DNA from: Halorussus salinus
GTDB taxonomy: Archaea > Halobacteriota > Halobacteria > Halobacteriales > Haladaptataceae
Length of the DNA: 64,000 bases
Direction of reading: 5' to 3'
Assembly (NCBI RefSeq): GCF_004765815.2
Contig: NZ_SBIS02000007.1
Coordinates: 248,001 to 312,000, forward strand
The notes beneath the pieces were generated by a model. That model ran no database searches. It saw nothing but the letters and a program-made list of their open reading frames with translations, and was not told the origin of the DNA. The position numbers and the translations under genes were made by a program. Shown one piece after another: positions 1-64,000 of this stretch. Numbering within the stretch: the stretch's first letter is position 1; each line of letters opens with the position of its first letter.

Positions 1-709
1 ACTCGACGGTGCCCTCGTCGGGGTGGACCGCGGTGACGGTCTCGGTTATCTTGCCGCACTCCTCGCAGATGGGGTTGAACGGGACGTACTCGTCGTCCAC
101 CTTGTCCTGATAGTGCGAGAGGACTTCCCGAGCAGTCTCTCGGTTTTCGAGCAGGTAGCGGGTCAGGTCCTCGAACTCGCCCTCCTCGTACAGTTCGGTG
201 TTCGAGACCATCTCGACGGGGATGCCCAGCAGTTCGGCGCTCCGCTCGATGAGGTTCGAGAAGTGTTCGCCGTAGGAGTCACAGCACCCGAAGGGGTCCG
301 GAATCGCGGTGTAGGGCTTGCCGAGGTTGCGTCCCAACGCTCCGGCGTTCACGTCGCCTAGCTCCACGATGTTGCCGTCCAAGTCGGCCAGCTTCCGGGG
401 GAGCTTGCGGAGCGGGTCGCGGTCGTCGGCGGTGAACACCTGCCGGACCTCGTGGCCCCGGTCGCGGAGGGCTTCGGCGACGAAGTAGCCCCGGACGATT
501 TCGTTCATGTTCCCGAGGTGGGGCACACCGGAGGGAGAGATACCGCCCTTGATCACTATCGGCTCGTCGGGGTCGCGGTCCAGAATCTTCTCGGCGACCG
601 ACTCGGCCCAGAAGGCGTGGGGCTGGGGCCCTTGGAGGACGTAGGGGTCGTCGTCGGGATGCATCTCCCGCGGGCGGTCGGCCGCCGGTTCGGTCTCCTC
701 GTCGCTCAT
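1..709 (-). CDS. lysS: Lysine--tRNA ligase, class I (partial, N-terminal part)
   Basis: Charges tRNA-Lys in the cytoplasm. The visible 236 residues start with an acidic leader and carry the class-I nucleotide-binding signature PSGVPHLGN (HIGH-like), then a Rossmann core ending in a zinc-binding-like CEEC segment. This is the archaeal class-I LysRS rather than the bacterial class-II enzyme. The gene runs off the left edge, so the KMSKS loop and anticodon-binding region are not seen. The ATG at 707-709 overlaps the stop of pyrH (ATGA), indicating a two-gene operon with translational coupling. Confidence 0.93.
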   Translation of the reverse strand, partial: MSDEETEPAADRPREMHPDDDPYVLQGPQPHAFWAESVAEKILDRDPDEPIVIKGGISPSGVPHLGNMNEIVRGYFVAEALRDRGHEVRQVFTADDRDPLRKLPRKLADLDGNIVELGDVNAGALGRNLGKPYTAIPDPFGCCDSYGEHFSNLIERSAELLGIPVEMVSNTELYEEGEFEDLTRYLLENRETAREVLSHYQDKVDDEYVPFNPICEECGKITETVTAVHPDEGTVE

Positions 710-1431
710 GACTCGTCTTGGACCCAGTAGGTCATCTGGTCGTCGGCACCCTCGGGCAGTACGTCGGTGCCCTCGTGTTCGCCGTAGCGCACCGCGTCGG
801 CGATGCGCTCGGGGTCCGTGCCGTCGAGGACGATGGTGCGCACGCCCGACCGCTCGATGAGTTTCGCCGCCAGAATGTCCACGGGCGCGGAACTCCCGGC
901 GTTCATCTCCAATCCGGCGATAACGTCCACGAGTTCCCCGCCGGTGAGTTCGTCGTACTTCTGGGCGTCGTCGGTCTCGTTGGGGTCGTCGCTGAAGACG
1001 CCGGGGACGCTGGTCGCGTAGACCAGCAGGTCGGCGTTGGTGTACTCGGCCAAGGCCGCGCTCACGGCGTCGGTGGTCTGGCCCGGCGTGACCCCGCCCA
1101 TGACCGCGATGTCTCCTCGGTGCATCGCCGCACCGGCGGTCTCGTAGTCCTCGGGCGGACTCGGCACGGCCTCCTCGGACAGCGCCGCGATGAGGAGTCG
1201 CGCGTTCAGTCGCGTCACGTCGATGCCGATGTCGTCGAGTTCGATCTCGTTGGCTCCCAAGTCCCGCGCCGCGCCGATGTACTCGCGGGCGACGCCGCCG
1301 CCGCCGACGACGGTCCCGATGGTACAGCCTTCGGCGGCGAGGTCCTCGATTACGTCGGCGTGGGCGCGCACTCGCTCGGACCCGAGGTCCGGCGCGAGGA
1401 CGCTCCCGCCGATGGAGACGACTACTTTCAT
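706..1431 (-). CDS. pyrH: Uridylate kinase (UMP kinase)
   Basis: Phosphorylates UMP to UDP in pyrimidine nucleotide synthesis. It is a 241-residue amino-acid-kinase-fold protein with the N-terminal glycine loop VVSIGGSVLAP, a second glycine-rich stretch VVGGGGVAREY, and a C-terminal region with NADLLVYATSV. The length fits archaeal PyrH. An upstream in-frame ATG at 1473 was rejected because the family begins at MKVVVSIGG and because a TATA-like CTTAAGG (about 1458-1464) sits about 27-33 nt upstream of the chosen start, as for leaderless haloarchaeal genes. Its stop overlaps the lysS start. Confidence 0.95.
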   Translation of the reverse strand: MKVVVSIGGSVLAPDLGSERVRAHADVIEDLAAEGCTIGTVVGGGGVAREYIGAARDLGANEIELDDIGIDVTRLNARLLIAALSEEAVPSPPEDYETAGAAMHRGDIAVMGGVTPGQTTDAVSAALAEYTNADLLVYATSVPGVFSDDPNETDDAQKYDELTGGELVDVIAGLEMNAGSSAPVDILAAKLIERSGVRTIVLDGTDPERIADAVRYGEHEGTDVLPEGADDQMTYWVQDES

Positions 1432-2120
1432 TCTGTGGCCGAGTAGCCGGGACGCGGCCTTAAGGATTGCCAACTGTCGGGAGTGACGCCCGGATTTTCG
1501 TCAGCGACCGAAGCCGAGGAGTGCCGCTCGTTCACGTCGCACACGATAAAAATCGTAGTTCGGCCCCCGCAATCGACTTTCCTCGAAAGAAACCCAAATG
1601 TCTCTAAAAACACACAATCCAATTTTCTTAGCAATATTTGGATTGTCGAACGACGCTCCGTGCGACCGCGTTTCGCTCCGCAGGACTACGTTTTCTGCTC
1701 GGCGCGTGCGGGCGCGGTCGTCGTGAGAGGACACGAACGACTGCTCGTCGGACGCCGTTTGTCCGACGGTGCCTCGTGCCGTGCCCAATCGCGCGAGGGC
1801 TGAGGACCGCACGGAGGAACGACCGAAGGGAGTGACGACCGAGGACCGCAGGCGGTTGGGGAGGACGAGGAGCGGTGCAGTGCGGTGCGGAGCGGTGCGG
1901 GGCAGTGCGGTTGCGGGAGACTCCTTCGAATCGGCGATAGTCCGCTGTGTGGTCGCGGTCTGCTGTCCGGTCGCAGTTACGGTCGCGGTCCGCTGTCCAG
2001 TCGGAGTTACGGTCGCGGTTCGCTGTCCAGCCACGGTTACAGTCACGGACCCAGCAACGAGTACCACCATCCGTCGAGACCACCGAAGGCTACAAGCGCG
2101 CCCCGGTCCAAAATCGCGGT
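1432..2120. other. Long intergenic region, low complexity, no gene seen
   Basis: About 690 bases between divergent pyrH and the MoaE-like gene. It begins with the pyrH promoter, then an A/T-richer stretch near 1540-1640, then G/C-rich low-complexity DNA with repeated gcggtgcgg-like runs (1870-1910) and a 30-bp tandem repeat (1962-2048). All frames are open in several directions only because the DNA is repetitive; no frame has family-like protein content. Confidence 0.6.
1962..2048. repeat. Imperfect 30-bp tandem repeat, three units
   Basis: Units begin with gctgtcc at 1962, 1992 and 2022 and continue with a gttac core and a ggtcgcgg-type end. The first two units differ at only a few positions; the third is more diverged. 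A related gctgtgtggtcgc motif appears at 1944-1960 and again near 37040 in the spacer right of norZ. Confidence 0.8.
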
Positions 2121-2933
2121 ATGCACGTACTGAGCGTCGTCGGCCCCGAGTCGGCGGCCCGAGGAGTCGCCGACCGACTGGCGGCCCGCCTCGGCGAGGC
2201 GGCCCGCGTCGCCGAGGTCCACCGGACCGAGACCAGCGTCGAACCCGACGAATCTGCGGACGCGAGGTACGAACTCGACAACGAGGGGTGGACCGCGACC
2301 GGGCGCGACCGGTCACTGGACGACCTGCTCGCGGACCTCGCGCCCGACTACGACTACGCGCTCCTCGTCGGCTTTTCGGAGGCCGACGCGCCGCGGGTCG
2401 TCGTCGGCGAGGGCGACGATTCGGGAATCGAGTCCGACGCGCCCGGCGAGACCATCGTCCGCGCCGACGACCCCAACGAGGTGGACCCCGCCGAGGTGCG
2501 GGCGCGACTGGACGACACCGACCCCTACGAGACGCTCGAATCGCTGGTCGCGCGGGTCAAACGCTCCGACGACGCGCCCTACTCGGGAGCCATCGCCACC
2601 TTCACCGGGCGGGTCCGGGCGAAGGAAGACGAAGACGACGACCCGACCGAACTCCTCGAATTCGAGAAGTACGAGGGGGTCGCCGAGGAGCGAATGGCCG
2701 ACATCAGCGCGGAACTGGAGGAGCGCGAGGGCGTCTTCGACGTGGTGATGCACCACCGCACGGGCGTCATCGAGTACGGCGAGGACATCGTGTTCGTCGT
2801 CGTGCTGGCGGGCCACCGCGAGGAGGCCTTTCGGACGGTCGAGGACGGCATCGACCGCCTCAAAGACGAGGTGCCGATATTCAAGAAGGAGGTCACGACC
2901 GACGAGCAGTTCTGGGTCCACGAGCAGTCCTGA
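2121..2933 (+). CDS. moaE: Molybdopterin synthase large subunit MoaE with an N-terminal MobB-like extension
   Basis: Residues about 135-270 match MoaE, which inserts sulfur into precursor Z to make molybdopterin. Visible landmarks are YSGAIATFTGRVR, the FEKYEGVAEERM segment, MHHRTGVIEYGE and the lysine-bearing PIFKKE near the end. The first ~110 residues (starting MHVLSVVGPESAARG) resemble the MobB adapter fold but lack a usable Walker A lysine. At 270 residues it is much longer than stand-alone MoaE (~150). The ATG at 2121 follows low-complexity DNA; the open frame further upstream is repeat sequence. Its product would serve the molybdenum enzymes in the right half of the window. Confidence 0.88.
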   Translation: MHVLSVVGPESAARGVADRLAARLGEAARVAEVHRTETSVEPDESADARYELDNEGWTATGRDRSLDDLLADLAPDYDYALLVGFSEADAPRVVVGEGDDSGIESDAPGETIVRADDPNEVDPAEVRARLDDTDPYETLESLVARVKRSDDAPYSGAIATFTGRVRAKEDEDDDPTELLEFEKYEGVAEERMADISAELEEREGVFDVVMHHRTGVIEYGEDIVFVVVLAGHREEAFRTVEDGIDRLKDEVPIFKKEVTTDEQFWVHEQS

Positions 2934-3364
2934 GTCCGCGAGCGGTCCCGAGTCGCCACTCCACCGGTTTCGCGGTCGCTTCTCGTCTCCGGTCGGTTCG
3001 ACGGCGAACTCCCCGACGACTCCTTCGGGACGACCCCCGAGTGACGCTTCGCGACGTTTTTCTCGCGACGACCGGTCGTGCAGTCCCGACGCACCCTACG
3101 CTCGCGGGGCTGTCCGGAGCGGAATCTCTCCTCGCTGGGCGGCCGATGTCAGTCTCTCGCATGACGTTCTCGACCGGACAGTAAATACCCGAAACAAAGA
3201 CTTAAATCGGTTTTTGAACGATGAAAGAGCCTCAGAAAACGTCCTAAAAAGTCAGTTTTACCCCATTTTCCGGGCTCGTGTAGATTTTATGACCGAAATC
3301 GTCGGAAAACGACACTAACCGTCTCCCCTTTATATCATCCCTCCCTGTGTACGTGGAATTGACG
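2934..3364. other. Intergenic region with an AT-rich promoter segment
   Basis: No convincing gene. Bases 3181-3345 are clearly AT-richer than the flanks and contain a small hairpin (gtcggaaaacgac, 3300-3312) and a strong TATA-like TTTATAT at 3329-3335 that serves the next gene. Confidence 0.6.
3329..3335 (+). promoter_or_regulatory. TATA box for the DUF7123-type gene
   Basis: TTTATAT lies 30 nt upstream of the ATG at 3365, the distance expected for a leaderless or nearly leaderless haloarchaeal transcript. This supports the ATG at 3365 over an in-frame GTG at 3347. Confidence 0.7.
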
Positions 3365-3616
3365 ATGAGCGCAACTACCCAGCCCTCCGACGCCCCCGAA
3401 CCGCAGTCCAAGGAACAGCGCCTCAAGCAGTTCCTCCGGTCCAAAGCAGACGACGGGGAGATGTACTTCAAGAGCAAGTTCATCGCGGACGAAGTCGGTC
3501 TCTCCGCGAAGGAGATCGGCGCGCTGATGGTCAAGCTCAAGGACTCGGCGACCGACCTCGAAATCGAGAAGTGGTCGTACACGAGCGCGACCACGTGGCG
3601 CGTCTGCTCGGCGTAG
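3365..3616 (+). CDS. Small conserved haloarchaeal protein (DUF7123-like)
   Basis: An 83-residue protein with a charged, disordered start (SATTQPSDAPEPQSKEQR) followed by a compact helical domain with SKFIADEVGLSAKEIGALM, which looks like a small winged-helix or helix-turn-helix fold, and ending in WSYTSATTWRVCSA. I recognise it as a short single-copy haloarchaeal family without a known function. Nucleic-acid binding is a reasonable inference from the helix-turn-helix-like middle but is not shown. Confidence 0.8.
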   Translation: MSATTQPSDAPEPQSKEQRLKQFLRSKADDGEMYFKSKFIADEVGLSAKEIGALMVKLKDSATDLEIEKWSYTSATTWRVCSA

Positions 3617-3773
3617 ACGGTCCCCGAGTCGAATCGTTGCGTGCGCCGTCCGACTGGTCCCTACTCGGACGCGACCTCCCTTCTCCCGTGCGGGTTCGCC
3701 CGCACGAGTTCCTGCTTCCAATTCCTCGGTAGCGTCTCGTCCGTCCTCTTCGCGCCGACTCCGTTCATCTCGG

Positions 3774-3837
3774 CACGCCGACCCACCCCGCCACGCCGAC
3801 CCGCCCCGCCACGCCGACCGCCCCGTCACGCCGACCC
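3774..3837. repeat. 18-bp tandem repeat upstream of the sugar dehydrogenase gene
   Basis: Three and a half units beginning cacgccgacc at 3774, 3792, 3810 and 3827; the third is 17 bp. It ends about 43 nt before the start codon, directly upstream of the promoter zone. Confidence 0.8.
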
Positions 3838-3880
3838 ACGAACCACGCCGTTTTTCTCGCGGGGGACCGTTGGCCCGCCC

Positions 3881-4975
3881 ATGAAGCGGCGTTCGTACCT
3901 GCGGTCGCTGGCCGCGGCGGCGGGCACGGTCGGAATCGGCGGCTGTCTGCGGACCGCCGGGAGCGAACAGCCGACCACCACCGACGAGCCGCGGTTCCGC
4001 ATCGAGACGGTCACGATGGAGTTGGAAGTTCCGTGGGGACTGGACGCCGCGCCCGACGGCGACCTCCTCGTCACCGAGCGTCCCGGCCGCGTCCAGCGCG
4101 TCGCCCGCGAGAACAACCGCAAAGAGCAGGTCGCGGACCTCACCGACGAGGTGGCGGCCCGCGGCGAGGGCGGCCTGCTCGGATTGGCGCTCCACCCCGA
4201 CGACCCGGACCTCGCGTACACCTACCAGACCTACGAGGCCGAGGAGGGCCTGACCAACCGCGTGGTCCGCTACCGCGTCTCCGAGGAGTTCGTCCGCGAG
4301 TCGGTCGTCCTCGACGGGATTCCGGCCGCCTCGATTCACGACGGCGGCCGCATCGCGTTCAGTCCTGACGGGAACCTCTTCGTGACGACCGGCGACGCCA
4401 GCGACGGCAGTCTCGCGCAGGACCGCGACTCGCTGGCCGGGAAGGTCCTCCGGGTGACTCCCGACGGGGAACCTCACCCCGACAACCCCTTCGACAACGC
4501 CGTCTACACCTACGGCCACCGCAATCCGCAGGGGCTGGCGTGGCGCGACGGGACGCTGTTCGCCACCGAACACGGCCCCTCGACCGACGACGAGATAAAC
4601 GTCCTCGAAGCGGGGAACAACTACGGCTGGCCCGACGTGATGGGACCGAGCGACGGCGACCGGTTCACCGACCCCATCGCATCCTACACGCCGACCATCG
4701 CGCCCGGTAGCGCGACCTTCTACGACGGGCCGGTCGAGGACTGGCAGGGGGATTTCTTCTTCGGGACGCTGGCCGGGACCCACCTCCACCGCGTCCGGAT
4801 AAACGACCGAAACGAGGTCGTCGAGCAAGAGCGCGTGCTTGACGGGAAGTACGGTCGCCTCCGGACGGCGTTCACCGGGCCGGACGACCACCTCTACGTG
4901 ACGACCAGCAACCGGGACGGCCGGGGAACCCCCGCGCCCCAAGACGACCGCGTGCTTCGGATTCAGCCGGTTTGA
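3881..4975 (+). CDS. PQQ-dependent sugar dehydrogenase-type beta-propeller lipoprotein (GDH/sorbosone dehydrogenase family)
   Basis: A 364-residue protein starting MKRRSYLRSLAAAAG with a Tat-like signal and a cysteine at GIGGC, so probably a membrane-anchored extracellular lipoprotein. The mature part has landmarks of the soluble glucose dehydrogenase family: VPWGLDAAPDGDLLVTERPG, GEGGLLGLALHPD, HDGGRIAFSPDGNLFVTTGD, YGHRNPQGLAW, ATEHGPSTDDEINVL and NYGWP. These proteins are six-bladed propellers that oxidise aldose sugars with PQQ; substrate and cofactor are inferred from family only. No obvious partner genes. Confidence 0.9.
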   Translation: MKRRSYLRSLAAAAGTVGIGGCLRTAGSEQPTTTDEPRFRIETVTMELEVPWGLDAAPDGDLLVTERPGRVQRVARENNRKEQVADLTDEVAARGEGGLLGLALHPDDPDLAYTYQTYEAEEGLTNRVVRYRVSEEFVRESVVLDGIPAASIHDGGRIAFSPDGNLFVTTGDASDGSLAQDRDSLAGKVLRVTPDGEPHPDNPFDNAVYTYGHRNPQGLAWRDGTLFATEHGPSTDDEINVLEAGNNYGWPDVMGPSDGDRFTDPIASYTPTIAPGSATFYDGPVEDWQGDFFFGTLAGTHLHRVRINDRNEVVEQERVLDGKYGRLRTAFTGPDDHLYVTTSNRDGRGTPAPQDDRVLRIQPV

Positions 4976-4991
4976 CGGGGAGAGAAAAGAA

Positions 4992-6260
4992 CTATCGCCC
5001 GCGGACGGCGGCGACGCTCAACTCCAGCAGGAAGACGAGTCCGCAGAGCGCCATCCCCGCGAGCGTCAGCAGTTCGGGCAGTTTCATCCACGCGGGGAGG
5101 ACGAACGCGGCGTAGGCTTCGGCCTGCTTGAGCGTCCCTTCCAGCGAGTTGACGCCGCTGTAGCGGCTCCGGAGTTCCGTTCCGGGGACCGTCTCGTGGT
5201 CCTCCTCGGGGACCGAGAGCCGGTCGGCGGTGTATGGCATCATGACGCCCTCGTAGCGCCAGACGACCTCGCCGCGCCGGTTTATCTCCACGACGCGGTT
5301 GTTGAAAGTGTCCACGATTAGCGTGTTGCCGTTCGGCAGACGGTCGGCGTCGCGCGGCCAGTGGAGCAGGCCCCGGCCGCCGTACTGCCAGACGATTTCG
5401 TCGGTCGTCGCGTTCAACTCGACCACGCGGTCGTTCTCGCTGTCGGCGACCAGCACGTTCCCACCCCGGAGCTTGTGGGGATTGTGCTGGTGGTCGAGGA
5501 TTTCGGTCTGGTCGGGTTCGCCGACGACGTTCGTGATGTTCTTCGTCTCGGGGTCCACCTCGATTACCACGTCGAAGTTCCGGACCGAGAGCTGGAAGTT
5601 CCCGTTGTCCAACTTGTCGATGTCGTTCATGTGGGTCCAGTCGCGCTCGCCGCCGGGGTCGTCGGGACCGCCGTACTCGTCGTGGAACTCGGTGCCTTCC
5701 GCGAGGTAGTTCTCGGCTTGCCACTCCCAGACGATACCGCCCGACTGGTTCACGACGAGCGCCCGGTCGTTGCCCATGTCCACGATGGCGGTGTTGCCGT
5801 TTTCGAGGCGGTCCACGTCGTGGACCTCGTGGTGGGTGATGTACTCGTCGTGCCACGAGTAGTTCCAGACGACGTTCTTCGTCTCGTAGTCGAGTTCGAG
5901 GACCTTCGCCTCGATACACTGGTCGGAGTTGACGATGAGTTGGTTCGACGGACACTCACCGGGCGGGAGTTTGGTCGTCACCGCCACGAGGAAGTTGCCG
6001 TTCTCCAACTGCTCGGCGTCGAACACCCGCGAGTTCGGCGGGTCGTACTTCCAGACCACCTCGTTCTCCTCGTTCAGTTCCAGTAGCTTCCCGTCAAGGC
6101 CGTAGCTCTGGACGCTGACGAGGGTGTGGCCCTCGTAGGGACCCTCGGCGGCCGAACTCGCCGAGACGCCGTGGTTGGCCGCCAACCCCTGCGCGCCGAG
6201 CGCCAGCCCCAGTAGAAGTACCGCCCACGCGAGATACCGCATCCGCCGTCGTCGCTCCAT
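4992..6260 (-). CDS. Membrane-anchored arylsulfotransferase-like (ASST) beta-propeller protein
   Basis: A 422-residue protein with an N-terminal hydrophobic segment (MRYLAWAVLLLGLALGAQ) and a C-terminal membrane helix (about 390-415), so the large middle part is probably extracellular. The middle contains repeated blades of the type VVWKYDPPNS, LENGNFLVAV, LENGNTAIVD, LDNGNFQLSV and LPNGNTLIVD, each with a D-x-L-x-NGN turn, as in PQQ-like propellers and the ASST family. Histidines occur in ITHHEVHDVD and HQHNPHKL. Sulfotransferase activity is family-based and unproven. It converges on the sugar dehydrogenase gene with a 16-nt gap. Confidence 0.8.
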   Translation of the reverse strand: MERRRRMRYLAWAVLLLGLALGAQGLAANHGVSASSAAEGPYEGHTLVSVQSYGLDGKLLELNEENEVVWKYDPPNSRVFDAEQLENGNFLVAVTTKLPPGECPSNQLIVNSDQCIEAKVLELDYETKNVVWNYSWHDEYITHHEVHDVDRLENGNTAIVDMGNDRALVVNQSGGIVWEWQAENYLAEGTEFHDEYGGPDDPGGERDWTHMNDIDKLDNGNFQLSVRNFDVVIEVDPETKNITNVVGEPDQTEILDHQHNPHKLRGGNVLVADSENDRVVELNATTDEIVWQYGGRGLLHWPRDADRLPNGNTLIVDTFNNRVVEINRRGEVVWRYEGVMMPYTADRLSVPEEDHETVPGTELRSRYSGVNSLEGTLKQAEAYAAFVLPAWMKLPELLTLAGMALCGLVFLLELSVAAVRGR

Positions 6261-6370
6261 GCGTTTCCCTCTCGACTCGTCCGATTAAGGGTTGCCGGTC
6301 TGTCGTCGCTCGCCGACCGACCGCCGGACCCGACAGAAGAGCAAAGTACCATGATACCGTATGACATGAT

Positions 6371-6658
6371 ATGGGCGTTTGGGGCTGGATCGTCCTCTAC
6401 GTACTCCTCTTCGCGCTCCTCCAGTTGCTCATCTATCGCTACCTGAGGAGCGACGAGGACGCGCCGCTGTTCCGCTCGACGCCGCCGAACCGGGAGACGA
6501 CTCCCATCGAGGAGACCCCCATCGAGGAGGTCCGGGAGTTCGAGGAGCGCCACCAGAGCGAGGACTCCTCGGTGGTGGTCTGTCCGCGGTGCGGCGCGGA
6601 GAACGACACCGGGTACACGTACTGTCGGAACTGTGTGAGTCCGATGTCGGCGCGGTGA
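6371..6658 (+). CDS. Membrane-anchored zinc-ribbon protein
   Basis: 95 residues: one N-terminal membrane helix (WGWIVLYVLLFALLQLLIY), an acidic linker with the repeated TPIEE motif, then a C-terminal zinc ribbon with CPRCG and CRNC pairs (four cysteines). This one-helix plus zinc-ribbon design (DUF7577-like) is frequent in haloarchaea and has no assigned function. The start codon directly follows an A/T-rich stretch (6350-6370), consistent with a leaderless transcript. Confidence 0.8.
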   Translation: MGVWGWIVLYVLLFALLQLLIYRYLRSDEDAPLFRSTPPNRETTPIEETPIEEVREFEERHQSEDSSVVVCPRCGAENDTGYTYCRNCVSPMSAR

Positions 6659-6727
6659 GCGCGGACTCCGGCATCGAAGTCCGGAGAGCGACAGTCACTT
6701 GCCGATAGCACCCGTCGGAACGCTCGA

Positions 6728-7435
6728 ATGCCCCGCGCAGTCGCCATCAACGTCGGAGCCAACACGAACGCGCCGGGCGTCCGTGGTCCTATCTACCCCG
6801 ACGGGCGCTTCGAATACGTCCCCATCCCCGAGGAGGAACCGACCAGCGAACCCGTCCCGACCTACGCGGACCTCGACCTCGACACCGAGTTGCCCGAGGG
6901 GTCCGCCGACGCGCCGGTCCACTTGGACCCCGAGTTCGCCGAGTACCCCGAGTGCGAAGCCTACACCTACGGCGACCCGTTCGGCGTGAAAGCCCGGCCC
7001 CTCCTCGATTTGCGGGAGGGCGACTACGCGCTGTTCTACGCGACGCTGACGGCCCGCGGGACGCCCGAGCGCGACTGGATAGCGTCCGACTGGGGCGCGT
7101 ACCTCGTCGGCCAGTTCCGGCTGGCGCGCGACCCCGTGGCGGGCGAGGAGTACCCCGACCTGCCCGAGAGCGAACGCGAGACCTTCCGGAGCAACGCCCA
7201 CTGCAAGCGCGAGGAGTTCGACGCCGCGGTCCTGCTGGCGGGCGACGACGCCGAGTCGGGCCTCTACGAGACGGCGGTCCCACTGAGTTCGCCCGAGCAG
7301 GGTGCGACCGCCAACCGCCTCGTGACCGACCTCTCCAGCGACTCCGGGAAGGGACCGTGGTGGCGACGACCCATGAAGTTCGGCGAGCGCGAGACCGCCG
7401 AACTGCTGGAGTTAGTCGAAGATGGGTACGAGTAG
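6728..7435 (+). CDS. Nmad3-like putative nucleotide-modification-associated protein
   Basis: 235 residues. The N-terminus (INVGANTNAPGVRGPIYPDG then FEYVPIPE) matches the start of the nucleotide modification associated domain 3 family, in which a short strand is followed by a G-x-PIYPDG loop. Later landmarks are ALFYATLTARG, WGAYLVGQF and KFGERETAELLEL. In other organisms such domains occur in phage DNA hypermodification and conflict gene sets, but the biochemical activity is unknown. Two genes downstream lies a PD-(D/E)XK-like protein. Family assignment is from recognition of the N-terminal motif only. Confidence 0.65.
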   Translation: MPRAVAINVGANTNAPGVRGPIYPDGRFEYVPIPEEEPTSEPVPTYADLDLDTELPEGSADAPVHLDPEFAEYPECEAYTYGDPFGVKARPLLDLREGDYALFYATLTARGTPERDWIASDWGAYLVGQFRLARDPVAGEEYPDLPESERETFRSNAHCKREEFDAAVLLAGDDAESGLYETAVPLSSPEQGATANRLVTDLSSDSGKGPWWRRPMKFGERETAELLELVEDGYE

Positions 7436-7539
7436 GCGGACCTCGTGTCACCGACGAGCGACGAGCGAAATTCGACCTCCGTAGACCGACCGCCGCGGTC
7501 CCACAAGGCATTTGCTCGCCGACGCGAAGGTACTGTTCC

Positions 7540-8208
7540 ATGTCGAGGCGCTGGATTGCGGCAGTCGTCGTCTGCGTACTTCTGGCCGGGTGTGGCGGGC
7601 CGTCTACCGGGGGGAACGCCGACGGAGCGACCGCGACCTCCTCGTCCACGCCGGGCGAGCGCGTCCTCGCGCCGCCGCCCGACGAGACGAACGGGACGAC
7701 GGCGACGAGCGCGACGGACGGGGGTTCGACTGACGCCGGAGGAACGACCGGAAGCGAGACGAACGCGAGTGTGACCGACGCGACGAACGTGAGCATGACC
7801 GACGCGACGAGCGGGTCCGCGACGAACGAGGCCACGGCGAACGAGACCGCGGCAAACGACTCCACGTCGAACGCGACGACGGCCGAGACCGCGGCGACGT
7901 ACGACCGGAATCTCGGCTACGAACTCCGAGTCTCGAACGCGGGACCGACCGCGCGAACCGTCGCGGTCCGGGTCGCGTCGGCGAACGACTCGACCGTGGC
8001 GTTCGAGGCGTCGCTGGACCTCGGAGCCAACGAGTCGGCGAAACGCGACTTCGAGTTCCCGGCCGCGGGCATCTACGCGGTGACGGTCACGGTCGGCGAC
8101 GCGCGGGCGACCGACGAGTGGTCGGTCTCGTCGCGGGACCCCGACGACGCCCTCTCGGTCCACGTCTCGGCGGAGGGCGAGGCGTACCTCGGCTTCGTGG
8201 CCATCTGA
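7540..8208 (+). CDS. Secreted lipoprotein with Thr/Ser/Asn-rich linker and C-terminal beta domain
   Basis: 222 residues with a basic start and a lipobox (VCVLLAGC), indicating lipid anchoring outside the cell. Residues about 25-125 are low-complexity and rich in Thr, Ser, Asn and Ala, with many N-x-S/T sequons that could be glycosylated. Residues about 130-222 (YELRVSNAGPTARTVAVRV and later) look like an Ig-like beta-sandwich typical of haloarchaeal surface proteins. No ligand or function is recognised. Confidence 0.75.
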   Translation: MSRRWIAAVVVCVLLAGCGGPSTGGNADGATATSSSTPGERVLAPPPDETNGTTATSATDGGSTDAGGTTGSETNASVTDATNVSMTDATSGSATNEATANETAANDSTSNATTAETAATYDRNLGYELRVSNAGPTARTVAVRVASANDSTVAFEASLDLGANESAKRDFEFPAAGIYAVTVTVGDARATDEWSVSSRDPDDALSVHVSAEGEAYLGFVAI

Positions 8209-8252
8209 CGCGCGAGCGGAAACTTCATGCCGACTCCTCCGAACCCTGACGT

Positions 8253-9500
8253 ATGGCAACCGCGGCCCGCGACCTCACGGAACCGCACGTGCTGGCGCAC
8301 ACGAAGCGCCGCCTCTTCCCCGACGACGAGGCCGAGAACACCTACGCGGTCGTTGACACGCAGTTCGCCACCGACCGGTGGCTCGCTGGCGAGCGACTCG
8401 ACGCGTCGGTCAGGGACGTTCTCTCGCCGTTCAACCACGTCGAGGTCGGCGGCGGCTATCCGGACCTCGTCGGCGTCCGCGCGCTGGACGACGACCTGCT
8501 GGCGGTTGAGCGGTTCGGCGACGACCCGCCGCTGGTCGCAGTCGAGGCGAAAGGCTACACCGAGCGCGGGCGCGTGGACGTTGAACGCGGCGTCGTCCAA
8601 GCCTACGACCGCCTCCACGAGGCGAACGTGGCCTACGCCGCGGCCCCGACGAGCGCGGTCTCCCAGTCGGCACGGACGCTCGCTCGGGAGCTGAACGTCG
8701 GCCTCCTCGGGGTCACTCCGGACGGCGCGGTCGAACCGCTAGAGACGCCCCGCCTCGTCGGCAGTCGGACGACGACCGAGACCTCGGCCATCCGGTTTCA
8801 GGCGAGCGCACAGGGCGTGGCGGACGAGTCGTTCGGTCTCAACCACCCGAAGAACTACCTCGGCTACCCGCTCGCGCTCTACGCCGACGGGCCGACTGCG
8901 GAGCTGATGACCGAGAACGACGTGGTCCGGGACATCGACAGCGCCCGGCGAGGAGCCGCGTTCTTGGACCTCGTGGACGACCGCCCCGACGGGGTTCGAC
9001 TGACGCCGCTCGGCCGCGAAGTCGTCCGCTTCGCCCGCAGTCGCTACGGGTCGGTGGAAGACGCCCTCGACGTATTCTCCGACTGGCACGGCAAGCCGAC
9101 TCGCTTCGCCGACCTCGCGCCAGCGTGGGGGCAACTCGCCCGCCGAGTCGTGTTCGCCTACCCGGCGACCACGCTCCTCGTAGAGGAGCTTCAGCATCTC
9201 CACGACGACGGGACGCCGGAGCCGACGCTCGTGGACCTCGTGAGGTATCTCTACGCCCGGCACTCCTCGTTCGCCGTCGAGCTGTTCGTTCGCGGCACGG
9301 ACGACGCTCGGGAGCGAGTACTGAGCCGTGACGGCAATCTCCGGACCGCGGCGCTAGAAGACGGGAACGTCTACCACTCGCCGACCGTGTTCCAACTCAA
9401 GGCGATGCTGTTCCACGCCGGAATTCTGACCGAGCGCGGGGCGGAACCGTCGAACCTCGACCCGACGGAAGACGTGTGGGCGCTTCGGGAACGATTGTGA
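8253..9500 (+). CDS. PD-(D/E)XK nuclease-like protein with C-terminal winged-helix region
   Basis: 415 residues. Residues about 55-170 carry the core of a restriction-endonuclease-like fold: GGGYPDLVGV (PD), then LVAVEAKGY (E-x-K), then VQAYDRLHEANVAYAAAP, matching the strand-turn-strand-helix pattern of PD-(D/E)XK enzymes. Residues about 185-320 include helical segments such as RRGAAFLDLVDD and LTPLGREVVRFARS that look like winged-helix modules. There is no helicase or methylase next to it, so an orphan nuclease, a nucleic-acid repair factor or a defence effector are all possible. Called from motifs only. Confidence 0.6.
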   Translation: MATAARDLTEPHVLAHTKRRLFPDDEAENTYAVVDTQFATDRWLAGERLDASVRDVLSPFNHVEVGGGYPDLVGVRALDDDLLAVERFGDDPPLVAVEAKGYTERGRVDVERGVVQAYDRLHEANVAYAAAPTSAVSQSARTLARELNVGLLGVTPDGAVEPLETPRLVGSRTTTETSAIRFQASAQGVADESFGLNHPKNYLGYPLALYADGPTAELMTENDVVRDIDSARRGAAFLDLVDDRPDGVRLTPLGREVVRFARSRYGSVEDALDVFSDWHGKPTRFADLAPAWGQLARRVVFAYPATTLLVEELQHLHDDGTPEPTLVDLVRYLYARHSSFAVELFVRGTDDARERVLSRDGNLRTAALEDGNVYHSPTVFQLKAMLFHAGILTERGAEPSNLDPTEDVWALRERL

Positions 9501-9538
9501 CTGGTCGAAAGCTCGGCTTCAGGAGACGGTGAAGTAGT

Positions 9539-9608
9539 GCGCCGGGCGGGAATTGAATCCGCGCTATGAGCTTGGGAAGTTCATGTTCTACCACCAATCG
9601 GCCTGCGC
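9539..9608 (-). pseudogene. Decayed tRNA-Gly(CCC) copy
   Basis: Read on the minus strand it matches the intact tRNA-Gly at 10815-10885 across the T arm, anticodon arm and most of the D arm, including the same anticodon loop TTCCCAA. It has a mismatch in the anticodon stem, one in the T stem, a broken D stem and a lost 5' acceptor half, so it cannot fold as a working tRNA. Homology is best in the 3' part, as expected for an attachment-site remnant. Confidence 0.85.
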
Positions 9609-9708
9609 CGTGGCTATGTAATCACCTCACGGAAAGCAGGACAGCCGAAGTTGGGTAATTATCCCAATCCTTTTAGGCTCATCAATCCCCTATGAGGTAG
9701 ATTAATAG

Positions 9709-9957
9709 GTGTTAAGGTCGGTGTATGTGATAAGTGTGTTCCGAGAGTTTCTTAGCCCCATCAAACGGAACCAACTTCTGCTCATTGTAGTTGGCTTTAT
9801 AGGGGCAGTCTTTTCTGGGTATCTATTTGTGAGCGCGTTATTTGCGCCAGATAGCGGGATATCAGGTGAATTAATATTCGCAATAATATTTTATATGCTC
9901 CTTTTAGGTTTGCTCGTCAGATGCCGGACTTGGAGGCGGAATCAAAATAGCGAATAA
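9709..9957 (+). CDS. Small two-helix membrane protein (unknown)
   Basis: Up to 82 residues with two hydrophobic segments (LLLIVVGFIGAVFSGYLFV and IFAIIFYMLLLGLLV) and a basic C-terminal tail. The start is uncertain: GTG codons occur at 9709, 9721 and 9727, just after an ATTAATA sequence at 9701. AT-rich codon use sets it apart from the chromosome. It lies 2 nt before the next gene, so the two are probably co-transcribed. Not recognised. Confidence 0.6.
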   Translation: MLRSVYVISVFREFLSPIKRNQLLLIVVGFIGAVFSGYLFVSALFAPDSGISGELIFAIIFYMLLLGLLVRCRTWRRNQNSE

Positions 9958-9959
9958 CC

Positions 9960-10496
9960 ATGGATGCCGAAAACATCGAATTTAGCGTCTTGGACCTTCT
10001 AAGTGTTGTATTTGGAGGTATCGGTGCTGGCATGGGTGCCGCCTTAAATTTTATATCCGCACCCCTTCCTGGGTTTTTCTCGGTTTCACTAATCGGAGCC
10101 ATTGCTGTGCTACTGACTGTTTTATCACTGCTACTACAAGCTGTCTCAATTGGGGAACCAGAAGAAGAGGGAGAAACCATAGAAGTTCCAGTATCTGTCT
10201 ATAACAGTCACTTGACTAGTACTCAGAAAGCAGGATATTATGAGGGACGATATGAGGGCTCCCGAGAGCAAGAAAAAACGATTGGTCGAAAAGTTCTCTC
10301 CCGAGAAAACCACCGTATTGACAAATACGGGAACACTATTGAAAACAGAACACTGGACGAATTTCTTGATGAGGGTGGCAACAAAGAAAAGACAGAAGAG
10401 GAGAACGATGAGCAGAGTGAGGAGAGTACGGAATATCCTCCGCAAGTCAAAGAAAAGGTAAGAAAAATTGAAGAAGAAGTACTGGAATACGAGTAA
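9960..10496 (+). CDS. Membrane protein with long charged cytoplasmic tail (unknown)
   Basis: 178 residues. The first ~65 hold two membrane helices (VVFGGIGAGMGAALNFI and LIGAIAVLLTVLSLLLQAV); the rest is hydrophilic and very rich in Glu, Lys and Asn, predicted helical or coiled. AT-rich codon use and its location in the tRNA-bounded island indicate foreign origin. With the preceding small membrane protein it may form a two-component membrane unit, but no family is recognised. Confidence 0.65.
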   Translation: MDAENIEFSVLDLLSVVFGGIGAGMGAALNFISAPLPGFFSVSLIGAIAVLLTVLSLLLQAVSIGEPEEEGETIEVPVSVYNSHLTSTQKAGYYEGRYEGSREQEKTIGRKVLSRENHRIDKYGNTIENRTLDEFLDEGGNKEKTEEENDEQSEESTEYPPQVKEKVRKIEEEVLEYE

Positions 10497-10814
10497 CAGA
10501 AAGCCACTAACGTAAGACAAATCATCGATTTCAGTGTGATAAAAGAAAGATGTACACATCAAATAGCAAGTAAAGGAAATCAACAGTTGTGGTTCATTGA
10601 CGACCGTTATGCCCTCTACCTTCGAGGCTTCCCCACTCATGACTACGCCCTTCGTCGATTCTCCCAGCCACTATTTGTGATGACCGGGACTACTTCCGAA
10701 ATCGCTGTGCTATGTAGGGGTGCGAAATTGAATCCACTTCATTAGCACTGGTTCCCATGTTTCGTTCAGTTCCTGCGGAACCGGAAAACTGCAAGAAGTA
10801 ACGCCGAACGTGTA
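10497..10814. other. AT-rich spacer of the mini-island
   Basis: No convincing gene. A 69-codon GTG-start frame at 10536-10745 has no recognisable features. Bases near 10722-10736 (gcgaaattgaatcc) resemble the T-arm segment of the neighbouring tRNA-Gly, but the match is short. Confidence 0.45.
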
Positions 10815-10885
10815 TGCGCCGACCGGGAATTGAACCCGGGCTATGAGCTTGGGAAGCTCATGTCCTACCACTAGACCACCGGCGC
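10815..10885 (-). tRNA. tRNA-Gly (anticodon CCC)
   Basis: Folds as a full cloverleaf: acceptor GCGCCGG with TCGGCGC (one G-T), D stem GTC/GAC, anticodon stem TGAGC/GCTCA with loop TTCCCAA giving anticodon CCC, and T stem CCGGG/CCCGG with loop TTCAATT. Discriminator A; CCA is not encoded. No intron. Confidence 0.95.
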
Positions 10886-10921
10886 ATTGCGCTCACTTCG
10901 CTCGCTTATGCGCCGAGGCTC

Positions 10922-10940
10922 GAAAACGCGTCGCGTTTTC
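10922..10940. repeat. Perfect palindrome upstream of tRNA-Gly
   Basis: GAAAACGCG-T-CGCGTTTTC is a perfect inverted repeat on the 5' side of the tRNA gene. It lies between two identical 11-bp copies of accaccggcgc (10875-10885, inside the tRNA 5' end, and 10943-10953). Could be an attachment-site or promoter feature. Confidence 0.65.
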
Positions 10941-11098
10941 TCACCACCGGCGCTTCGCAACTCCGTTCGTGTGTTCTTCCGGACGATACTTCAACGTAGC
11001 GCTTCAGTCCAATCCTGTCCTCCGCGCAGGCGTGCCCATCCGTCCAGAAATTGCGCCTTGACGCACGTCTTTTAATCGTCGCCTCCCTACGCTCTTGC

Positions 11099-11896
11099 AT
11101 GATAGACCTGCGACTGTCGGAGTCGGAACTCGAAGTGCGCCGGGACCACCTCGTCCAGTTTATCCGCGAGACGGCCTCGTCGGCCGGGACCGACCGGGCG
11201 GTCCTCGGTCTCTCGGGGGGCATCGACAGCACGCTCACGGCCTACCTCGCCGTCGAGGCGCTGGGCGAGGAGAACCTCCACGGACTGGTGATGCCGGGCG
11301 AGGTCAGCCGCGAGGACAACATGAGCGACGCCGAGTGGGTCGCACAGGAGTTGGAGATTCCCTACGACGTGTTCGAGATAAACCCCATCGTGAACGAGTT
11401 TCTGAATACGTACTCCGAAGCGGAAGACGACCGCGTGGCGGTCGGCAACGCCCGCGCTCGGACGCGTGCCGTCCTGAACTACCTCGTCGCCAACCACGAG
11501 GACGCGCTGGTGTTGGGCACCGGCAACCGGAGCGAGGCGCTGGTCGGCTACTTCACGAAGTACGGCGACGGCGCGGTGGACTGTCACCCACTCGGGAACC
11601 TCTACAAGCAACAGGTCCGCCAGTTGGCGTCTCACGTCGGCGTCCCCGACGAGTTCGTCGAGAAGCCCGCGACCGCCGGACTCTGGGCGGGCCAGACCGA
11701 CGAGGAGGAGATGGGCATCGGCTACGACACGCTCGACGCCATCCTCGCGCTCCACGTCGACGGTCCCCTCTCGGTCGCCGCGACCGCCCGCGAACTCGAC
11801 GACGTGACCGACGAGCAGGTCCGGACGGTCAGAGAGATGTACGAGCGCAGCGCGCACAAGCGCGACGTGCCGCCCGCGCCCGAACCGCTCGACTGA
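11099..11896 (+). CDS. nadE: NAD+ synthetase
   Basis: Amidates deamido-NAD to NAD+ in the last step of NAD synthesis. It has 265 residues of the N-type ATP pyrophosphatase fold: P-loop LGLSGGIDST near residue 40, NARARTRAVLNYLVAN, VLGTGNRSEALVGYFTKYGD, and the C-terminal KPATAGLWAGQTDEEEMG. There is no glutaminase domain, so it should use ammonia. A TATA-like CTTTTAAT about 30 nt upstream (near 11068) supports the ATG at 11099 as a leaderless start. Confidence 0.95.
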   Translation: MIDLRLSESELEVRRDHLVQFIRETASSAGTDRAVLGLSGGIDSTLTAYLAVEALGEENLHGLVMPGEVSREDNMSDAEWVAQELEIPYDVFEINPIVNEFLNTYSEAEDDRVAVGNARARTRAVLNYLVANHEDALVLGTGNRSEALVGYFTKYGDGAVDCHPLGNLYKQQVRQLASHVGVPDEFVEKPATAGLWAGQTDEEEMGIGYDTLDAILALHVDGPLSVAATARELDDVTDEQVRTVREMYERSAHKRDVPPAPEPLD

Positions 11897-11902
11897 GCGG
11901 AC

Positions 11903-12583
11903 TCAGTTCCCGGACGCGTTCGCGACGATGCGAATCTCGTCGCCCCTCCGGAGGACGTACTCGGTCGGAGCCACCGACTCGCCGTTCACCGTCACGGTCG
12001 CGGTCTCGCCCGCGTCGTCGCCGTAGGTCGTCCCCCGATAGGCGACGGTGCCGTTGGTCACGTCGATGCCGAGCGTCTGCATCGCCCACGCGAGCGTCAC
12101 CTCCTCGGCGTGGACGTGCCAGCGCTGGCCCTCGCCGTTCTCGAAGTGGAAGGCGTCGGCCTGTAGCTGGAACCGCTGACGACCGAAGTCGAGTTGCTGG
12201 CCGCCGATGGTGGCCTCGATGGTCCCGTGGTAGTGGACCGACCCCACCGCCTGCGGTCGGGTGAGACCGCTCGCGTCGGCCGCGCCGCTCGCGTCGTCTG
12301 ACGCGCCAGCGCCGCCCGCGCCGCCCCCGGAGAAGAACAGCAAGTACGCCAGCAGGACGCCGATAGCCAACGCGCCGACCGCGCCGCCGTACATCGCCAT
12401 CGTCGGCCCCTCGTCGTCGAATCGCAGACTCTCGACGCGGCGCTGTTCTATCGGTCCGAGGTCGTCGCCGTGTTCGTCTCCGAGGTGGTGCAGATACGCC
12501 TCCTCGTCCTCGAAAGTCGCGCCACAGTGGTCGCACTGCTCGCGTTCTCTCGGCCGGTCTCCGGCGTCTGACTCCTCGCCCAT
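11903..12583 (-). CDS. Membrane-anchored C2H2 zinc-finger protein
   Basis: 226 residues. The N-terminus carries one C2H2 finger (CDHCGATFEDEEAYLHHLGD), a single membrane helix follows (AVGALAIGVLLAYLLFF), then a Gly/Ala/Ser linker and an outside domain (VHYHGTIEATIGG to the end) made of short strands. This finger-helix-domain layout recurs in haloarchaea; the outside domain looks like a small beta-grasp or DUF4430-like fold, but this is a guess. It converges on nadE with a 6-nt gap. Confidence 0.75.
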   Translation of the reverse strand: MGEESDAGDRPREREQCDHCGATFEDEEAYLHHLGDEHGDDLGPIEQRRVESLRFDDEGPTMAMYGGAVGALAIGVLLAYLLFFSGGGAGGAGASDDASGAADASGLTRPQAVGSVHYHGTIEATIGGQQLDFGRQRFQLQADAFHFENGEGQRWHVHAEEVTLAWAMQTLGIDVTNGTVAYRGTTYGDDAGETATVTVNGESVAPTEYVLRRGDEIRIVANASGN

Positions 12584-12805
12584 GGGACCCGAGTACGCGC
12601 CGGAAGCATTCAACCTTTGCGCCGGGCGGAACCGCGTCGCCAGCGCGTCGCGCTCTCGTCGCGACCGGGCGGTCGAGTCGCGTCCGGGTGGTCGAGTCGC
12701 GTCCGGAGCAACTTGTGGCCGGGCGGTCGATTTCGCTTCGAGGAGGGATAGATGCCCGCGTTCCGTCACGGGGTTTATCACCGTCCGAACCGTAGCGGAA
12801 GCTGA

Positions 12806-13930
12806 ATGGGTTCGACCGACCCGCCCGCCGACGGTCCATCGCTGGAGCGACTCAGTGCCGTATTTCGCGTCTACGAAGCCCGCCGCGACGGCGACCGGCT
12901 GGTGTACTACGGCGAACCGCTGGTCTCTCGCGAGCGACTGCTCGAAGCCGCGTGGCCGCTCTTTCGCGAACACGGCTACGAAGTCCAACTGACCACCGAG
13001 ACCGGCGAGTACGTCCTCGTCGCCGAACCGACCGACAACAGCATCGACGGAATTCCGTGGACGAACGTCGTCCTCTTCGTGCTGACGGTCCTCTCGACGC
13101 TGTACGCCGGTCGGGCGTGGTACCACATCGACCCGGCGACGCTCGGCCAGAATCCGCTGGCGATTCTCCGGGCGTGGCCGTTCACCGCCGCGGTCGTCGG
13201 CGTCCTGCTGACTCACGAACTCGGCCACTACGTCATGACGCGGTATCACGGCGTGGACGCCACCTTACCGTACTTCATCCCGATGCCCTCGCTCATCGGG
13301 ACGATGGGCGCGGTCATCCGGATGAAAGGCCAGATGCCCGACCGCGAGGCGCTGTTCGACATCGGCGTCGCCGGACCGCTCGCGGGGCTGGCAGCGACTA
13401 TCGTCGTGACCGCAATCGGTCTCTCGCTCCCGCCCGAGACGGTCCCGCCGGAGATGATGACCGGACCGAACGTCATCCAGATAGAGTTCGGCTACCCGCC
13501 GCTGTTGCAGTTCATCGCGGCGCTCCTCGGCGAACCGACGACCTACCCCGCGGGCCAGTCGGTCAACCCGGTCGTCATCGGCGGCTGGGTCGGGATGTTC
13601 ATCACCTTCCTCAACCTCATCCCGGCGGGGCAACTCGACGGCGGCCACATCGTCCGGGCCATCGTCGGCGAGCAACAGGAGCGCATCGCCGCGCTGGTCC
13701 CGGTCGCGCTCTTCGGTCTCGCGGCCTACGTCTTCTACGTCGAGGAGGTCAGCAACGCCTCGGTCCTGTGGGTCGTCTGGGGCCTGCTGGCGACCTACGT
13801 CGCGTACGTCGGCCCGGCCAACCCCATCGACGACGAGGGGTTGGACAGCAAGCGCAAGGCGGTCGGCATCCTGACGTTCGTACTGGGGATTCTGTGCTTC
13901 ACGCCGGTTCCAATCGAGATAATTACGTGA
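12806..13930 (+). CDS. Site-2 protease family membrane metalloprotease (M50)
   Basis: 374 residues. An N-terminal ~75-residue soluble part precedes the membrane domain. The zinc-binding HELGH is at residues 137-141 inside a membrane helix, and the second motif NLIPAGQLDGGH provides the Asp ligand, as in site-2 proteases that cut within membranes. The remaining hydrophobic segments fit a six-or-more-helix core. The substrate is not inferable. It is divergent from the zinc-finger gene with a ~220-nt spacer. Confidence 0.9.
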   Translation: MGSTDPPADGPSLERLSAVFRVYEARRDGDRLVYYGEPLVSRERLLEAAWPLFREHGYEVQLTTETGEYVLVAEPTDNSIDGIPWTNVVLFVLTVLSTLYAGRAWYHIDPATLGQNPLAILRAWPFTAAVVGVLLTHELGHYVMTRYHGVDATLPYFIPMPSLIGTMGAVIRMKGQMPDREALFDIGVAGPLAGLAATIVVTAIGLSLPPETVPPEMMTGPNVIQIEFGYPPLLQFIAALLGEPTTYPAGQSVNPVVIGGWVGMFITFLNLIPAGQLDGGHIVRAIVGEQQERIAALVPVALFGLAAYVFYVEEVSNASVLWVVWGLLATYVAYVGPANPIDDEGLDSKRKAVGILTFVLGILCFTPVPIEIIT

Positions 13931-14002
13931 GGTACTGATTTCGGGTTTTCATTGGTTTTCGCCTTCCGAAGATATATCTCTTCCAAAGGTTTATGTTGTA
14001 AG

Positions 14003-14074
14003 CGTTGTAAGGATGGCACGTACTTACAGCGTTTGGAATTGCTAAGATGTTATTTGGCATGAAACCGCTGTAAG
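14003..14074. promoter_or_regulatory. Candidate operator repeats upstream of the toxin-antitoxin pair
   Basis: CGTTGTAAG (14003-14011) and CTTACAGCG (14023-14031) form an inverted repeat with one mismatch, and CGCTGTAAG recurs at 14066-14074. The repeats lie 86-157 nt before the antitoxin, where autoregulating antitoxins usually bind. Confidence 0.5.
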
Positions 14075-14159
14075 GCGGGCCGAAAGGCCAAACTTCGACC
14101 CATGAACATAGCAATCCCGATGGCACACAACGGCTTCGACGTTCCGCAGAACAAGGGTG

Positions 14160-14375
14160 ATGCAGATGTCTGCTGACAAACGCATCCCCACCACTGAAGA
14201 AACATGGAAAGAGTTGCACGAATTGAAGGAGCCCGGACAGACCTTCGACGAACTCCTGACGGACCTCATTCAGGAGCATCGAGAGCGTCAACTTGCAGAG
14301 CGAGCGCGCGAGGTCCGCGAAGCGGACCGGGAGGAGTTGACGAGCCTCGATGAGCTACGAAGTGCTACTGAGTGA
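14160..14375 (+). CDS. Antitoxin, RelB/VapB-like (DUF7557-type)
   Basis: About 71 residues. The N-terminus (KRIPTTEETWKELHELK) looks like a ribbon-helix-helix DNA-binding part, followed by PGQTFDELLTDLIQEHRER and a charged C-terminal helix that would wrap the toxin. Possible starts are GTG 14157, ATG 14160 and ATG 14166; the choice is arbitrary. The 3' end overlaps the toxin gene by 26 nt, so they are translationally coupled. Confidence 0.8.
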   Translation: MQMSADKRIPTTEETWKELHELKEPGQTFDELLTDLIQEHRERQLAERAREVREADREELTSLDELRSATE

Positions 14376-14637
14376 AGAAGCGAGAGACTTCTTCACAGCT
14401 CTTGACGAGAAAAGCCAGCGAATCTGTACCGAGACGCTCGGCTACCTCGAAGAGAATCCGTATCCGGGACGCGGGCAGGGCGACAAAAAGAAACTGAAGG
14501 CTCAAGACGAAGAAATCTACCGGATACACGTCGGCCGGTCGTACACAGCGTTCTACGTCGTATTAGAGGAACAGAAAGAAGTGCGCGTCACCGATTTGCT
14601 GGACATCGGTGACGCTCACAAAGAGTATCGCCGGTAA
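14350..14637 (+). CDS. RelE/ParE-family toxin
   Basis: 95 residues with the typical RelE/ParE shape: VLLSEEARDFFTALDEKSQR helix pair, LGYLEENPYPGRGQGDKKKL, then strands with YRIHVGRSYTAFYVV and a C-terminal VRVTDLLDIGDAHKEYRR. RelE proteins cleave mRNA on the ribosome; ParE proteins act on gyrase. The basic C-terminal residues favour RelE-like mRNA interference but this is not decisive. The pair sits between two housekeeping genes. Confidence 0.85.
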   Translation: MSYEVLLSEEARDFFTALDEKSQRICTETLGYLEENPYPGRGQGDKKKLKAQDEEIYRIHVGRSYTAFYVVLEEQKEVRVTDLLDIGDAHKEYRR

Positions 14638-14687
14638 GCAACCATTTTCGGGGTTTTACAATGTTATACCCCGGCAGATAATTCCGA

Positions 14688-15587
14688 CTACCTTTTGCCG
14701 TGCGTGTACCCGCGGTCCGGTAACTCCTCGGCGTCCATCCGGACGCCCGACTGCGACTCGGTAACCTCGCCAATCACCGAAATTGGCGTCGGCGATTCGG
14801 TCCGAATCGCCGACAGGTCCTCCTCGGGCGCGGTGAACACCAACTCGAAGTCCTCACCGAAGAAGACCGCCAACTCCCGAATCTCGGCTTCTCCGTCGGC
14901 CACCTCGCGGACCGCCGAATCGACCGGGAGCGCGTCGCTCGATACCGAGAATCCGCAGTCGCTCGCCTCCGCGAGTTGGTGGAGGGACCGCGCGAGGCCG
15001 TCGCTCGAATCCATCATCGCGGTGGCGTGCGGGGCGAGTTTGCGGCCCGCCGCGACCCGCGGCTGGAAGCGGAACAGGTCGTTGGCGCGCTCGGTGGCGT
15101 CGGTCTCGGTCGCACCGCGCTCGAACAGTCGGAGCGCCGCGCCGGTGCGCCCGAGCGTGCCCGTCACGCAGACGACCTCGCCCGGACTCGCGCCCGAGCG
15201 AGCAATCGGGTCTTCGGTCCGGCCGAGCGCGGTGGTCGCGGCGGTGAACTCCCGGCTCTCGTCCAAGTCGCCGCCGACGTACTCCGCGCCGACCGCCTCG
15301 CACACGTCGCTCGCGCCCGCGACGAACGATTCGAGGGCGGTCTCCTCGAACTCGGGCGCGGCGTAGACCGCGACCGCGGCGGTGGCCTCCGCACCCATCG
15401 CGGCCACGTCCGACAGCGACGCGCCGACCGACCGCCAGCCAGCGGTGTACCGAGTGGTCCCGGTCGGGAAGTCGGTCGTCTCGTGGAGCATGTCGGTGGT
15501 CAGGACCTGTCCGTCCACGACCGCCGCGTCGTCGCCCGCGTGAGGGAGTCTGTCGCCCAGAAGCGACAGTGCGGCCCGCTCGTCCAT
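14688..15587 (-). CDS. thiL: Thiamine-monophosphate kinase
   Basis: Phosphorylates thiamine monophosphate to thiamine pyrophosphate. 299 residues with the N-terminal GDRLPHAGDDAAV loop, LTTDMLHETTDFP, WRSVGASLSDVAAMGA, GGDLDESREFT, and MMDSSDGLARSLHQLA. All are conserved in the PurM/ThiL family, which binds ATP and magnesium through these Asp clusters. Length is normal for ThiL. Confidence 0.93.
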   Translation of the reverse strand: MDERAALSLLGDRLPHAGDDAAVVDGQVLTTDMLHETTDFPTGTTRYTAGWRSVGASLSDVAAMGAEATAAVAVYAAPEFEETALESFVAGASDVCEAVGAEYVGGDLDESREFTAATTALGRTEDPIARSGASPGEVVCVTGTLGRTGAALRLFERGATETDATERANDLFRFQPRVAAGRKLAPHATAMMDSSDGLARSLHQLAEASDCGFSVSSDALPVDSAVREVADGEAEIRELAVFFGEDFELVFTAPEEDLSAIRTESPTPISVIGEVTESQSGVRMDAEELPDRGYTHGKR

Positions 15588-15729
15588 GCAGTCGAGTTGT
15601 CGGTCGGGGGTGAAAGGGCTGTGGTCTCGGCGTCGGGGACCGGTCCAGCGCCACCCCGCGTGAACGTCTCACGCACTCTCGGGGCCGTCTCCGGTGGCTT
15701 CAAGCCGCGGCCGGTCGTCGGATAGGTCG

Positions 15730-16773
15730 ATGGACGTAGATTTCGGGGACGCGCGCTCGATACTCGTCGGATTCGGCGCGGGAGTCGTCGTCCTGCTGGC
15801 GCTGTACGCGGTCGTCGGACTGGAGGAGGTCCTGTCGGCGCTCTCGCGGGCCGACCCCGCCATCTTCGCGGCGGTCTGTGTCGTGTCGGTCGGTTGGCTG
15901 TTCGCGTGGGGGCTGGCGCTCCGGACCGTCCTCGCGGTCGTCGCGGTGAAGGTGTCGGTCTGGCGGGCGTTCCTCCTGCTCTCTGGCGCGACGTTCGCCA
16001 ACAACGTCACGCCGTTCGGACAGGCCGGGGGCGAGCCGTTCAGCGCCCTCCTCGTCTCGCGCTCGACCGGAACCGAGTACGAGAACGGTCTCGCGGTCGT
16101 CGCCAGCGTGGACACGCTCAACTTCGTGCCCTCCATCTCGTTCGCGCTGTTGGGCGTCGGCTACTACGCCACGCGGTTCACCGTCGGCGACAGGATGGAA
16201 CTGGCGGCCGCGGCGCTCCTCGGACTTGCGCTGGCGGTCCCGACGGTCGCCTACCTCGGGTGGCGCAATCGCCACCGCGTCTCGGACCTCGTGGTTCGGG
16301 TCGCGGTCCCCGCGGGCCGACTCGTCGGCCGGGTCGTCCCCGCGCTCGACCCGCCGGGGGAGTCGCAGGTCCGCGAACGCATCGGGGGCTTTTTCGCCGC
16401 GCTGGAGCGCGTCGCGGGCGACCACCACCAACTCGCGCTCGCGATGTCGTTCTCGGCGCTCGGGTGGCTCCTGCTGTCGGTGTCGCTGTGGCTCTCGCTG
16501 GGCGCGCTCGGTTACTGGGTCCCGTTCGCGGCCGCGCTGTTCATCGTCCCGCTCGGGAGCGTCGCCAGCGTGACGCCGCTTCCGGGCGGTCTCGGCGGCG
16601 TCGAGGCCGCGCTCGTCTTACTCATCGTGCCGATTACGGGCGTGGACGCCGGGACCGCGGCGGCCGCGGCGGTCCTCCATCGCGGGGCGACCTACGTGTT
16701 GCCGATTCTCCTCGGGGGAAGCGCGACTGCGATGTTAGAAGCCGACAACGTCCACAAATCGGCCAGCGACTGA
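15730..16773 (+). CDS. Lysylphosphatidylglycerol synthase TM-region / AglD-like membrane protein (UPF0104)
   Basis: 347 residues, almost entirely membrane helices. Landmarks are SGATFANNVTPFGQAGGEP, SVDTLNFVPSISFALLG and near the end VTPLPGGLGGVEAALV, which define PF03706. Family members include flippases, and the C-terminal half of archaeal AglD dolichol-linked glycosyltransferases; this protein lacks the glycosyltransferase domain. Start at ATG 15730; an upstream in-frame ATG at 15694 would put a polar extension before the helix. Confidence 0.85.
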   Translation: MDVDFGDARSILVGFGAGVVVLLALYAVVGLEEVLSALSRADPAIFAAVCVVSVGWLFAWGLALRTVLAVVAVKVSVWRAFLLLSGATFANNVTPFGQAGGEPFSALLVSRSTGTEYENGLAVVASVDTLNFVPSISFALLGVGYYATRFTVGDRMELAAAALLGLALAVPTVAYLGWRNRHRVSDLVVRVAVPAGRLVGRVVPALDPPGESQVRERIGGFFAALERVAGDHHQLALAMSFSALGWLLLSVSLWLSLGALGYWVPFAAALFIVPLGSVASVTPLPGGLGGVEAALVLLIVPITGVDAGTAAAAAVLHRGATYVLPILLGGSATAMLEADNVHKSASD

Positions 16774-16826
16774 GGCGAGTTCCGACTCGCCGGTACACCG
16801 GGGTCGCCGACGGCACGGAACGATGC

Positions 16827-16833
16827 TTTTAAA
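16827..16833 (+). promoter_or_regulatory. TATA box for rps19e
   Basis: TTTTAAA ends 24 nt before the ATG at 16858, so the transcript is leaderless or nearly so. This argues against the GTG at 16852. Confidence 0.7.
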
Positions 16834-16857
16834 CGCCGCGGACGGGAATTCGTGGGT

Positions 16858-17313
16858 ATGACGACGCTCTACGACGTTCCCGCGGACGACCTCATCGACG
16901 CGGTCGCCGCGAAACTGGAGGACCGAATCGACGAACCCGACTGGGCCCAGTACGCCACGACTGGCGAGAGCAAGGAACTACCCCCCGAACAGGACGACTT
17001 CTGGTACCGGCGAGCCGCCAGCGTACTCCGGAAGGTCGCCACCGACGGCCCCATCGGCGTCGAACGCCTCTCGACGCAGTACGGCGACAAGAAGGGCGGG
17101 TCGAACCGCTATCAGGTCGCACCCGAACACCGCTCGGACGGGAGTCGGAACATCATCCGGACCATCCTCCAGCAACTCGAAGACGAGGACCTCGTGGACA
17201 CCGAAGGCAGTGCTGGCCGCATCGTGACCGGCGACGGTCGGAGTCTGCTGGACGATACGGCGGGCGAGGTCATGCAGGACCTCGACCGGCCGGAACTCGA
17301 ACGCTACGCGTAA
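16858..17313 (+). CDS. rps19e: 30S ribosomal protein S19e
   Basis: 151 residues matching archaeal/eukaryal S19e: TTLYDVPADDLIDAVAAKL, WYRRAASVLRKVATDGPIG, LSTQYGDKKGGSNRYQVAPE and IIRTILQQLEDEDLV. It is a small-subunit protein needed for late subunit maturation. It is followed by the PDCD5-like gene, a linkage common in archaea. Confidence 0.96.
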   Translation: MTTLYDVPADDLIDAVAAKLEDRIDEPDWAQYATTGESKELPPEQDDFWYRRAASVLRKVATDGPIGVERLSTQYGDKKGGSNRYQVAPEHRSDGSRNIIRTILQQLEDEDLVDTEGSAGRIVTGDGRSLLDDTAGEVMQDLDRPELERYA

Positions 17314-17415
17314 TCGACCACGAACACTTTTCGAGCGCGGACCGACGACGACCAGCGGCTGGCGTCGTCGCTCCGTAATCATTTTTGGCCGCGGGCGTTT
17401 ACTACGAGACAACAC

Positions 17416-17757
17416 ATGAGCGACCAGCCCGACGACGAGCGACTCGAAGAACTGCGCAAACAGAAGATGCAGGAGATGCAGGAGCAGGGCGACCAGAACG
17501 AGGCCCAAGAGCAGGCCCAACAGCAGGCCGACGCCCAGAAGCAGGCGATGCTCCGCAAGCACCTCACCGACGGCGCGCGCAAGCGACTCAACTCCGTCCG
17601 GATGAGCAAACCCGACTTCGCCGACCAAGTGGAGCGACAGGTCCTCGCGCTCGCCCAGAGCGGCCGCGTCAGCGGCAAGATAGACGAGGACAAGATGAAG
17701 GAACTCCTCCGGGAACTCAAGCCCGACTCCAAGAGCTTCAACATCCGGCGGCGCTGA
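17416..17757 (+). CDS. PDCD5-like DNA-binding protein
   Basis: 113 residues: a very charged, Gln/Glu-rich coiled N-terminal half ([14 protein letters not shown] and following) and a compact three-helix C-terminal half with [20 protein letters not shown] and [18 protein letters not shown], the signature of the archaeal PDCD5/TFAR19 family. Its biochemical role is uncertain. Its stop is one base away from the next start, so the two are coupled. Confidence 0.93.
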
Positions 17758-17758
17758 G

Positions 17759-18349
17759 ATGGACCTCGGGCTACTCTACAGCGGCGGGAAAGACTCGACG
17801 CTCGCCGCGCTCCTGCTCGAAGACTTCTACGACGTGACGCTGGTCACGGCCACGTTCGGCGTCGCCGACGCGTGGGACCACGCGCGCCGGACCGCCGAGG
17901 AGTTAGGCTTCGAGTTCGAGACCGTCGAGTTGGACGACGAGGTGGCCGCCGAAGCGGTCGAGCAGATGGTCGCGGACGGCTACCCCCGCAACGGCATCCA
18001 GCAGGTCCACCTCCACGCGCTGGAACGAGTCGCCGAGTTGGACTTCGACGCAGTGGCCGACGGCACCCGGCGCGACGACCGGGTCCCCTCCGTCTCGCGG
18101 GCGCAGGCCCAGAGCCTCGAAGACCGCCACGGCATCGACTACATCGTCCCGCTGGCGGGGTTCGGTCGCGGGGCCGTCGATTCGCTCGTCGAGGAGACCC
18201 TCGACGTGACGACCGGTCCGAGCGAGGAGATTCCGAAGGCCGACTACGAGGCGGAACTCCGCGACCTGCTGGCTACTGAACACGGCGACGAGGCCGTCGC
18301 CGAGGTGTTCCCCGACCACACCCAGACGTACGTGACCAGTCTGAGCTGA
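17759..18349 (+). CDS. PP-loop ATP pyrophosphatase family protein (DUF7411-like)
   Basis: 196 residues with the adenine-binding PP-loop LYSGGKDSTLAALLL at the N-terminus, a second nucleotide-site region (ADGTRRDDRVPSVSRAQ) and VPLAGFGRGAVDSLVEE. This fold adenylates a substrate carbonyl (tRNA thiolation, deazaguanine synthesis, amide formation). No CxxC zinc or catalytic cysteine pair is present, so a tRNA thiolase is less likely. The substrate is unknown. Confidence 0.8.
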   Translation: MDLGLLYSGGKDSTLAALLLEDFYDVTLVTATFGVADAWDHARRTAEELGFEFETVELDDEVAAEAVEQMVADGYPRNGIQQVHLHALERVAELDFDAVADGTRRDDRVPSVSRAQAQSLEDRHGIDYIVPLAGFGRGAVDSLVEETLDVTTGPSEEIPKADYEAELRDLLATEHGDEAVAEVFPDHTQTYVTSLS

Positions 18350-18475
18350 GATATCGGCACGTCTCGACTCGCTCGTTTCGCGTCTCGATTCGGCTCGTTT
18401 CGCGTCGCAGTCGCTCGTCCGGCAAGCGCGGCGCGAAGTAAAAGCTTCAAGCGCGCGGTCGCCCAACGCTTTCCC

Positions 18476-19783
18476 ATGTACGACCGCATCAAGGGCTTTC
18501 GGGACTTCTACCCCGGCGAGATGGGCGCGCGCCGCGAGACGTTCGACACCGTCGAGGAGACCGCGCGCCGGTACGGCTTCCGGGAGATCGGGACGCCCGC
18601 GCTGGAGCGCACGCAGATGTACGTGGACAAGAGCGGCGAAGAGATAGTCGAGGAACTCTACAGCTTCGAGGACCAAGGCGGCCGGGACGTGGCGCTGACG
18701 CCGGAACTCACGCCGACGGTCGCCCGGATGGTCGTGGCGAAACAGCAGGAGCTATCCAAGCCCATCAAGTGGTTCTCGACCCGCCCGTTCTGGCGCTACG
18801 AGGAGCCCCAGAGCGGCCGCAAGCGCGAGTTCTACCAGACTAACGTGGACATCTTCGGCTCGTCGGAACCGGAGTCGGACGCCGAACTGCTGGCGTGCGC
18901 GGCCGACGCGCTCACGGGGCTGGGTCTCACAAGCGAGGACTTCGAGTTCCGGGTCAGCCACCGCGACATTTTGGGCGGTCTGCTGGAGGCGTTCGACGCC
19001 GACGTGGACACCGAAGCCGCGATTCGCGCGGTGGACAAAAACGAGAAGGTCGGCGAGGACGAGTTCTACGGACTGCTTTCGGACGCCGGACTCTCCTACG
19101 AGCAGGCCCGCGAGTTCGACGACCTGCTGGACACGCCCGAAGACGAGTTGGACGACCTCGTGGCGTTCGCCGAAACCGAGCGCGTCGAGGAGGCCGTCGC
19201 CAACCTGACCGAAGTGCTGGACGCGGCCGCCGACTTCGGCGCGCGCGAGTACTGCACGCTCTCGCTGGACACCGCGCGCGGCCTCGACTACTACACCGGC
19301 GTCGTCTTCGAATGCTTCGACTCGACGGGCGACGTGAACCGCTCTATCTTCGGCGGCGGGCGCTACGACGACCTCATCGAGGGCTTCGGCGGCCAGCCCA
19401 CGCCCGCGGTCGGGTTCGCGGTCGGCGACGCGACGCTCTCGCTTCTCCTCCAGCGTGCTGGCGTCTGGCCCGACGAGGAGCTTTCGACGGACTACTACGT
19501 CCTGCAAGTCGGTGACACCCGCGACGTGGCGGCCGAGGTCACGCGCGACCTCCGGGGCGAGGGCCACGTGGTCGAGACCGACGTGTCGGGCCGGAGCTTC
19601 GGCGCGCAGTTGGACTACGCCGACTCCATCGGGGCGGAGACGGTCGTCATCGTCGGCGAGCAGGACCTCGCCGACGGGAACGTGACGGTCAAGGACATGA
19701 CCTCGGGCGACCAGACGCAGGTACCCGTCGAGGAGTTCCCGCCCGAAGACGTGTCGCGGCCGACCTACGACGACTTCGAGTAG
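18476..19783 (+). CDS. hisS: Histidine--tRNA ligase
   Basis: 435 residues of class-II HisRS: motif 1 region IKGFRDFYPGEMGARRE, motif 2 WFSTRPFWRYEEPQSGRKRE, the histidine-specific ARGLDYYTGVVFE and FGGGRYDDLIEGFGG, motif 3 AVGFAVGDA, then a ~100-residue anticodon-binding domain. Complete. TATA-like AGTAAAAGCTT lies about 36 nt upstream of the ATG. Confidence 0.96.
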   Translation: MYDRIKGFRDFYPGEMGARRETFDTVEETARRYGFREIGTPALERTQMYVDKSGEEIVEELYSFEDQGGRDVALTPELTPTVARMVVAKQQELSKPIKWFSTRPFWRYEEPQSGRKREFYQTNVDIFGSSEPESDAELLACAADALTGLGLTSEDFEFRVSHRDILGGLLEAFDADVDTEAAIRAVDKNEKVGEDEFYGLLSDAGLSYEQAREFDDLLDTPEDELDDLVAFAETERVEEAVANLTEVLDAAADFGAREYCTLSLDTARGLDYYTGVVFECFDSTGDVNRSIFGGGRYDDLIEGFGGQPTPAVGFAVGDATLSLLLQRAGVWPDEELSTDYYVLQVGDTRDVAAEVTRDLRGEGHVVETDVSGRSFGAQLDYADSIGAETVVIVGEQDLADGNVTVKDMTSGDQTQVPVEEFPPEDVSRPTYDDFE

Positions 19784-19828
19784 CCCCTCGGTCCAATCTT
19801 TTTGGTACCGTCCCACATACCATCAAAC

Positions 19829-20203
19829 ATGCAACGGCGTTCGATGCGCTTCGAGAAGACGACGCTCCTCGCGGCGCTCTCGGTACTCACGTTCGGCCTC
19901 ACGGCCTTCTTCGCGGTGGTGGGACTGGAACTCCTCGTACCGACGACGTTCGTCCTCGGGTTCTTCGTCGTGGTCCCGCTGGTCGCGTTGCTCGGCGACG
20001 CGCTCCCGATGGTTGAGAGCGAGACCGACCGCGTAGTCGCCGAACAGGAACCGACCGGCGACGGACCGATAGACGAACTCCGCGAGCGGTACGCGCGGGG
20101 CGAGTTCACCGACGAGGAGTTCGAGCGACGGCTCGAACGACTGTTGGAGACCGAAGACACGGAGGCGAGCCGGAGCCGCGAGCGGGTCTTCGACCGGGAG
20201 TAG
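19829..20203 (+). CDS. SHOCT-domain membrane protein
   Basis: About 124 residues: two membrane helices (TLLAALSVLTFGLTAFFAVV and FVLGFFVVVPLVALLGDA) followed by a C-terminal SHOCT motif (PIDELRERYARGEFTDEEFE, then RRLERLLE). SHOCT is a short oligomerisation helix found at the ends of many haloarchaeal membrane proteins. Starts at 19829 and 19844 are both possible. Confidence 0.85.
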   Translation: MQRRSMRFEKTTLLAALSVLTFGLTAFFAVVGLELLVPTTFVLGFFVVVPLVALLGDALPMVESETDRVVAEQEPTGDGPIDELRERYARGEFTDEEFERRLERLLETEDTEASRSRERVFDRE

Positions 20204-20250
20204 AAACGGATAGCTGAACAACTAAATACGGAAGATTCGAAGAACGCCGT

Positions 20251-21033
20251 ATGGTTCAAGTCGGCCTCGGAACACTTTTCGGGATCGGAATAACCGTTTT
20301 AGTAGCGGCACTGGGAGTTCTCTATAAGCTGTCGGTAAACCTTCTCTCGGTATCGAAGAACATTTCGAACTTGAATAATAGCCTAGGGATTAAGCTAGAC
20401 GAACTCAATGAGAGTGTGAATGGCATGAGCACCGAACTCCGCCGTATCTCCGAGACGACGGCCCAAATTGAGACGAGATTGGACTCCAGAAGTGCATCGA
20501 ACTACGAACCTAGCCGCTCCGGAACTGGAGAAGCCAGAAGAGAGTCCGACTTTTCCCGAGATGAAAACAGGAATCACTCGAATTCAGATGGGAACCGTAC
20601 CAATATCGAGGGAGAATACACATTATCCGAAACAGGTGTCACAATCGACCTTGAACGTCGTTTTCTGCCTACAACTACCGGCAGTGGACGATACACCATT
20701 GATATCGAATTCCAATCAGATATTCTGGTCAATACTGAGCGACTCGTTGATGATATTGCCGTCCTAATCCGTGGGTTCGGATACTCGCCCGAAATCAGGG
20801 AAGATACCTCGAACGGGAATACCGTTGTGAGCGTTGCTTTATACACGTTCGATGGGGAAGCCGTCGATGAATGGATGAAGGCGACTCTCCGCCTACTCGA
20901 CAATGAAATGTACTACAAATCTATTGACATAGAAAGTGGAAACAATGATGAATACGTAGATGCTGACTTCGAGAACGTAGAAGAAGCTGATATCGACATT
21001 GAAGAGAATCAAAAAGATGAAAACGACAGCTAA
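20251..21033 (+). CDS. Single-helix membrane protein with coiled coil (unknown, probably acquired)
   Basis: 260 residues. An N-terminal membrane helix (TLFGIGITVLVAALGVLYKL) is followed by a heptad-like region (VSKNISNLNNSLGIKLDELN and on, to about residue 80), a Ser/Asn-rich spacer, and a C-terminal folded domain (about 120-235) with alternating strands. AT content and Asn/Ile/Ser use are higher than in hisS and truA on either side, suggesting transfer. No family recognised. Confidence 0.7.
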   Translation: MVQVGLGTLFGIGITVLVAALGVLYKLSVNLLSVSKNISNLNNSLGIKLDELNESVNGMSTELRRISETTAQIETRLDSRSASNYEPSRSGTGEARRESDFSRDENRNHSNSDGNRTNIEGEYTLSETGVTIDLERRFLPTTTGSGRYTIDIEFQSDILVNTERLVDDIAVLIRGFGYSPEIREDTSNGNTVVSVALYTFDGEAVDEWMKATLRLLDNEMYYKSIDIESGNNDEYVDADFENVEEADIDIEENQKDENDS

Positions 21034-21096
21034 TCGCTGTAGGGCGACACGAAATCATATCAGGAGTGGTAAACCCGATACACCGTGGAACAACGC

Positions 21097-21903
21097 ATGA
21101 TTGCATTCCGAATCGCCTACGACGGCCGCCCGTTCCACGGCTTCCAGCGCCAGCCGGACGTGCCAACCGTCGAGGAGGCCGTCTTCGACGCGGCGAACGC
21201 GCTGGGCGTCGCCGACGGGAAGCCCGAGGGCTACGCCGCGGCGGGGCGGACCGACGCTGGCGTCTCGGCGGTGGCCCAGACCGTCGCGTTCGAGTGTCCC
21301 GACTGGCTGACGCCCGCCGCGCTGAACAGCGAACTCCCCGCGAGCGTCCGGGCGTGGGCGAGCGCCGACGCGCCCGACGACTTCCACGCGACCCACGACG
21401 CCGCCTCGCGGGCGTACCGCTATCACTGTTACGCGCCCGACGCCGACCTCGCGCGGGCCGAGGAGGCCCTCGCGCGACTCGCCGGGCGGAACGACTTCCA
21501 CAACCTGACCCCCGACGACGAGAACACGGTCCGGGAGTTGCGGGCCGAGGTCCACCGCGACGGCGACTACCTCGTCTTCGACCTGCGCGCTAGCGGGTTC
21601 GTCCGCGAGATGGTCCGCCGAGTGGTCTCGCTGGTCCGGGGGGTGGCGACCGGCGACGCGAAGTTGGCGAAGGTGGGGCGCGTGTTGGGACCGGAGCAAA
21701 TCGACGGGCCGCAGGGCGTCGCGCCCGCTCCGGCCTATCCGTTGGTGATGGTGGACGCCGAGTATCCGATGCTGACGTTCTCGGTGGACGACGAGGCCGC
21801 CGCGAGCGCCCGCGAGATTTTCGAGGGACTGCGCGAGGAGCGCGCCACGCGAACCCGCGTGGCCAGCGAAGTCGTGGAGCGGACGCGACTTTCGGAGCCG
21901 TAG
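21097..21903 (+). CDS. truA: tRNA pseudouridine synthase A
   Basis: 268 residues. RIAYDGRPFHGFQRQPDVPT and AAGRTDAGVSAVAQ are the TruA motifs, the latter with the catalytic Asp; SRAYRYHCY and LRASGFVREMVRRVV complete the family pattern. It converts U38-40 of the anticodon arm to pseudouridine. The ATG at 21097 is chosen because family members begin a few residues before RIAYDG; GTG at 21085 is also in frame. Confidence 0.95.
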   Translation: MIAFRIAYDGRPFHGFQRQPDVPTVEEAVFDAANALGVADGKPEGYAAAGRTDAGVSAVAQTVAFECPDWLTPAALNSELPASVRAWASADAPDDFHATHDAASRAYRYHCYAPDADLARAEEALARLAGRNDFHNLTPDDENTVRELRAEVHRDGDYLVFDLRASGFVREMVRRVVSLVRGVATGDAKLAKVGRVLGPEQIDGPQGVAPAPAYPLVMVDAEYPMLTFSVDDEAAASAREIFEGLREERATRTRVASEVVERTRLSEP

Positions 21904-22177
21904 CATAAGTCGGGTTTCGTACTCCGGGTTCGACCACCGTCGAGTAACGACGGATTTCGGCGAGAGTATCGAAGCGCCGTCGGCGAAGTATCGAACGTTC
22001 GCTCCGGCGTAACTCTCGCCCGGAAAAGTAAGCTCGGTTTAAGAATCCCGGTGGCAATTAGCGTTATTAGCGCCGCCGCCGAAACGTCGAACGGCGATAG
22101 GGAGTGCTATCCCATGGCACCACCATTTCGGATACTGCACTCCTATCGTCGTTCTTGACGAACGGTCGGTGCGACCG

Positions 22178-23497
22178 TCAGTCCCAACTTTCGGGCCAGA
22201 TACCCGCCGCCTTCATGCCCTCCTCGTAGTCGCCCGAGCGCAGGTTCCCGGCGACCGATTCGGCGCTCGGTCGCGGAATCCCGTCGCGGGCCGCGATTTC
22301 TCGCACCAACAGCGCGACCAGCATCGCGTGTTCGCGCAGGTTCCGGTCGTCCACCTTGTCGCGCGTGTCGGCGTGGGTGTGGCCCCACCCGCGGCCGCGC
22401 TCGCCGCTCTCGCTGTGGAGTTGGAGCGCGGGCACGCCGCGCTTGAGGAGCGGCCAGTGGTCGCTGAACGGGTGGACCTGCTCGGTAATCGAGATGGGCT
22501 GGTTCGCCTCGTCTTCGACCGCGTTCGCTATCTCTGCCATCGTCTCCGAGCCGTGGGTGAGTGCGCGCAAGTCGCGGAACCGGCCCGCACCGTCCACGTT
22601 CACCACCGCGCGGACCGAATCGAGGTCCAGTCGCTCGGCGAGCGCGTCCGCCCCGAGGAGACCGGTCTCCTCGCACCCCACACCAGCGACTCGGACGCGC
22701 GTATCGAGGTCCAGTTTCGACAGCAGGTGGGCCGCCGCGACGACGACGGTGATGCCACAGCCGTTATCGAGCGCGCCCTCCGCGATGTCGTGGGCGTCGT
22801 GGTGGCCGACGACCAGAATCTCGTCGTCCGTATCCGGGCCGAGTTGTCCGTGCGTGTTGTGACTCGTGCCGGGCGTCGTCTCGGCGTCCACGCGGAGGTG
22901 TGCCCGCCCGCCCCGGTCGGCGTAGTCGGTCAGCCAGTCGCCGGTTTCGAGACTGACGCCGACGCCGGGAATCGCGGCCTCGCGGTCGAACCGGAGCGAC
23001 CCCGTGGGCGGCAGTTGCCCGGCCTTGTGGTTCCGGAAGACGAACGCCTCGGCCCCGGCCGCGGCGGCGTGGCCGAACTTCTCCATCCGGTGGACGAATC
23101 TGGACCCCTCGGGCGTCGTCGTGGACGCGACCACGATGTTGCCCGCCACGTCCACGGCGTCCAGTTCGTCGGGCGTGCCGTGGCCCGCGTCCACGAGTTC
23201 GCCGCTGACCTCGCCCGCCGGAGAGTAAGGGAGCGCGATGGTCTCGAACGACCGCTCCACGGGGTCGGTGACCGCGAGTTCGGCGTCGCCGCGCGACCAG
23301 CGGGTCATCTCGAACGACTCGACTTCGACCTCGCGTGCGCCCGCGCGCTCGAACCCCTCGGCCACGAGGTCCGCGGCGCGGCGCTCGCCGGGCGACCCGC
23401 CCATCCGGTCGCCGATTTCGGTCAGTCGCGTGATGAACTCCCACGGGTAGTCGTCGCGCCACAGCTCGCCCAACGCGGCGGCGGTTTCCGGGTTCAT
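22178..23497 (-). CDS. M28-family metallopeptidase (aminopeptidase-like)
   Basis: 439 residues without a clear signal peptide. Di-zinc ligands can be followed: VGHHDAHD (His, Asp), GALDNGCG (bridging Asp), VGCEETGLLGA (catalytic Glu and ligand Glu), VVNVDGAG (Asp) and ALQLHSESG (His). An internal PA-like insert around 105-190 precedes the catalytic half. This resembles M28 aminopeptidases and glutamate carboxypeptidase relatives. Start at 23497 removes a basic, low-complexity extension that is open only by chance. Confidence 0.9.
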   Translation of the reverse strand: MNPETAAALGELWRDDYPWEFITRLTEIGDRMGGSPGERRAADLVAEGFERAGAREVEVESFEMTRWSRGDAELAVTDPVERSFETIALPYSPAGEVSGELVDAGHGTPDELDAVDVAGNIVVASTTTPEGSRFVHRMEKFGHAAAAGAEAFVFRNHKAGQLPPTGSLRFDREAAIPGVGVSLETGDWLTDYADRGGRAHLRVDAETTPGTSHNTHGQLGPDTDDEILVVGHHDAHDIAEGALDNGCGITVVVAAAHLLSKLDLDTRVRVAGVGCEETGLLGADALAERLDLDSVRAVVNVDGAGRFRDLRALTHGSETMAEIANAVEDEANQPISITEQVHPFSDHWPLLKRGVPALQLHSESGERGRGWGHTHADTRDKVDDRNLREHAMLVALLVREIAARDGIPRPSAESVAGNLRSGDYEEGMKAAGIWPESWD

Positions 23498-23642
23498 GGA
23501 CGCAGACTGCGGTCCGAACCGTGAAAAGTCTCGGGCTACGCGCGCACAGCACCGCCCCGTACGGCCGGACGCCCGCACGAACAATCGGAACACGCATTCG
23601 GAATGACAAAGCCTTACAACCGCGGTTTCCTAATCACGGGGT

Positions 23643-25433
23643 ATGAGTTCGGTTCCCGAGCGGTCGGAGATAGAGTCGAAGTACAAGTGGGATTTGGAGA
23701 GCATCTACGCGAGCGACGACGAGTGGGAGGCGGCCTACGAGGAGGTCGAGGACCGTATCGACGACCTGTCGGCCTACGAGGGCCGGGCCACCGAGGACGG
23801 CGAGACCCTGCTCGCGGTCCTCGAACTCCGCGAGGAGGTGTACCGGACCCTCGAACAGGTCGTCAACTACGCCCGGATGCGGAAGGACGAGAACACCGCC
23901 GACCAGCACTATCAGGCGCTCACCTCGCGCGGGATGTCGCTGGCCTCGCGGGTAGACAGCGCGAGTAGCTTCCTCGAACCCGAGATTCAGGACGTGGACC
24001 GCGACGAACTCGACCGGATGATCGAGGAGACCGACGGACTGGAGCTGTACGACCACTACCTCTACGACGTGCTTCGGACCGCCGAACACACCCGGTCGGC
24101 GGAAGTCGAGAACGTGCTGGCGGAACTGGGCGAGGTCACGGGTGCCTCCGGCGAGATATACAACATGCTGATGGACTCGGACATGGAGTTCCCGACCGTC
24201 GAGAACCCCGACGGCGACTCCGTGGAGATAACCCAGAGCAACCTCACGAAGCTCCTGAAGAACCCCGACCGCGAGTTCCGCCAGACGGTCTACGAGAGCT
24301 TCTACGACGAGATCGGCGAGTACCACAACACCATCGGCACCACGCTCAAGAACAGCGTGAAGTCCGACGTGCAACTCGCGCGAATCCGCGACTACGAGAC
24401 CGCCCGCGAGGCCGCGATGGACGGCCCCAACGTCCCCGTCGAGGTGTACGACAACCTCGTGGACACGGTGCGGGACAACCTCGACAAGCTCCACCGCCAC
24501 GCCGAACTCAAGCGCGAGAGCCTCGGCGTGGACGAACTTCGGATGTGGGACCTCTACATGCCCATGACCGAGACCGAGACCCCCGACGTGGAGTACGAGC
24601 AGGCCCGCGAGTACGTCGTGGAGGCGCTGGGCGCGCTCGGCGACGATTACCAGAACCGAGTGAAGGAGGGCTTCGAGTCCCGCTGGGTGGACGTGTACGA
24701 GACCGAGAACAAGCGTTCGGGCGCGTACAGCGGCGGCACCTACGACACCCAGCCGTTCATCCTGATGAACTATCAGGACGACATCTCGTCGATGTTCACG
24801 CTGGCCCACGAACTCGGTCACTCGCTCCACAGCCAACTCACCAGCGAGAACCAGCCCTACGTCTACGGCGACTACGAAATCTTCGTGGCGGAAGTCGCCA
24901 GCACGGTCAACGAGGCGCTGTTGACCAACCACCTGCTCGACACCGTGGAGGACCCGACCTTCCGACGACACGTCCTCAACGAGTATCTGGAGCGGTTCCG
25001 CTCGACGCTCTACCGTCAGACGATGTTCGCGGCCTTCGAACACGAGGCCCACCAGTTGGTCGAAGACGACGAGGCGCTGACGCCGGGCAAGGCCGACGAA
25101 ATCTACGGCGACCTGAAAGAGGAGTTCTACGAACCGGCGGTCGTGGACGACCGCATCGCCCGTGAGTGGGCGCGGATTCCCCACTTCTACCGGGCGTACT
25201 ACGTCTACCAGTACAGCACCGGCATCAGCGCCGCGGTCGCGCTCGCCGACGGAATTCTGAACGACGGCGACGAGGCCGCCGACCGCTACCTCGACTTCCT
25301 CAAGGGCGGGTCGCGGGAGTACCCGCTCGAACTGCTCGAAACCGCGGGCGTTGACATGTCCTCGCCCGAACCCATCCAGCGCGCCCTCGACGTGTACGAC
25401 GACCACTTAGACGAGATGGAATCGCTCATCTGA
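23643..25433 (+). CDS. pepF: Oligoendopeptidase F
   Basis: 596 residues of the M3B family. The zinc motif is in FTLAHELGHSLHSQLTSE, with the third ligand Glu in FVAEVASTVNEALL and family pieces KRSGAYSGGTYDTQPFILMN and YYVYQYSTGISAAVALAD. PepF cuts oligopeptides of roughly 7-17 residues in the cytoplasm, probably downstream of the proteasome. It is divergent from the M28 peptidase gene. Confidence 0.95.
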   Translation: MSSVPERSEIESKYKWDLESIYASDDEWEAAYEEVEDRIDDLSAYEGRATEDGETLLAVLELREEVYRTLEQVVNYARMRKDENTADQHYQALTSRGMSLASRVDSASSFLEPEIQDVDRDELDRMIEETDGLELYDHYLYDVLRTAEHTRSAEVENVLAELGEVTGASGEIYNMLMDSDMEFPTVENPDGDSVEITQSNLTKLLKNPDREFRQTVYESFYDEIGEYHNTIGTTLKNSVKSDVQLARIRDYETAREAAMDGPNVPVEVYDNLVDTVRDNLDKLHRHAELKRESLGVDELRMWDLYMPMTETETPDVEYEQAREYVVEALGALGDDYQNRVKEGFESRWVDVYETENKRSGAYSGGTYDTQPFILMNYQDDISSMFTLAHELGHSLHSQLTSENQPYVYGDYEIFVAEVASTVNEALLTNHLLDTVEDPTFRRHVLNEYLERFRSTLYRQTMFAAFEHEAHQLVEDDEALTPGKADEIYGDLKEEFYEPAVVDDRIAREWARIPHFYRAYYVYQYSTGISAAVALADGILNDGDEAADRYLDFLKGGSREYPLELLETAGVDMSSPEPIQRALDVYDDHLDEMESLI

Positions 25434-25557
25434 GGCGACCCGAGCGTCGGACCGTCCTGCATCGAATCTTTCCGGACAGTACTCCTCTCGCATCGAACCC
25501 TTCTGCGCCGAACCCCCTCGCGCCGAACCGGGACGGTCCGGCGCGTCCGCGGACTCG

Positions 25558-25598
25558 TTTTCACTCGCTGGGAATCCGACGCGCGATTTATTTAATAG
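25558..25598 (+). promoter_or_regulatory. 17-bp element plus TATA before the chemotaxis transducer
   Basis: TTTTCA-CTCGC-TGGGAA (25558-25574, followed by TC) and, about 11 nt further, ATTTATTTAATA as TATA box. The same 17-bp pattern is found before halocyanin, norZ, nirK, narG and DoxX, here without the CGAA-N4-TTCG palindrome. Confidence 0.6.
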
Positions 25599-25616
25599 GG
25601 CTGGTACGTACCGAAC

Positions 25617-27365
25617 ATGAACGGGTCGCTCCTCGCTCGCTACGAGTCGGCGCTGTGGTGGTCGATGGACCGCCTCGGCGTCACCGAATCGGTCGAACGC
25701 AAAGTGTTAGCCGCAGTCGGCATCCAATTCGGCATCTCGCTCGCACAGGCCGTCCTGCCGTTTCTGGTCTCGGGCGTCGCCAGAATCGGTCTCACCGCCG
25801 CGCTCTTGGTCGCGTCGGTCGTCGCGTTCGCCAACACCGTCCTCATCGCGCGCCGGGACATCACGAAACCCATCGAGGCGCTGGACCGGGCGGCCGACGC
25901 CATCGCCGACGGCGACCTCGACGCGCCGATTCCCGACGCCGAGCAGGATGACGAAATCGGACACCTCGTCGGTTCGTTCGCCGACATGCGCGCGTACCTC
26001 CGGGTCGTCGCCGAACAGGCCGCCGCGCTCTCCCGACAGGAGTTCGACGACCCCGTGATGGACGAGGAGGTCCCCGGCGAGTTCGGGGCCTCGCTGGACC
26101 GGATGGCCGAGAGCCTGCGCCGGTACACCGCCGACCTCGAAGCGACGACCGACGAGTTGGAGGCGACGACCGCCGACCTCGAACGCCGCTCCGAGAACCT
26201 GAAGCGACTCGTGACGGCGTTCGGCGACGCCGCCGAGGAGGCCAAGGCTGGCGACCTGACCGCCACCATCGACGGCGAGGTCGCCGAGGAAGACCTCCAC
26301 GAGGAGGTCGCGGCGAACTACAACGCCCTCCTCTCGACGCTCGCGGACGCAATCGGCGAACTCGCCGCCTTCGCCGACGAGGTGGCGACAGCGAGCGAGG
26401 AGGCCGACGCCGAGGTCCGGGAGGTCAGCGAGGCCAGCGACGAGGTGGCCTCGGCGGTCGGCGAGATTTCGGAGGGCGCGGCCCGCCAGACCGACCGCCT
26501 CAACGAGGCCGCCGCGGAGATGAATACCCTCTCGGCGACCGTCGAGGAGATAGCCGCGTCGGCCGACGAGGTGGCCAAGACCGCGGGGACCGCGACCGAC
26601 CGCGCGCGCTCGGGCCGGGAGGCCGCCCGCGAGGCCGCCGCGGAACTCGACAAGGTGGAGGACGGCATCGACCGGACCGCCGAGGCGGTCGAGGAGTTGG
26701 TCGCCGACATCGCCGAGATAGACGAAGTGGTCTCGTTCATCGACCAAGTGGCGACCGAGACGAACCTGCTGGCGCTCAACGCCAGCGTCGAGGCGGCCCG
26801 CGCGGGCGAGCGCGGCGACGGGTTCGGCGTGGTCGCAGACGAGGTGAAGAACCTCGCGGAGGAGACCGGCGAGGCGGCCGACGAGATTACCGGTCGCATC
26901 GAGCGCATCCAGACCGATTCCGAGGAGACGCTGGCCGACGTGCGCGAGACCCGCGAGCAGGTCACGCACAGCGTCGAGACCGTCGAGGACGCGCTCGGGG
27001 ACTTCGAGGACATCGCCGAGGTCGTCGGCGAGGTGGACGCCAGCGTCAAGGAAATCAGCGACGCGACCGACCAGCAGGCCGAGTCCGCCGAGGACGTGGT
27101 GGCGATGGTCGAGGAGGTCGCGGCCATCAGCGAGGAGACGACCGCCGAGTCCGAGACCGCGGCCGCCGCGACCGAACAGCAGGCCTCCTCGCTGTCGGGC
27201 GTCTCCGAGCAGTTGGCGTCGCTGGCGTCGAAGGCCGACGAACTCGACGCGCTACTGGGCGAGTTCAGGCTTCCCGAGTCCGCCCGTCGAGAGCAGGCGG
27301 GGCAGTCCGAGCGGACGGGGCGAGCGGGGCGTCGAGCGGACGGGCGGCCCACCGGGGCGGACTGA
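25617..27365 (+). CDS. Methyl-accepting chemotaxis transducer (Htr-like), no outside sensor domain
   Basis: 582 residues. Two closely spaced membrane helices (about 35-80) with almost no extracellular loop, then HAMP domains (DITKPIEALDRAADAIADGD and a second near 190-240), then the long methylation helices and the hairpin tip ETNLLALNASVEAARAGERG, which contacts CheA/CheW. The tail is Arg/Gly-rich. The lack of an outside ligand domain suggests sensing of membrane or cytoplasmic state, such as energy or redox. The shared promoter element with the denitrification genes fits that idea but does not prove it. Confidence 0.92.
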   Translation: MNGSLLARYESALWWSMDRLGVTESVERKVLAAVGIQFGISLAQAVLPFLVSGVARIGLTAALLVASVVAFANTVLIARRDITKPIEALDRAADAIADGDLDAPIPDAEQDDEIGHLVGSFADMRAYLRVVAEQAAALSRQEFDDPVMDEEVPGEFGASLDRMAESLRRYTADLEATTDELEATTADLERRSENLKRLVTAFGDAAEEAKAGDLTATIDGEVAEEDLHEEVAANYNALLSTLADAIGELAAFADEVATASEEADAEVREVSEASDEVASAVGEISEGAARQTDRLNEAAAEMNTLSATVEEIAASADEVAKTAGTATDRARSGREAAREAAAELDKVEDGIDRTAEAVEELVADIAEIDEVVSFIDQVATETNLLALNASVEAARAGERGDGFGVVADEVKNLAEETGEAADEITGRIERIQTDSEETLADVRETREQVTHSVETVEDALGDFEDIAEVVGEVDASVKEISDATDQQAESAEDVVAMVEEVAAISEETTAESETAAAATEQQASSLSGVSEQLASLASKADELDALLGEFRLPESARREQAGQSERTGRAGRRADGRPTGAD

Positions 27366-27448
27366 CGGCGACGAAAGATTTTTTTGCGGTGAAGCGGCCG
27401 AGACCCAAAGGCACTTTTAAGCCGACGACCTACGGACGAGTAGCAACG

Positions 27449-28687
27449 ATGTCGCGTAGCCCACCTCTCCCCGACCAACCGACACTCGAACTCGACCCCG
27501 AAATGACAGACAGGGAGCGGCTGGCGGCGCTCCGCGAACACTTCACGGATATCGTGGACGTGAACGCCACGCTCGAAGAGCGACTCGACGACGCCCGCGA
27601 GCGCCGCGCGGACCTCCGCGACGAAGTCGATAGGCTCGAACGCGAGAACGAGACGCTGAAGACGACCTCGCTGTACGTCGCCACCGCCGAGGAGTTGACC
27701 GACGACGGTATCGTCATCAAGCAACACGGCAACAACCAAGAGGTGCTGACGGAAGTCTCGCCCAAGCTCCGCGAGCAGATAGAGTCGGGCGACCGCGTGG
27801 CGGTCAACGACTCCTTCACCGTCCAGACCGTGCTGGAAGCCGAGAAGGACGCCCGCGCACAGGCGATGGAGGTAGACGAGTCGCCGGAGGTCACCTACGA
27901 CCAGATCGGCGGTCTCGAAGAGCAGACCCGCGAGGTCCGCGAGGCCGTCGAGCAACCCCTCGAAAACCCCGAACAGTTCGAGACGGTGGGCATCGAACCG
28001 CCGAGCGGCGTCCTCCTGCACGGCCCGCCCGGCACGGGCAAGACGATGCTGGCGAAGGCGGTCGCCAACCAGACCGACGCCACCTTCATCAAGATGGCCG
28101 GGTCGGAACTCGTCCAGAAGTTCATCGGCGAGGGCGCGAAGCTGGTCCGGGACCTCTTCGAGTTGGCCAGCCAGCGCGAGCCAGCCATCGTCTTCATTGA
28201 CGAGATAGACGCCGTGGCCTCCAAGCGCACCGACTCCAAAACGTCGGGCGACGCCGAGGTCCAGCGCACGATGATGCAACTGCTCAGCGAGATGGACGGC
28301 TTCGAGGAGCGCGGCGAGATTCGCATCATGGCCGCGACCAACCGCTTCGACATGCTCGACCGCGCCATCCTCCGGCCGGGTCGGTTCGACCGCCTCATCG
28401 AGGTGCCCGACCCCGACGAGGAGGCCCGGCGCAAGATTCTGGACATCCACACCCGAGACATGGGCGTCGCCGACGACGTGGACTTCGAGAAACTCGCGAA
28501 CGAGACCGAAGGCAAGAGCGGCGCGGACATCGAGAGCCTGACCACCGAGGCGGGCATGTTCGCCATCCGCGACGAGCGCACCGAGGTCCGCCAGTCGGAC
28601 TTCGAGGACGCCTTGGAGAAGATGGACGAGGACGACGAGGACACCGGCATCGTCACCAAGGGGTCGCTTCCGAGCTACGCCTACTGA
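27449..28687 (+). CDS. pan: Proteasome-activating nucleotidase
   Basis: 412 residues, AAA+ ring ATPase that unfolds proteins for the 20S proteasome. N-terminal coiled coil (about 35-75), OB domain, Walker A HGPPGTGKT, Walker B IVFIDEIDAV, and the arginine-finger region LDRAILRPGRFDR. The C-terminus ends Ser-Tyr-Ala-Tyr; the usual HbYX gate-opening motif has Tyr in the second-last position, which here is Ala. TATA-like CTTTTAAG about 30 nt upstream supports ATG 27449 over 27389. Confidence 0.95.
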   Translation: MSRSPPLPDQPTLELDPEMTDRERLAALREHFTDIVDVNATLEERLDDARERRADLRDEVDRLERENETLKTTSLYVATAEELTDDGIVIKQHGNNQEVLTEVSPKLREQIESGDRVAVNDSFTVQTVLEAEKDARAQAMEVDESPEVTYDQIGGLEEQTREVREAVEQPLENPEQFETVGIEPPSGVLLHGPPGTGKTMLAKAVANQTDATFIKMAGSELVQKFIGEGAKLVRDLFELASQREPAIVFIDEIDAVASKRTDSKTSGDAEVQRTMMQLLSEMDGFEERGEIRIMAATNRFDMLDRAILRPGRFDRLIEVPDPDEEARRKILDIHTRDMGVADDVDFEKLANETEGKSGADIESLTTEAGMFAIRDERTEVRQSDFEDALEKMDEDDEDTGIVTKGSLPSYAY

Positions 28688-28816
28688 CTCGGGAGTCGGG
28701 CTACGACGGTTCTCTTTGTTTTTTCGCCGCCGAGTTGCGACGCTCCGAGTTCGCACTGTGGGCCAGTCACAGACGCGACGAGAAACAGCGACGAATCGAG
28801 ACGAGTCCGAGACCGG

Positions 28817-29092
28817 TCAGTCGTCGTCCACGACGACTTCGACGGGGCCCTCCTCGGCGGTCATCTTCTCTTGTTGGCCCTTGCGCTCGTGCCAGAGGAG
28901 CGCGCCCGCGACGGCCAGCACGATCCACGACCGCCAGTTGGCGAGGTTGAGCGTGTAGCCGATGCCGAATGGCTTCTCGACCAGCATCCCCTCGTCGGGC
29001 TTCCAGTACGACGAGAGCATCCGGCCGATGCTCGGTCGCTCGAAGTTGTACGGCACGCCGAAGAGTTCGCCGGTACTCGGTTTGTCTGCCAT
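28817..29092 (-). CDS. Small membrane protein (DUF5808-like)
   Basis: 91 residues. N-terminal KPSTGELFGVPYNFERPSIG, a soluble stretch with SSYWKPDEGMLVEKPFG, then one membrane helix (WIVLAVAGALLWHE) and an acidic tail. The GVPYNFERP pattern with KPFGIGYTLN fits the DUF5808 haloarchaeal/actinobacterial family, whose function is unknown. A TATA-like CTTTATTC at about 29117-29124 (minus strand) supports the ATG at 29092. Confidence 0.75.
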   Translation of the reverse strand: MADKPSTGELFGVPYNFERPSIGRMLSSYWKPDEGMLVEKPFGIGYTLNLANWRSWIVLAVAGALLWHERKGQQEKMTAEEGPVEVVVDDD

Positions 29093-29471
29093 GCGAGAGA
29101 TGTACGTCGGAGAGGAATAAAGTGCTTTGGCTACGGTTCGGGGCAAGAGTCTGCTACTGAGAGACGTGAGGGAGCGACGACCGAAGCAGAGTGAAGGCGA
29201 AGAAAAGTGAAAATCGCGACAAGAGAGGATGAGGTCGGAGAGTAGCTAGCTTCAGGCTTGAGCAACGGAGTCACCGCAACCGCACCGCATCAGCCTCACT
29301 CCTCCCCAACCGACTGCGTTACTCACTCCGCTTCGCTCCGGTGCGTTACTCGTCCCTCGCGCGGCTTGGCGCGAGATGAACTCGCGCCAGCGCGCGCCGG
29401 GATGAAAAATCAGCGACTCGCGGACTTGGCGGAAATTCGGTAGTACGGTAGAAACCTGAGAGACGACCGAT
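29093..29471. other. Intergenic region, no gene seen
   Basis: 379 bases holding the promoter of the DUF5808-like gene. On the enoyl-CoA hydratase side there is a perfect 7-bp stem with a 6-nt loop (CTCGCGC 29356-29362, GCGCGAG 29369-29375). No poly-T tract, so a terminator role is uncertain. Confidence 0.5.
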
Positions 29472-30191
29472 TCACGACTCCCGGCGGTCCGCGATGGCGT
29501 CCGCGTGGCGCTCCACGAGGAGACCGAAGACCTCGGCTTCCCGGCGCTCTTGGACCTCGGGCGGGGCATCGTCGCGCATCCGGGCCTTCACCGTCCGAAG
29601 GGTTTCGGGGTCGTTGGCGGCCAGTTCGTCGGCGACTCGTCGGGGGTCGTCGGTCACGCGCGAGACCAGTCCCATCCGGTGGGCTTGCTCGGCGTCCACG
29701 GTCCGCCCCGAGAGCGCGAGGTCCAACGCCTCGCCCTCGCCGACGACGCGGGGCAGGCGGACCGTCCCGCCCCACGCGCCGAACAGGCCGAGTTTCACTC
29801 CCGGTTCCGCGAAGGTGGCGTCGGGCGTGGCCACCCGGAGGTCGGCGGCCAACGCCAACTCAACGCCCCCGCCGCGGGCCGCGCCGTCGATGCCCGCGAC
29901 GACTGCGCTCTCGGCGTCCTCGATGGAGTTTGCAACGCGCTGACCCTGCGCGGCGAACTCCTCGGCCGACGCCCGGTCGAGGTCGGCTACCACGTCGAGG
30001 TCCGCGCCCGCGCAGAACGCCGGACCCGCTCCTCGCAGATAGACGACCGACTGGTCGGCCTCGCTCACGGCGGCTTCGAGCGCGTCGAGCGCGTCGGGCG
30101 TGAGCGCGTTGCGTCGCTCGGGCCGGTCGAGGGTCACGACCCGGACCTCCTCGGCGTCCCGAATTCGAATCGCTGACGTATCAACTGACAC
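29472..30191 (-). CDS. Enoyl-CoA hydratase/isomerase family protein
   Basis: 239 residues of the crotonase fold: FCAGADLDVVADLDRASAEE, GIDGAARGGGVELALAADLR and FAEPGVKLGLFGAWGG. The first catalytic Glu (GGGVELA) is present. The second, normally in a PE dipeptide, is replaced by Gly (AEPGV), so classical hydration is doubtful and an isomerase or other crotonase reaction is more likely. No fatty-acid genes adjoin. Divergent from the DUF7114-like gene. Confidence 0.88.
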   Translation of the reverse strand: MSVDTSAIRIRDAEEVRVVTLDRPERRNALTPDALDALEAAVSEADQSVVYLRGAGPAFCAGADLDVVADLDRASAEEFAAQGQRVANSIEDAESAVVAGIDGAARGGGVELALAADLRVATPDATFAEPGVKLGLFGAWGGTVRLPRVVGEGEALDLALSGRTVDAEQAHRMGLVSRVTDDPRRVADELAANDPETLRTVKARMRDDAPPEVQERREAEVFGLLVERHADAIADRRES

Positions 30192-30261
30192 GGCTGGTCA
30201 CGTTCGCATCTCGGAGTCGCTTTCCAAAGGTCTTTGGCGACTCCGTCATAAGACTCGATTA

Positions 30262-31035
30262 ATGGAAGCGGCCGTCCGGGCACGAAAAGCAGGACGACAG
30301 GCGGTGCGAGACGTTTCGCCCGACCCTCTCCGCGAACGCATCGACGCCCTCCTCGAGGAGTCGGCGATGGTGCCGGGGGTCTTGGCGCTCGCGTCCGCAC
30401 GCGCAGTCGAGGGTGCAGGCCCAACGGGCGTCGCCCCGGAGGCGTCGGACGACGAAGAGCGAGCGAACGGCGCGACGCCGTCGGGAGCGACGAGCGAAGG
30501 CGTCGGGTTGGGTCGTGGAGACGACGCCGGGCCGGTCGGCGTCGAGGAGCGCGCCGCTGGCGTCCAACTCATCTACGAGGGACTGCGACTCACGCGGGCG
30601 CTCGCCGACGACCCGCCGTGGGAGCGCGACCTCCCGCACACCGACAGCAACATCGACATCCTCGCGGCCGACGTGATGGTCGCCCGCGGGTTCTCGCTAC
30701 TGGCCCGGACGGAGGCCGCCGACAAGGCGGTCGAGACCGTCCAGTCGTTCGGCCGGGACGAGACCGACGAGCAACAGGGCCGGACGGTCTCGCCGCGCGC
30801 GCTGGAGACCGACGTGTTCGAACTCGCCGTGGTCGCGGGGACGACCGTATTCGGTTCGACGCCCTCCGACGCGCTGGTCGCCTACGCCGGAAAACTGGCC
30901 GAGTCGTTCGACGGCGATAGCCCGGAACCACCCGAGTCCGTCTCCGAGGAGGTCGAGGAGGCCGTCGCCGACGCGCCCAACCCCCGGCAGTTCGGCCCGG
31001 CCGACGACCCCCAACCGTCGGCGACCGACCCGTGA
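30262..31035 (+). CDS. DUF7114-like haloarchaeal protein
   Basis: 257 residues, helical. SDPLRERIDALLEES-type start, an unstructured acidic insert (about 55-95), then GVQLIYEGLRLTRALADDPP, DSNIDILAADVMVARGFSLL and a C-terminal acidic tail. The helical part with an N-x-D-IL-AADVMVARG segment recalls the all-alpha isoprenoid-synthase-like architecture, but no DDxxD motif is present. Function unknown. Short or no leader (ATG at 30262 after ATAAG..ATTA). Confidence 0.7.
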   Translation: MEAAVRARKAGRQAVRDVSPDPLRERIDALLEESAMVPGVLALASARAVEGAGPTGVAPEASDDEERANGATPSGATSEGVGLGRGDDAGPVGVEERAAGVQLIYEGLRLTRALADDPPWERDLPHTDSNIDILAADVMVARGFSLLARTEAADKAVETVQSFGRDETDEQQGRTVSPRALETDVFELAVVAGTTVFGSTPSDALVAYAGKLAESFDGDSPEPPESVSEEVEEAVADAPNPRQFGPADDPQPSATDP

Positions 31036-31080
31036 CCCTCGTTGCCGTCCCCTATCGCGAATCGAAACGCGTGAACTACC

Positions 31081-32324
31081 CTACTTACTCGCCGCTGACG
31101 CGACTCGTTCCTTGAGAATAGGGCTTCCTGCTTCCACGACGCGCTTTGCAGGAACTGTGATGGTTCCCGTAGGGAGCGCAGTCTCCACAGGCGTTCGTTC
31201 GGAGTGTCCCACTCCTACATCTTCGAGACCGCGAGAAAGAATATTCCACGCCGCGTTCGCGTCCCTGTCCGCCTCGAATCCACACGACGGACAGGAATGT
31301 TTGCGGACTCACAACGGCTTGTCCGTCGAGATGCCGCAGGACGCACACTCTTGGTCGTCCCTGCTGGTTCGACCGCTACGAAGTGCGTTCCTGCTCGTTC
31401 GCACTTGTATTCGAGCATTCGGAGGAACGTTCGCCACGCAGCAGAGGCGGTATTGCGGCTGTTCGACGGCGACTTTAGCATCCCCTTCACGTCCAAGTCT
31501 TCGACCGCTACGAGGTCGTACTCCCGAGCGTAGTACGCAGAGAGCTTGTGCAAGAAGTCACGGCGCTTGCGTCGGAGATCGGCGTGACACTCTGCGACTC
31601 GTTGTCGTTGCTTCTCCCAGTTGTTTGACCCGTGTTGCTTCCGCGAGAGTTTCCGTTGTTCGCGTTCCAAGCGGTCACGCTCGTCGGAGAGGTCGAGCGA
31701 TTCGACGCCGCGACCATCGGTGTCGTGAGCATATTTGAGAATTCCTACGTCGATACCGACGCACCGTTCGGGATTCTCGGGCGGTTCGGGTGGTTGACGG
31801 TCCATCTCGACGCCGAACGTGGCGAACCACTCGCCGGTTGGTTCTTTCTTGAGCGTGACCTGTTTGAGTTGGGCGTTGTCGGGGATGGGTCGGTGTAGTC
31901 GAATCGGGATGTCCGCGAGTTTCGAGAGTGACAGTACAGTCTGACCGCCCTTCTTGTCGAGCTCGAAGCCAGACTGGTTGTACGTGAAACTGCGGAACTC
32001 GCGTGGCGGCTTCCACTTGAGTTGGCCGACATCGTATCCCTTCTCTTTGAGTTTGGAGAGGCTCTTGAGGTTGTCGAACAGTCGTTCCACGACGGTTTGG
32101 AGAACCTTCGAGTACACGTCGTTGAGGCCGTCCCACCACTGTTTGAGGTCGGGTAGCTCCGACCGTAGGGTGGTCATCGACGGCGGTTCGTCGTGGTTCG
32201 TTTGGTATTCGTTGAGGCGGTAGCGCGTGTGGTTGTACAGTTGCCTGCAAATATCGCGGTGGCGGTCCAACTCCTCGCGGTGGGTGTCGGACGGCATGAG
32301 GCGATATTTGTAGGCGTAGTACAT
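31081..32324 (-). pseudogene. tnpB: tnpB (RNA-guided endonuclease) pseudogene
   Basis: Starts MYYAYKYRLMPSDTHREEL and keeps the helical recognition lobe and RuvC Asp and Glu sites (CVGIDVGILKYA and LVAVEDLDVKG). After VEPAGTTK one base is missing near 31348-31350, so the Cys-x2-Cys finger that should follow is out of frame. In the restored frame a Trp codon in the finger is a TGA (31309-31311). The rest (HSCPSCGFEADRDANAAWNI, with the third RuvC Asp, to KERVASAASK and TAG at 31081) is still readable. Two lesions remove the third catalytic Asp, so the nuclease is dead. Confidence 0.92.
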
Positions 32325-32328
32325 GGCG

Positions 32329-32448
32329 TTACTCGCGTTCTTCGATAAGTTCGTCCAACTGTTCTCGGACGAACGACGAGAGGTTGAGGTGCTGCTTCTC
32401 AATCCACTCGTCTTGGTCCTCCCGAATGGTGATTGTCTTCCGTTTCAT
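32329..32448 (-). CDS. Ribbon-helix-helix mini-protein of the TnpB element
   Basis: 39 residues, MKRKTITIREDQDEWIEKQH followed by LNLSSFVREQLDELIEERE, a CopG/Arc-type ribbon-helix-helix. Such mini-genes commonly lie directly upstream of tnpB in haloarchaeal IS1341-type elements. The stop is 4 nt from the tnpB start, so translation would be coupled. It is intact although tnpB is broken. Confidence 0.8.
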   Translation of the reverse strand: MKRKTITIREDQDEWIEKQHLNLSSFVREQLDELIEERE

Positions 32449-32846
32449 TGTAATGCACGGTATACACGCTATGCATATAACAGATCCGGTAGACGTGGGG
32501 CTGTAGGCCCCCAACAGAACAATGATGCAAAGTTCTACAACGGTGAGATACTTCCCCAGAAGTCGTACTGGACTGTGCAATTACGGAAGTGCAAGAAGAA
32601 AGGCCCATTCTTTAGCTCGGAGAGGATGTCAATGCAACACTTCTTCCACGGAGTATATACCGATATGACACAGAAGAACGGCTGGTCCTTTAGCGGTTCT
32701 GAGTTCATTCTCGTTTATTCAGAACGGCTTCCCAATTTCGTATGTCACGCTTCAACACCCCCAAGAGAATTTCATCACATATTTATACAGCAGGATAGTA
32801 AAATCGAATGCCGAAAGCGGAATCGGTGCGGAAAGCACCATAGAGT
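32449..32846. other. AT-richer spacer between the TnpB element and tRNA-Thr
   Basis: About 400 bases of lower GC. Contains the hairpin at 32497-32511. No frame here resembles a known protein. It may be leftover mobile DNA next to the tRNA gene. Confidence 0.5.
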
Positions 32847-32918
32847 GCCTGGGTAGCTTAGAGGTAAAGCGCGTCCTTGGTAAGGACGAGAGCCCGGGTT
32901 CAAATCCCGGCCTAGGCT
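32847..32918 (+). tRNA. tRNA-Thr (anticodon GGT)
   Basis: Cloverleaf: acceptor GCCTGGG with CCTAGGC (one G-T pair), D arm with GCTT/AAGC, anticodon stem CGTCC/GGACG with loop TTGGTAA giving GGT, and T stem CCGGG/CCCGG with loop TTCAAAT. Discriminator T; no CCA encoded; no intron. Confidence 0.95.
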
Positions 32919-32995
32919 CTTTTCGCGATTCGTTTTCCACCGAAGAGCTACTGTTTTGTTCCGCAAAAACCAGCCGAAAGGTCAGTTCCTCGCCA

Positions 32996-34060
32996 CTATT
33001 TCTTCGGTTCGGGGTCGAAGATTTCGGGCTTCTCGTCGCCCTCGGCGGCCACGATGGCCATACAGCCCTTCCGGGCGACCCGAGTCAGCGAGTGGTCCAC
33101 CAGCTTGAACGCGCCGGGAACCGGGAAGTCCATCGTCGCGACGGTGGTGCTACCCGGCGCGACCTGTTTGGTCTGGATGTGGGTCTGCGGGCGGGTGGTC
33201 AGCGACCCTTCCGGCCAGAGCTTCTCCCAGACGTTGCCGATGGGGTGGAAGCTACTGGTGAGGTTCGGCCCGCCGGTGACGAAGAACACCCGTGCGGTAT
33301 CCCCGGTCTCGACCTTGCCCGCGCCGTACTTGTTCGGCGTGCAGGCGTACTTCTCGCCGTTCATCACGACGTAGGTCGGCTCCTCGCGCTTCATCGACTC
33401 GATGTCGAAGTTGTGCTGGCCCTTCTCGCCGGGGCGCTTGTCCGTGTAGATTTCGTGCTGCCCGAAGTAGAACTCGTGGTCCACCTCGGGCAGGCCCTCC
33501 TCGGGTTCGACGAGGATGATGCCGAACATGCCCGCGGAGATGTGCATGTCCATGTTCGGGACGGCGCAGTGGTAGATGTACGCGCCGGGGTAGGTCGCCT
33601 TGAACTTGAGGTTGGCCGTCTCGCCCGGCGCGGTCATCGTCGCCTCCGCACCGCCGCCCGGCCCCGCCGCCGCGTGGAAGTCCACGTTGTGGGGCATGTC
33701 GTTCTCGGCCGGGTTCTCGAAGGTCAGGTTCACGGTGTCTCCCTTCCGGACGCGAATCATCGGTCCGGGGACCTGCCCGTTGTAGGTCATGTAGTTGAAC
33801 GTGACGCCGTCCTCGACTTCGGCCGTGACCTCCTCTGGCCGGAGGGTCACGTCCACCTCCTTGGGCTTGTCGCGGCTAATCGGGTCCGGGATGTCTGTCG
33901 GGTCCGCGGCGACGCGCTTCGTGGTCTTCTGTTTCTGTTTGTTCATGGCTTTCTGAGTCTGGGTCGCTTTCGGGGCGGAGCGGGTCGAACACCCGGCGAG
34001 GGTGGCCGCGCCACCGAGGCCGATACCTTGCAGGACCGTGCGACGATTGGTTGCGGGCAT
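32996..34060 (-). CDS. nirK: Copper-containing nitrite reductase (AniA-like class)
   Basis: Reduces nitrite to nitric oxide outside the membrane. 354 residues: Tat signal RRTVLQGIGLGG with lipobox LAGC, then two cupredoxin domains. Type-1 copper ligands are His in MPHNVDFHAAAGPGGGA, and Cys, His and Met in YHCAVPNMDMHISAGM. The short Cys-to-His loop (7 residues) with MFGIILVEPEEGLPEV places it with the AniA/haloarchaeal class. Type-2 copper ligands are the His residues in DFHAAA and YHC and in SSFHPIG from domain 2. Electron donor is probably halocyanin (54159). Controlled by the composite promoter at 34100-34152. Confidence 0.96.
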   Translation of the reverse strand: MPATNRRTVLQGIGLGGAATLAGCSTRSAPKATQTQKAMNKQKQKTTKRVAADPTDIPDPISRDKPKEVDVTLRPEEVTAEVEDGVTFNYMTYNGQVPGPMIRVRKGDTVNLTFENPAENDMPHNVDFHAAAGPGGGAEATMTAPGETANLKFKATYPGAYIYHCAVPNMDMHISAGMFGIILVEPEEGLPEVDHEFYFGQHEIYTDKRPGEKGQHNFDIESMKREEPTYVVMNGEKYACTPNKYGAGKVETGDTARVFFVTGGPNLTSSFHPIGNVWEKLWPEGSLTTRPQTHIQTKQVAPGSTTVATMDFPVPGAFKLVDHSLTRVARKGCMAIVAAEGDEKPEIFDPEPKK

Positions 34061-34099
34061 TGGGAGTCACCTTACACTTGCAGATAGTGCCCGACTACC

Positions 34100-34152
34100 C
34101 TTTAATCGAGAACCCGTTTCTCAGGCCGCAGGAAGGCTATCGAACGTGTTCG
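34100..34152 (-). promoter_or_regulatory. nirK composite promoter: palindrome, 17-bp element, TATA
   Basis: Read toward nirK: CGAACACGTTCG (34152-34141), 6 nt, TTCCTG-CGGCC-TGAGAA (34134-34118), about 11 nt, then ATTAAAG as TATA (near 34106-34100). A further TTCTCA-GCTTC-TGAGAATC (34158-34176) lies on the far side of the palindrome, in opposite orientation. Confidence 0.75.
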
Positions 34153-34293
34153 TGGCGTTCTCAGCTTCTGAGAATCGCTGGCATTTCCGGACAGCGAACG
34201 AACATCTTTCACTCGGGACGCCGAGAGCGAGAGACGCTGGAACAGGAGCCGACGAAGAAAGAGAGAAATCGAAGCGACTCCTCGGCGGACGGT

Positions 34294-36591
34294 TCAGTCG
34301 TCGCTCTCGACGACCGACCCGCCACCGACGGGTACGTCGGCGGGTTCGTCGCTCGGGGTCGCGTCGCCGCGAGCGAGGAGCTTCTTCACCACGTCGTAGC
34401 CGAAGATGGCCGTGCCGATGATGACCAGCGTGTCACCGGGCATCCGGAGCCAGAACAACAGTTGGACGAGGTCGCCCTCGTAGAACGACAGGCTCCGGGC
34501 GGCGTCGTAGCTCTGGGTGAACGCGACTTCCAGTTGGAGGAAGCCGACCGGGAGGAGACTGATGCCGACCATCAGCGCCAGCCCGACGTTCCACGCCCAG
34601 AACGCGCGCCGGAGGTTGGTCCCGTCCCACTTGGCCTCGGGCACCGCGATGCGGAACATGTACGTCACCATGCCGAGCGCGAGGAAGCCGAACGCGCCGA
34701 ACATCGCGGCGTGGGCGTGGGCCACAGTCAGGTAGGTCCCGTGTTCGAAGTAGTTGATGAACGGGAGGTTGATGAAGAACCCGAGGACGCCCGCGCCCAC
34801 GAAGTTCCAGACGCCCGACGCGACGATGAACATGAACGGCAGGGTGTAGGGGAACGAGGCGCCGCCGTTCGACATCGCGCGGTACTGGCCGATGGCCTCG
34901 TAGAGGATGAACACGAGCGGGATGAGTTCGAGCGTCGAGAACGCGCTCCCGATGGGCACCCAGAAGTCGGGTTGGCCGACCCACCAGTAGTGGTGTGAGA
35001 CGCCGATGACGCCCGTCCCCATCACCAGCAGGGCTTGGACCATCACGGCCTTCTCCGCGGAGCGTTTCTCCAGCAGGTTCATGCTGACCAGCGTGACGCC
35101 GACCAGCGAGACGATGAAGAACTCGAAGGCTCCCTCGACCCACATGTGGACGACCCACCAGCGCCAGAACTCCGTGACGACGATGTTGGTCTGGGGCGTG
35201 TAGAGGAAGCCCGCGCAGAACAGCAGGGCGATGGAGCCGCCTGCGTACAGAATCATGTGCGCGAGGCCCCACTTGGGTTCGCGGTCCAGCAGGGGCTTGA
35301 GTCCGCGCGCCACGAGCGCGGCCCACGACAGGAAGCCGACCAATATGCCGACCTGCCAGAGCCGCCCGATTTCGAGGTACTCCAGCCCCTCGTTGCCGAG
35401 AATCCACCAGAGCATCCCGTCGAAGTACCCCTTCGCGCCGAGCCAGATGCCGACGAGGGCACCGACCACGACGACGACGAGGACCCCGAGCAGGCGATTT
35501 ATCCACTTACCCTGTCCGCGGGGTTCGTGGCCCGTCAGCAGGGGCGGGAGGAACAGGCCCGCACCGAGCCACAGCGTCGCTATCCACAGGATTCCGAGGT
35601 CGATGTGCCACGTCTTGGCGATGGAGAACGGGAGCCACTGGAGGATGCTGAAGCCCAGCATCTCGCCGAGTCCGAAGAAGCCAGCGCGTTCGATGTAGAA
35701 GTGCGCGAGCAGGCCCCCGAGGAGGACCTGCGCGAGGAACAGGCCCGCGCCGACGACCGCGAACCGGAGCGCCGCGGCCTGTCCGGGGAACAGGTCCACA
35801 TCGTCGGGCCGGGGCACCGTGACGCCCTCGGTCTCGGGTTCGTCCAGCTCGATGGACTTGTAGAGCCAGACGCCCGCGCCAGCACCCGCGACCAGCAGGA
35901 CCATCGCGACGACGCTCCACGTCATCGACGCGCCCGTGGCGTCGTTACCCGCGGCTGGCTGGTAGGGCCACTCGTTGGTGTAACTGTGGTCCGAACCGGG
36001 ACGGTCGGTGTGGGAAATCCACGCCGTCCAGAGCGCGAAGTCGGCGAACCGCTCGGCCTCCGCCTCGCTGTCTATCATGTCCACGGGGACGCCCCGCTCG
36101 TGGCTCCCCTCGTGGTAGCGCTCGACGTAGACCTGCGTGACCTCCTCGTGGGCGTACATCTCGGCGGCGGAGTACTCGACCTGCCCGCCGGGGTCGCCGT
36201 CGGTCAGGTCCGACTTCACCGCCACGTCCACGGTGGCCCGCTCGCTCTCAGAGAGGCCGCCGTAGTCGGTCGTGCCGTACTGCTCTCGGGCGTAGTACTG
36301 GCGCATGTACTCGACTTTCAAGTCCAGCGCGTCGGCGGTGTAGTCCTCGCCGTAGTACGCGCCGTTGCCCAGTATCGACCCGTGGTTCATCATGCCGTCC
36401 GACTGGAACACCGTCTTGCCGTCTCGCACTTGCTCGGCGGTCACGACCGTCTGGCCGTTCGGTCCCTCGACCTCCTTCGGGATGGGCGGGGCCTCCTGAT
36501 AGGAGTACCACGCGCCGACGCCCATCACGGCCAGATTCAGGACGAACACGACCGCGAGTATCTTGGCGAGTGTGCGACGTTTGACTCTCAT
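34294..36591 (-). CDS. norZ: Quinol-dependent nitric oxide reductase (qNor)
   Basis: Reduces NO to N2O using quinol. 765 residues, about 14 membrane helices. The N-terminal outside part (about 35-220) begins with GMMNHGSILGNGAYYGEDYT and replaces the NorC subunit, as in single-chain qNor. The catalytic core shows His ligands in VVHMWVEGAFEFF, IGVSHHYWWVG and YLTVAHAHAAMFGAFGF, where AHAHAA carries the heme ligands. Complete. It is transcribed in the same direction as nirK but has its own promoter. Confidence 0.96.
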   Translation of the reverse strand: MRVKRRTLAKILAVVFVLNLAVMGVGAWYSYQEAPPIPKEVEGPNGQTVVTAEQVRDGKTVFQSDGMMNHGSILGNGAYYGEDYTADALDLKVEYMRQYYAREQYGTTDYGGLSESERATVDVAVKSDLTDGDPGGQVEYSAAEMYAHEEVTQVYVERYHEGSHERGVPVDMIDSEAEAERFADFALWTAWISHTDRPGSDHSYTNEWPYQPAAGNDATGASMTWSVVAMVLLVAGAGAGVWLYKSIELDEPETEGVTVPRPDDVDLFPGQAAALRFAVVGAGLFLAQVLLGGLLAHFYIERAGFFGLGEMLGFSILQWLPFSIAKTWHIDLGILWIATLWLGAGLFLPPLLTGHEPRGQGKWINRLLGVLVVVVVGALVGIWLGAKGYFDGMLWWILGNEGLEYLEIGRLWQVGILVGFLSWAALVARGLKPLLDREPKWGLAHMILYAGGSIALLFCAGFLYTPQTNIVVTEFWRWWVVHMWVEGAFEFFIVSLVGVTLVSMNLLEKRSAEKAVMVQALLVMGTGVIGVSHHYWWVGQPDFWVPIGSAFSTLELIPLVFILYEAIGQYRAMSNGGASFPYTLPFMFIVASGVWNFVGAGVLGFFINLPFINYFEHGTYLTVAHAHAAMFGAFGFLALGMVTYMFRIAVPEAKWDGTNLRRAFWAWNVGLALMVGISLLPVGFLQLEVAFTQSYDAARSLSFYEGDLVQLLFWLRMPGDTLVIIGTAIFGYDVVKKLLARGDATPSDEPADVPVGGGSVVESDD

Positions 36592-36618
36592 ACAAATCGA
36601 GGTTGTCCGTCGTGGGGC

Positions 36619-36670
36619 TTTTAATTGGGACGCGCTTCCCGACCGCTGGGAAACCGGGCGAACGTGTTCG
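36619..36670 (-). promoter_or_regulatory. norZ composite promoter: palindrome, 17-bp element, TATA
   Basis: Read toward norZ: CGAACACGTTCG (36670-36659), 6 nt, TTCCCA-GCGGT-CGGGAA (36652-36636, itself a TTCCC-N7-GGGAA palindrome), about 10 nt, AATTAAAA TATA box (36626-36619). Confidence 0.78.
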
Positions 36671-37213
36671 GACCGAGGGGGAAACCCCTTTCTCCTCGGG
36701 CGATTTCGTGCGATACTTTGTCACGGTCGGAGGTCACACGTCGGCGCGCTCGTGGAGAGCGTTCCGACGAGTCGCTGTCTATTCGGCTCGGCCGAACGCG
36801 ACTCGCCGACCGATAGCCGACGGCCGACTACGAAGACCACCGGACTCCGGCGGACTACACTCCTCCCGGATGCGCCGCGTCTGCGCTCGCGCTCGCGTGG
36901 TTCCGCGAGCGCAGACGCACGCGGGGAGGTTCGGGGCGCGGTGCGGGGCGGGGCGGCGCTGTGCGGCGGCGGTGGGGTGCCGTGCGGTCTGATGGGCGTC
37001 GGCGTCAGTCGCGGTACTATTTCCGGTACAGTCGCAGTGCTGTGTGGTCGCAGGTCTCTGCGGTCGCGGTCCGAGAAGAATCCATGACTCCGACCGAACG
37101 AAGACTCGAAACGTCGCACGAAAAGTAAAAACCGCGGGAAGACGAGCGAACCAACCGTCCCGAAACCGCCTGCGCGCAATCGAAGCCACACCGGCGTCGA
37201 AGACGAGGTTCTG
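36671..37213. other. Long intergenic region right of norZ, with a strong inverted repeat
   Basis: About 540 bases without a credible gene. GCGTCTGCGCTCGCG (36877-36891) and CGCGAGCGCAGACGC (36904-36918) are perfect 15-bp inverted arms with a 12-nt loop. Right of it are runs of gcggggc and, near 37038-37075, a gctgtgtggtcgc/gcggtcgcggtcc sequence resembling the repeat region at 1944-2048. Confidence 0.7.
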
Positions 37214-37522
37214 CTACCCCTCGTCGGACCGAGGAGCCAGCACCAACACGGCGACGCTGTCCTCCTCGGCCGTCGGCGACACCTCCTTTCGGCCGTCGAA
37301 TCGCAACAGTTCGCCCGGTTCGAGGACGTTCGACTCCCCGTCTACCCGCACGTCGAGCCGACCCGAGACGAGGTGGACGACGATTTCGCGCTCGGGGTGG
37401 CGGTGGGCGGGCACCTCCTCGCCCGCGTCGAGCGCGAGCCGCACCGTCTTGGGTTCGGCCCCCGGAAACGCGACTTCTCGGGGGCGTTCGGTCAGGTCGG
37501 CGAGTGCGACTGTCTCGGTCAT
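37214..37522 (-). CDS. Cupin-fold protein
   Basis: 102 residues forming a single small cupin: VRLALDAGEEVPAHRHPERE (metal-type His cluster), VVHLVSGRLDVRVDG and VLEPGELLRFDG. Probably a metal-binding sensor or small-molecule binder. It is the second gene after the DUF2249 gene (9-nt gap) and so belongs to a palindrome-controlled operon. The ligand is unknown. Confidence 0.82.
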   Translation of the reverse strand: MTETVALADLTERPREVAFPGAEPKTVRLALDAGEEVPAHRHPEREIVVHLVSGRLDVRVDGESNVLEPGELLRFDGRKEVSPTAEEDSVAVLVLAPRSDEG

Positions 37523-37531
37523 GGCGGGAGA

Positions 37532-37759
37532 CTACTGCTTGGGGAACTTGGCGACGAATTTCTGACTCTCCGGGCGCTCGACTTCGTAGCCGTCGGCGTC
37601 GAACGCCTCGACTTCGGCCTGCATCTCGTAGAACAGCGGCTTCGGTTCGTGGTCGTTGACGATTTCGAGGACCTCGCCGCTGTCCATCTCGGCGAACGCG
37701 TCGTGTATCTTTGGATGTCGTTCCGGCGGCGGTATCTCGCGTACGTCTAACCTCGGCAT
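37532..37759 (-). CDS. DUF2249 domain protein
   Basis: 75 residues, consisting of just the DUF2249 domain: LDVREIPPPERHPKIHDAFA, LEIVNDHEPKPLFYEM and a C-terminal strand. This domain resembles the TusA/SirA fold and is frequent near denitrification and NO-handling genes in haloarchaea, but its activity is unknown. Palindrome 40 nt upstream. Confidence 0.85.
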   Translation of the reverse strand: MPRLDVREIPPPERHPKIHDAFAEMDSGEVLEIVNDHEPKPLFYEMQAEVEAFDADGYEVERPESQKFVAKFPKQ

Positions 37760-37799
37760 ACGTGTAGAACGAGACGGACGCGAGCCTTCGCGGTTGTGC

Positions 37800-37811
37800 C
37801 GAACGTGTTCG
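37800..37811. promoter_or_regulatory. CGAA-N4-TTCG palindrome before the DUF2249/cupin operon
   Basis: CGAACGTGTTCG; 40 nt separate it from the start at 37759. Followed, toward the gene, by GCACAAC, the same short extension seen at other sites. Confidence 0.75.
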
Positions 37812-38011
37812 ACTGCGGCCGGGAAGTGGTCGATTCGGGGACTCCTCGGCGCGCTGGCGACCGACTCGTGTGTCAGTCGTCTTCCCTACCGACGGTGGTT
37901 GGTGGCATCGACGCCCTCCTCGGGCGCACTGGCGACTGACTGCGGTCAGTCGCCTCCCCCACCGCACAGTAATTAGTGACACAGATGCGTTCCGCGGGCG
38001 CGGTCCCGCGC

Positions 38012-38404
38012 TCACTTCGTTCGCTCGGGACCGCGCAGCTCGAACTCCCCTTTCCGCAACCCCTCGCGCACGGGGTCGTGTTCGGCGTCGGTCGGCGGCG
38101 GCGCGGTGACGAGCGTCGCCTCCAATCGCTCGCCGTCGTCGGCTCGCACGCCGCGCTCCTCGCCCGCGGGGACGACCACCACGTCGCCCGGTCGGACCGC
38201 GTGGTCCTCGTCGCTCTCTCGGACGACTCCTCGGCCCTCGCGGACCGTGATGGCCACGTCGCTGTCGGGCGCGTGGACCGGGATGAACTGCCCCGGCTCG
38301 AAGTAGCCGAGGACGACTTTCATCCGGTCGCTCCGGAACACCGACCGGGCGGAGAACTGGTCGTCGTCGTACTCGCGTTCGGCGTCGAAACTGGTCGCGA
38401 CCAT
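38012..38404 (-). CDS. Cupin-fold protein
   Basis: 130 residues. MKVVLGYFEPGQFIPVHAPD, VAITVREGRGVVRES and VRPGDVVVVPAGEERGVRAD make one complete cupin barrel; the first His cluster is reduced to a single His. Similar in design to the cupin at 37214 but not a close copy. Probably binds a small molecule or metal. It has its own palindrome 38 nt upstream. Confidence 0.82.
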   Translation of the reverse strand: MVATSFDAEREYDDDQFSARSVFRSDRMKVVLGYFEPGQFIPVHAPDSDVAITVREGRGVVRESDEDHAVRPGDVVVVPAGEERGVRADDGERLEATLVTAPPPTDAEHDPVREGLRKGEFELRGPERTK

Positions 38405-38442
38405 GTTCGAGGAGTACCACGAGAGGACCGTGGCGGTGTCGC

Positions 38443-38454
38443 CGAACCTGTTCG
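38443..38454. promoter_or_regulatory. CGAA-N4-TTCG palindrome before the cupin gene
   Basis: CGAACCTGTTCG, with exactly 38 nt to the ATG at 38404. Confidence 0.75.
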
Positions 38455-38495
38455 GTCAGCGTCGGAGGAGTCGGAGAGACGACGCTAACAGCGTC

Positions 38496-38810
38496 TCAGG
38501 GGTCTACTTCGGACGTGACTCGAACCGACAACGATGGCCCGGTAATGCTCCCACCGAGCGAGACGGAGTAACTGGAGATGTTCCCCGCTTCGGACAACTC
38601 CTCCAGCCGCGAGCGGAACGCGTTCATGCACTCGACGACGCTATCCAACCGGTCTACGTAGTCGTCCATCCCCGAGAGAGTCACGTCCTCGTCGGCCGAA
38701 GCGAACGTTTCGTTGACCAAGAGAACCGCTGATTGGAGTTCGGTGATAGAATCTGCCGCTTCGATGTCGTCTTTGAGAACGGCGACCTCGTCCTGATGTA
38801 TTTCACTCAT
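38496..38810 (-). CDS. Small acidic helical protein beside the subtilase (unknown)
   Basis: 104 residues: an acidic helical first 75 residues (DEVAVLKDDIEAADSITELQ, DDYVDRLDSVVECMNAFRSR) and a C-terminal stretch with alternating strand-like residues (SSYSVSLGGSITGPSLSVRV). Not recognised. It follows the subtilase gene (53-nt gap) in the same direction, with a perfect palindrome at its own start, so it may be a separately controlled partner. Confidence 0.6.
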   Translation of the reverse strand: MSEIHQDEVAVLKDDIEAADSITELQSAVLLVNETFASADEDVTLSGMDDYVDRLDSVVECMNAFRSRLEELSEAGNISSYSVSLGGSITGPSLSVRVTSEVDP

Positions 38811-38814
38811 ATAT

Positions 38815-38831
38815 TTCGAATACTATTCGAA
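38815..38831. promoter_or_regulatory. Perfect 17-bp palindrome at the start of the small acidic gene
   Basis: TTCGAATAGTATTCGAA (minus strand) is a perfect inverted repeat about a single central base. It ends 4 nt before the start codon at 38810 and overlaps where a TATA box or transcription start would lie. Good candidate for a repressor site. Confidence 0.65.
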
Positions 38832-38863
38832 ATGGATAAGTTTTCTCTCGGAGCCGTATCGGA

Positions 38864-39991
38864 TCACTCGTCGCTAACCGTTCGGCTCGTCTGCCGGAGA
38901 TACTGTCTCGCCTGCGCGGCGTCCAGCTTGACCGGTGGCGGACTCTGTGAAATCTCGTCGTCTATCTCCGTGCCGGTCTCGACGAGCGTGTTCCGGATTT
39001 CCTCGGGTCCAGAGTTCGGGAACTCCCCCCTGAGCGACGCAACAGCGCCGCTAACGATGGGCGTGGCGAAACTCGTTCCGGCGATAAAGACGACGTTCTG
39101 CTCGTCCTGTAACTCCGGTTTGTGAACCGGCGCGAGGAGGTCGGGTTTCCCTTTGAACGGGCGGACGTTGTCGTTCCACCACCGCTCTCTCCGCCGGTCG
39201 TCACAGGACGCACCCGTCCCACAGGTTCCCATACTACAGAACGGCCCCTGTTCGTGCCCGTCGATGCGGTGATAGTCGGAAACGTCGGCGACGAGTCGGT
39301 CGTCCGTACCGGTATCCGGAACGTACCCGTCGCACTCGTTGACGAAGCCGCCGACCCCGACCGTAGACCGAAAGAGAGCCGGACAGATGACGTGTTCTCC
39401 TCGACGGCCTCGCTCGTTTCCACAGGCGGCGACGACGTTCGTTCCGCCGTCTATCGCCGGGAGGACGTGTTTTCTGAAGACGCACGATTCGGAGCCACAG
39501 TTGTGGTGGTGTCTCCCGGCAGAGATATTGAGTACGTCGACGCCGTCGTCTATCGCTTGTTCGATACACTGGATGATTCGCGCGTTTCCGCCTTCACCGA
39601 TGCTCGGCGACTCCGTGTACGAGACCTCCGAGTCGTCCGACGACTGGAGTCCGGAACCGCGTTGCAGTCGGTGTCGCTCCGCCTTCAATCGGTAGAAGTG
39701 GAATCTGGCGTTCGGGACGATACTCGAAATCACGTCGAGGATTCGATAGCCGTGACCCCACTTGTTCTGGACGTTCTCACCGTCCGGCGAGAAGTCCTCC
39801 CGGTTCCCGACCCGGATGTCACCAATGTCCTCGTCGGGAAGCATGTAGAGCGTGTCCGCGATACCGATAGTCACGGCCTCGCCGCCGTGAGAGAGGTCCG
39901 AGAGACCGAGCAATTCGCTGTACGCGTCGTTGACTCTCCGGCGAAACTGCTCCCACGTCTCGAACCGGTCGGGAACGTTTAGGAGTTTCCC
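38864..39991 (-). CDS. Subtilisin-like serine protease (S8), probably made by -1 frameshift from the upstream gene
   Basis: Catalytic residues are readable: Asp in TIGIADTLYML, His in WGHGYRILDVISSIVPNA, oxyanion Asn in NVVAACGNERG and Ser in IAGTSFATPIVSGAVASL. There is no signal peptide, so it is probably cytoplasmic. No ATG or GTG start was found: the frame is open from the slippery site at 39991 through VPDRFETWEQFRRRVNDAYS, and the first possible codon is a TTG at 39913. It overlaps the preceding I9-like gene in the -1 frame. Either a frameshifted fusion, a TTG start, or a single-base lesion in an ancestral pro-subtilase. Confidence 0.75.
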   Translation of the reverse strand, partial: GKLLNVPDRFETWEQFRRRVNDAYSELLGLSDLSHGGEAVTIGIADTLYMLPDEDIGDIRVGNREDFSPDGENVQNKWGHGYRILDVISSIVPNARFHFYRLKAERHRLQRGSGLQSSDDSEVSYTESPSIGEGGNARIIQCIEQAIDDGVDVLNISAGRHHHNCGSESCVFRKHVLPAIDGGTNVVAACGNERGRRGEHVICPALFRSTVGVGGFVNECDGYVPDTGTDDRLVADVSDYHRIDGHEQGPFCSMGTCGTGASCDDRRRERWWNDNVRPFKGKPDLLAPVHKPELQDEQNVVFIAGTSFATPIVSGAVASLRGEFPNSGPEEIRNTLVETGTEIDDEISQSPPPVKLDAAQARQYLRQTSRTVSDE

Positions 39992-40236
39992 TCGAACCGA
40001 AGCGGACCGTCGACGCTCATCGTGTCGACGGCATCGAGTTCGTCTAACTCCTCGACGAACTCCTCCGGAACGCGAATCTGGAACGTACCGCGCGGAAGTT
40101 CCTGTTGGATTTCGGAATCCCGAGTCTCGGAGACGAAATCGACGACTTCGCTCGGGTTTCCGGAAGTCGTCGCTGTGACGGTGACACAGCGTCCGACCTT
40201 CGGTTTGTTGAGAACGTCGATGAGACTTCGATTCAT
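39979..40236 (-). CDS. I9 propeptide/inhibitor-like small protein
   Basis: 85 residues. The order strand (GRCVTVTATT), helix (PSEVVDFVSETR), strand (GTFQIRVP), helix (EEFVEELDELDAV), strand (DTMSVDGPL) matches the subtilase propeptide/I9 inhibitor fold, including the typical acidic second helix and D-x-M-S-V end. I9 domains act as folding chaperones and inhibitors of S8 proteases, and an S8 protease lies directly downstream. The stop TAA is at 39979-39981. Assignment is by pattern, not by a strong signature. Confidence 0.6.
   Translation of the reverse strand: MNRSLIDVLNKPKVGRCVTVTATTSGNPSEVVDFVSETRDSEIQQELPRGTFQIRVPEEFVEELDELDAVDTMSVDGPLRFEGNS
39985..39991 (-). other. Candidate -1 ribosomal frameshift heptamer
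   Basis: G-GGA-AAC in the reading frame of the I9-like gene fits the X-XXY-YYZ rule. It is followed by one sense codon and the TAA stop. A -1 slip gives GGG-AAA and then runs without a stop into the subtilase frame. Confidence 0.55.
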
Positions 40237-40274
40237 CACTTGGCGGTTGAACGTCCCGACGTACGCGCTTTCGG

Positions 40275-40283
40275 TATAAAAAT
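40275..40283 (-). promoter_or_regulatory. TATA box for the I9-subtilase unit
   Basis: TTTTTATAC on the minus strand, about 39 nt before the ATG at 40236. No CGAA-N4-TTCG palindrome is nearby, so this unit is not under the island's common control. Confidence 0.6.
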
Positions 40284-40441
40284 GTTGAGGGACCGGGAGA
40301 ACTCTCGAACGGCGTACGACGACGATTCGGAATCGAATTAAAAATACGTAGATTTTCCTGAGAACGATTTTCACTGCTCAGAAAATGTTGTACGTTTCTT
40401 CGCGGGCGACGGTGAGCCTCTTCGTCCCCGAGCGTCGGCCG

Positions 40442-41833
40442 TCAGGGGAGTTCGTCGGCGTCGTCGGCCGGGTCGCCAGTTCCCGACTCGGCGGACCCGG
40501 CGAGCGCCCCGACGCGGAGCGATTCGGGACCGTGGCGCACCACGACGCCGGTCAGGTTCGCGGCGAAGACCGCGAATCCCGCGAGCGCCACCGCGCCGCC
40601 GACGACGAGGGCCTCCTCGACCCCGAGGACCTCGCCGCCGACCACCAGCGCGACACCGGCCAGCGCGAGCCAGAAGTCCGCGGCCGCGAGGCGGGCGTCG
40701 TACAGGTCGTCTATCATCGGCACCGGCTCCAGCCCCACGCGGTCGCTGTACCGGCGGACCCAGACGACGAACGGGACGACGTGGTAGAGCGTGCCCAGCA
40801 GGACGAACCCGACGACTCCGGCCGCCAGCAGGTGGCCGATTTCGGGGTGGCCGAACGTCGTCGCGGGGTCGGCCGGGCGCGCGAGCCACGCGGGGAGCGC
40901 CGCGAGTGCCCACGCGGGAAGCGCGGCCGCGACGACCGCGTACCGCGACAGCATCGGCGTCCGTTCGACTTTCGTCTCGTGGAGCTTCCGGGCGAGGACC
41001 GCCGCGAACCCGAGGAGACCCGCCGCGACCAGAAGCCCGCCGACTCTGGCGACCCACTCCGCGCCGACCAGTCGCCCCGCGGCGAGCGCGAGGACGCCGG
41101 GCGTGTAGACGAGTTCTTGAGTGCGCCGGAGCGTCGTGTCCGCGCCGCGAAGTTCGGTCTGCGTGAACATCGTGGCGAGTTGGTAGAGCGCGCCCACGAC
41201 GGTCGTGAGGACGATTCCGAACACCGCGAGCGTCGCGTGTGCGGCGACGACCTGCGGGCGAGCCAGTCCCACGGATGCGAACGTCGGTCGAACGAAGTCC
41301 ACCGCGAGGAGCAATCCGAGCGTCGTCACGAGCAGGACGTGGCCGAGCGCGAGCGCGAAGTGGCGCTCGGTCGCGTCGAGCGCGGGACCGTCGCTTTCGT
41401 CCGCCGACCCGCTCCTCGCGGCCAGCCACAGCGTCCGGCCGACGTTGTAGACGAACAGCCAGAACCCCGCGAACATCGTCGTTCCGGCGACCGGGAGCAA
41501 GTCGAGTCGCCCCGCCAGCAGGAGGCCAGCGAACCCCGCGACCCCGCCCGCGACGAGCGCGAGTTGCGCGCCCGCGAGCCGCCGCGAGTGGAGTTCGACG
41601 CCCGACCAGACCGGGACGAACTGGGTCATCGCGCCCAAGATGGTGAGACAGACCCATCCCACGAGCAGGAGGTGGACGTGCGCGAGACCGTGGAGACCGG
41701 GCGCGAGACCGACCGCGCCGACGAGGCCGAGCGCCGCCCCCGCCAGCAGGAACGCGAAGCCGACGAGGAAGTGCGCGAGGGGCACGACCATCGGCGGCCC
41801 GCGGTCGGCGTCGATACCGGCGGGGACGCTCAT
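40442..41833 (-). CDS. Heme-copper-oxidase-subunit-I-like / NnrS-like membrane protein
   Basis: 463 residues, about 12 membrane helices. Conserved-looking histidines lie in helices: PLAHFLVGF, GLHGLAHVHLLLVGWVCLTI, AAHATLAVFG, GHPEIGHLLAAG and TLYHVVPFVVW. The HxHLLLVGW pattern is like helix II of cbb3-type subunit I and of NnrS, a heme-copper protein of NO metabolism. The full HCO set is not clear, so catalytic activity is uncertain. Its ATG overlaps the stop of the DUF2249 gene (ATGA), so both are one palindrome-controlled operon. Confidence 0.75.
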   Translation of the reverse strand: MSVPAGIDADRGPPMVVPLAHFLVGFAFLLAGAALGLVGAVGLAPGLHGLAHVHLLLVGWVCLTILGAMTQFVPVWSGVELHSRRLAGAQLALVAGGVAGFAGLLLAGRLDLLPVAGTTMFAGFWLFVYNVGRTLWLAARSGSADESDGPALDATERHFALALGHVLLVTTLGLLLAVDFVRPTFASVGLARPQVVAAHATLAVFGIVLTTVVGALYQLATMFTQTELRGADTTLRRTQELVYTPGVLALAAGRLVGAEWVARVGGLLVAAGLLGFAAVLARKLHETKVERTPMLSRYAVVAAALPAWALAALPAWLARPADPATTFGHPEIGHLLAAGVVGFVLLGTLYHVVPFVVWVRRYSDRVGLEPVPMIDDLYDARLAAADFWLALAGVALVVGGEVLGVEEALVVGGAVALAGFAVFAANLTGVVVRHGPESLRVGALAGSAESGTGDPADDADELP

Positions 41834-42087
41834 CGGGGTTCTATCTCCACCCGCCACTCGTCGGGGGCGACCTCCTCGGTCTCGTGGTCGAAGCCGCGCT
41901 GGTCCAACACCCCGTAGAGCGGTTCGGGTTCGAAGCTGTTGTACAGGACCAACCGCTCGTCGTCGCCGAGGTCCGCGAGCGCCGACGTGATGGCCCCGAA
42001 CGGTTCGCCGTCTATCTCCCGCGCGTCGAGTTCGCGCGTGGTCTGTGCGTCGGCGGTCGTATCGTCGGTCGTGTCGTGGGTCGTCAT
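41830..42087 (-). CDS. DUF2249 domain protein
   Basis: 85 residues. Acidic, Thr/Asp-rich start, then the DUF2249 core: LDAREIDGEPFGAITSALAD, RLVLYNSFEPEPLYGVLDQR and a C-terminal strand EWRVEIEPR. The ATG at 42087 is preferred over 42132 because it puts the palindrome exactly 38 nt upstream, as at six other starts. Coupled to the heme-copper-like gene. Confidence 0.85.
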   Translation of the reverse strand: MTTHDTTDDTTADAQTTRELDAREIDGEPFGAITSALADLGDDERLVLYNSFEPEPLYGVLDQRGFDHETEEVAPDEWRVEIEPR

Positions 42088-42112
42088 GGTTCGTACTCCG
42101 TTCGGTTCGTGT

Positions 42113-43033
42113 CTATCGGTTGTCCCGACCATGTTCGACGGGCGAGTCCGCGCGGTCGCCGGCGCTCGCGGTCGGGTCTCCGTTCCGGTGGTTCGCGGCC
42201 GGATTCGACTCCCGGCCGCGAACGACCGGGAACTCGTCGGGCACGCCGAAGCCGTACTCCCGCAGGCGCTCGGCGTCCCCGACCAGATTCCGGTAGAACT
42301 CCTCGCCCCGGTCGGTCAGGAACGCCGCGCCGTACCGAATCGGTTCGCCCCGAATCGTCTCGCCGCCGACCGTCACCGCCGCGCGCCGATAGCGGTCCGC
42401 GAGTCGGGGGTCCGAGAGGTCGAGTTCGGCGGGCAGGTCCACCCGCGGCAGGTCGTGGGCGACCGCCATGTTCCGGTAGGCGAACGCGGCGTCCACGCCG
42501 CCAGCCTCCAGCGTCCGGAGGAGTTGCGTCTCGGGGAACACGTCGGCGTTCGCCCGGATGGCGTCGGCGGGCGCACCCTCCCGGCCCGCGAGGTCGAGCG
42601 CCAGCAAGGTCCGGTAGCCCAGCGGGTCGCGGGCGGGGTCGGTCCGGCCGACGCCGACCTCCTCGCGCGCGAGCGCGGTCCGCCAGTCCTCGCGGATGGC
42701 CGGGGCGAACTCGGAGTCGGGGTCGTAGACCACCGTGAGCGCGTTGGTGGCGAAGACCGCGTGCCACCCCGCGAGGTCGGCGACCAGACGCGGTTCCGCG
42801 AGCGCGAGCGCGTCGGGGTCGCGCGCCCCCGACCGGACGAGTTCGGCCGCCGCCAGACTTCCGTGGGCTTCGGGGGTCGCCCCACCGACCTCGCCCGCGA
42901 CGGTCTGGAGGCTCCCCGCGACCAGCGCCGTGGCGGGGGTCTCCTCGTCGTCGCTTCGAGAACCCGTGACTCGGACGCCGACTGCGCCGCTGGCGAGCGC
43001 GCCTCCCGCGAGCAGCAGCGTTCGTCGTCGCAT
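42113..43033 (-). CDS. Extracellular substrate-binding protein, molybdate/tungstate (ModA/WtpA)-like
   Basis: 306 residues. N-terminal RRRTLLLAGGALASGAVGV is a Tat-type signal without a lipobox. The rest has two-lobe binding-protein features: LVAGSLQTVAGEVGG, EAHGSLAAAELVRSG, FATNALTVVYDPDS and GGVDAAFAYRNMAVAHDLP. This pattern is typical of ModA/WtpA anion-binding proteins that feed molybdenum cofactor synthesis, which suits the molybdenum enzyme encoded next door. No permease or ATPase gene is adjacent. Confidence 0.78.
   Translation of the reverse strand: MRRRTLLLAGGALASGAVGVRVTGSRSDDEETPATALVAGSLQTVAGEVGGATPEAHGSLAAAELVRSGARDPDALALAEPRLVADLAGWHAVFATNALTVVYDPDSEFAPAIREDWRTALAREEVGVGRTDPARDPLGYRTLLALDLAGREGAPADAIRANADVFPETQLLRTLEAGGVDAAFAYRNMAVAHDLPRVDLPAELDLSDPRLADRYRRAAVTVGGETIRGEPIRYGAAFLTDRGEEFYRNLVGDAERLREYGFGVPDEFPVVRGRESNPAANHRNGDPTASAGDRADSPVEHGRDNR
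42126..42137. promoter_or_regulatory. CGAA-N4-TTCG-type palindrome (one mismatch)
   Basis: CGACCATGTTCG on the plus strand; 38 nt to the start at 42087, followed toward the gene by GGACAAC. It lies inside the 3' end of the neighbouring binding-protein gene. Confidence 0.7.
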
Positions 43034-43075
43034 GTCCGAAGGTCGTCACCGGACTTTCAAAAAGTCGGTAGGGCG

Positions 43076-43092
43076 TTTTCATCCGGCGGGAA
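43076..43092. promoter_or_regulatory. 17-bp element between the binding-protein gene and narG
   Basis: TTTTCA-TCCGG-CGGGAA (followed by TC) on the plus strand; on the minus strand it reads TTCCCG-CCGGA-TGAAAA and lies 42 nt before the binding-protein start. Which gene it serves is unclear. Confidence 0.55.
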
Positions 43093-43114
43093 TCGGACTG
43101 AAAAACCCCCGGCC

Positions 43115-43149
43115 CGAAGGTGTTCGCCGCCGTTGTCACGCGGTTGGAA
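43115..43149 (+). promoter_or_regulatory. narG operon composite control region
   Basis: CGAAGGTGTTCG (43115-43126), 6 nt, then TTGTCA-CGCGG-TTGGAA (43133-43149, followed by TC), then a weak TATA-like TTGAAGG about 12 nt on. Same order and spacing as at nirK, norZ and halocyanin. Confidence 0.7.
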
Positions 43150-43194
43150 TCGGCTCGCCGGTTGAAGGTTACGAGGAGGTGAGGTCGAAACTGT

Positions 43195-43239
43195 ATGACG
43201 CGAGCAACTCAAGCGAGGACCGGAGGTGGGTCGCGGTGA
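43195..43239 (+). CDS. Possible 14-codon leader ORF before narG
   Basis: ATG at 43195 with GAGGAGGTGA upstream opens a 14-codon frame whose TGA (43237-43239) overlaps the narG GTG start (GTGA). The palindrome-to-ATG distance (68 nt) matches the norZ (67) and halocyanin (69) spacing. It could couple translation into narG. Too short to judge by composition. Confidence 0.35.
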   Translation: MTRATQARTGGGSR

Positions 43240-46200
43240 GCCTCTCACGCCGCGACTTCATCCGCGGTGCCGGGGCGGGCGCAGTGGGCGGGCTCCTGAC
43301 CAGCAGTTGGGGCGCGACCCAGAGCGTCGAACCCGTGACCCAAGTGGACAACCCGCTGAAGTCGTACCCGAATCGGGACTGGGAGCAGGTCTACCACGAC
43401 ATCTACGCCTACGACGGGGTGGACTGGACGGTCTGTCACCCCAACTGCACCCAGTCGTGTGCCCTGAACTTCTACATGAAGAACGGGATTCCGATTCGGG
43501 CCGAACAGGTGTATCACAACGAGGAGCCGAGCGTCGGCCCCTCGGGGTACGAGGACGCGAACGTCAGCCAGAACTGGAACCCCCGCGGCTGTATGAAGGG
43601 GCTGACGCTCCACCGCCGGACCTTCGAGCCGAGTCGCATCAAGTACCCGATGGTCCGGAAAGGGTGGGACCCCGACGACCCCAACCCCGAGGGCCGAGGA
43701 GAGGACGAGTTCGAGCGCGTCTCGTGGGACGAGGCCATCGACCTACTCGCCGAGAAGATGGCGAGTCTGGACGACAACAAGCGGTTCCACATCTTCAACG
43801 CCATCAAGGCCGACGGCCTCATCACGCGCCACGGCGCGGGCCGACGGCTCGCCTCCCTCTTCGGCGGTTGTGAGTGGACCGAGTACGACTGGTACGCCGA
43901 CCTGCCGCCGGGCCACGTCATCACGACGGGGTACCAGACCAGCGACTCGGACGCCAACGCGTGGCGGAAAGGCGACTACACCATCATCCAAGGCAAGAAC
44001 CTCATCCACAACAAGCTCGCGGACAACCACTGGTTGCAGGAGTCCCGCGAGCGCGACGGCAAGATGGTCGGCATCTACCCCGACTACTCGCCGACCGTCC
44101 AGAAGTGCGACCGGTGGCTCCCCATCCGGCCCGGCTCCGACCCGGCGATTCCGCTCGGGTTCGCGCACGTCATCATCCGGGACGAACTGTACGACGCCGA
44201 CTTCATGCGGCAGTTCACCAGCCTTCCCCTGCTAGTCCGCGAGGACGACAGCAAGTACCTCCGGGCGCACGAGGTCTTCGAAGACCACGAGGCTCCGCCC
44301 GAGGAGAGCCACGCCCAACACGAGAACGACGACTGGGGAGACTTCGTGGTCCTCGACCAGAACGGGAACCCGACGGCCGTCACCCGCGAGGAGGTCGGCG
44401 ACGAGATGCCCGTCACGCCCCAACTGGAGGCCGACACCGAGGTGTCGCTGGCCGACGGCGGGTCGGTCTCGGTCCGGACCGACTTCGCGCGCCAGAAGGA
44501 GAACGTGATGGAGAACTACTCGCCCGAACAGGTCGAGGAGATAACCACGGTCCCGGTCGACGGCATCGAGAAGACCGCGAAGGAGTTCGCCGCCGCTGAA
44601 AAGGGCCAGTGGTTCACCGGCGAGGGCATCAACCACTGGTTCCACGGGAATTCGGAACTCCAGCGGTCGATCTTCTTCGTCCAGTCGATGCTGGGCAACG
44701 TCGGCGACGCCGGGAAGGGCTACTACAACTACTCGGGCCAGTACAAAATCGAACTGCTCGACGGCTACCCCCACTACGTCAACCCGGACGGCCACAGCGC
44801 CCACGGGATGTATCCGGGGTACGCCTTCGCCTTTTTCGGCGGCGAGCAGTTGGACCCACACGAGATTCGTGGCGACTTCGACCGCGATCTGGACCTCGTG
44901 CCCCAAGGCGACGCCGACGACCCGGTGATGCCGAAGGGCGCGGAGTCGTACACGATGTCCAAGCCCACGATTCTGTGGACGATGAACTGCAACCTCCTGA
45001 ACCAGACCAAACATCAGGAACACGTCGTCAACAACTTCACGAAGCATCCGGACACGTCCAACGAACTGTTCGTCGTCTCGGACATGCACATGACCTACTC
45101 GGCCCAGCACGCCGACATCGTGTTGCCGTGTCCGTCGTGGCTCGAATGCGACTACCCGGACATTACCGTCGGACCGGAGAACCCCTTCGTCACGCTCGAC
45201 AGCGGGGTGATGGACCCCATCTACGACACCAAGCAGGACGGCGAGGTGCTGGCGCTGGTCGCCGAGAAGTTGGACGAGAAGATTCCGCCCGAGGAGCGCC
45301 GCGTCGATTCCTACCGGTCGTACTTCGAGAACTTCCTCGACGACGACAAGGACGTTCGGGAGTACATCCAAGAGACGCTGGACGCGGGCATCACCACGCA
45401 GGACATCGACGTGGAGGACCTCGAAGACGGTCCCGAGCGCCTGAACCTCAAGACGTACCCGAGAATCCCGTTCTACTCCCAGATTCACGACGACCGGCCG
45501 TTCTACACCAAGACCGGCCGGATGGAGTTCCACAAGGAGGAGGACCGGTTCGTGGACCTCGGACGCGACGACTTGGACCACATCGAGAGCGTCGAGGGGA
45601 CGCCCTACGGCGTCAACGAGAAGTGGCCCGAGGCGGGCGAGCAGGAGAATCCCTTGTATCACGACGAGGGCTACCAGTTCTACTACAACACGCCCCACAG
45701 CAAGTACCGGACGCACTCGTCGTGGGGGATGACCGACTGGAACCTCATCTGGGCGTCGCGGGACTTCGGTTCGACCAGTGCCGACCCGGAGGGCACCGAG
45801 CGCCTGATAGACGACTTCTCGTTCCCCGAGGCCGAGGGCGAGACCAGCGACGCCCCGCCGCTCGGCGAGGCGTTCGTGGAGATACACCCGAGCGACGCCG
45901 AGGAGATAGGCGTCGAGAACGGCGACTACGTGCGAATCAAGGGCAAGCGCGGGGGCACCGTCGTCCGCGCGATGTTGAGCGAGCGCCAGCGCCCCGGCAA
46001 GGCGGGCGACATGGGCCAACTCACCGTCTGGCACGGCTGGTGGCCCCAGCACTTCCCCGACGACGAGGAGGCCGGGGAGGACGACGAGAAGGGGTTCAAC
46101 ACGACGACGAACATCTGGCTCGACCCCGGCCAAGAGACCGACGAACTGGTCCACAAGGCGGTGTTCGGCGACCCGAACGTCTCCGAGGAGGTCGGCGAGG

Positions 46201-46418
46201 ACATCGCGTGGCACGGCGCGGAACTGGAACACGGCTACGAGGAGACCGTCTGGGCACCGACCGGGGTGAACCGCGACGACCTCGTGACCGTCGAGAAGTA
46301 CGAGGAGGCCGACTGGTGGCCCGGCGACGCCCGGAAGGACGAACTCGTGGAGGACTACATCGGCGGGTCGCTCCAGTCGAAGGGCGGCGGTAGCACGACG
46401 ACGCGAGGTGACGACTGA
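43236..46418 (+). CDS. narG: Molybdopterin oxidoreductase catalytic subunit, NarG-type (outward-facing nitrate reductase)
   Basis: 1060 residues with a Tat signal (SRRDFIRGAGAG) starting at a GTG with GGAGGTG upstream. The FS0 cluster site is CHPNCTQSC (Cys67, Cys71, Cys75) plus Cys119 in PRGCMKG; where bacterial NarG has His, this protein has Cys67. The molybdenum Asp aligns with TEYDWYADLPPGH (Asp218). Later landmarks are WNPRGCMKGLTLHRR and KNLIHNKLADNHW. Family is type-II DMSO reductase. Nitrate reduction is favoured by nirK/norZ nearby, but chlorate, selenate or similar activity is not excluded. First gene of a seven-gene operon; 1-nt overlap with narH. Confidence 0.9.
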   Translation: MSLSRRDFIRGAGAGAVGGLLTSSWGATQSVEPVTQVDNPLKSYPNRDWEQVYHDIYAYDGVDWTVCHPNCTQSCALNFYMKNGIPIRAEQVYHNEEPSVGPSGYEDANVSQNWNPRGCMKGLTLHRRTFEPSRIKYPMVRKGWDPDDPNPEGRGEDEFERVSWDEAIDLLAEKMASLDDNKRFHIFNAIKADGLITRHGAGRRLASLFGGCEWTEYDWYADLPPGHVITTGYQTSDSDANAWRKGDYTIIQGKNLIHNKLADNHWLQESRERDGKMVGIYPDYSPTVQKCDRWLPIRPGSDPAIPLGFAHVIIRDELYDADFMRQFTSLPLLVREDDSKYLRAHEVFEDHEAPPEESHAQHENDDWGDFVVLDQNGNPTAVTREEVGDEMPVTPQLEADTEVSLADGGSVSVRTDFARQKENVMENYSPEQVEEITTVPVDGIEKTAKEFAAAEKGQWFTGEGINHWFHGNSELQRSIFFVQSMLGNVGDAGKGYYNYSGQYKIELLDGYPHYVNPDGHSAHGMYPGYAFAFFGGEQLDPHEIRGDFDRDLDLVPQGDADDPVMPKGAESYTMSKPTILWTMNCNLLNQTKHQEHVVNNFTKHPDTSNELFVVSDMHMTYSAQHADIVLPCPSWLECDYPDITVGPENPFVTLDSGVMDPIYDTKQDGEVLALVAEKLDEKIPPEERRVDSYRSYFENFLDDDKDVREYIQETLDAGITTQDIDVEDLEDGPERLNLKTYPRIPFYSQIHDDRPFYTKTGRMEFHKEEDRFVDLGRDDLDHIESVEGTPYGVNEKWPEAGEQENPLYHDEGYQFYYNTPHSKYRTHSSWGMTDWNLIWASRDFGSTSADPEGTERLIDDFSFPEAEGETSDAPPLGEAFVEIHPSDAEEIGVENGDYVRIKGKRGGTVVRAMLSERQRPGKAGDMGQLTVWHGWWPQHFPDDEEAGEDDEKGFNTTTNIWLDPGQETDELVHKAVFGDPNVSEEVGEDIAWHGAELEHGYEETVWAPTGVNRDDLVTVEKYEEADWWPGDARKDELVEDYIGGSLQSKGGGSTTTRGDD

Positions 46419-47599
46419 TGCCAGACGTGTACAATCCCCAACTCGGCCGCGAGCAGAGCTACCCCTACGAGCATCGCCAGCAGGAGCGCGACTGGCACTG
46501 GGGGATGATAATCAACACGAACCGGTGTATCAACTGCAACACCTGCTCCTTTGCCTGCAAGTCCACGTGGACCAGCGGGAAGGGCGAGGAGTACATGTGG
46601 TGGATGAACGTCGAGACCGAACCCTACGGGGGCTACCCGATGGGGTGGGACATGCGCCTGCTGGACGATTTGGGTCCCGAGGAGACCATCTTCGAGGCCG
46701 CCGAGCAGGGCGAGCAGGTCAAAGGCTACGTCGCCCAGAAAGAGGAGTGGGAGTACCCCGCGTTGGGCGACGACTCGGTTCACGGCGAGTACCCCGAGGA
46801 CGAGGTGGTCGAGTCCGACCCCGAGGAGGGCAAGTACCACGACATCTGGCAGTTCTACCTGCCCCGCCTCTGCAACCACTGCAAGAACCCGGCCTGTCTC
46901 GCGGCCTGCCCGCGCAAGGCCATCTACAAGCGGTCGGAGGACGGCATCGTCCTGCTTGACCAAGAGCGGTGTCGGGGCTACCGCAAGTGCGTGAAAGCCT
47001 GTCCGTACCACAAGCCGATGTACAACCCCGAGACGGGCGTGAGCGAGAAGCCGGTGGGCTGTTTCCCCCGCATCGAGGAGGGCAACGTTCCCCGGTGTGT
47101 CTCGTCGTGCATCGGGAAGACGCGCCTGCACGGCAACATCAACCGGGGGCCGGACCGCGGGCGACCCAACGGGAAGAAGTCGGCCGCGGCGGGTCGCAGT
47201 CCCATCAACTACCTCGCCAAGTCCGACGAGAAGGTCGCGCTCCCGCTCTACCCGCAGTTCGGGACGCGCCCGCAGGTGTTCTACATGCCGCCGTACCACG
47301 TCCCGCCGGAGTTCCTGACCCAGATGTTCACGCCGAACACCGACCAGAAGCGCAACGACTGGCCCGGTAGCTCCTACGAGGAGTCCGTCGAGATAATCCA
47401 GCAACGCGTCCGGAACCCGAGCCACCACCTGCTCGGGGTCCTCCAGTTGTTCGGCGCGACGACGCGACTCATCGAGACGTACAACGTCAAGGAGAACCGC
47501 GTGAAGGGCTGGGACCGGAAGGGGAACAAGGTCGTGGACATGCCCATCGAGGAGGACCTCGAAGTCCGCGAGGGCGAGCAGTGGACCAACCAACCGTGA
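46418..47599 (+). CDS. narH: Nitrate reductase iron-sulfur (beta) subunit
   Basis: 393 residues carrying four ferredoxin-type cysteine groups in order: CINCNTCSFACKSTW, CNHCKNPACLAACPRKAIY, CRGYRKCVKACPYHKPMY and the spread group with CFPRIEEGNVPRCVSSCIGK. These transfer electrons from the gamma subunit to NarG. There is no signal peptide; it should be exported with NarG by the Tat pathway. Confidence 0.93.
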   Translation: MPDVYNPQLGREQSYPYEHRQQERDWHWGMIINTNRCINCNTCSFACKSTWTSGKGEEYMWWMNVETEPYGGYPMGWDMRLLDDLGPEETIFEAAEQGEQVKGYVAQKEEWEYPALGDDSVHGEYPEDEVVESDPEEGKYHDIWQFYLPRLCNHCKNPACLAACPRKAIYKRSEDGIVLLDQERCRGYRKCVKACPYHKPMYNPETGVSEKPVGCFPRIEEGNVPRCVSSCIGKTRLHGNINRGPDRGRPNGKKSAAAGRSPINYLAKSDEKVALPLYPQFGTRPQVFYMPPYHVPPEFLTQMFTPNTDQKRNDWPGSSYEESVEIIQQRVRNPSHHLLGVLQLFGATTRLIETYNVKENRVKGWDRKGNKVVDMPIEEDLEVREGEQWTNQP

Positions 47600-47608
47600 G
47601 GTGACAGT

Positions 47609-48427
47609 ATGGACGACACGCCACACAGCGACGCGACACCGACGGACGACGCGACGCCGGACGCCGACACGGTATCGGACGCCGAGCGCCACTCGGCCCG
47701 CGCGGCCCTCTACAGCGCGGCGGCCGGGGTCTTCTGCTACCCCGACGAGGAACTCGTCGCGGAGTTGACCCACGACGAGACCGCCGCCGGACTCCGCGAG
47801 GCCGGGCGGAAACTCGACCTCGAATCGGAGGTCGAGGGCCTGCTCGACGCGCTCGACGGGACGACCCGCGACGACCTCGAACCGGCGTACAACGAACTGT
47901 TCGGCATGCCGGGCGACGACGGCACCTACCCCGTGGTCCCCTACGAGGCCGAGTACACGGTCGGCGAGGAGGTCGGCCGCCAACAGCGCCGCATCGCCAC
48001 CGTGGTCGGCCTACTGGAAGCGTTCGGCGTCGAACCCGCCGACCAGTTCGACGAGCGCCAAGACCACGTGGTCGTGGAACTCGAACTGGTGCAGGTACTC
48101 GCGGCGCGGCGAGCGGTCGCCCGCGAGCAGGACGAGGAGGACACCGCGGCCAACCTCGAACGCGCCGAGGCAATGGTGCTGGACGAACACCTCGGGGACT
48201 TCGTGCCCGCGTTCGCCCACGAGGTCCGCGAGTCCACGCCCGACCCCGACGGAGACGCCGAGAGCGCCAGCGACCCCGACGAAGATGCGAGCGCCAGCGA
48301 CAGCGCGGCCGCGGTCTACCGCGCGGCCGCCGACCTCGCGGCGGCGGTCGTCACCCGCGACGTGGCGACCCACCCCGAACCCGACGTTGACTTCGATGGC
48401 TCCTCGGAGGTGAGAAGCCGTGCTTGA
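47609..48427 (+). CDS. narJ: TorD/NarJ-family chaperone
   Basis: 272 residues, helical and very acidic. AALYSAAAGVFCYPDEELVAEL at the start and PAYNELFGMPGDDGTYPVVPYEAEYT in the middle match TorD/DmsD/NarJ chaperones, which hold the molybdenum subunit until cofactor loading and Tat export. The C-terminal ~60 residues are a disordered acidic tail with repeats of Asp, Ser and Ala. Its end overlaps the next GTG start by 8 nt. Confidence 0.85.
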   Translation: MDDTPHSDATPTDDATPDADTVSDAERHSARAALYSAAAGVFCYPDEELVAELTHDETAAGLREAGRKLDLESEVEGLLDALDGTTRDDLEPAYNELFGMPGDDGTYPVVPYEAEYTVGEEVGRQQRRIATVVGLLEAFGVEPADQFDERQDHVVVELELVQVLAARRAVAREQDEEDTAANLERAEAMVLDEHLGDFVPAFAHEVRESTPDPDGDAESASDPDEDASASDSAAAVYRAAADLAAAVVTRDVATHPEPDVDFDGSSEVRSRA

Positions 48428-49433
48428 GGAAGACGCCGCGCGGCGCGCGACGATAGTCACCGTCGTCGTCGTGGGCGCGCTCGTCGTCGCCCAGACCGCG
48501 GTCACGGCCGCGGTCACGAGCGGGAGCCAACCCGCGATGTCCGTCGAGTCGGTGCCCGACGACCCGGCGGCCACGGCGTGGCAGGACGCGCCGACCCGGA
48601 CGGTTTCGCTGTCGAAACAGCAGATGGCCCCGCCGTTCGGCGGCGGGAGCGTCAGCGAGATGGACGTACAGACGGTCCACAACGACACCCACACCGCGTT
48701 CCGGGTGACGTGGGAGGACCCGACCCGCGACGCGAACATCCGCGCGCCGGGCAACTACAGCGACGCCGCCGCGGTGATGCTCCGGACCGGCGACAAGCCG
48801 CCCATCACGATGGGTGCGGCCGGAAAGCCCGTAGACATCTGGTACTGGCGCGCTAGTTGGCAGTTCGAGAACCACTCGTCGTTCGGCGAGATGTACACTT
48901 ACCCGCACCCGAACAACGAGACGATGCCGGGCCGGGCCGCCGGGAATCCCCTCTCGAAGGCTCAGTACGACCGCTTCGCGCAGAACTACTACGCGAAGGG
49001 GTACGGCTCGCTGAGTCACGCGCCTCGCCAGAACGTCCGCGCGAACGCCGAGTACGACGACGGCGAGTGGTCGGTCGTCTTCACCCGGAAACACGACACC
49101 GACGGCAAGTTCGACGCGACGTTCTCCGGGTCGAAGAACGTGTATCTCGCGTTCGCGGTCTGGAACGGGAGCGCCGACGAGGTCAACGGCCAGAAGTCCA
49201 TCACGCTCCAGTTCACCAGCCTCGACACGAAGAAGTGGGCCATGAGCGACGCCAGCAGTAGCGCGAGCCAGTCCGGCGACGGCCAGTCGGCCAGCGGCGA
49301 TTCGGGGTCCGGAACGAGCAGTGGCGACTCCGGCGAACCGTGGATAGTCCACTCGGTGAGCAACTGGGTCGTCGGTCTCGTGGTGACGACCCTGCTGACG
49401 TGGACGGTCGTCTACTGGAGGGCCAGAGGATGA
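48420..49433 (+). CDS. Heme-b-binding gamma subunit, ethylbenzene dehydrogenase type
   Basis: 337 residues: N-terminal membrane helix or signal (TIVTVVVVGALVVAQTAVTA), a large outside domain (about 45-265), a Ser/Gly linker and a C-terminal membrane helix (WVVGLVVTTLLTWTVVYW). VQTVHNDTHTAFRVTWEDPT, AAVMLRTGDKPPITMGAAG and DIWYWRASWQ match the EB_dh heme domain of type-II DMSO-reductase gamma subunits, not the membrane cytochrome NarI. It should pass electrons from an outside carrier such as halocyanin to NarH. Confidence 0.83.
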   Translation: MLEEDAARRATIVTVVVVGALVVAQTAVTAAVTSGSQPAMSVESVPDDPAATAWQDAPTRTVSLSKQQMAPPFGGGSVSEMDVQTVHNDTHTAFRVTWEDPTRDANIRAPGNYSDAAAVMLRTGDKPPITMGAAGKPVDIWYWRASWQFENHSSFGEMYTYPHPNNETMPGRAAGNPLSKAQYDRFAQNYYAKGYGSLSHAPRQNVRANAEYDDGEWSVVFTRKHDTDGKFDATFSGSKNVYLAFAVWNGSADEVNGQKSITLQFTSLDTKKWAMSDASSSASQSGDGQSASGDSGSGTSSGDSGEPWIVHSVSNWVVGLVVTTLLTWTVVYWRARG

Positions 49434-50488
49434 CCAACGAGTACAAGAACAGGAGCGCCCGCGCTCGCTCGCCGCTCCGCGGGCGGGCCGACGACGACGA
49501 CGGAATCGAGAACGGAAACGAACCGGACGCCGAGGAGACCGAGACCCGCCTCCGGCGACTCCTCGACTCGCCCAGCGAGTACGAGCGCCGGGACGCCGCG
49601 CTCGCGCTCGTGGACGAGGCCGAGTCCGGCGGTCTCGACCCCGAGACCGTCGAGGCGCTGGCGGGACTCCTCGGCGAGGACGACAGTGCGGACGTGCGCC
49701 AGTTCGCGGTCGAGGCGCTGGGCGTGGCCGGACGCGCCACTCCCGCGGACGCGGAGACGCCCATCCGAGGAGCCCTCGAAGACGACGACGAGTGGGTCCG
49801 GGCGGAGGCCGTGGTCGCGCTCTCGCGGGTCGCGCCCGACGCCGACCCCGTCGCCGACGCGCTCGGCGACGACAGCGGGTGGGTCCGCCGGAACGCGGTC
49901 ATCGCGCTGGGCAAGACCGAACGGGCGACCTTCGCGGCCCTGACCGACCGCGTCAAGAACGACCCCCATCCCGCGGTCCGGGAGTACGCCGCGCGCTACC
50001 TCGGCGAGTGCGCCGAACGCGACGAGTCCCACGAGGAGGACGCGGTTCGACTCCTCGCCGCGATGCTGGCCCGCGACCCCGAGGCGTTCGTCCGGGCGAA
50101 GGCCGCCGAGTCGCTCGGGGACCTCGCCACCGACCGGGCCGAGGAGGCCCTCGAAGCCCACGGCATCACCGACCGGAGCGACGACGTGAAGCGGACCGCC
50201 AAGCGCGCGCTGGCCGCGGCCCGCGGCGTGGACCCCGACCAACTGGACGTGGAGATAGACGACGGCCCGCCCGGCGGCGGCCCGCAAGCACCGGGCGAGA
50301 CGCCGGGTGGTCCGGGGCCGAGTAGCGGTCCGGGCAGCGGACCGAACAGCGGTCCCGGAGGCGGCCCGAACCGCGGTCCCGGCGACCGACCGGGCGGCCC
50401 CGGCGGGCCGAGCGACGGTCCCGGAAAGCGACCGCCCGCGCCGGGCGAGACGCCGGGAAGCGACCCCGACGACCGCAGACAGAGGTGA
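49430..50488 (+). CDS. HEAT-repeat protein with Pro/Gly-rich tail
   Basis: 352 residues. From about residue 35 to 265 there are six or so HEAT/PBS-type repeats (EYERRDAALALVDEAESGG, VRQFAVEALGVAGRATP, VRAEAVVALSRVAPD, VRRNAVIALGKTERA, VREYAARYLGECAER, VRAKAAESLGDLATDR). The last ~85 residues are a repeated Gly-Pro tail. Probably an assembly scaffold for the reductase. Overlaps the previous stop (ATGA). Confidence 0.85.
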   Translation: MTNEYKNRSARARSPLRGRADDDDGIENGNEPDAEETETRLRRLLDSPSEYERRDAALALVDEAESGGLDPETVEALAGLLGEDDSADVRQFAVEALGVAGRATPADAETPIRGALEDDDEWVRAEAVVALSRVAPDADPVADALGDDSGWVRRNAVIALGKTERATFAALTDRVKNDPHPAVREYAARYLGECAERDESHEEDAVRLLAAMLARDPEAFVRAKAAESLGDLATDRAEEALEAHGITDRSDDVKRTAKRALAAARGVDPDQLDVEIDDGPPGGGPQAPGETPGGPGPSSGPGSGPNSGPGGGPNRGPGDRPGGPGGPSDGPGKRPPAPGETPGSDPDDRRQR

Positions 50489-50494
50489 TACACG

Positions 50495-51076
50495 ATGTCC
50501 AAGACAGACCCCGAGAGCGGAGGAGGAGAGAGCGAGTCCGTCGGCGTCTCCATCCCCGACGACCACGTCGGCGCGTTCGTCGCCGAGGTGTTCGAGGACG
50601 TGGAGCGCGACACGACGTGGGAGCAGATAGTCTCGGCGCTGGTCGCCGACGAGGCCCGCGACGAGTGGAACGAGCTGTCGGCCAGCGAGCAGGTCGCGGC
50701 GGTCCTCTCGGCCGCGGCCGACTACGACGAGCGCGCGGCCGACCGCCTCGCCGGGATTCCGACCGACCGGGGCAAGCCGACGCCCGAGATTCGCGACGAG
50801 TACGACGAGGCGATGCGGTGTCGCCGGAACGCCGACCAGTTCCGCGACGGCGTGGCCGCGGCCTACGCCCAAGGAATCGTCGGCGACGACGAACTGGTCG
50901 CCGCAGTCGAGGAGGGCGAGTTCGACGCCGCTGTCGTCGCCGAGCGCGAGGACGAACTCGACCGCGTGGCCAACGCCTTCGACTTCGAGTACCGGCCCTA
51001 CGGTGGGACGCTGATGCACGACGAGGAGGACGAATCGGACGACGAGAATCCGCTGGAAGATTTCGAGGCTTGGTAG
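50495..51076 (+). CDS. Conserved accessory protein of the nar operon (unknown)
   Basis: 193 residues, acidic and helical: VGAFVAEVFEDVERDTTWEQ, WNELSASEQVAAVLSAAADY, EYDEAMRCRRNADQFRDGVA, and a C-terminal FDFEYRPYGGTLMHDEE followed by an acidic end. One cysteine only. No family recognised. Its location between the HEAT protein and the Mrp ATPase (gaps 6 and 1 nt) suggests a role in assembling the reductase. Confidence 0.7.
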   Translation: MSKTDPESGGGESESVGVSIPDDHVGAFVAEVFEDVERDTTWEQIVSALVADEARDEWNELSASEQVAAVLSAAADYDERAADRLAGIPTDRGKPTPEIRDEYDEAMRCRRNADQFRDGVAAAYAQGIVGDDELVAAVEEGEFDAAVVAEREDELDRVANAFDFEYRPYGGTLMHDEEDESDDENPLEDFEAW

Positions 51077-51077
51077 C

Positions 51078-52553
51078 ATGACTGACACCGATAGCGCCGA
51101 CGACGTGCCGGACGACGAGATTTCGAGGCGAGTCGAGGAGGCCGTCGCCAGCGTCGAGGACCCCGACTTCGGCGCGAGCGTGCTAGACGCGGGACTCGTG
51201 ACCGACGTGGGCGTCGCAGACGGCGTGGCGACGATTACGGTGGACCTCGCGGGCGCTGACCCCGAGGCCGCCGAAGACGTGACCGAAGCGATGCGCCGCG
51301 AAGCCTTCGAGGTGCCGGGCGTCGAGACTGTCCGCGTCGAGGGGAAAACGCCCGACTCCGGCGGCGTGCGCGGTGGCGCAGGCGGCGGGGCGCGGTCCGG
51401 CGCAGCGAACTCCGGTTCGGCGGGGACGAGTGCGGCCGGGTCCCACGACCACGGCGAGTCCTGCGACCACGGCGGCGGTGTTGGTGGTGGCGGTGTCGGT
51501 AGTAGTGGTGTCGGTAGTGGTGGTGTCAGTAGTGGCGCTAGTGGCGGCGGCCTCGCGCTCCCGGAGGTCGAACACATCGTCGCGGTCGGGAGCGCCAAGG
51601 GCGGGGTCGGCAAGACCACCGTGGCGACCCTCCTCGCCCGCGCGCTGGCCGACGAGTACGACGTTGGCCTGTTCGACGCGGACATCCACGGGCCGAACGT
51701 GCCCGAGATGGTCGGCGTCGAGGGACCGGTCGAGGCCACCGACGACGGGCGGGCCGCCCCCGCCGAGGTGGACGGGATGCAGGTGATGAGCGTCGGTCTG
51801 ATCGCCGACGACGCGCCGCTGGCGTGGCGGGGCGCGATGGCCCACGACGCGCTGACCGAACTACTGGAGGACACCGCGTGGTCCGACCGCGACGTGCTGG
51901 TCGTGGACCTGCCGCCGGGGACCGGCGACGTGGTGCTGACGATGCTTCAGGAGGTGCCGGTCACGGGGTCGGTGTTGGTGACGACGCCGTTCCCGACCAG
52001 CCTCTCGGATACCGGTCGGAGCGCCGCACTGCTGGAGGAGAACGGTGTCCCGGTCGTCGGCGCGGCGGTGAACATGCACGGGTTCACCTGCGAGAACTGC
52101 GGCCACGACCACGACCTCTACGGCGGGAGCGAGACCGGTCCTGAGGAGGAACTGGGCGTGGAGGTGCTGGCGGAACTCCCCTTCGACCGCGGGTTACAGC
52201 GTCCGGACTCCGGGGGACCCGACGCCGCGACCCCCGGTCCCGTCGCGGACCTCGCGGAGTCGGTCGGCGAGTTCGTGGAGCGCGACGACGCCGGGCCGGT
52301 TTCGGTGCCCGACTCGGCGCTCGACGTGCGGGGGCTTCCCCCGCGCATCCGCCACGAGCAGGTCGGCGAGGAGTTCGCGGCGCTGGACCCCGGCGAGGAG
52401 TTCTACGTCGTGAACGACCACGACCCCTCGCCGCTGGCGCAGATGCTCGCTGGCGAACACACAGACGAGTCGCCCGAGGGGGCGTTCGACACCTGCGAGG
52501 TCCACCGCCGCGGCCCCGACGAGTGGGTGCTGGAACTCCGGCGGGCGGTCTGA
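51078..52553 (+). CDS. Mrp/ApbC-type Fe-S carrier ATPase fused to MIP18-like and DUF2249 domains
   Basis: 491 residues in three parts. Residues about 10-95 are a MIP18/DUF59 domain (VEDPDFGASVLDAGLVTDVG). After a Gly/His-rich linker (SHDHGESCDHGG), about 165-395 is the P-loop ATPase: GSAKGGVGKTTVATLLARAL, DADIHGPNVPEMVG, VDLPPGTGDVVLTML and the cluster-binding CENC. About 410-491 is a DUF2249 domain (LDVRGLPPRIRHEQVGEEFA, FYVVNDHDPSPLAQML). Such ATPases carry Fe-S clusters to target enzymes; here the target is probably NarG/NarH. The DUF2249 fusion links that domain family to Fe-S or metal handling. Confidence 0.88.
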   Translation: MTDTDSADDVPDDEISRRVEEAVASVEDPDFGASVLDAGLVTDVGVADGVATITVDLAGADPEAAEDVTEAMRREAFEVPGVETVRVEGKTPDSGGVRGGAGGGARSGAANSGSAGTSAAGSHDHGESCDHGGGVGGGGVGSSGVGSGGVSSGASGGGLALPEVEHIVAVGSAKGGVGKTTVATLLARALADEYDVGLFDADIHGPNVPEMVGVEGPVEATDDGRAAPAEVDGMQVMSVGLIADDAPLAWRGAMAHDALTELLEDTAWSDRDVLVVDLPPGTGDVVLTMLQEVPVTGSVLVTTPFPTSLSDTGRSAALLEENGVPVVGAAVNMHGFTCENCGHDHDLYGGSETGPEEELGVEVLAELPFDRGLQRPDSGGPDAATPGPVADLAESVGEFVERDDAGPVSVPDSALDVRGLPPRIRHEQVGEEFAALDPGEEFYVVNDHDPSPLAQMLAGEHTDESPEGAFDTCEVHRRGPDEWVLELRRAV

Positions 52554-52653
52554 GGCGACTCGTTCCGACCCGTGTCGCGGTCGCGGCGCTACGTTTCGAG
52601 AGTGAGCGAGACCGACGGAAAATCGAAGGAGCTACGAAAACACGACTACGGCG

Positions 52654-53208
52654 TCACGACGTGGCCGACGTGCTACTGCCCGTACTGGGTTTCAGCCAGT
52701 AGTAGAGTCCGACGTTCAGGAGGATGCCCGTGACGAACAGGCCCCAGTTGAACCACGGGTTGTTGTACCAAACGATATCGATGCCGAACGACTGCCGGTA
52801 GAGCGGCCAGAGCGGTTCGACCGCTTCCGCGATGTCCGGGGCCGAGAGCATGTCGGCGAAGACGTGCGCGAGGCCAGCGACCCACACCATCACGAAGCCG
52901 AGCGAGTAGGCGCTCCGCTCCGCGGCCTCGGAGAACCACTCGGAGTCGTCGAGTCCCTTCTTCAGGACCCACCCGACCAGCGGGCCGATGACGGCCGCGA
53001 GGAGGGTGACGGCCAAGACGGTGTGGAAGATGCCGTGGTGCTTGATAGTCGGGAACCAGTTCGAGAGGACGAGGTCCACGTCCGGTAACATCCCGAACCA
53101 GAACCCGGCCGCGACGAACGTCGCGGCGGTCTTGCGCTGGTCGATGACGAACCACGCCGGGGCGAGCCATACGAGCGCCATACCGAGGTGTCCGACTACG
53201 TCTACCAT
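52654..53208 (-). CDS. Membrane-bound metal-dependent hydrolase-like protein (DUF457/YdjM-like)
   Basis: 184 residues with four or five membrane helices. HLGMALVWLAPAWFVI, GMLPDVDLVLS, KHHGIFHTVLAVTLLA and GLAHVFADMLSAP supply the His and Asp residues of the PF04307 family. The enzymatic role in this family is not established. The DNA between this gene and the nar operon end holds nothing obvious. Confidence 0.82.
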   Translation of the reverse strand: MVDVVGHLGMALVWLAPAWFVIDQRKTAATFVAAGFWFGMLPDVDLVLSNWFPTIKHHGIFHTVLAVTLLAAVIGPLVGWVLKKGLDDSEWFSEAAERSAYSLGFVMVWVAGLAHVFADMLSAPDIAEAVEPLWPLYRQSFGIDIVWYNNPWFNWGLFVTGILLNVGLYYWLKPSTGSSTSATS

Positions 53209-53424
53209 ACCGGATTTTCAATACGTACGCCAAAACCCTTGTTGGCAGATTCGGCCGTAGCGACCGCCGCTCGGCGAATGGGCCGTCAGTTCGGGCGAGC
53301 GAGGCTGTCGGCGTCGAACTCGAAGCGCGACCGCGACGGGACCGGTCCCGCGAACGACGGAACGAGAAACTGCCCCGAGAAACCAGTTCCGCGAACGACG
53401 GACCCGAACTCCAAAAAAACCGCC

Positions 53425-54039
53425 TCAGAACGGGAGCGACGAATCGTCGGCGTCGTCGGCAAGTTCGCGGTTGCCCTCCGCCGTCTGTATGTTGGTCCGA
53501 GCGTCCGGGACCTCCCCGTCGGCGTCGAGTCGCGCTTCGAGGTCCCGCAGTTTCTCGTTGATTGCGGTACTCTCGTGGTGCATCGGCGCGAGGGCGACCG
53601 AGACGCGGTCGAAGTCGTGGCGGTCGCTCAGGCCGTTCCACGCGCGGAACGCCCCGACGGTCAGACTCTCGCTCTGGGGACAGAACTCCGTGGTCGGCGT
53701 GAACTCCGCGAGGAGAACGTCGGCGTCGCCCGCGCCCTCCTCACCGGCCGCCGTGTCGGCGGCCGCGACGCGGGCGTACCGCCAGCCAGCGTCCGGGTGG
53801 CGCGAGTCGAGGTTGAGTCGCGCGAGGTTGTAGCCGAAGGTGGCGTCGTAGACCCCGCGCTCCTCGAAGATGTCGCGCGTGAGTCGGTGGAACGCGCAGT
53901 GTTCGTCGCCGGTCAGCACGTCTGCCCCCTGAAGGGCCGGACCGGGAACCGGCAGGTGGTCCGGGCAAAACTCGTCGTACTCGTCGAAGGTCTCGTCGTC
54001 GGCGTCGTCGCTGGCGAAGGGTCGCGGGATACTGGGCAT
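53425..54039 (-). CDS. MIP18/CIA2-like Fe-S cluster assembly protein
   Basis: 204 residues. The central part LLAEFTPTTEFCPQSESLTV, followed by VALAPMHHESTAINEKLRDLEARL, follows the pattern of eukaryotic MIP18/CIA2 (FTPT...C...; HASE..VNK.L.DKERV), including the reactive Cys. An N-terminal extension adds CPDH and CAFH, possibly further metal ligands. It would help load Fe-S clusters into enzymes such as NarGH. Start ATG 54039 places the palindrome exactly 38 nt upstream. Confidence 0.65.
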   Translation of the reverse strand: MPSIPRPFASDDADDETFDEYDEFCPDHLPVPGPALQGADVLTGDEHCAFHRLTRDIFEERGVYDATFGYNLARLNLDSRHPDAGWRYARVAAADTAAGEEGAGDADVLLAEFTPTTEFCPQSESLTVGAFRAWNGLSDRHDFDRVSVALAPMHHESTAINEKLRDLEARLDADGEVPDARTNIQTAEGNRELADDADDSSLPF

Positions 54040-54077
54040 GTCAGAAGGTACGGCCGAACGACCGGTAGCCGTGGCCC

Positions 54078-54134
54078 CGAACACGTTCGCCGGGCGTTTT
54101 CACCGACTGGGAATCAGGGCCACCCCCATTTATG
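54078..54134. promoter_or_regulatory. Shared divergent control region: MIP18-like gene and halocyanin
   Basis: CGAACACGTTCG (54078-54089) is 38 nt from the minus-strand start at 54039. On the plus side, after 7 nt, comes TTTTCA-CCGAC-TGGGAA (54097-54113, then TC), then ATTTATG as TATA (about 54128-54134) before halocyanin. Confidence 0.75.
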
Positions 54135-54158
54135 TAGCCCCCGAAGCTGGAAGTGAAG

Positions 54159-54692
54159 ATGACCCGAGATACTCTCGACCGACGAACGATGTTGAAGACG
54201 ATGGCCGCCGGTGCGGCGACGGCGACGATTGCGGGCTGTTCGAGCGGTGGCGGCGGTTCGGGCGGCGACGGGGACGGTAGCGGCGACTCCGGCGGCGGCG
54301 ATTCCGGCGGGAGCGGCGACTCCGGCGGAAGTTCGGGAAGCAACTCCGTGAGCTTCGACGGCTGGTTCGACGGCGTGTCGAACTACGACAGCGTGGTCGA
54401 TAAGACCGGCAGCGACGAGGTGACGGTGAAAGTCGGCGCGAAGGGCAACGGCGGCAACTTCGCGTTCGGCCCGGCCGCGGTCAAAGTCTCGACGGGAACG
54501 AAAGTCGTCTGGGAGTGGACCGGCAAGGGCGCGCTCCACAACGTCGTCGCCGACGACGGCTCCTTCGAGAGCGAGCAGACCCAAGAGAAGGGCTTCACCT
54601 TCTCTCAGACGTTCGACAGCGCCGGGAAGCACAAGTACTACTGCACGCCCCACAAGGCGATGGGCATGAAGGGCGCAATCGTCGTGGAGTAA
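54159..54692 (+). CDS. Halocyanin (blue copper protein)
   Basis: 177 residues: Tat signal RRTMLKTMAAGAATATIAGC with lipobox, a Gly/Ser/Asp-rich linker (about 28-62) and a plastocyanin-like domain. Type-1 copper ligands are His in KGALHNVVAD and Cys, His, Met in YYCTPHKAMGM. It is a membrane-tethered electron carrier, the likely donor for NirK and possibly for the NarH gamma subunit. In-frame GTG at 54153 is an alternative start. First gene of a three-gene operon. Confidence 0.93.
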   Translation: MTRDTLDRRTMLKTMAAGAATATIAGCSSGGGGSGGDGDGSGDSGGGDSGGSGDSGGSSGSNSVSFDGWFDGVSNYDSVVDKTGSDEVTVKVGAKGNGGNFAFGPAAVKVSTGTKVVWEWTGKGALHNVVADDGSFESEQTQEKGFTFSQTFDSAGKHKYYCTPHKAMGMKGAIVVE

Positions 54693-54700
54693 GTGGTTCC

Positions 54701-56008
54701 ATGCCGAGCCCATCGAATCGTTCGGGCGGGCCTCCTCCCTCCGTCGCCGCCGACAGCGCAGGGTCCGCCGACCGCTCCGGCGAGTCAGATGGCGGGGGCA
54801 AACCCGACCACGTCGGCGGGTCAGACAGCGCGAGCAAACCCGACCACGTGGGCGACTCCGACGGCGGGGGCGGACCGCCGCGGCGGGTGGACACCGACGA
54901 GCGGCCGTTCGTCCTCATCTGGGAGCTGACCCAAGCCTGCGACCTGACCTGCGAACACTGCCGGGCCGACGCTCAACCCGACCGCCACCCCGACGAACTC
55001 ACGACCGAGGAGGCCCGGCGGCTCCTCGACCGGACCGCCGAGTTCGGCGAGGACCAACTGGTCGTGTTCTCGGGCGGGGACCCCCTGAAGCGCGACGACG
55101 CGGTGGACCTCGTGGAGTACGGGACCGACATCGGCCTGAACGTGACGATGACGCCGAGCGGGACCTCCTCGCTGACTCCCGCGGCCGTCTCGGACCTCGC
55201 GGACGCGGGCCTTCGCCGGATGGCCCTGAGCGTGGACGGCGCGAGCGCGAAGCGCCACGACGCCTTCCGGGGCGAGGAGGGCAGTTTCGAGGAGACGATG
55301 GCCGCCGCGCAGGCGGCCGCCAACGAGGGGATTCCGCTCCAGATAAACACCACGGTCTGTCGCCAGACCGTCGCCGACCTGCCCGACATCGCCGACCTCG
55401 TGGCCGACCTCGGGGCGGTCCTCTGGAGCGTGTTCTTCCTCGTGCCGGTGGGCCGGGGCGCGGCGCTCGACTCGCTCTCGCCGGAGCGCGCCGAGTCCGT
55501 GATGGAGTGGCTGGTAGACCAGCGCGAGGAGTGGCCCTTCGGCCTGAAGACGACCGAGGCACCCCACTACCGACGGGTCGCGGTCCAGCAGACCGAGGCG
55601 ACCCCCGACCGCCAGATGGGCATCACCGCTGGCGACGGCTTCGCGTTCGTGAGCCACGTCGGCGAGATGTACCCCTCCGGGTTCCTCCCCGAATCGGCGG
55701 GCAACGTCCGCGACCGGAGCGTCACCGACATCTACCGGAACGCCGACCTCTTCGAGGACCTGCGCGACGGGGACGCCCTGAAGGGCAAGTGCGGGGCCTG
55801 TCCCTACCGGAACGTCTGTGGCGGCAGTCGCTCGCGGGCCTACGCGACGACCGGCGACCCCCTCGAAAGCGACCCGCTCTGTTCGTTCGTCCCGGAGGGC
55901 TACGACGGCCCGCTCCCGTGGGACGACGACCCGCGGGCGGACGCGCCGGACGCCGACTCGCAGGCCGACGCCCGCCCGAACACCGACCACGCGATGAACT
56001 CCACGTAA
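54701..56008 (+). CDS. Radical SAM/SPASM protein, AhbD/NirJ-like
   Basis: 435 residues. A disordered N-terminal ~65 residues with repeated KPDHVG units precede WELTQACDLTCEHCRADAQP, the radical SAM CxxxCxxC. VVFSGGDPLKRDD and MALSVDGASAKRHDAFRG follow. The C-terminal SPASM-type site has KGKCGACPYRNVCGG. AhbD and NirJ act in heme and heme-d1 synthesis by removing propionate carboxyls. With a HemG-like gene nearby, heme synthesis is the best guess; peptide modification is an alternative. Confidence 0.82.
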   Translation: MPSPSNRSGGPPPSVAADSAGSADRSGESDGGGKPDHVGGSDSASKPDHVGDSDGGGGPPRRVDTDERPFVLIWELTQACDLTCEHCRADAQPDRHPDELTTEEARRLLDRTAEFGEDQLVVFSGGDPLKRDDAVDLVEYGTDIGLNVTMTPSGTSSLTPAAVSDLADAGLRRMALSVDGASAKRHDAFRGEEGSFEETMAAAQAAANEGIPLQINTTVCRQTVADLPDIADLVADLGAVLWSVFFLVPVGRGAALDSLSPERAESVMEWLVDQREEWPFGLKTTEAPHYRRVAVQQTEATPDRQMGITAGDGFAFVSHVGEMYPSGFLPESAGNVRDRSVTDIYRNADLFEDLRDGDALKGKCGACPYRNVCGGSRSRAYATTGDPLESDPLCSFVPEGYDGPLPWDDDPRADAPDADSQADARPNTDHAMNST

Positions 56009-56012
56009 CGCC

Positions 56013-56555
56013 ATGCGACCGCCGACCGCCGAACCGACCGACGAGACCGAAGGCTCGACCGACTCGACCGGAACGGACGAGCGGACGCCCACGGACAGCG
56101 AGCGCCCCCGAGTTGCCGACCGAGAGTTCCCCCGAATCGAAATCGTGGGCCGCGAGACGGTCGTCGTCTCGCCCGCCGAAGGCGTCCCGACCGCGGCGCG
56201 CCGGACCGACGAGTTCCCCCGCGCGACCCGGACCTGCACGGTCGAGTGTGCGTCGGGCGTCCGCGCGACCGACGAGTGGGCGGGCGTCCCCGTGGCCGCG
56301 CTCGCGGACGCCGCCGACTTCCCCGGAGCGACCACACACCTCCGCGTCGAGTCCGCGGACTTCGCGGCCGACGTGCCGATTCGGGCGGCGCTGGACGGGA
56401 TTCTCGCTTTCGAGCGCCGAGGAGACCGCGACGACGGCGAAACCGGGCTTCCCCGACTCGTCGCCGAGGGCGTGCCCGGCGAGCGACTGGTCAAGCGCGT
56501 CGAGCGAATCGCGGCGGTCGCGCTCGACGCCGGAACGGAGCCGAAAATAGGCTAA
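56013..56555 (+). CDS. Truncated sulfite-oxidase-fold molybdopterin-like protein
   Basis: 180 residues. After an acidic ~40-residue start, TCTVECASGVRATDEWAGVP and THLRVESADFAADVPIRAA resemble the C-terminal half of SUOX/YedY-type domains, in which the Cys of the T-x-x-C-A motif binds molybdenum. The N-terminal half that binds the pterin is missing, so catalysis is doubtful; a scaffold or cofactor-handling role is possible. It follows the radical SAM gene after 4 nt. Confidence 0.6.
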   Translation: MRPPTAEPTDETEGSTDSTGTDERTPTDSERPRVADREFPRIEIVGRETVVVSPAEGVPTAARRTDEFPRATRTCTVECASGVRATDEWAGVPVAALADAADFPGATTHLRVESADFAADVPIRAALDGILAFERRGDRDDGETGLPRLVAEGVPGERLVKRVERIAAVALDAGTEPKIG

Positions 56556-56573
56556 CCGACCGCGACTCGTTCG

Positions 56574-57017
56574 CTACGGACTGACGGCTCTCTTCTCCTC
56601 GCGCTCGTCCAGAATCCGTTCGGCGATGGCGCTCGACGAGTAGAGTTGTTCGCCCTCGCCCTCAGCCAGCGACGCGCGCCGGACCTCGCACTCGACGCCC
56701 CAGTCGGTGAGCATCGCGGCGACTTCCTCCTCGTCGTGGTGCTGGTCGCCGCCCAGCACCAGCACGTCCGGGTCGATGCGGCGGATGGGTGCCGAGATGT
56801 CGTCGGGGTCGCCCGGATGGGCCGCCGTCACCGGGTCGAGGGCTTCGACCATCCGGACGCGCTGGTCGTCGGGCAGAACCGGGTCCTTGTGGCTCACGCG
56901 CTCGCCGTCGGCCACGACGACGTGGAGTTCCTCGCCCCACTCCGCGGCCTCCCGCAGGTAGTGGACGTGGCCCGGATGGAGGAGGTCGAAGGTCCCGAGC
57001 GCGACGGCGCGGGTCAT
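56574..57017 (-). CDS. ribL: FAD synthase (archaeal RibL)
   Basis: 147 residues of the cytidylyltransferase fold: VALGTFDLLHPGHVHYLREA at the start (with the HxGH site) and SSSAIAERILDE near the end (S-S-x-I). Converts FMN and ATP to FAD. Length and motif match archaeal RibL. Its ATG overlaps the mobA stop (ATGA), so expression is coupled to molybdenum cofactor synthesis. Confidence 0.88.
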   Translation of the reverse strand: MTRAVALGTFDLLHPGHVHYLREAAEWGEELHVVVADGERVSHKDPVLPDDQRVRMVEALDPVTAAHPGDPDDISAPIRRIDPDVLVLGGDQHHDEEEVAAMLTDWGVECEVRRASLAEGEGEQLYSSSAIAERILDEREEKRAVSP

Positions 57018-57751
57018 CGCGGGCGCGTCACCTCCCGGCCCCCGACTCGACTCCCGTCGCCACCGTCCCGAAGCAGTCGGGCCGCCCGCCCGTGGTCGGC
57101 GGGCGTGTCCACGTCGAACAGGCTTCGCTCGGCGTCTCCGGCGACCTCCGCGGCCGGGACCGCCCGCGCGTCGAGGCGGTCGAACAGCGCCGCGAGCCGG
57201 GCCACGTCGGCGTCGAGGAGGGCGTCGCAGGCCTCCTCGGTCGGCGCGGTCCGGTAGGCCGCCTGCGTCGGAACGGGGCGCTGGTCGGCCAGCACCGCGG
57301 CGGCGTCCCTCTCGCCGCGGACCACTCGCTCGGCGAGGTCCGCGAGCAGTCGAGGGTCCAGAAAGGGCGCGTCGCAGGCCGCGAGGAGGCAGGTCTCGGA
57401 CTCGACCGCGCCGAGCGCGGCCCGGAACCCGTAGAGCGGTCCCCGGTCGGCCACCGGGTCGGCGACGAACTCGACGGGGACCGAAGTCGCGTCGAACCGT
57501 TCCGCCGAGTCGTCCGCGGCCGAGTCGTCTGCCGCCAACGCATCGGCGAACGCCGCGCGCTGGTCGGCCCGGCAGTTGACCACCACGCGGTCGGCGACCT
57601 CGCCGAGACGGCCGACGACGCGGGCGAGGAGTGCCCGCCCGCCGAGGCGGGCCAGCGCCTTGTCGCGGTCGCCGAACCGGCGGGAGTAGCCGCCCGCGAG
57701 GACGACGCCCGTCGGGTCGTCGGTCTCGAAGTCCGGCAGTAGCTCGCTCAC
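57014..57751 (-). CDS. mobA: Molybdenum cofactor guanylyltransferase
   Basis: 245 residues. GVVLAGGYSRRFGDRDKALA is the nucleotide-binding loop, and LLAACDAPFLDPRLL and FDVDTPADHGRA are the family's metal and product sites. It adds GMP to molybdopterin to form the bis-MGD cofactor that NarG needs. The GTG start at 57751 is supported by the palindrome 38 nt upstream; the open frame beyond it is not protein-like. Confidence 0.92.
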   Translation of the reverse strand: MSELLPDFETDDPTGVVLAGGYSRRFGDRDKALARLGGRALLARVVGRLGEVADRVVVNCRADQRAAFADALAADDSAADDSAERFDATSVPVEFVADPVADRGPLYGFRAALGAVESETCLLAACDAPFLDPRLLADLAERVVRGERDAAAVLADQRPVPTQAAYRTAPTEEACDALLDADVARLAALFDRLDARAVPAAEVAGDAERSLFDVDTPADHGRAARLLRDGGDGSRVGGREVTRPR

Positions 57752-57789
57752 GTCCGGCGATTCTCGCCCCTCGTCGGTAGACGTTGGGC

Positions 57790-57801
57790 CGAACACGTTC
57801 G
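57790..57801. promoter_or_regulatory. CGAA-N4-TTCG palindrome shared by mobA and the GluTR-like gene
   Basis: CGAACACGTTCG with exactly 38 nt to the GTG at 57751 on one side and 38 nt to the GTG at 57840 on the other: a symmetric divergent control site. Confidence 0.8.
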
Positions 57802-57839
57802 GCACAGTCGATTCGGGGCGCGCGGTGCAACCTCGGTAC

Positions 57840-58226
57840 GTGACCGAACTGGTGAGACGCGACGCGGAGTCGGCGACGACCGCGGACGCGGGACCGGACC
57901 CCGACGCCGAACGAGTCGGCGACCCGCCGGACCGCACCAAGTCCGATGGGCCGGACCGCACCGAGTCCGATACGCTCGACCGCCCCGAGTCGGTCGCTTC
58001 GAGGGCCGCCGAGCGAGTCCGCGCTCGCGGGCGGCGCGTCCGACGCCGGGAACTCGACACCGCGCTCGCGCGACTCCGCGAGGAGGGCGACCTCTCGCCC
58101 GACGAGCGACGAGTGGTGGAACTCCTCGCGGCGCGACTCGCCGACGCGCTGGTCGAGGAGTGGGCCGGAAAACTGGCCGACGGCGAGGTCGAACCCGAGA
58201 CCGCGCTGGCGTTGCTCACCGAGTAG
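57840..58226 (+). CDS. Stand-alone glutamyl-tRNA reductase dimerisation-domain-like protein
   Basis: 128 residues. Acidic, disordered first half; the second half RRRELDTALARLREEGDLSP, then DERRVVELLAARLADALVEE, matches the C-terminal dimerisation helix bundle of HemA (GluTR). There is no catalytic or NADPH domain. It could modulate GluTR or heme synthesis. GTG 57840 is preferred over GTG 57825 because of the 38-nt palindrome spacing. Located 79 nt before the HemG-like gene. Confidence 0.65.
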   Translation: MTELVRRDAESATTADAGPDPDAERVGDPPDRTKSDGPDRTESDTLDRPESVASRAAERVRARGRRVRRRELDTALARLREEGDLSPDERRVVELLAARLADALVEEWAGKLADGEVEPETALALLTE

Positions 58227-58255
58227 CCCGGCGCAGTTCTCCCCACGAACAGGAC

Positions 58256-58267
58256 CGAACATCTTCG
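58256..58267. promoter_or_regulatory. CGAA-N4-TTCG palindrome before the HemG-like gene
   Basis: CGAACATCTTCG, exactly 38 nt to the ATG at 58306. The gene therefore has its own control site although the GluTR-like gene lies just upstream. Confidence 0.75.
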
Positions 58268-58305
58268 GGGAGAGGCCCAACGCGGTGGCGTCCCGAGTGT
58301 CGAGT

Positions 58306-64000: not shown

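Follow-up and report, generated by a model that had tools for sequence, protein, structure and literature searches.

Programmed frameshifting is rarely described in archaea, as a sequence-only reading of this locus had stated and as two reviews bear out (PMC8211752, PMC5009743). The haloarchaeal siphoviruses HCTV-1, HCTV-2, HCTV-5 and HVTV-1 use −1 frameshifting in their tail-assembly genes, and the shift site of HCTV-1, served by haloarchaeal translation machinery, is G_GGA_AAC, the same heptamer that we describe here (PMC5009743). Those are viral tail chaperone genes, whereas the genes reported here encode a protease and its propeptide in host genomes or plasmids. For cellular genes, reviews list a single demonstrated −1 frameshift, in the alpha-fucosidase gene fucA1 of Saccharolobus (Sulfolobus) solfataricus, and give it as unknown whether other archaeal genes use one (PMC8211752). 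The fucA1 site is A_AAA_AAT, and the shift is not conserved because most relatives among the Sulfolobales encode the full-length protein in one frame; here, in contrast, it is the split that is conserved, and the shorter product is predicted to form a whole domain. The magnesium chelatase of bacteria and methanogens likewise has a conserved −1 site that links two functional parts (PMC3711429), but the site is A_AAA_AAR, and the proteins and organisms are unrelated.

At the level of the proteins, the nearest likeness is to the Tk-subtilisin-type subtilases, in which an I9 propeptide fold is likewise followed by an S8 subtilase, normally in one uninterrupted frame, whereas here the domains would be joined only through frameshifting. 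Free I9-like proteins that act on a subtilase in trans are also known, as in the stand-alone, propeptide-like SUB1 inhibitor of malaria parasites (PMC6993865); such inhibitors have separate genes, whereas here the free form would arise by termination on the same message. The main text of a screen of 1106 prokaryotic genomes, the only part of that source to which this statement applies, mentions neither proteases nor haloarchaea. We found no earlier report of this frameshift gene in a search that missed most subscription papers and supplements, and conserved frameshifting of this type has hardly been described for cellular archaeal genes.

Here we describe a haloarchaeal gene from which programmed −1 ribosomal frameshifting very probably makes two products, a free propeptide-like protein and a propeptide–subtilase fusion. 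There are no expression, proteomic or reporter data for it.

Reading frames at the junction

The minus strand of the window (the whole 64-kb stretch of DNA that was analysed) reads GAG GGA AAC TCC TAA at the junction between a small open reading frame (ORF) and a subtilase gene. The features of the locus are as follows.

40236 (ATG) to 39979, minus strand: small 0-frame ORF, I9-like, the termination product; 85 amino acids plus TAA
39991-39985, minus strand: slippery heptamer G_GGA_AAC, X_XXY_YYZ in the 0 frame, from the sequence and the homologue alignment
39981-39979, minus strand: 0-frame stop TAA, separated from AAC by a single codon (TCC)
38864..39991, minus strand: S8 subtilase, the −1 part of the product; 375 codons plus stop
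39856-39854, 39754-39752, 39418-39416 and 39073-39071, minus strand: protease catalytic codons Asp46, His80, Asn192 and Ser307
39911..39991, minus strand: −1 coding stretch from the heptamer to the first possible start, TTG 39913; it encodes a GK..P..F motif and a predicted helix (residues 13-27)
38496..38810, minus strand: gene for a 104-amino-acid protein directly 3′ of the protease, without a family, from neighbour comparison
38456..40497, minus strand: approximate accessory block holding all three genes, from blastn against relatives

Relative to the small ORF, the protease is read in the −1 frame, which is open over 525 codons from stop to stop (approximately 40441 down to 38864), about 150 of which precede the heptamer. 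The sequence-only reading had claimed a canonical heptamer at this place, a stop-free −1 frame leading into an S8 protease and the absence of an ATG or GTG start for that protease near the junction. All of this is confirmed on the minus strand, and TTG is also absent from the −1 frame ahead of 39913.

The heptamer in the window alone is weak evidence because GGGAAAC is no commoner there than chance would have it (7 occurrences against 9.6 expected); GGA is a rare glycine codon, at 10% in the genes of the window. Judged by such counts, the significance of GGGAAAC comes from comparing loci and not from a single sequence.

Conservation of the heptamer

We searched 391 genomes of the class, three further families, viral contigs and plasmids. 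The family is sparse, occurring in about 5% of haloarchaeal genomes, and a phylum-level sample of 295 genomes yielded only two loci, both already known within the class. A scan of genome contigs with one protein as the query gave no match, and the closer alignment A2 as the query returned five named loci. Members include plasmid pHTUR02 of Haloterrigena turkmenica, plasmids of Halomontanus rarus and Natribaculum breve, and loci in Halomicrobium katesii, Natrinema salsiterrestre and Halalkalicoccus paucihalophilus. Protease identity to the window is 26-39% in a 12-sequence alignment and reached 41-44% over parts of the protein in the initial homologue search. More distant S8 protease matches occur in Enterococcus plasmids and Bacillus/Brevibacillus phages.

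The motif G_GGA_AA[C/T] stands in frame and at the same place in 18 of 18 loci, namely the window and 17 homologues, most of which are 26-41% identical as proteins (L004-L006, L008-L011, L013, L014, L016, L019, L022, L023, L027, L033, L053 and L057). It is G_GGA_AAC in 17 of these and G_GGA_AAT in one, a contig from a viral database (L023, GGGAAAT). When all 18 are set out without gaps around the heptamer, the only invariant columns are those of GGGAAA (6 of 160), and the Gly-Asn that the heptamer encodes are the sole invariant residues of the 18 aligned small proteins. The codon that precedes GGA specifies E, T, Q, R, P or A, always with G as its third base, and the 0-frame stop follows 0, 1, 9 or 10 codons past the heptamer in the homologues. 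Outside the junctions, in-frame X_XXY_YYZ occurs at 4 of 1512 positions in these ORFs.

In the −1 frame, all 18 loci read Gly-Lys from the heptamer on into the protease; L005 carries an additional lesion, which puts its protease proper in a further frame. The loci are related, so these conservation statistics are not independent trials, and a requirement for both Gly-Lys in frame −1 and Gly-Asn in frame 0 would by itself yield the heptamer. No other reason is apparent for both pairs being invariant at this spot. A nineteenth locus (L052, 27% identical to L010) has C_CCA_AAT at the position aligned with G_GGA_AAC, immediately preceded by a stop in the −1 frame. TTTTCGC was rejected as the shift site of L052 because C_CCA_AAT sits at the aligned position.

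Alignment of homologous loci, which the sequence-only reading had proposed as a check, found the heptamer, the frame relation and the missing start all kept across a very divergent family.

Selection and start codons

Purifying selection was compared between the frames along the junction. Upstream of the heptamer, pN/pS is 0.55 in frame 0 versus 1.67 in frame −1; in the overlap it is 0.53 in frame −1 versus 1.08 in frame 0; and past the 0-frame stop it is 0.37 in frame −1 versus 1.22 and 1.29 in the other frames. In ten closer sequences, codon variability peaks at the third base of frame 0 ahead of the heptamer and, beyond it, at the third base of frame −1. As far as these substitution patterns can tell, the heptamer is where selection passes from frame 0 to frame −1.

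These data bear on an alternative in which the heptamer is incidental and the protease gene, merely overlapping the small ORF, has a start of its own, TTG 39913 or another codon, coupled to termination of that ORF. Such a TTG does exist in the window, and the public annotation of the H. rarus homologue places the start at an internal codon, which leaves the protease truncated at its 5′ end. Selection on the −1 frame, however, begins at the heptamer, upstream of any start, and possible starts are not conserved: 10 of the 18 loci have no ATG, GTG or TTG in the −1 frame anywhere from the upstream stop to the catalytic Asp. Initiation at TTG 39913, the outcome that the sequence-only reading had named as its refutation, would give a protein that starts with residue 27 and lacks the predicted helix 13-27, and the TTG is not conserved among the homologues; we count this objection as failed, without proteomic data.

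The family also offers a direct comparison. A related clade with 100/99 support, clade B (L012, L015, L017, L018, L021 and L056), really uses GTG starts: the heptamer is absent in six of six, and a GTG overlaps or lies just past the stop of the small ORF in every one, with the protease in the +1 frame in two and the −1 frame in four. By its sequences, clade B is ordinary coupling and supplies, from within this protease family, an example of an independent start. One further locus, which counts against the frameshift reading, has neither heptamer nor GTG at the stop, and an ATG lies about 12 codons past the aligned junction (L049 1438-1513). An own start for the protease of the heptamer loci would also leave the invariance of GGGAAA unexplained, and we regard it as unlikely.

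Ribosomal frameshifting has to be distinguished from slippage during transcription, which would likewise give two products from one gene, here by way of a fused message. Runs of three identical bases are too short for polymerase slippage, judging by established cases, and those of the site (G3A3) are no longer than that; its X_XXY_YYZ phasing, moreover, matches slippage of tandem tRNAs. We therefore consider slippage of the polymerase very improbable.

It is scarcely credible that a frameshift mutation, pseudogene formation or sequencing error split an ancestral in-frame pro-protease, for although a few members carry extra lesions (L005, L022/L007, L033, L053 and L057), independent assemblies show an identical split, to the base, in 18 loci, the catalytic residues are intact, purifying selection acts on both sides of the split, and no homologue fused in a single frame, with an extra base at the junction as the sequence-only reading had envisaged for its refutation, was found among about 27 loci.

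The lesions in these copies affect the protease, with further frame lesions in L005 and L022 and later interruptions in L033, L053 and L057; the protease there looks as if it were prone to loss. All of them (L005, L022/L007, L033, L053 and L057) keep the heptamer and the small ORF despite the later damage.

Protein products

The protease belongs to Pfam Peptidase_S8 (PF00082, E 1.3e-20), and its structural model has a subtilisin fold. D46, H80, N192 and S307 are present in the window protein and invariant in alignment A1. Six cysteines of the protease (38867-39991), C165, C170, C220, C252, C257 and C263, are also invariant in the 12-sequence alignment and lie outside the usual subtilisin core; their conservation suggests a metal or redox site.

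For the small ORF, no I9 match exceeded the threshold in searches of Pfam (18 members) or NCBIfam (window protein). Its AlphaFold model has a beta-alpha-beta-beta-alpha-beta order (pLDDT 84), and the top Foldseek matches are the propeptides of Tk-subtilisin (E 0.013, probability 1.00, TMt 0.69), to which profile matches are weak (E 0.4). The small ORF is thus predicted, from the model, to have the subtilisin propeptide fold, which would place the shift site at the boundary between propeptide and protease. Inspection by eye, without a program, revealed no obvious signal peptide in either product.

Inhibition, chaperoning and autoprocessing by these products are inferred by analogy with their families, without biochemistry. 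The sequence-only reading had proposed that termination gives a free inhibitor and slippage a propeptide–protease fusion. The two-product layout is supported; ‘inhibitor’ is better put as propeptide-like inhibitor or chaperone, for which there is only evidence of fold.

Proposed mechanism

Under programmed −1 frameshifting, ribosomes would initiate on the small ORF at its ATG, and most would presumably read G_GGA_AAC without shifting and terminate 0-10 codons farther on, releasing the free propeptide-like inhibitor or chaperone. A fraction would slip back by one base, with tRNA-Gly moving from GGA to GGG and tRNA-Asn from AAC to AAA, and would enter the protease frame to make a propeptide–subtilase zymogen. 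Excess free propeptide would then be available to act on the protease in trans, folding or holding it. Slippage in vivo and its efficiency are inferred. That the shift sets the ratio of inhibitor to protease follows from the layout, with the efficiency unmeasured; a regulatory role for the frameshift is plausible and likewise unmeasured.

A stimulatory RNA structure 5-9 nt downstream is usual in −1 frameshifting and is not obligatory. Single-sequence z-scores and alignment folding, an analysis from which pseudoknots were excluded, found no conserved nested stem-loop downstream of the heptamer, and no upstream Shine–Dalgarno-like stimulator was apparent from reading the sequences, without a systematic search.

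Genomic context

The module forms a block of about 2 kb inside the nitrate-respiration cluster of the window. By blastn, the corresponding site holds about 90 bp in one relative (G009) and a phosphorylase-like gene in two others (G013 and G004). In other species of the genus, a nucleoside-phosphorylase-like gene occupies the corresponding site (L075 5253-6092 and L076 4335-5114). Because other species carry this gene there, the site may be one of variable cargo. In H. katesii (L030 588-7882), a type I restriction system flanks the module, which is encoded on the opposite strand, with hsdM/hsdS on one side and hsdR on the other. Within the branch to which the window belongs (L006 1901-2233, L062 and L063), the protease gene is followed by the gene for the 104-amino-acid protein, possibly a third component. 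Together, these contexts suggest an accessory, mobile unit. Searches with models of defence systems gave only weak subtilase and IetS matches and no assignment.

A speculative role, which we put forward as a doubtful possibility, is that the rate of frameshifting acts as a sensor: disturbed translation, through infection, starvation or tRNA shortage, would alter how much free propeptide is made relative to pro-protease and would release a protease inside the cell; the gene would then be a mobile one-gene toxin–antidote or defence module. The patchy distribution, the copies on plasmids and a viral contig, the accessory position in the window and the restriction neighbours in H. katesii are compatible with such a sensor and do not prove it. 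If it were true, antidote and toxin would come from one message.

Implications

Genes of this kind can be missed or truncated by current annotation. In addition to the truncated protease of H. rarus, the protease is missing from the annotation of H. turkmenica in the PLSDB gene table, which is incomplete. The family holds two solutions to one problem of gene coupling: the heptamer loci (clade A) use frameshifting, and clade B initiates at a GTG by the stop codon. The two products proposed for clade A have an obvious logic, free propeptide versus pro-protease. The strongly conserved shift site is found in a group that includes tractable laboratory organisms, which opens frameshifting in archaea, with its signals and regulation, to direct tests.
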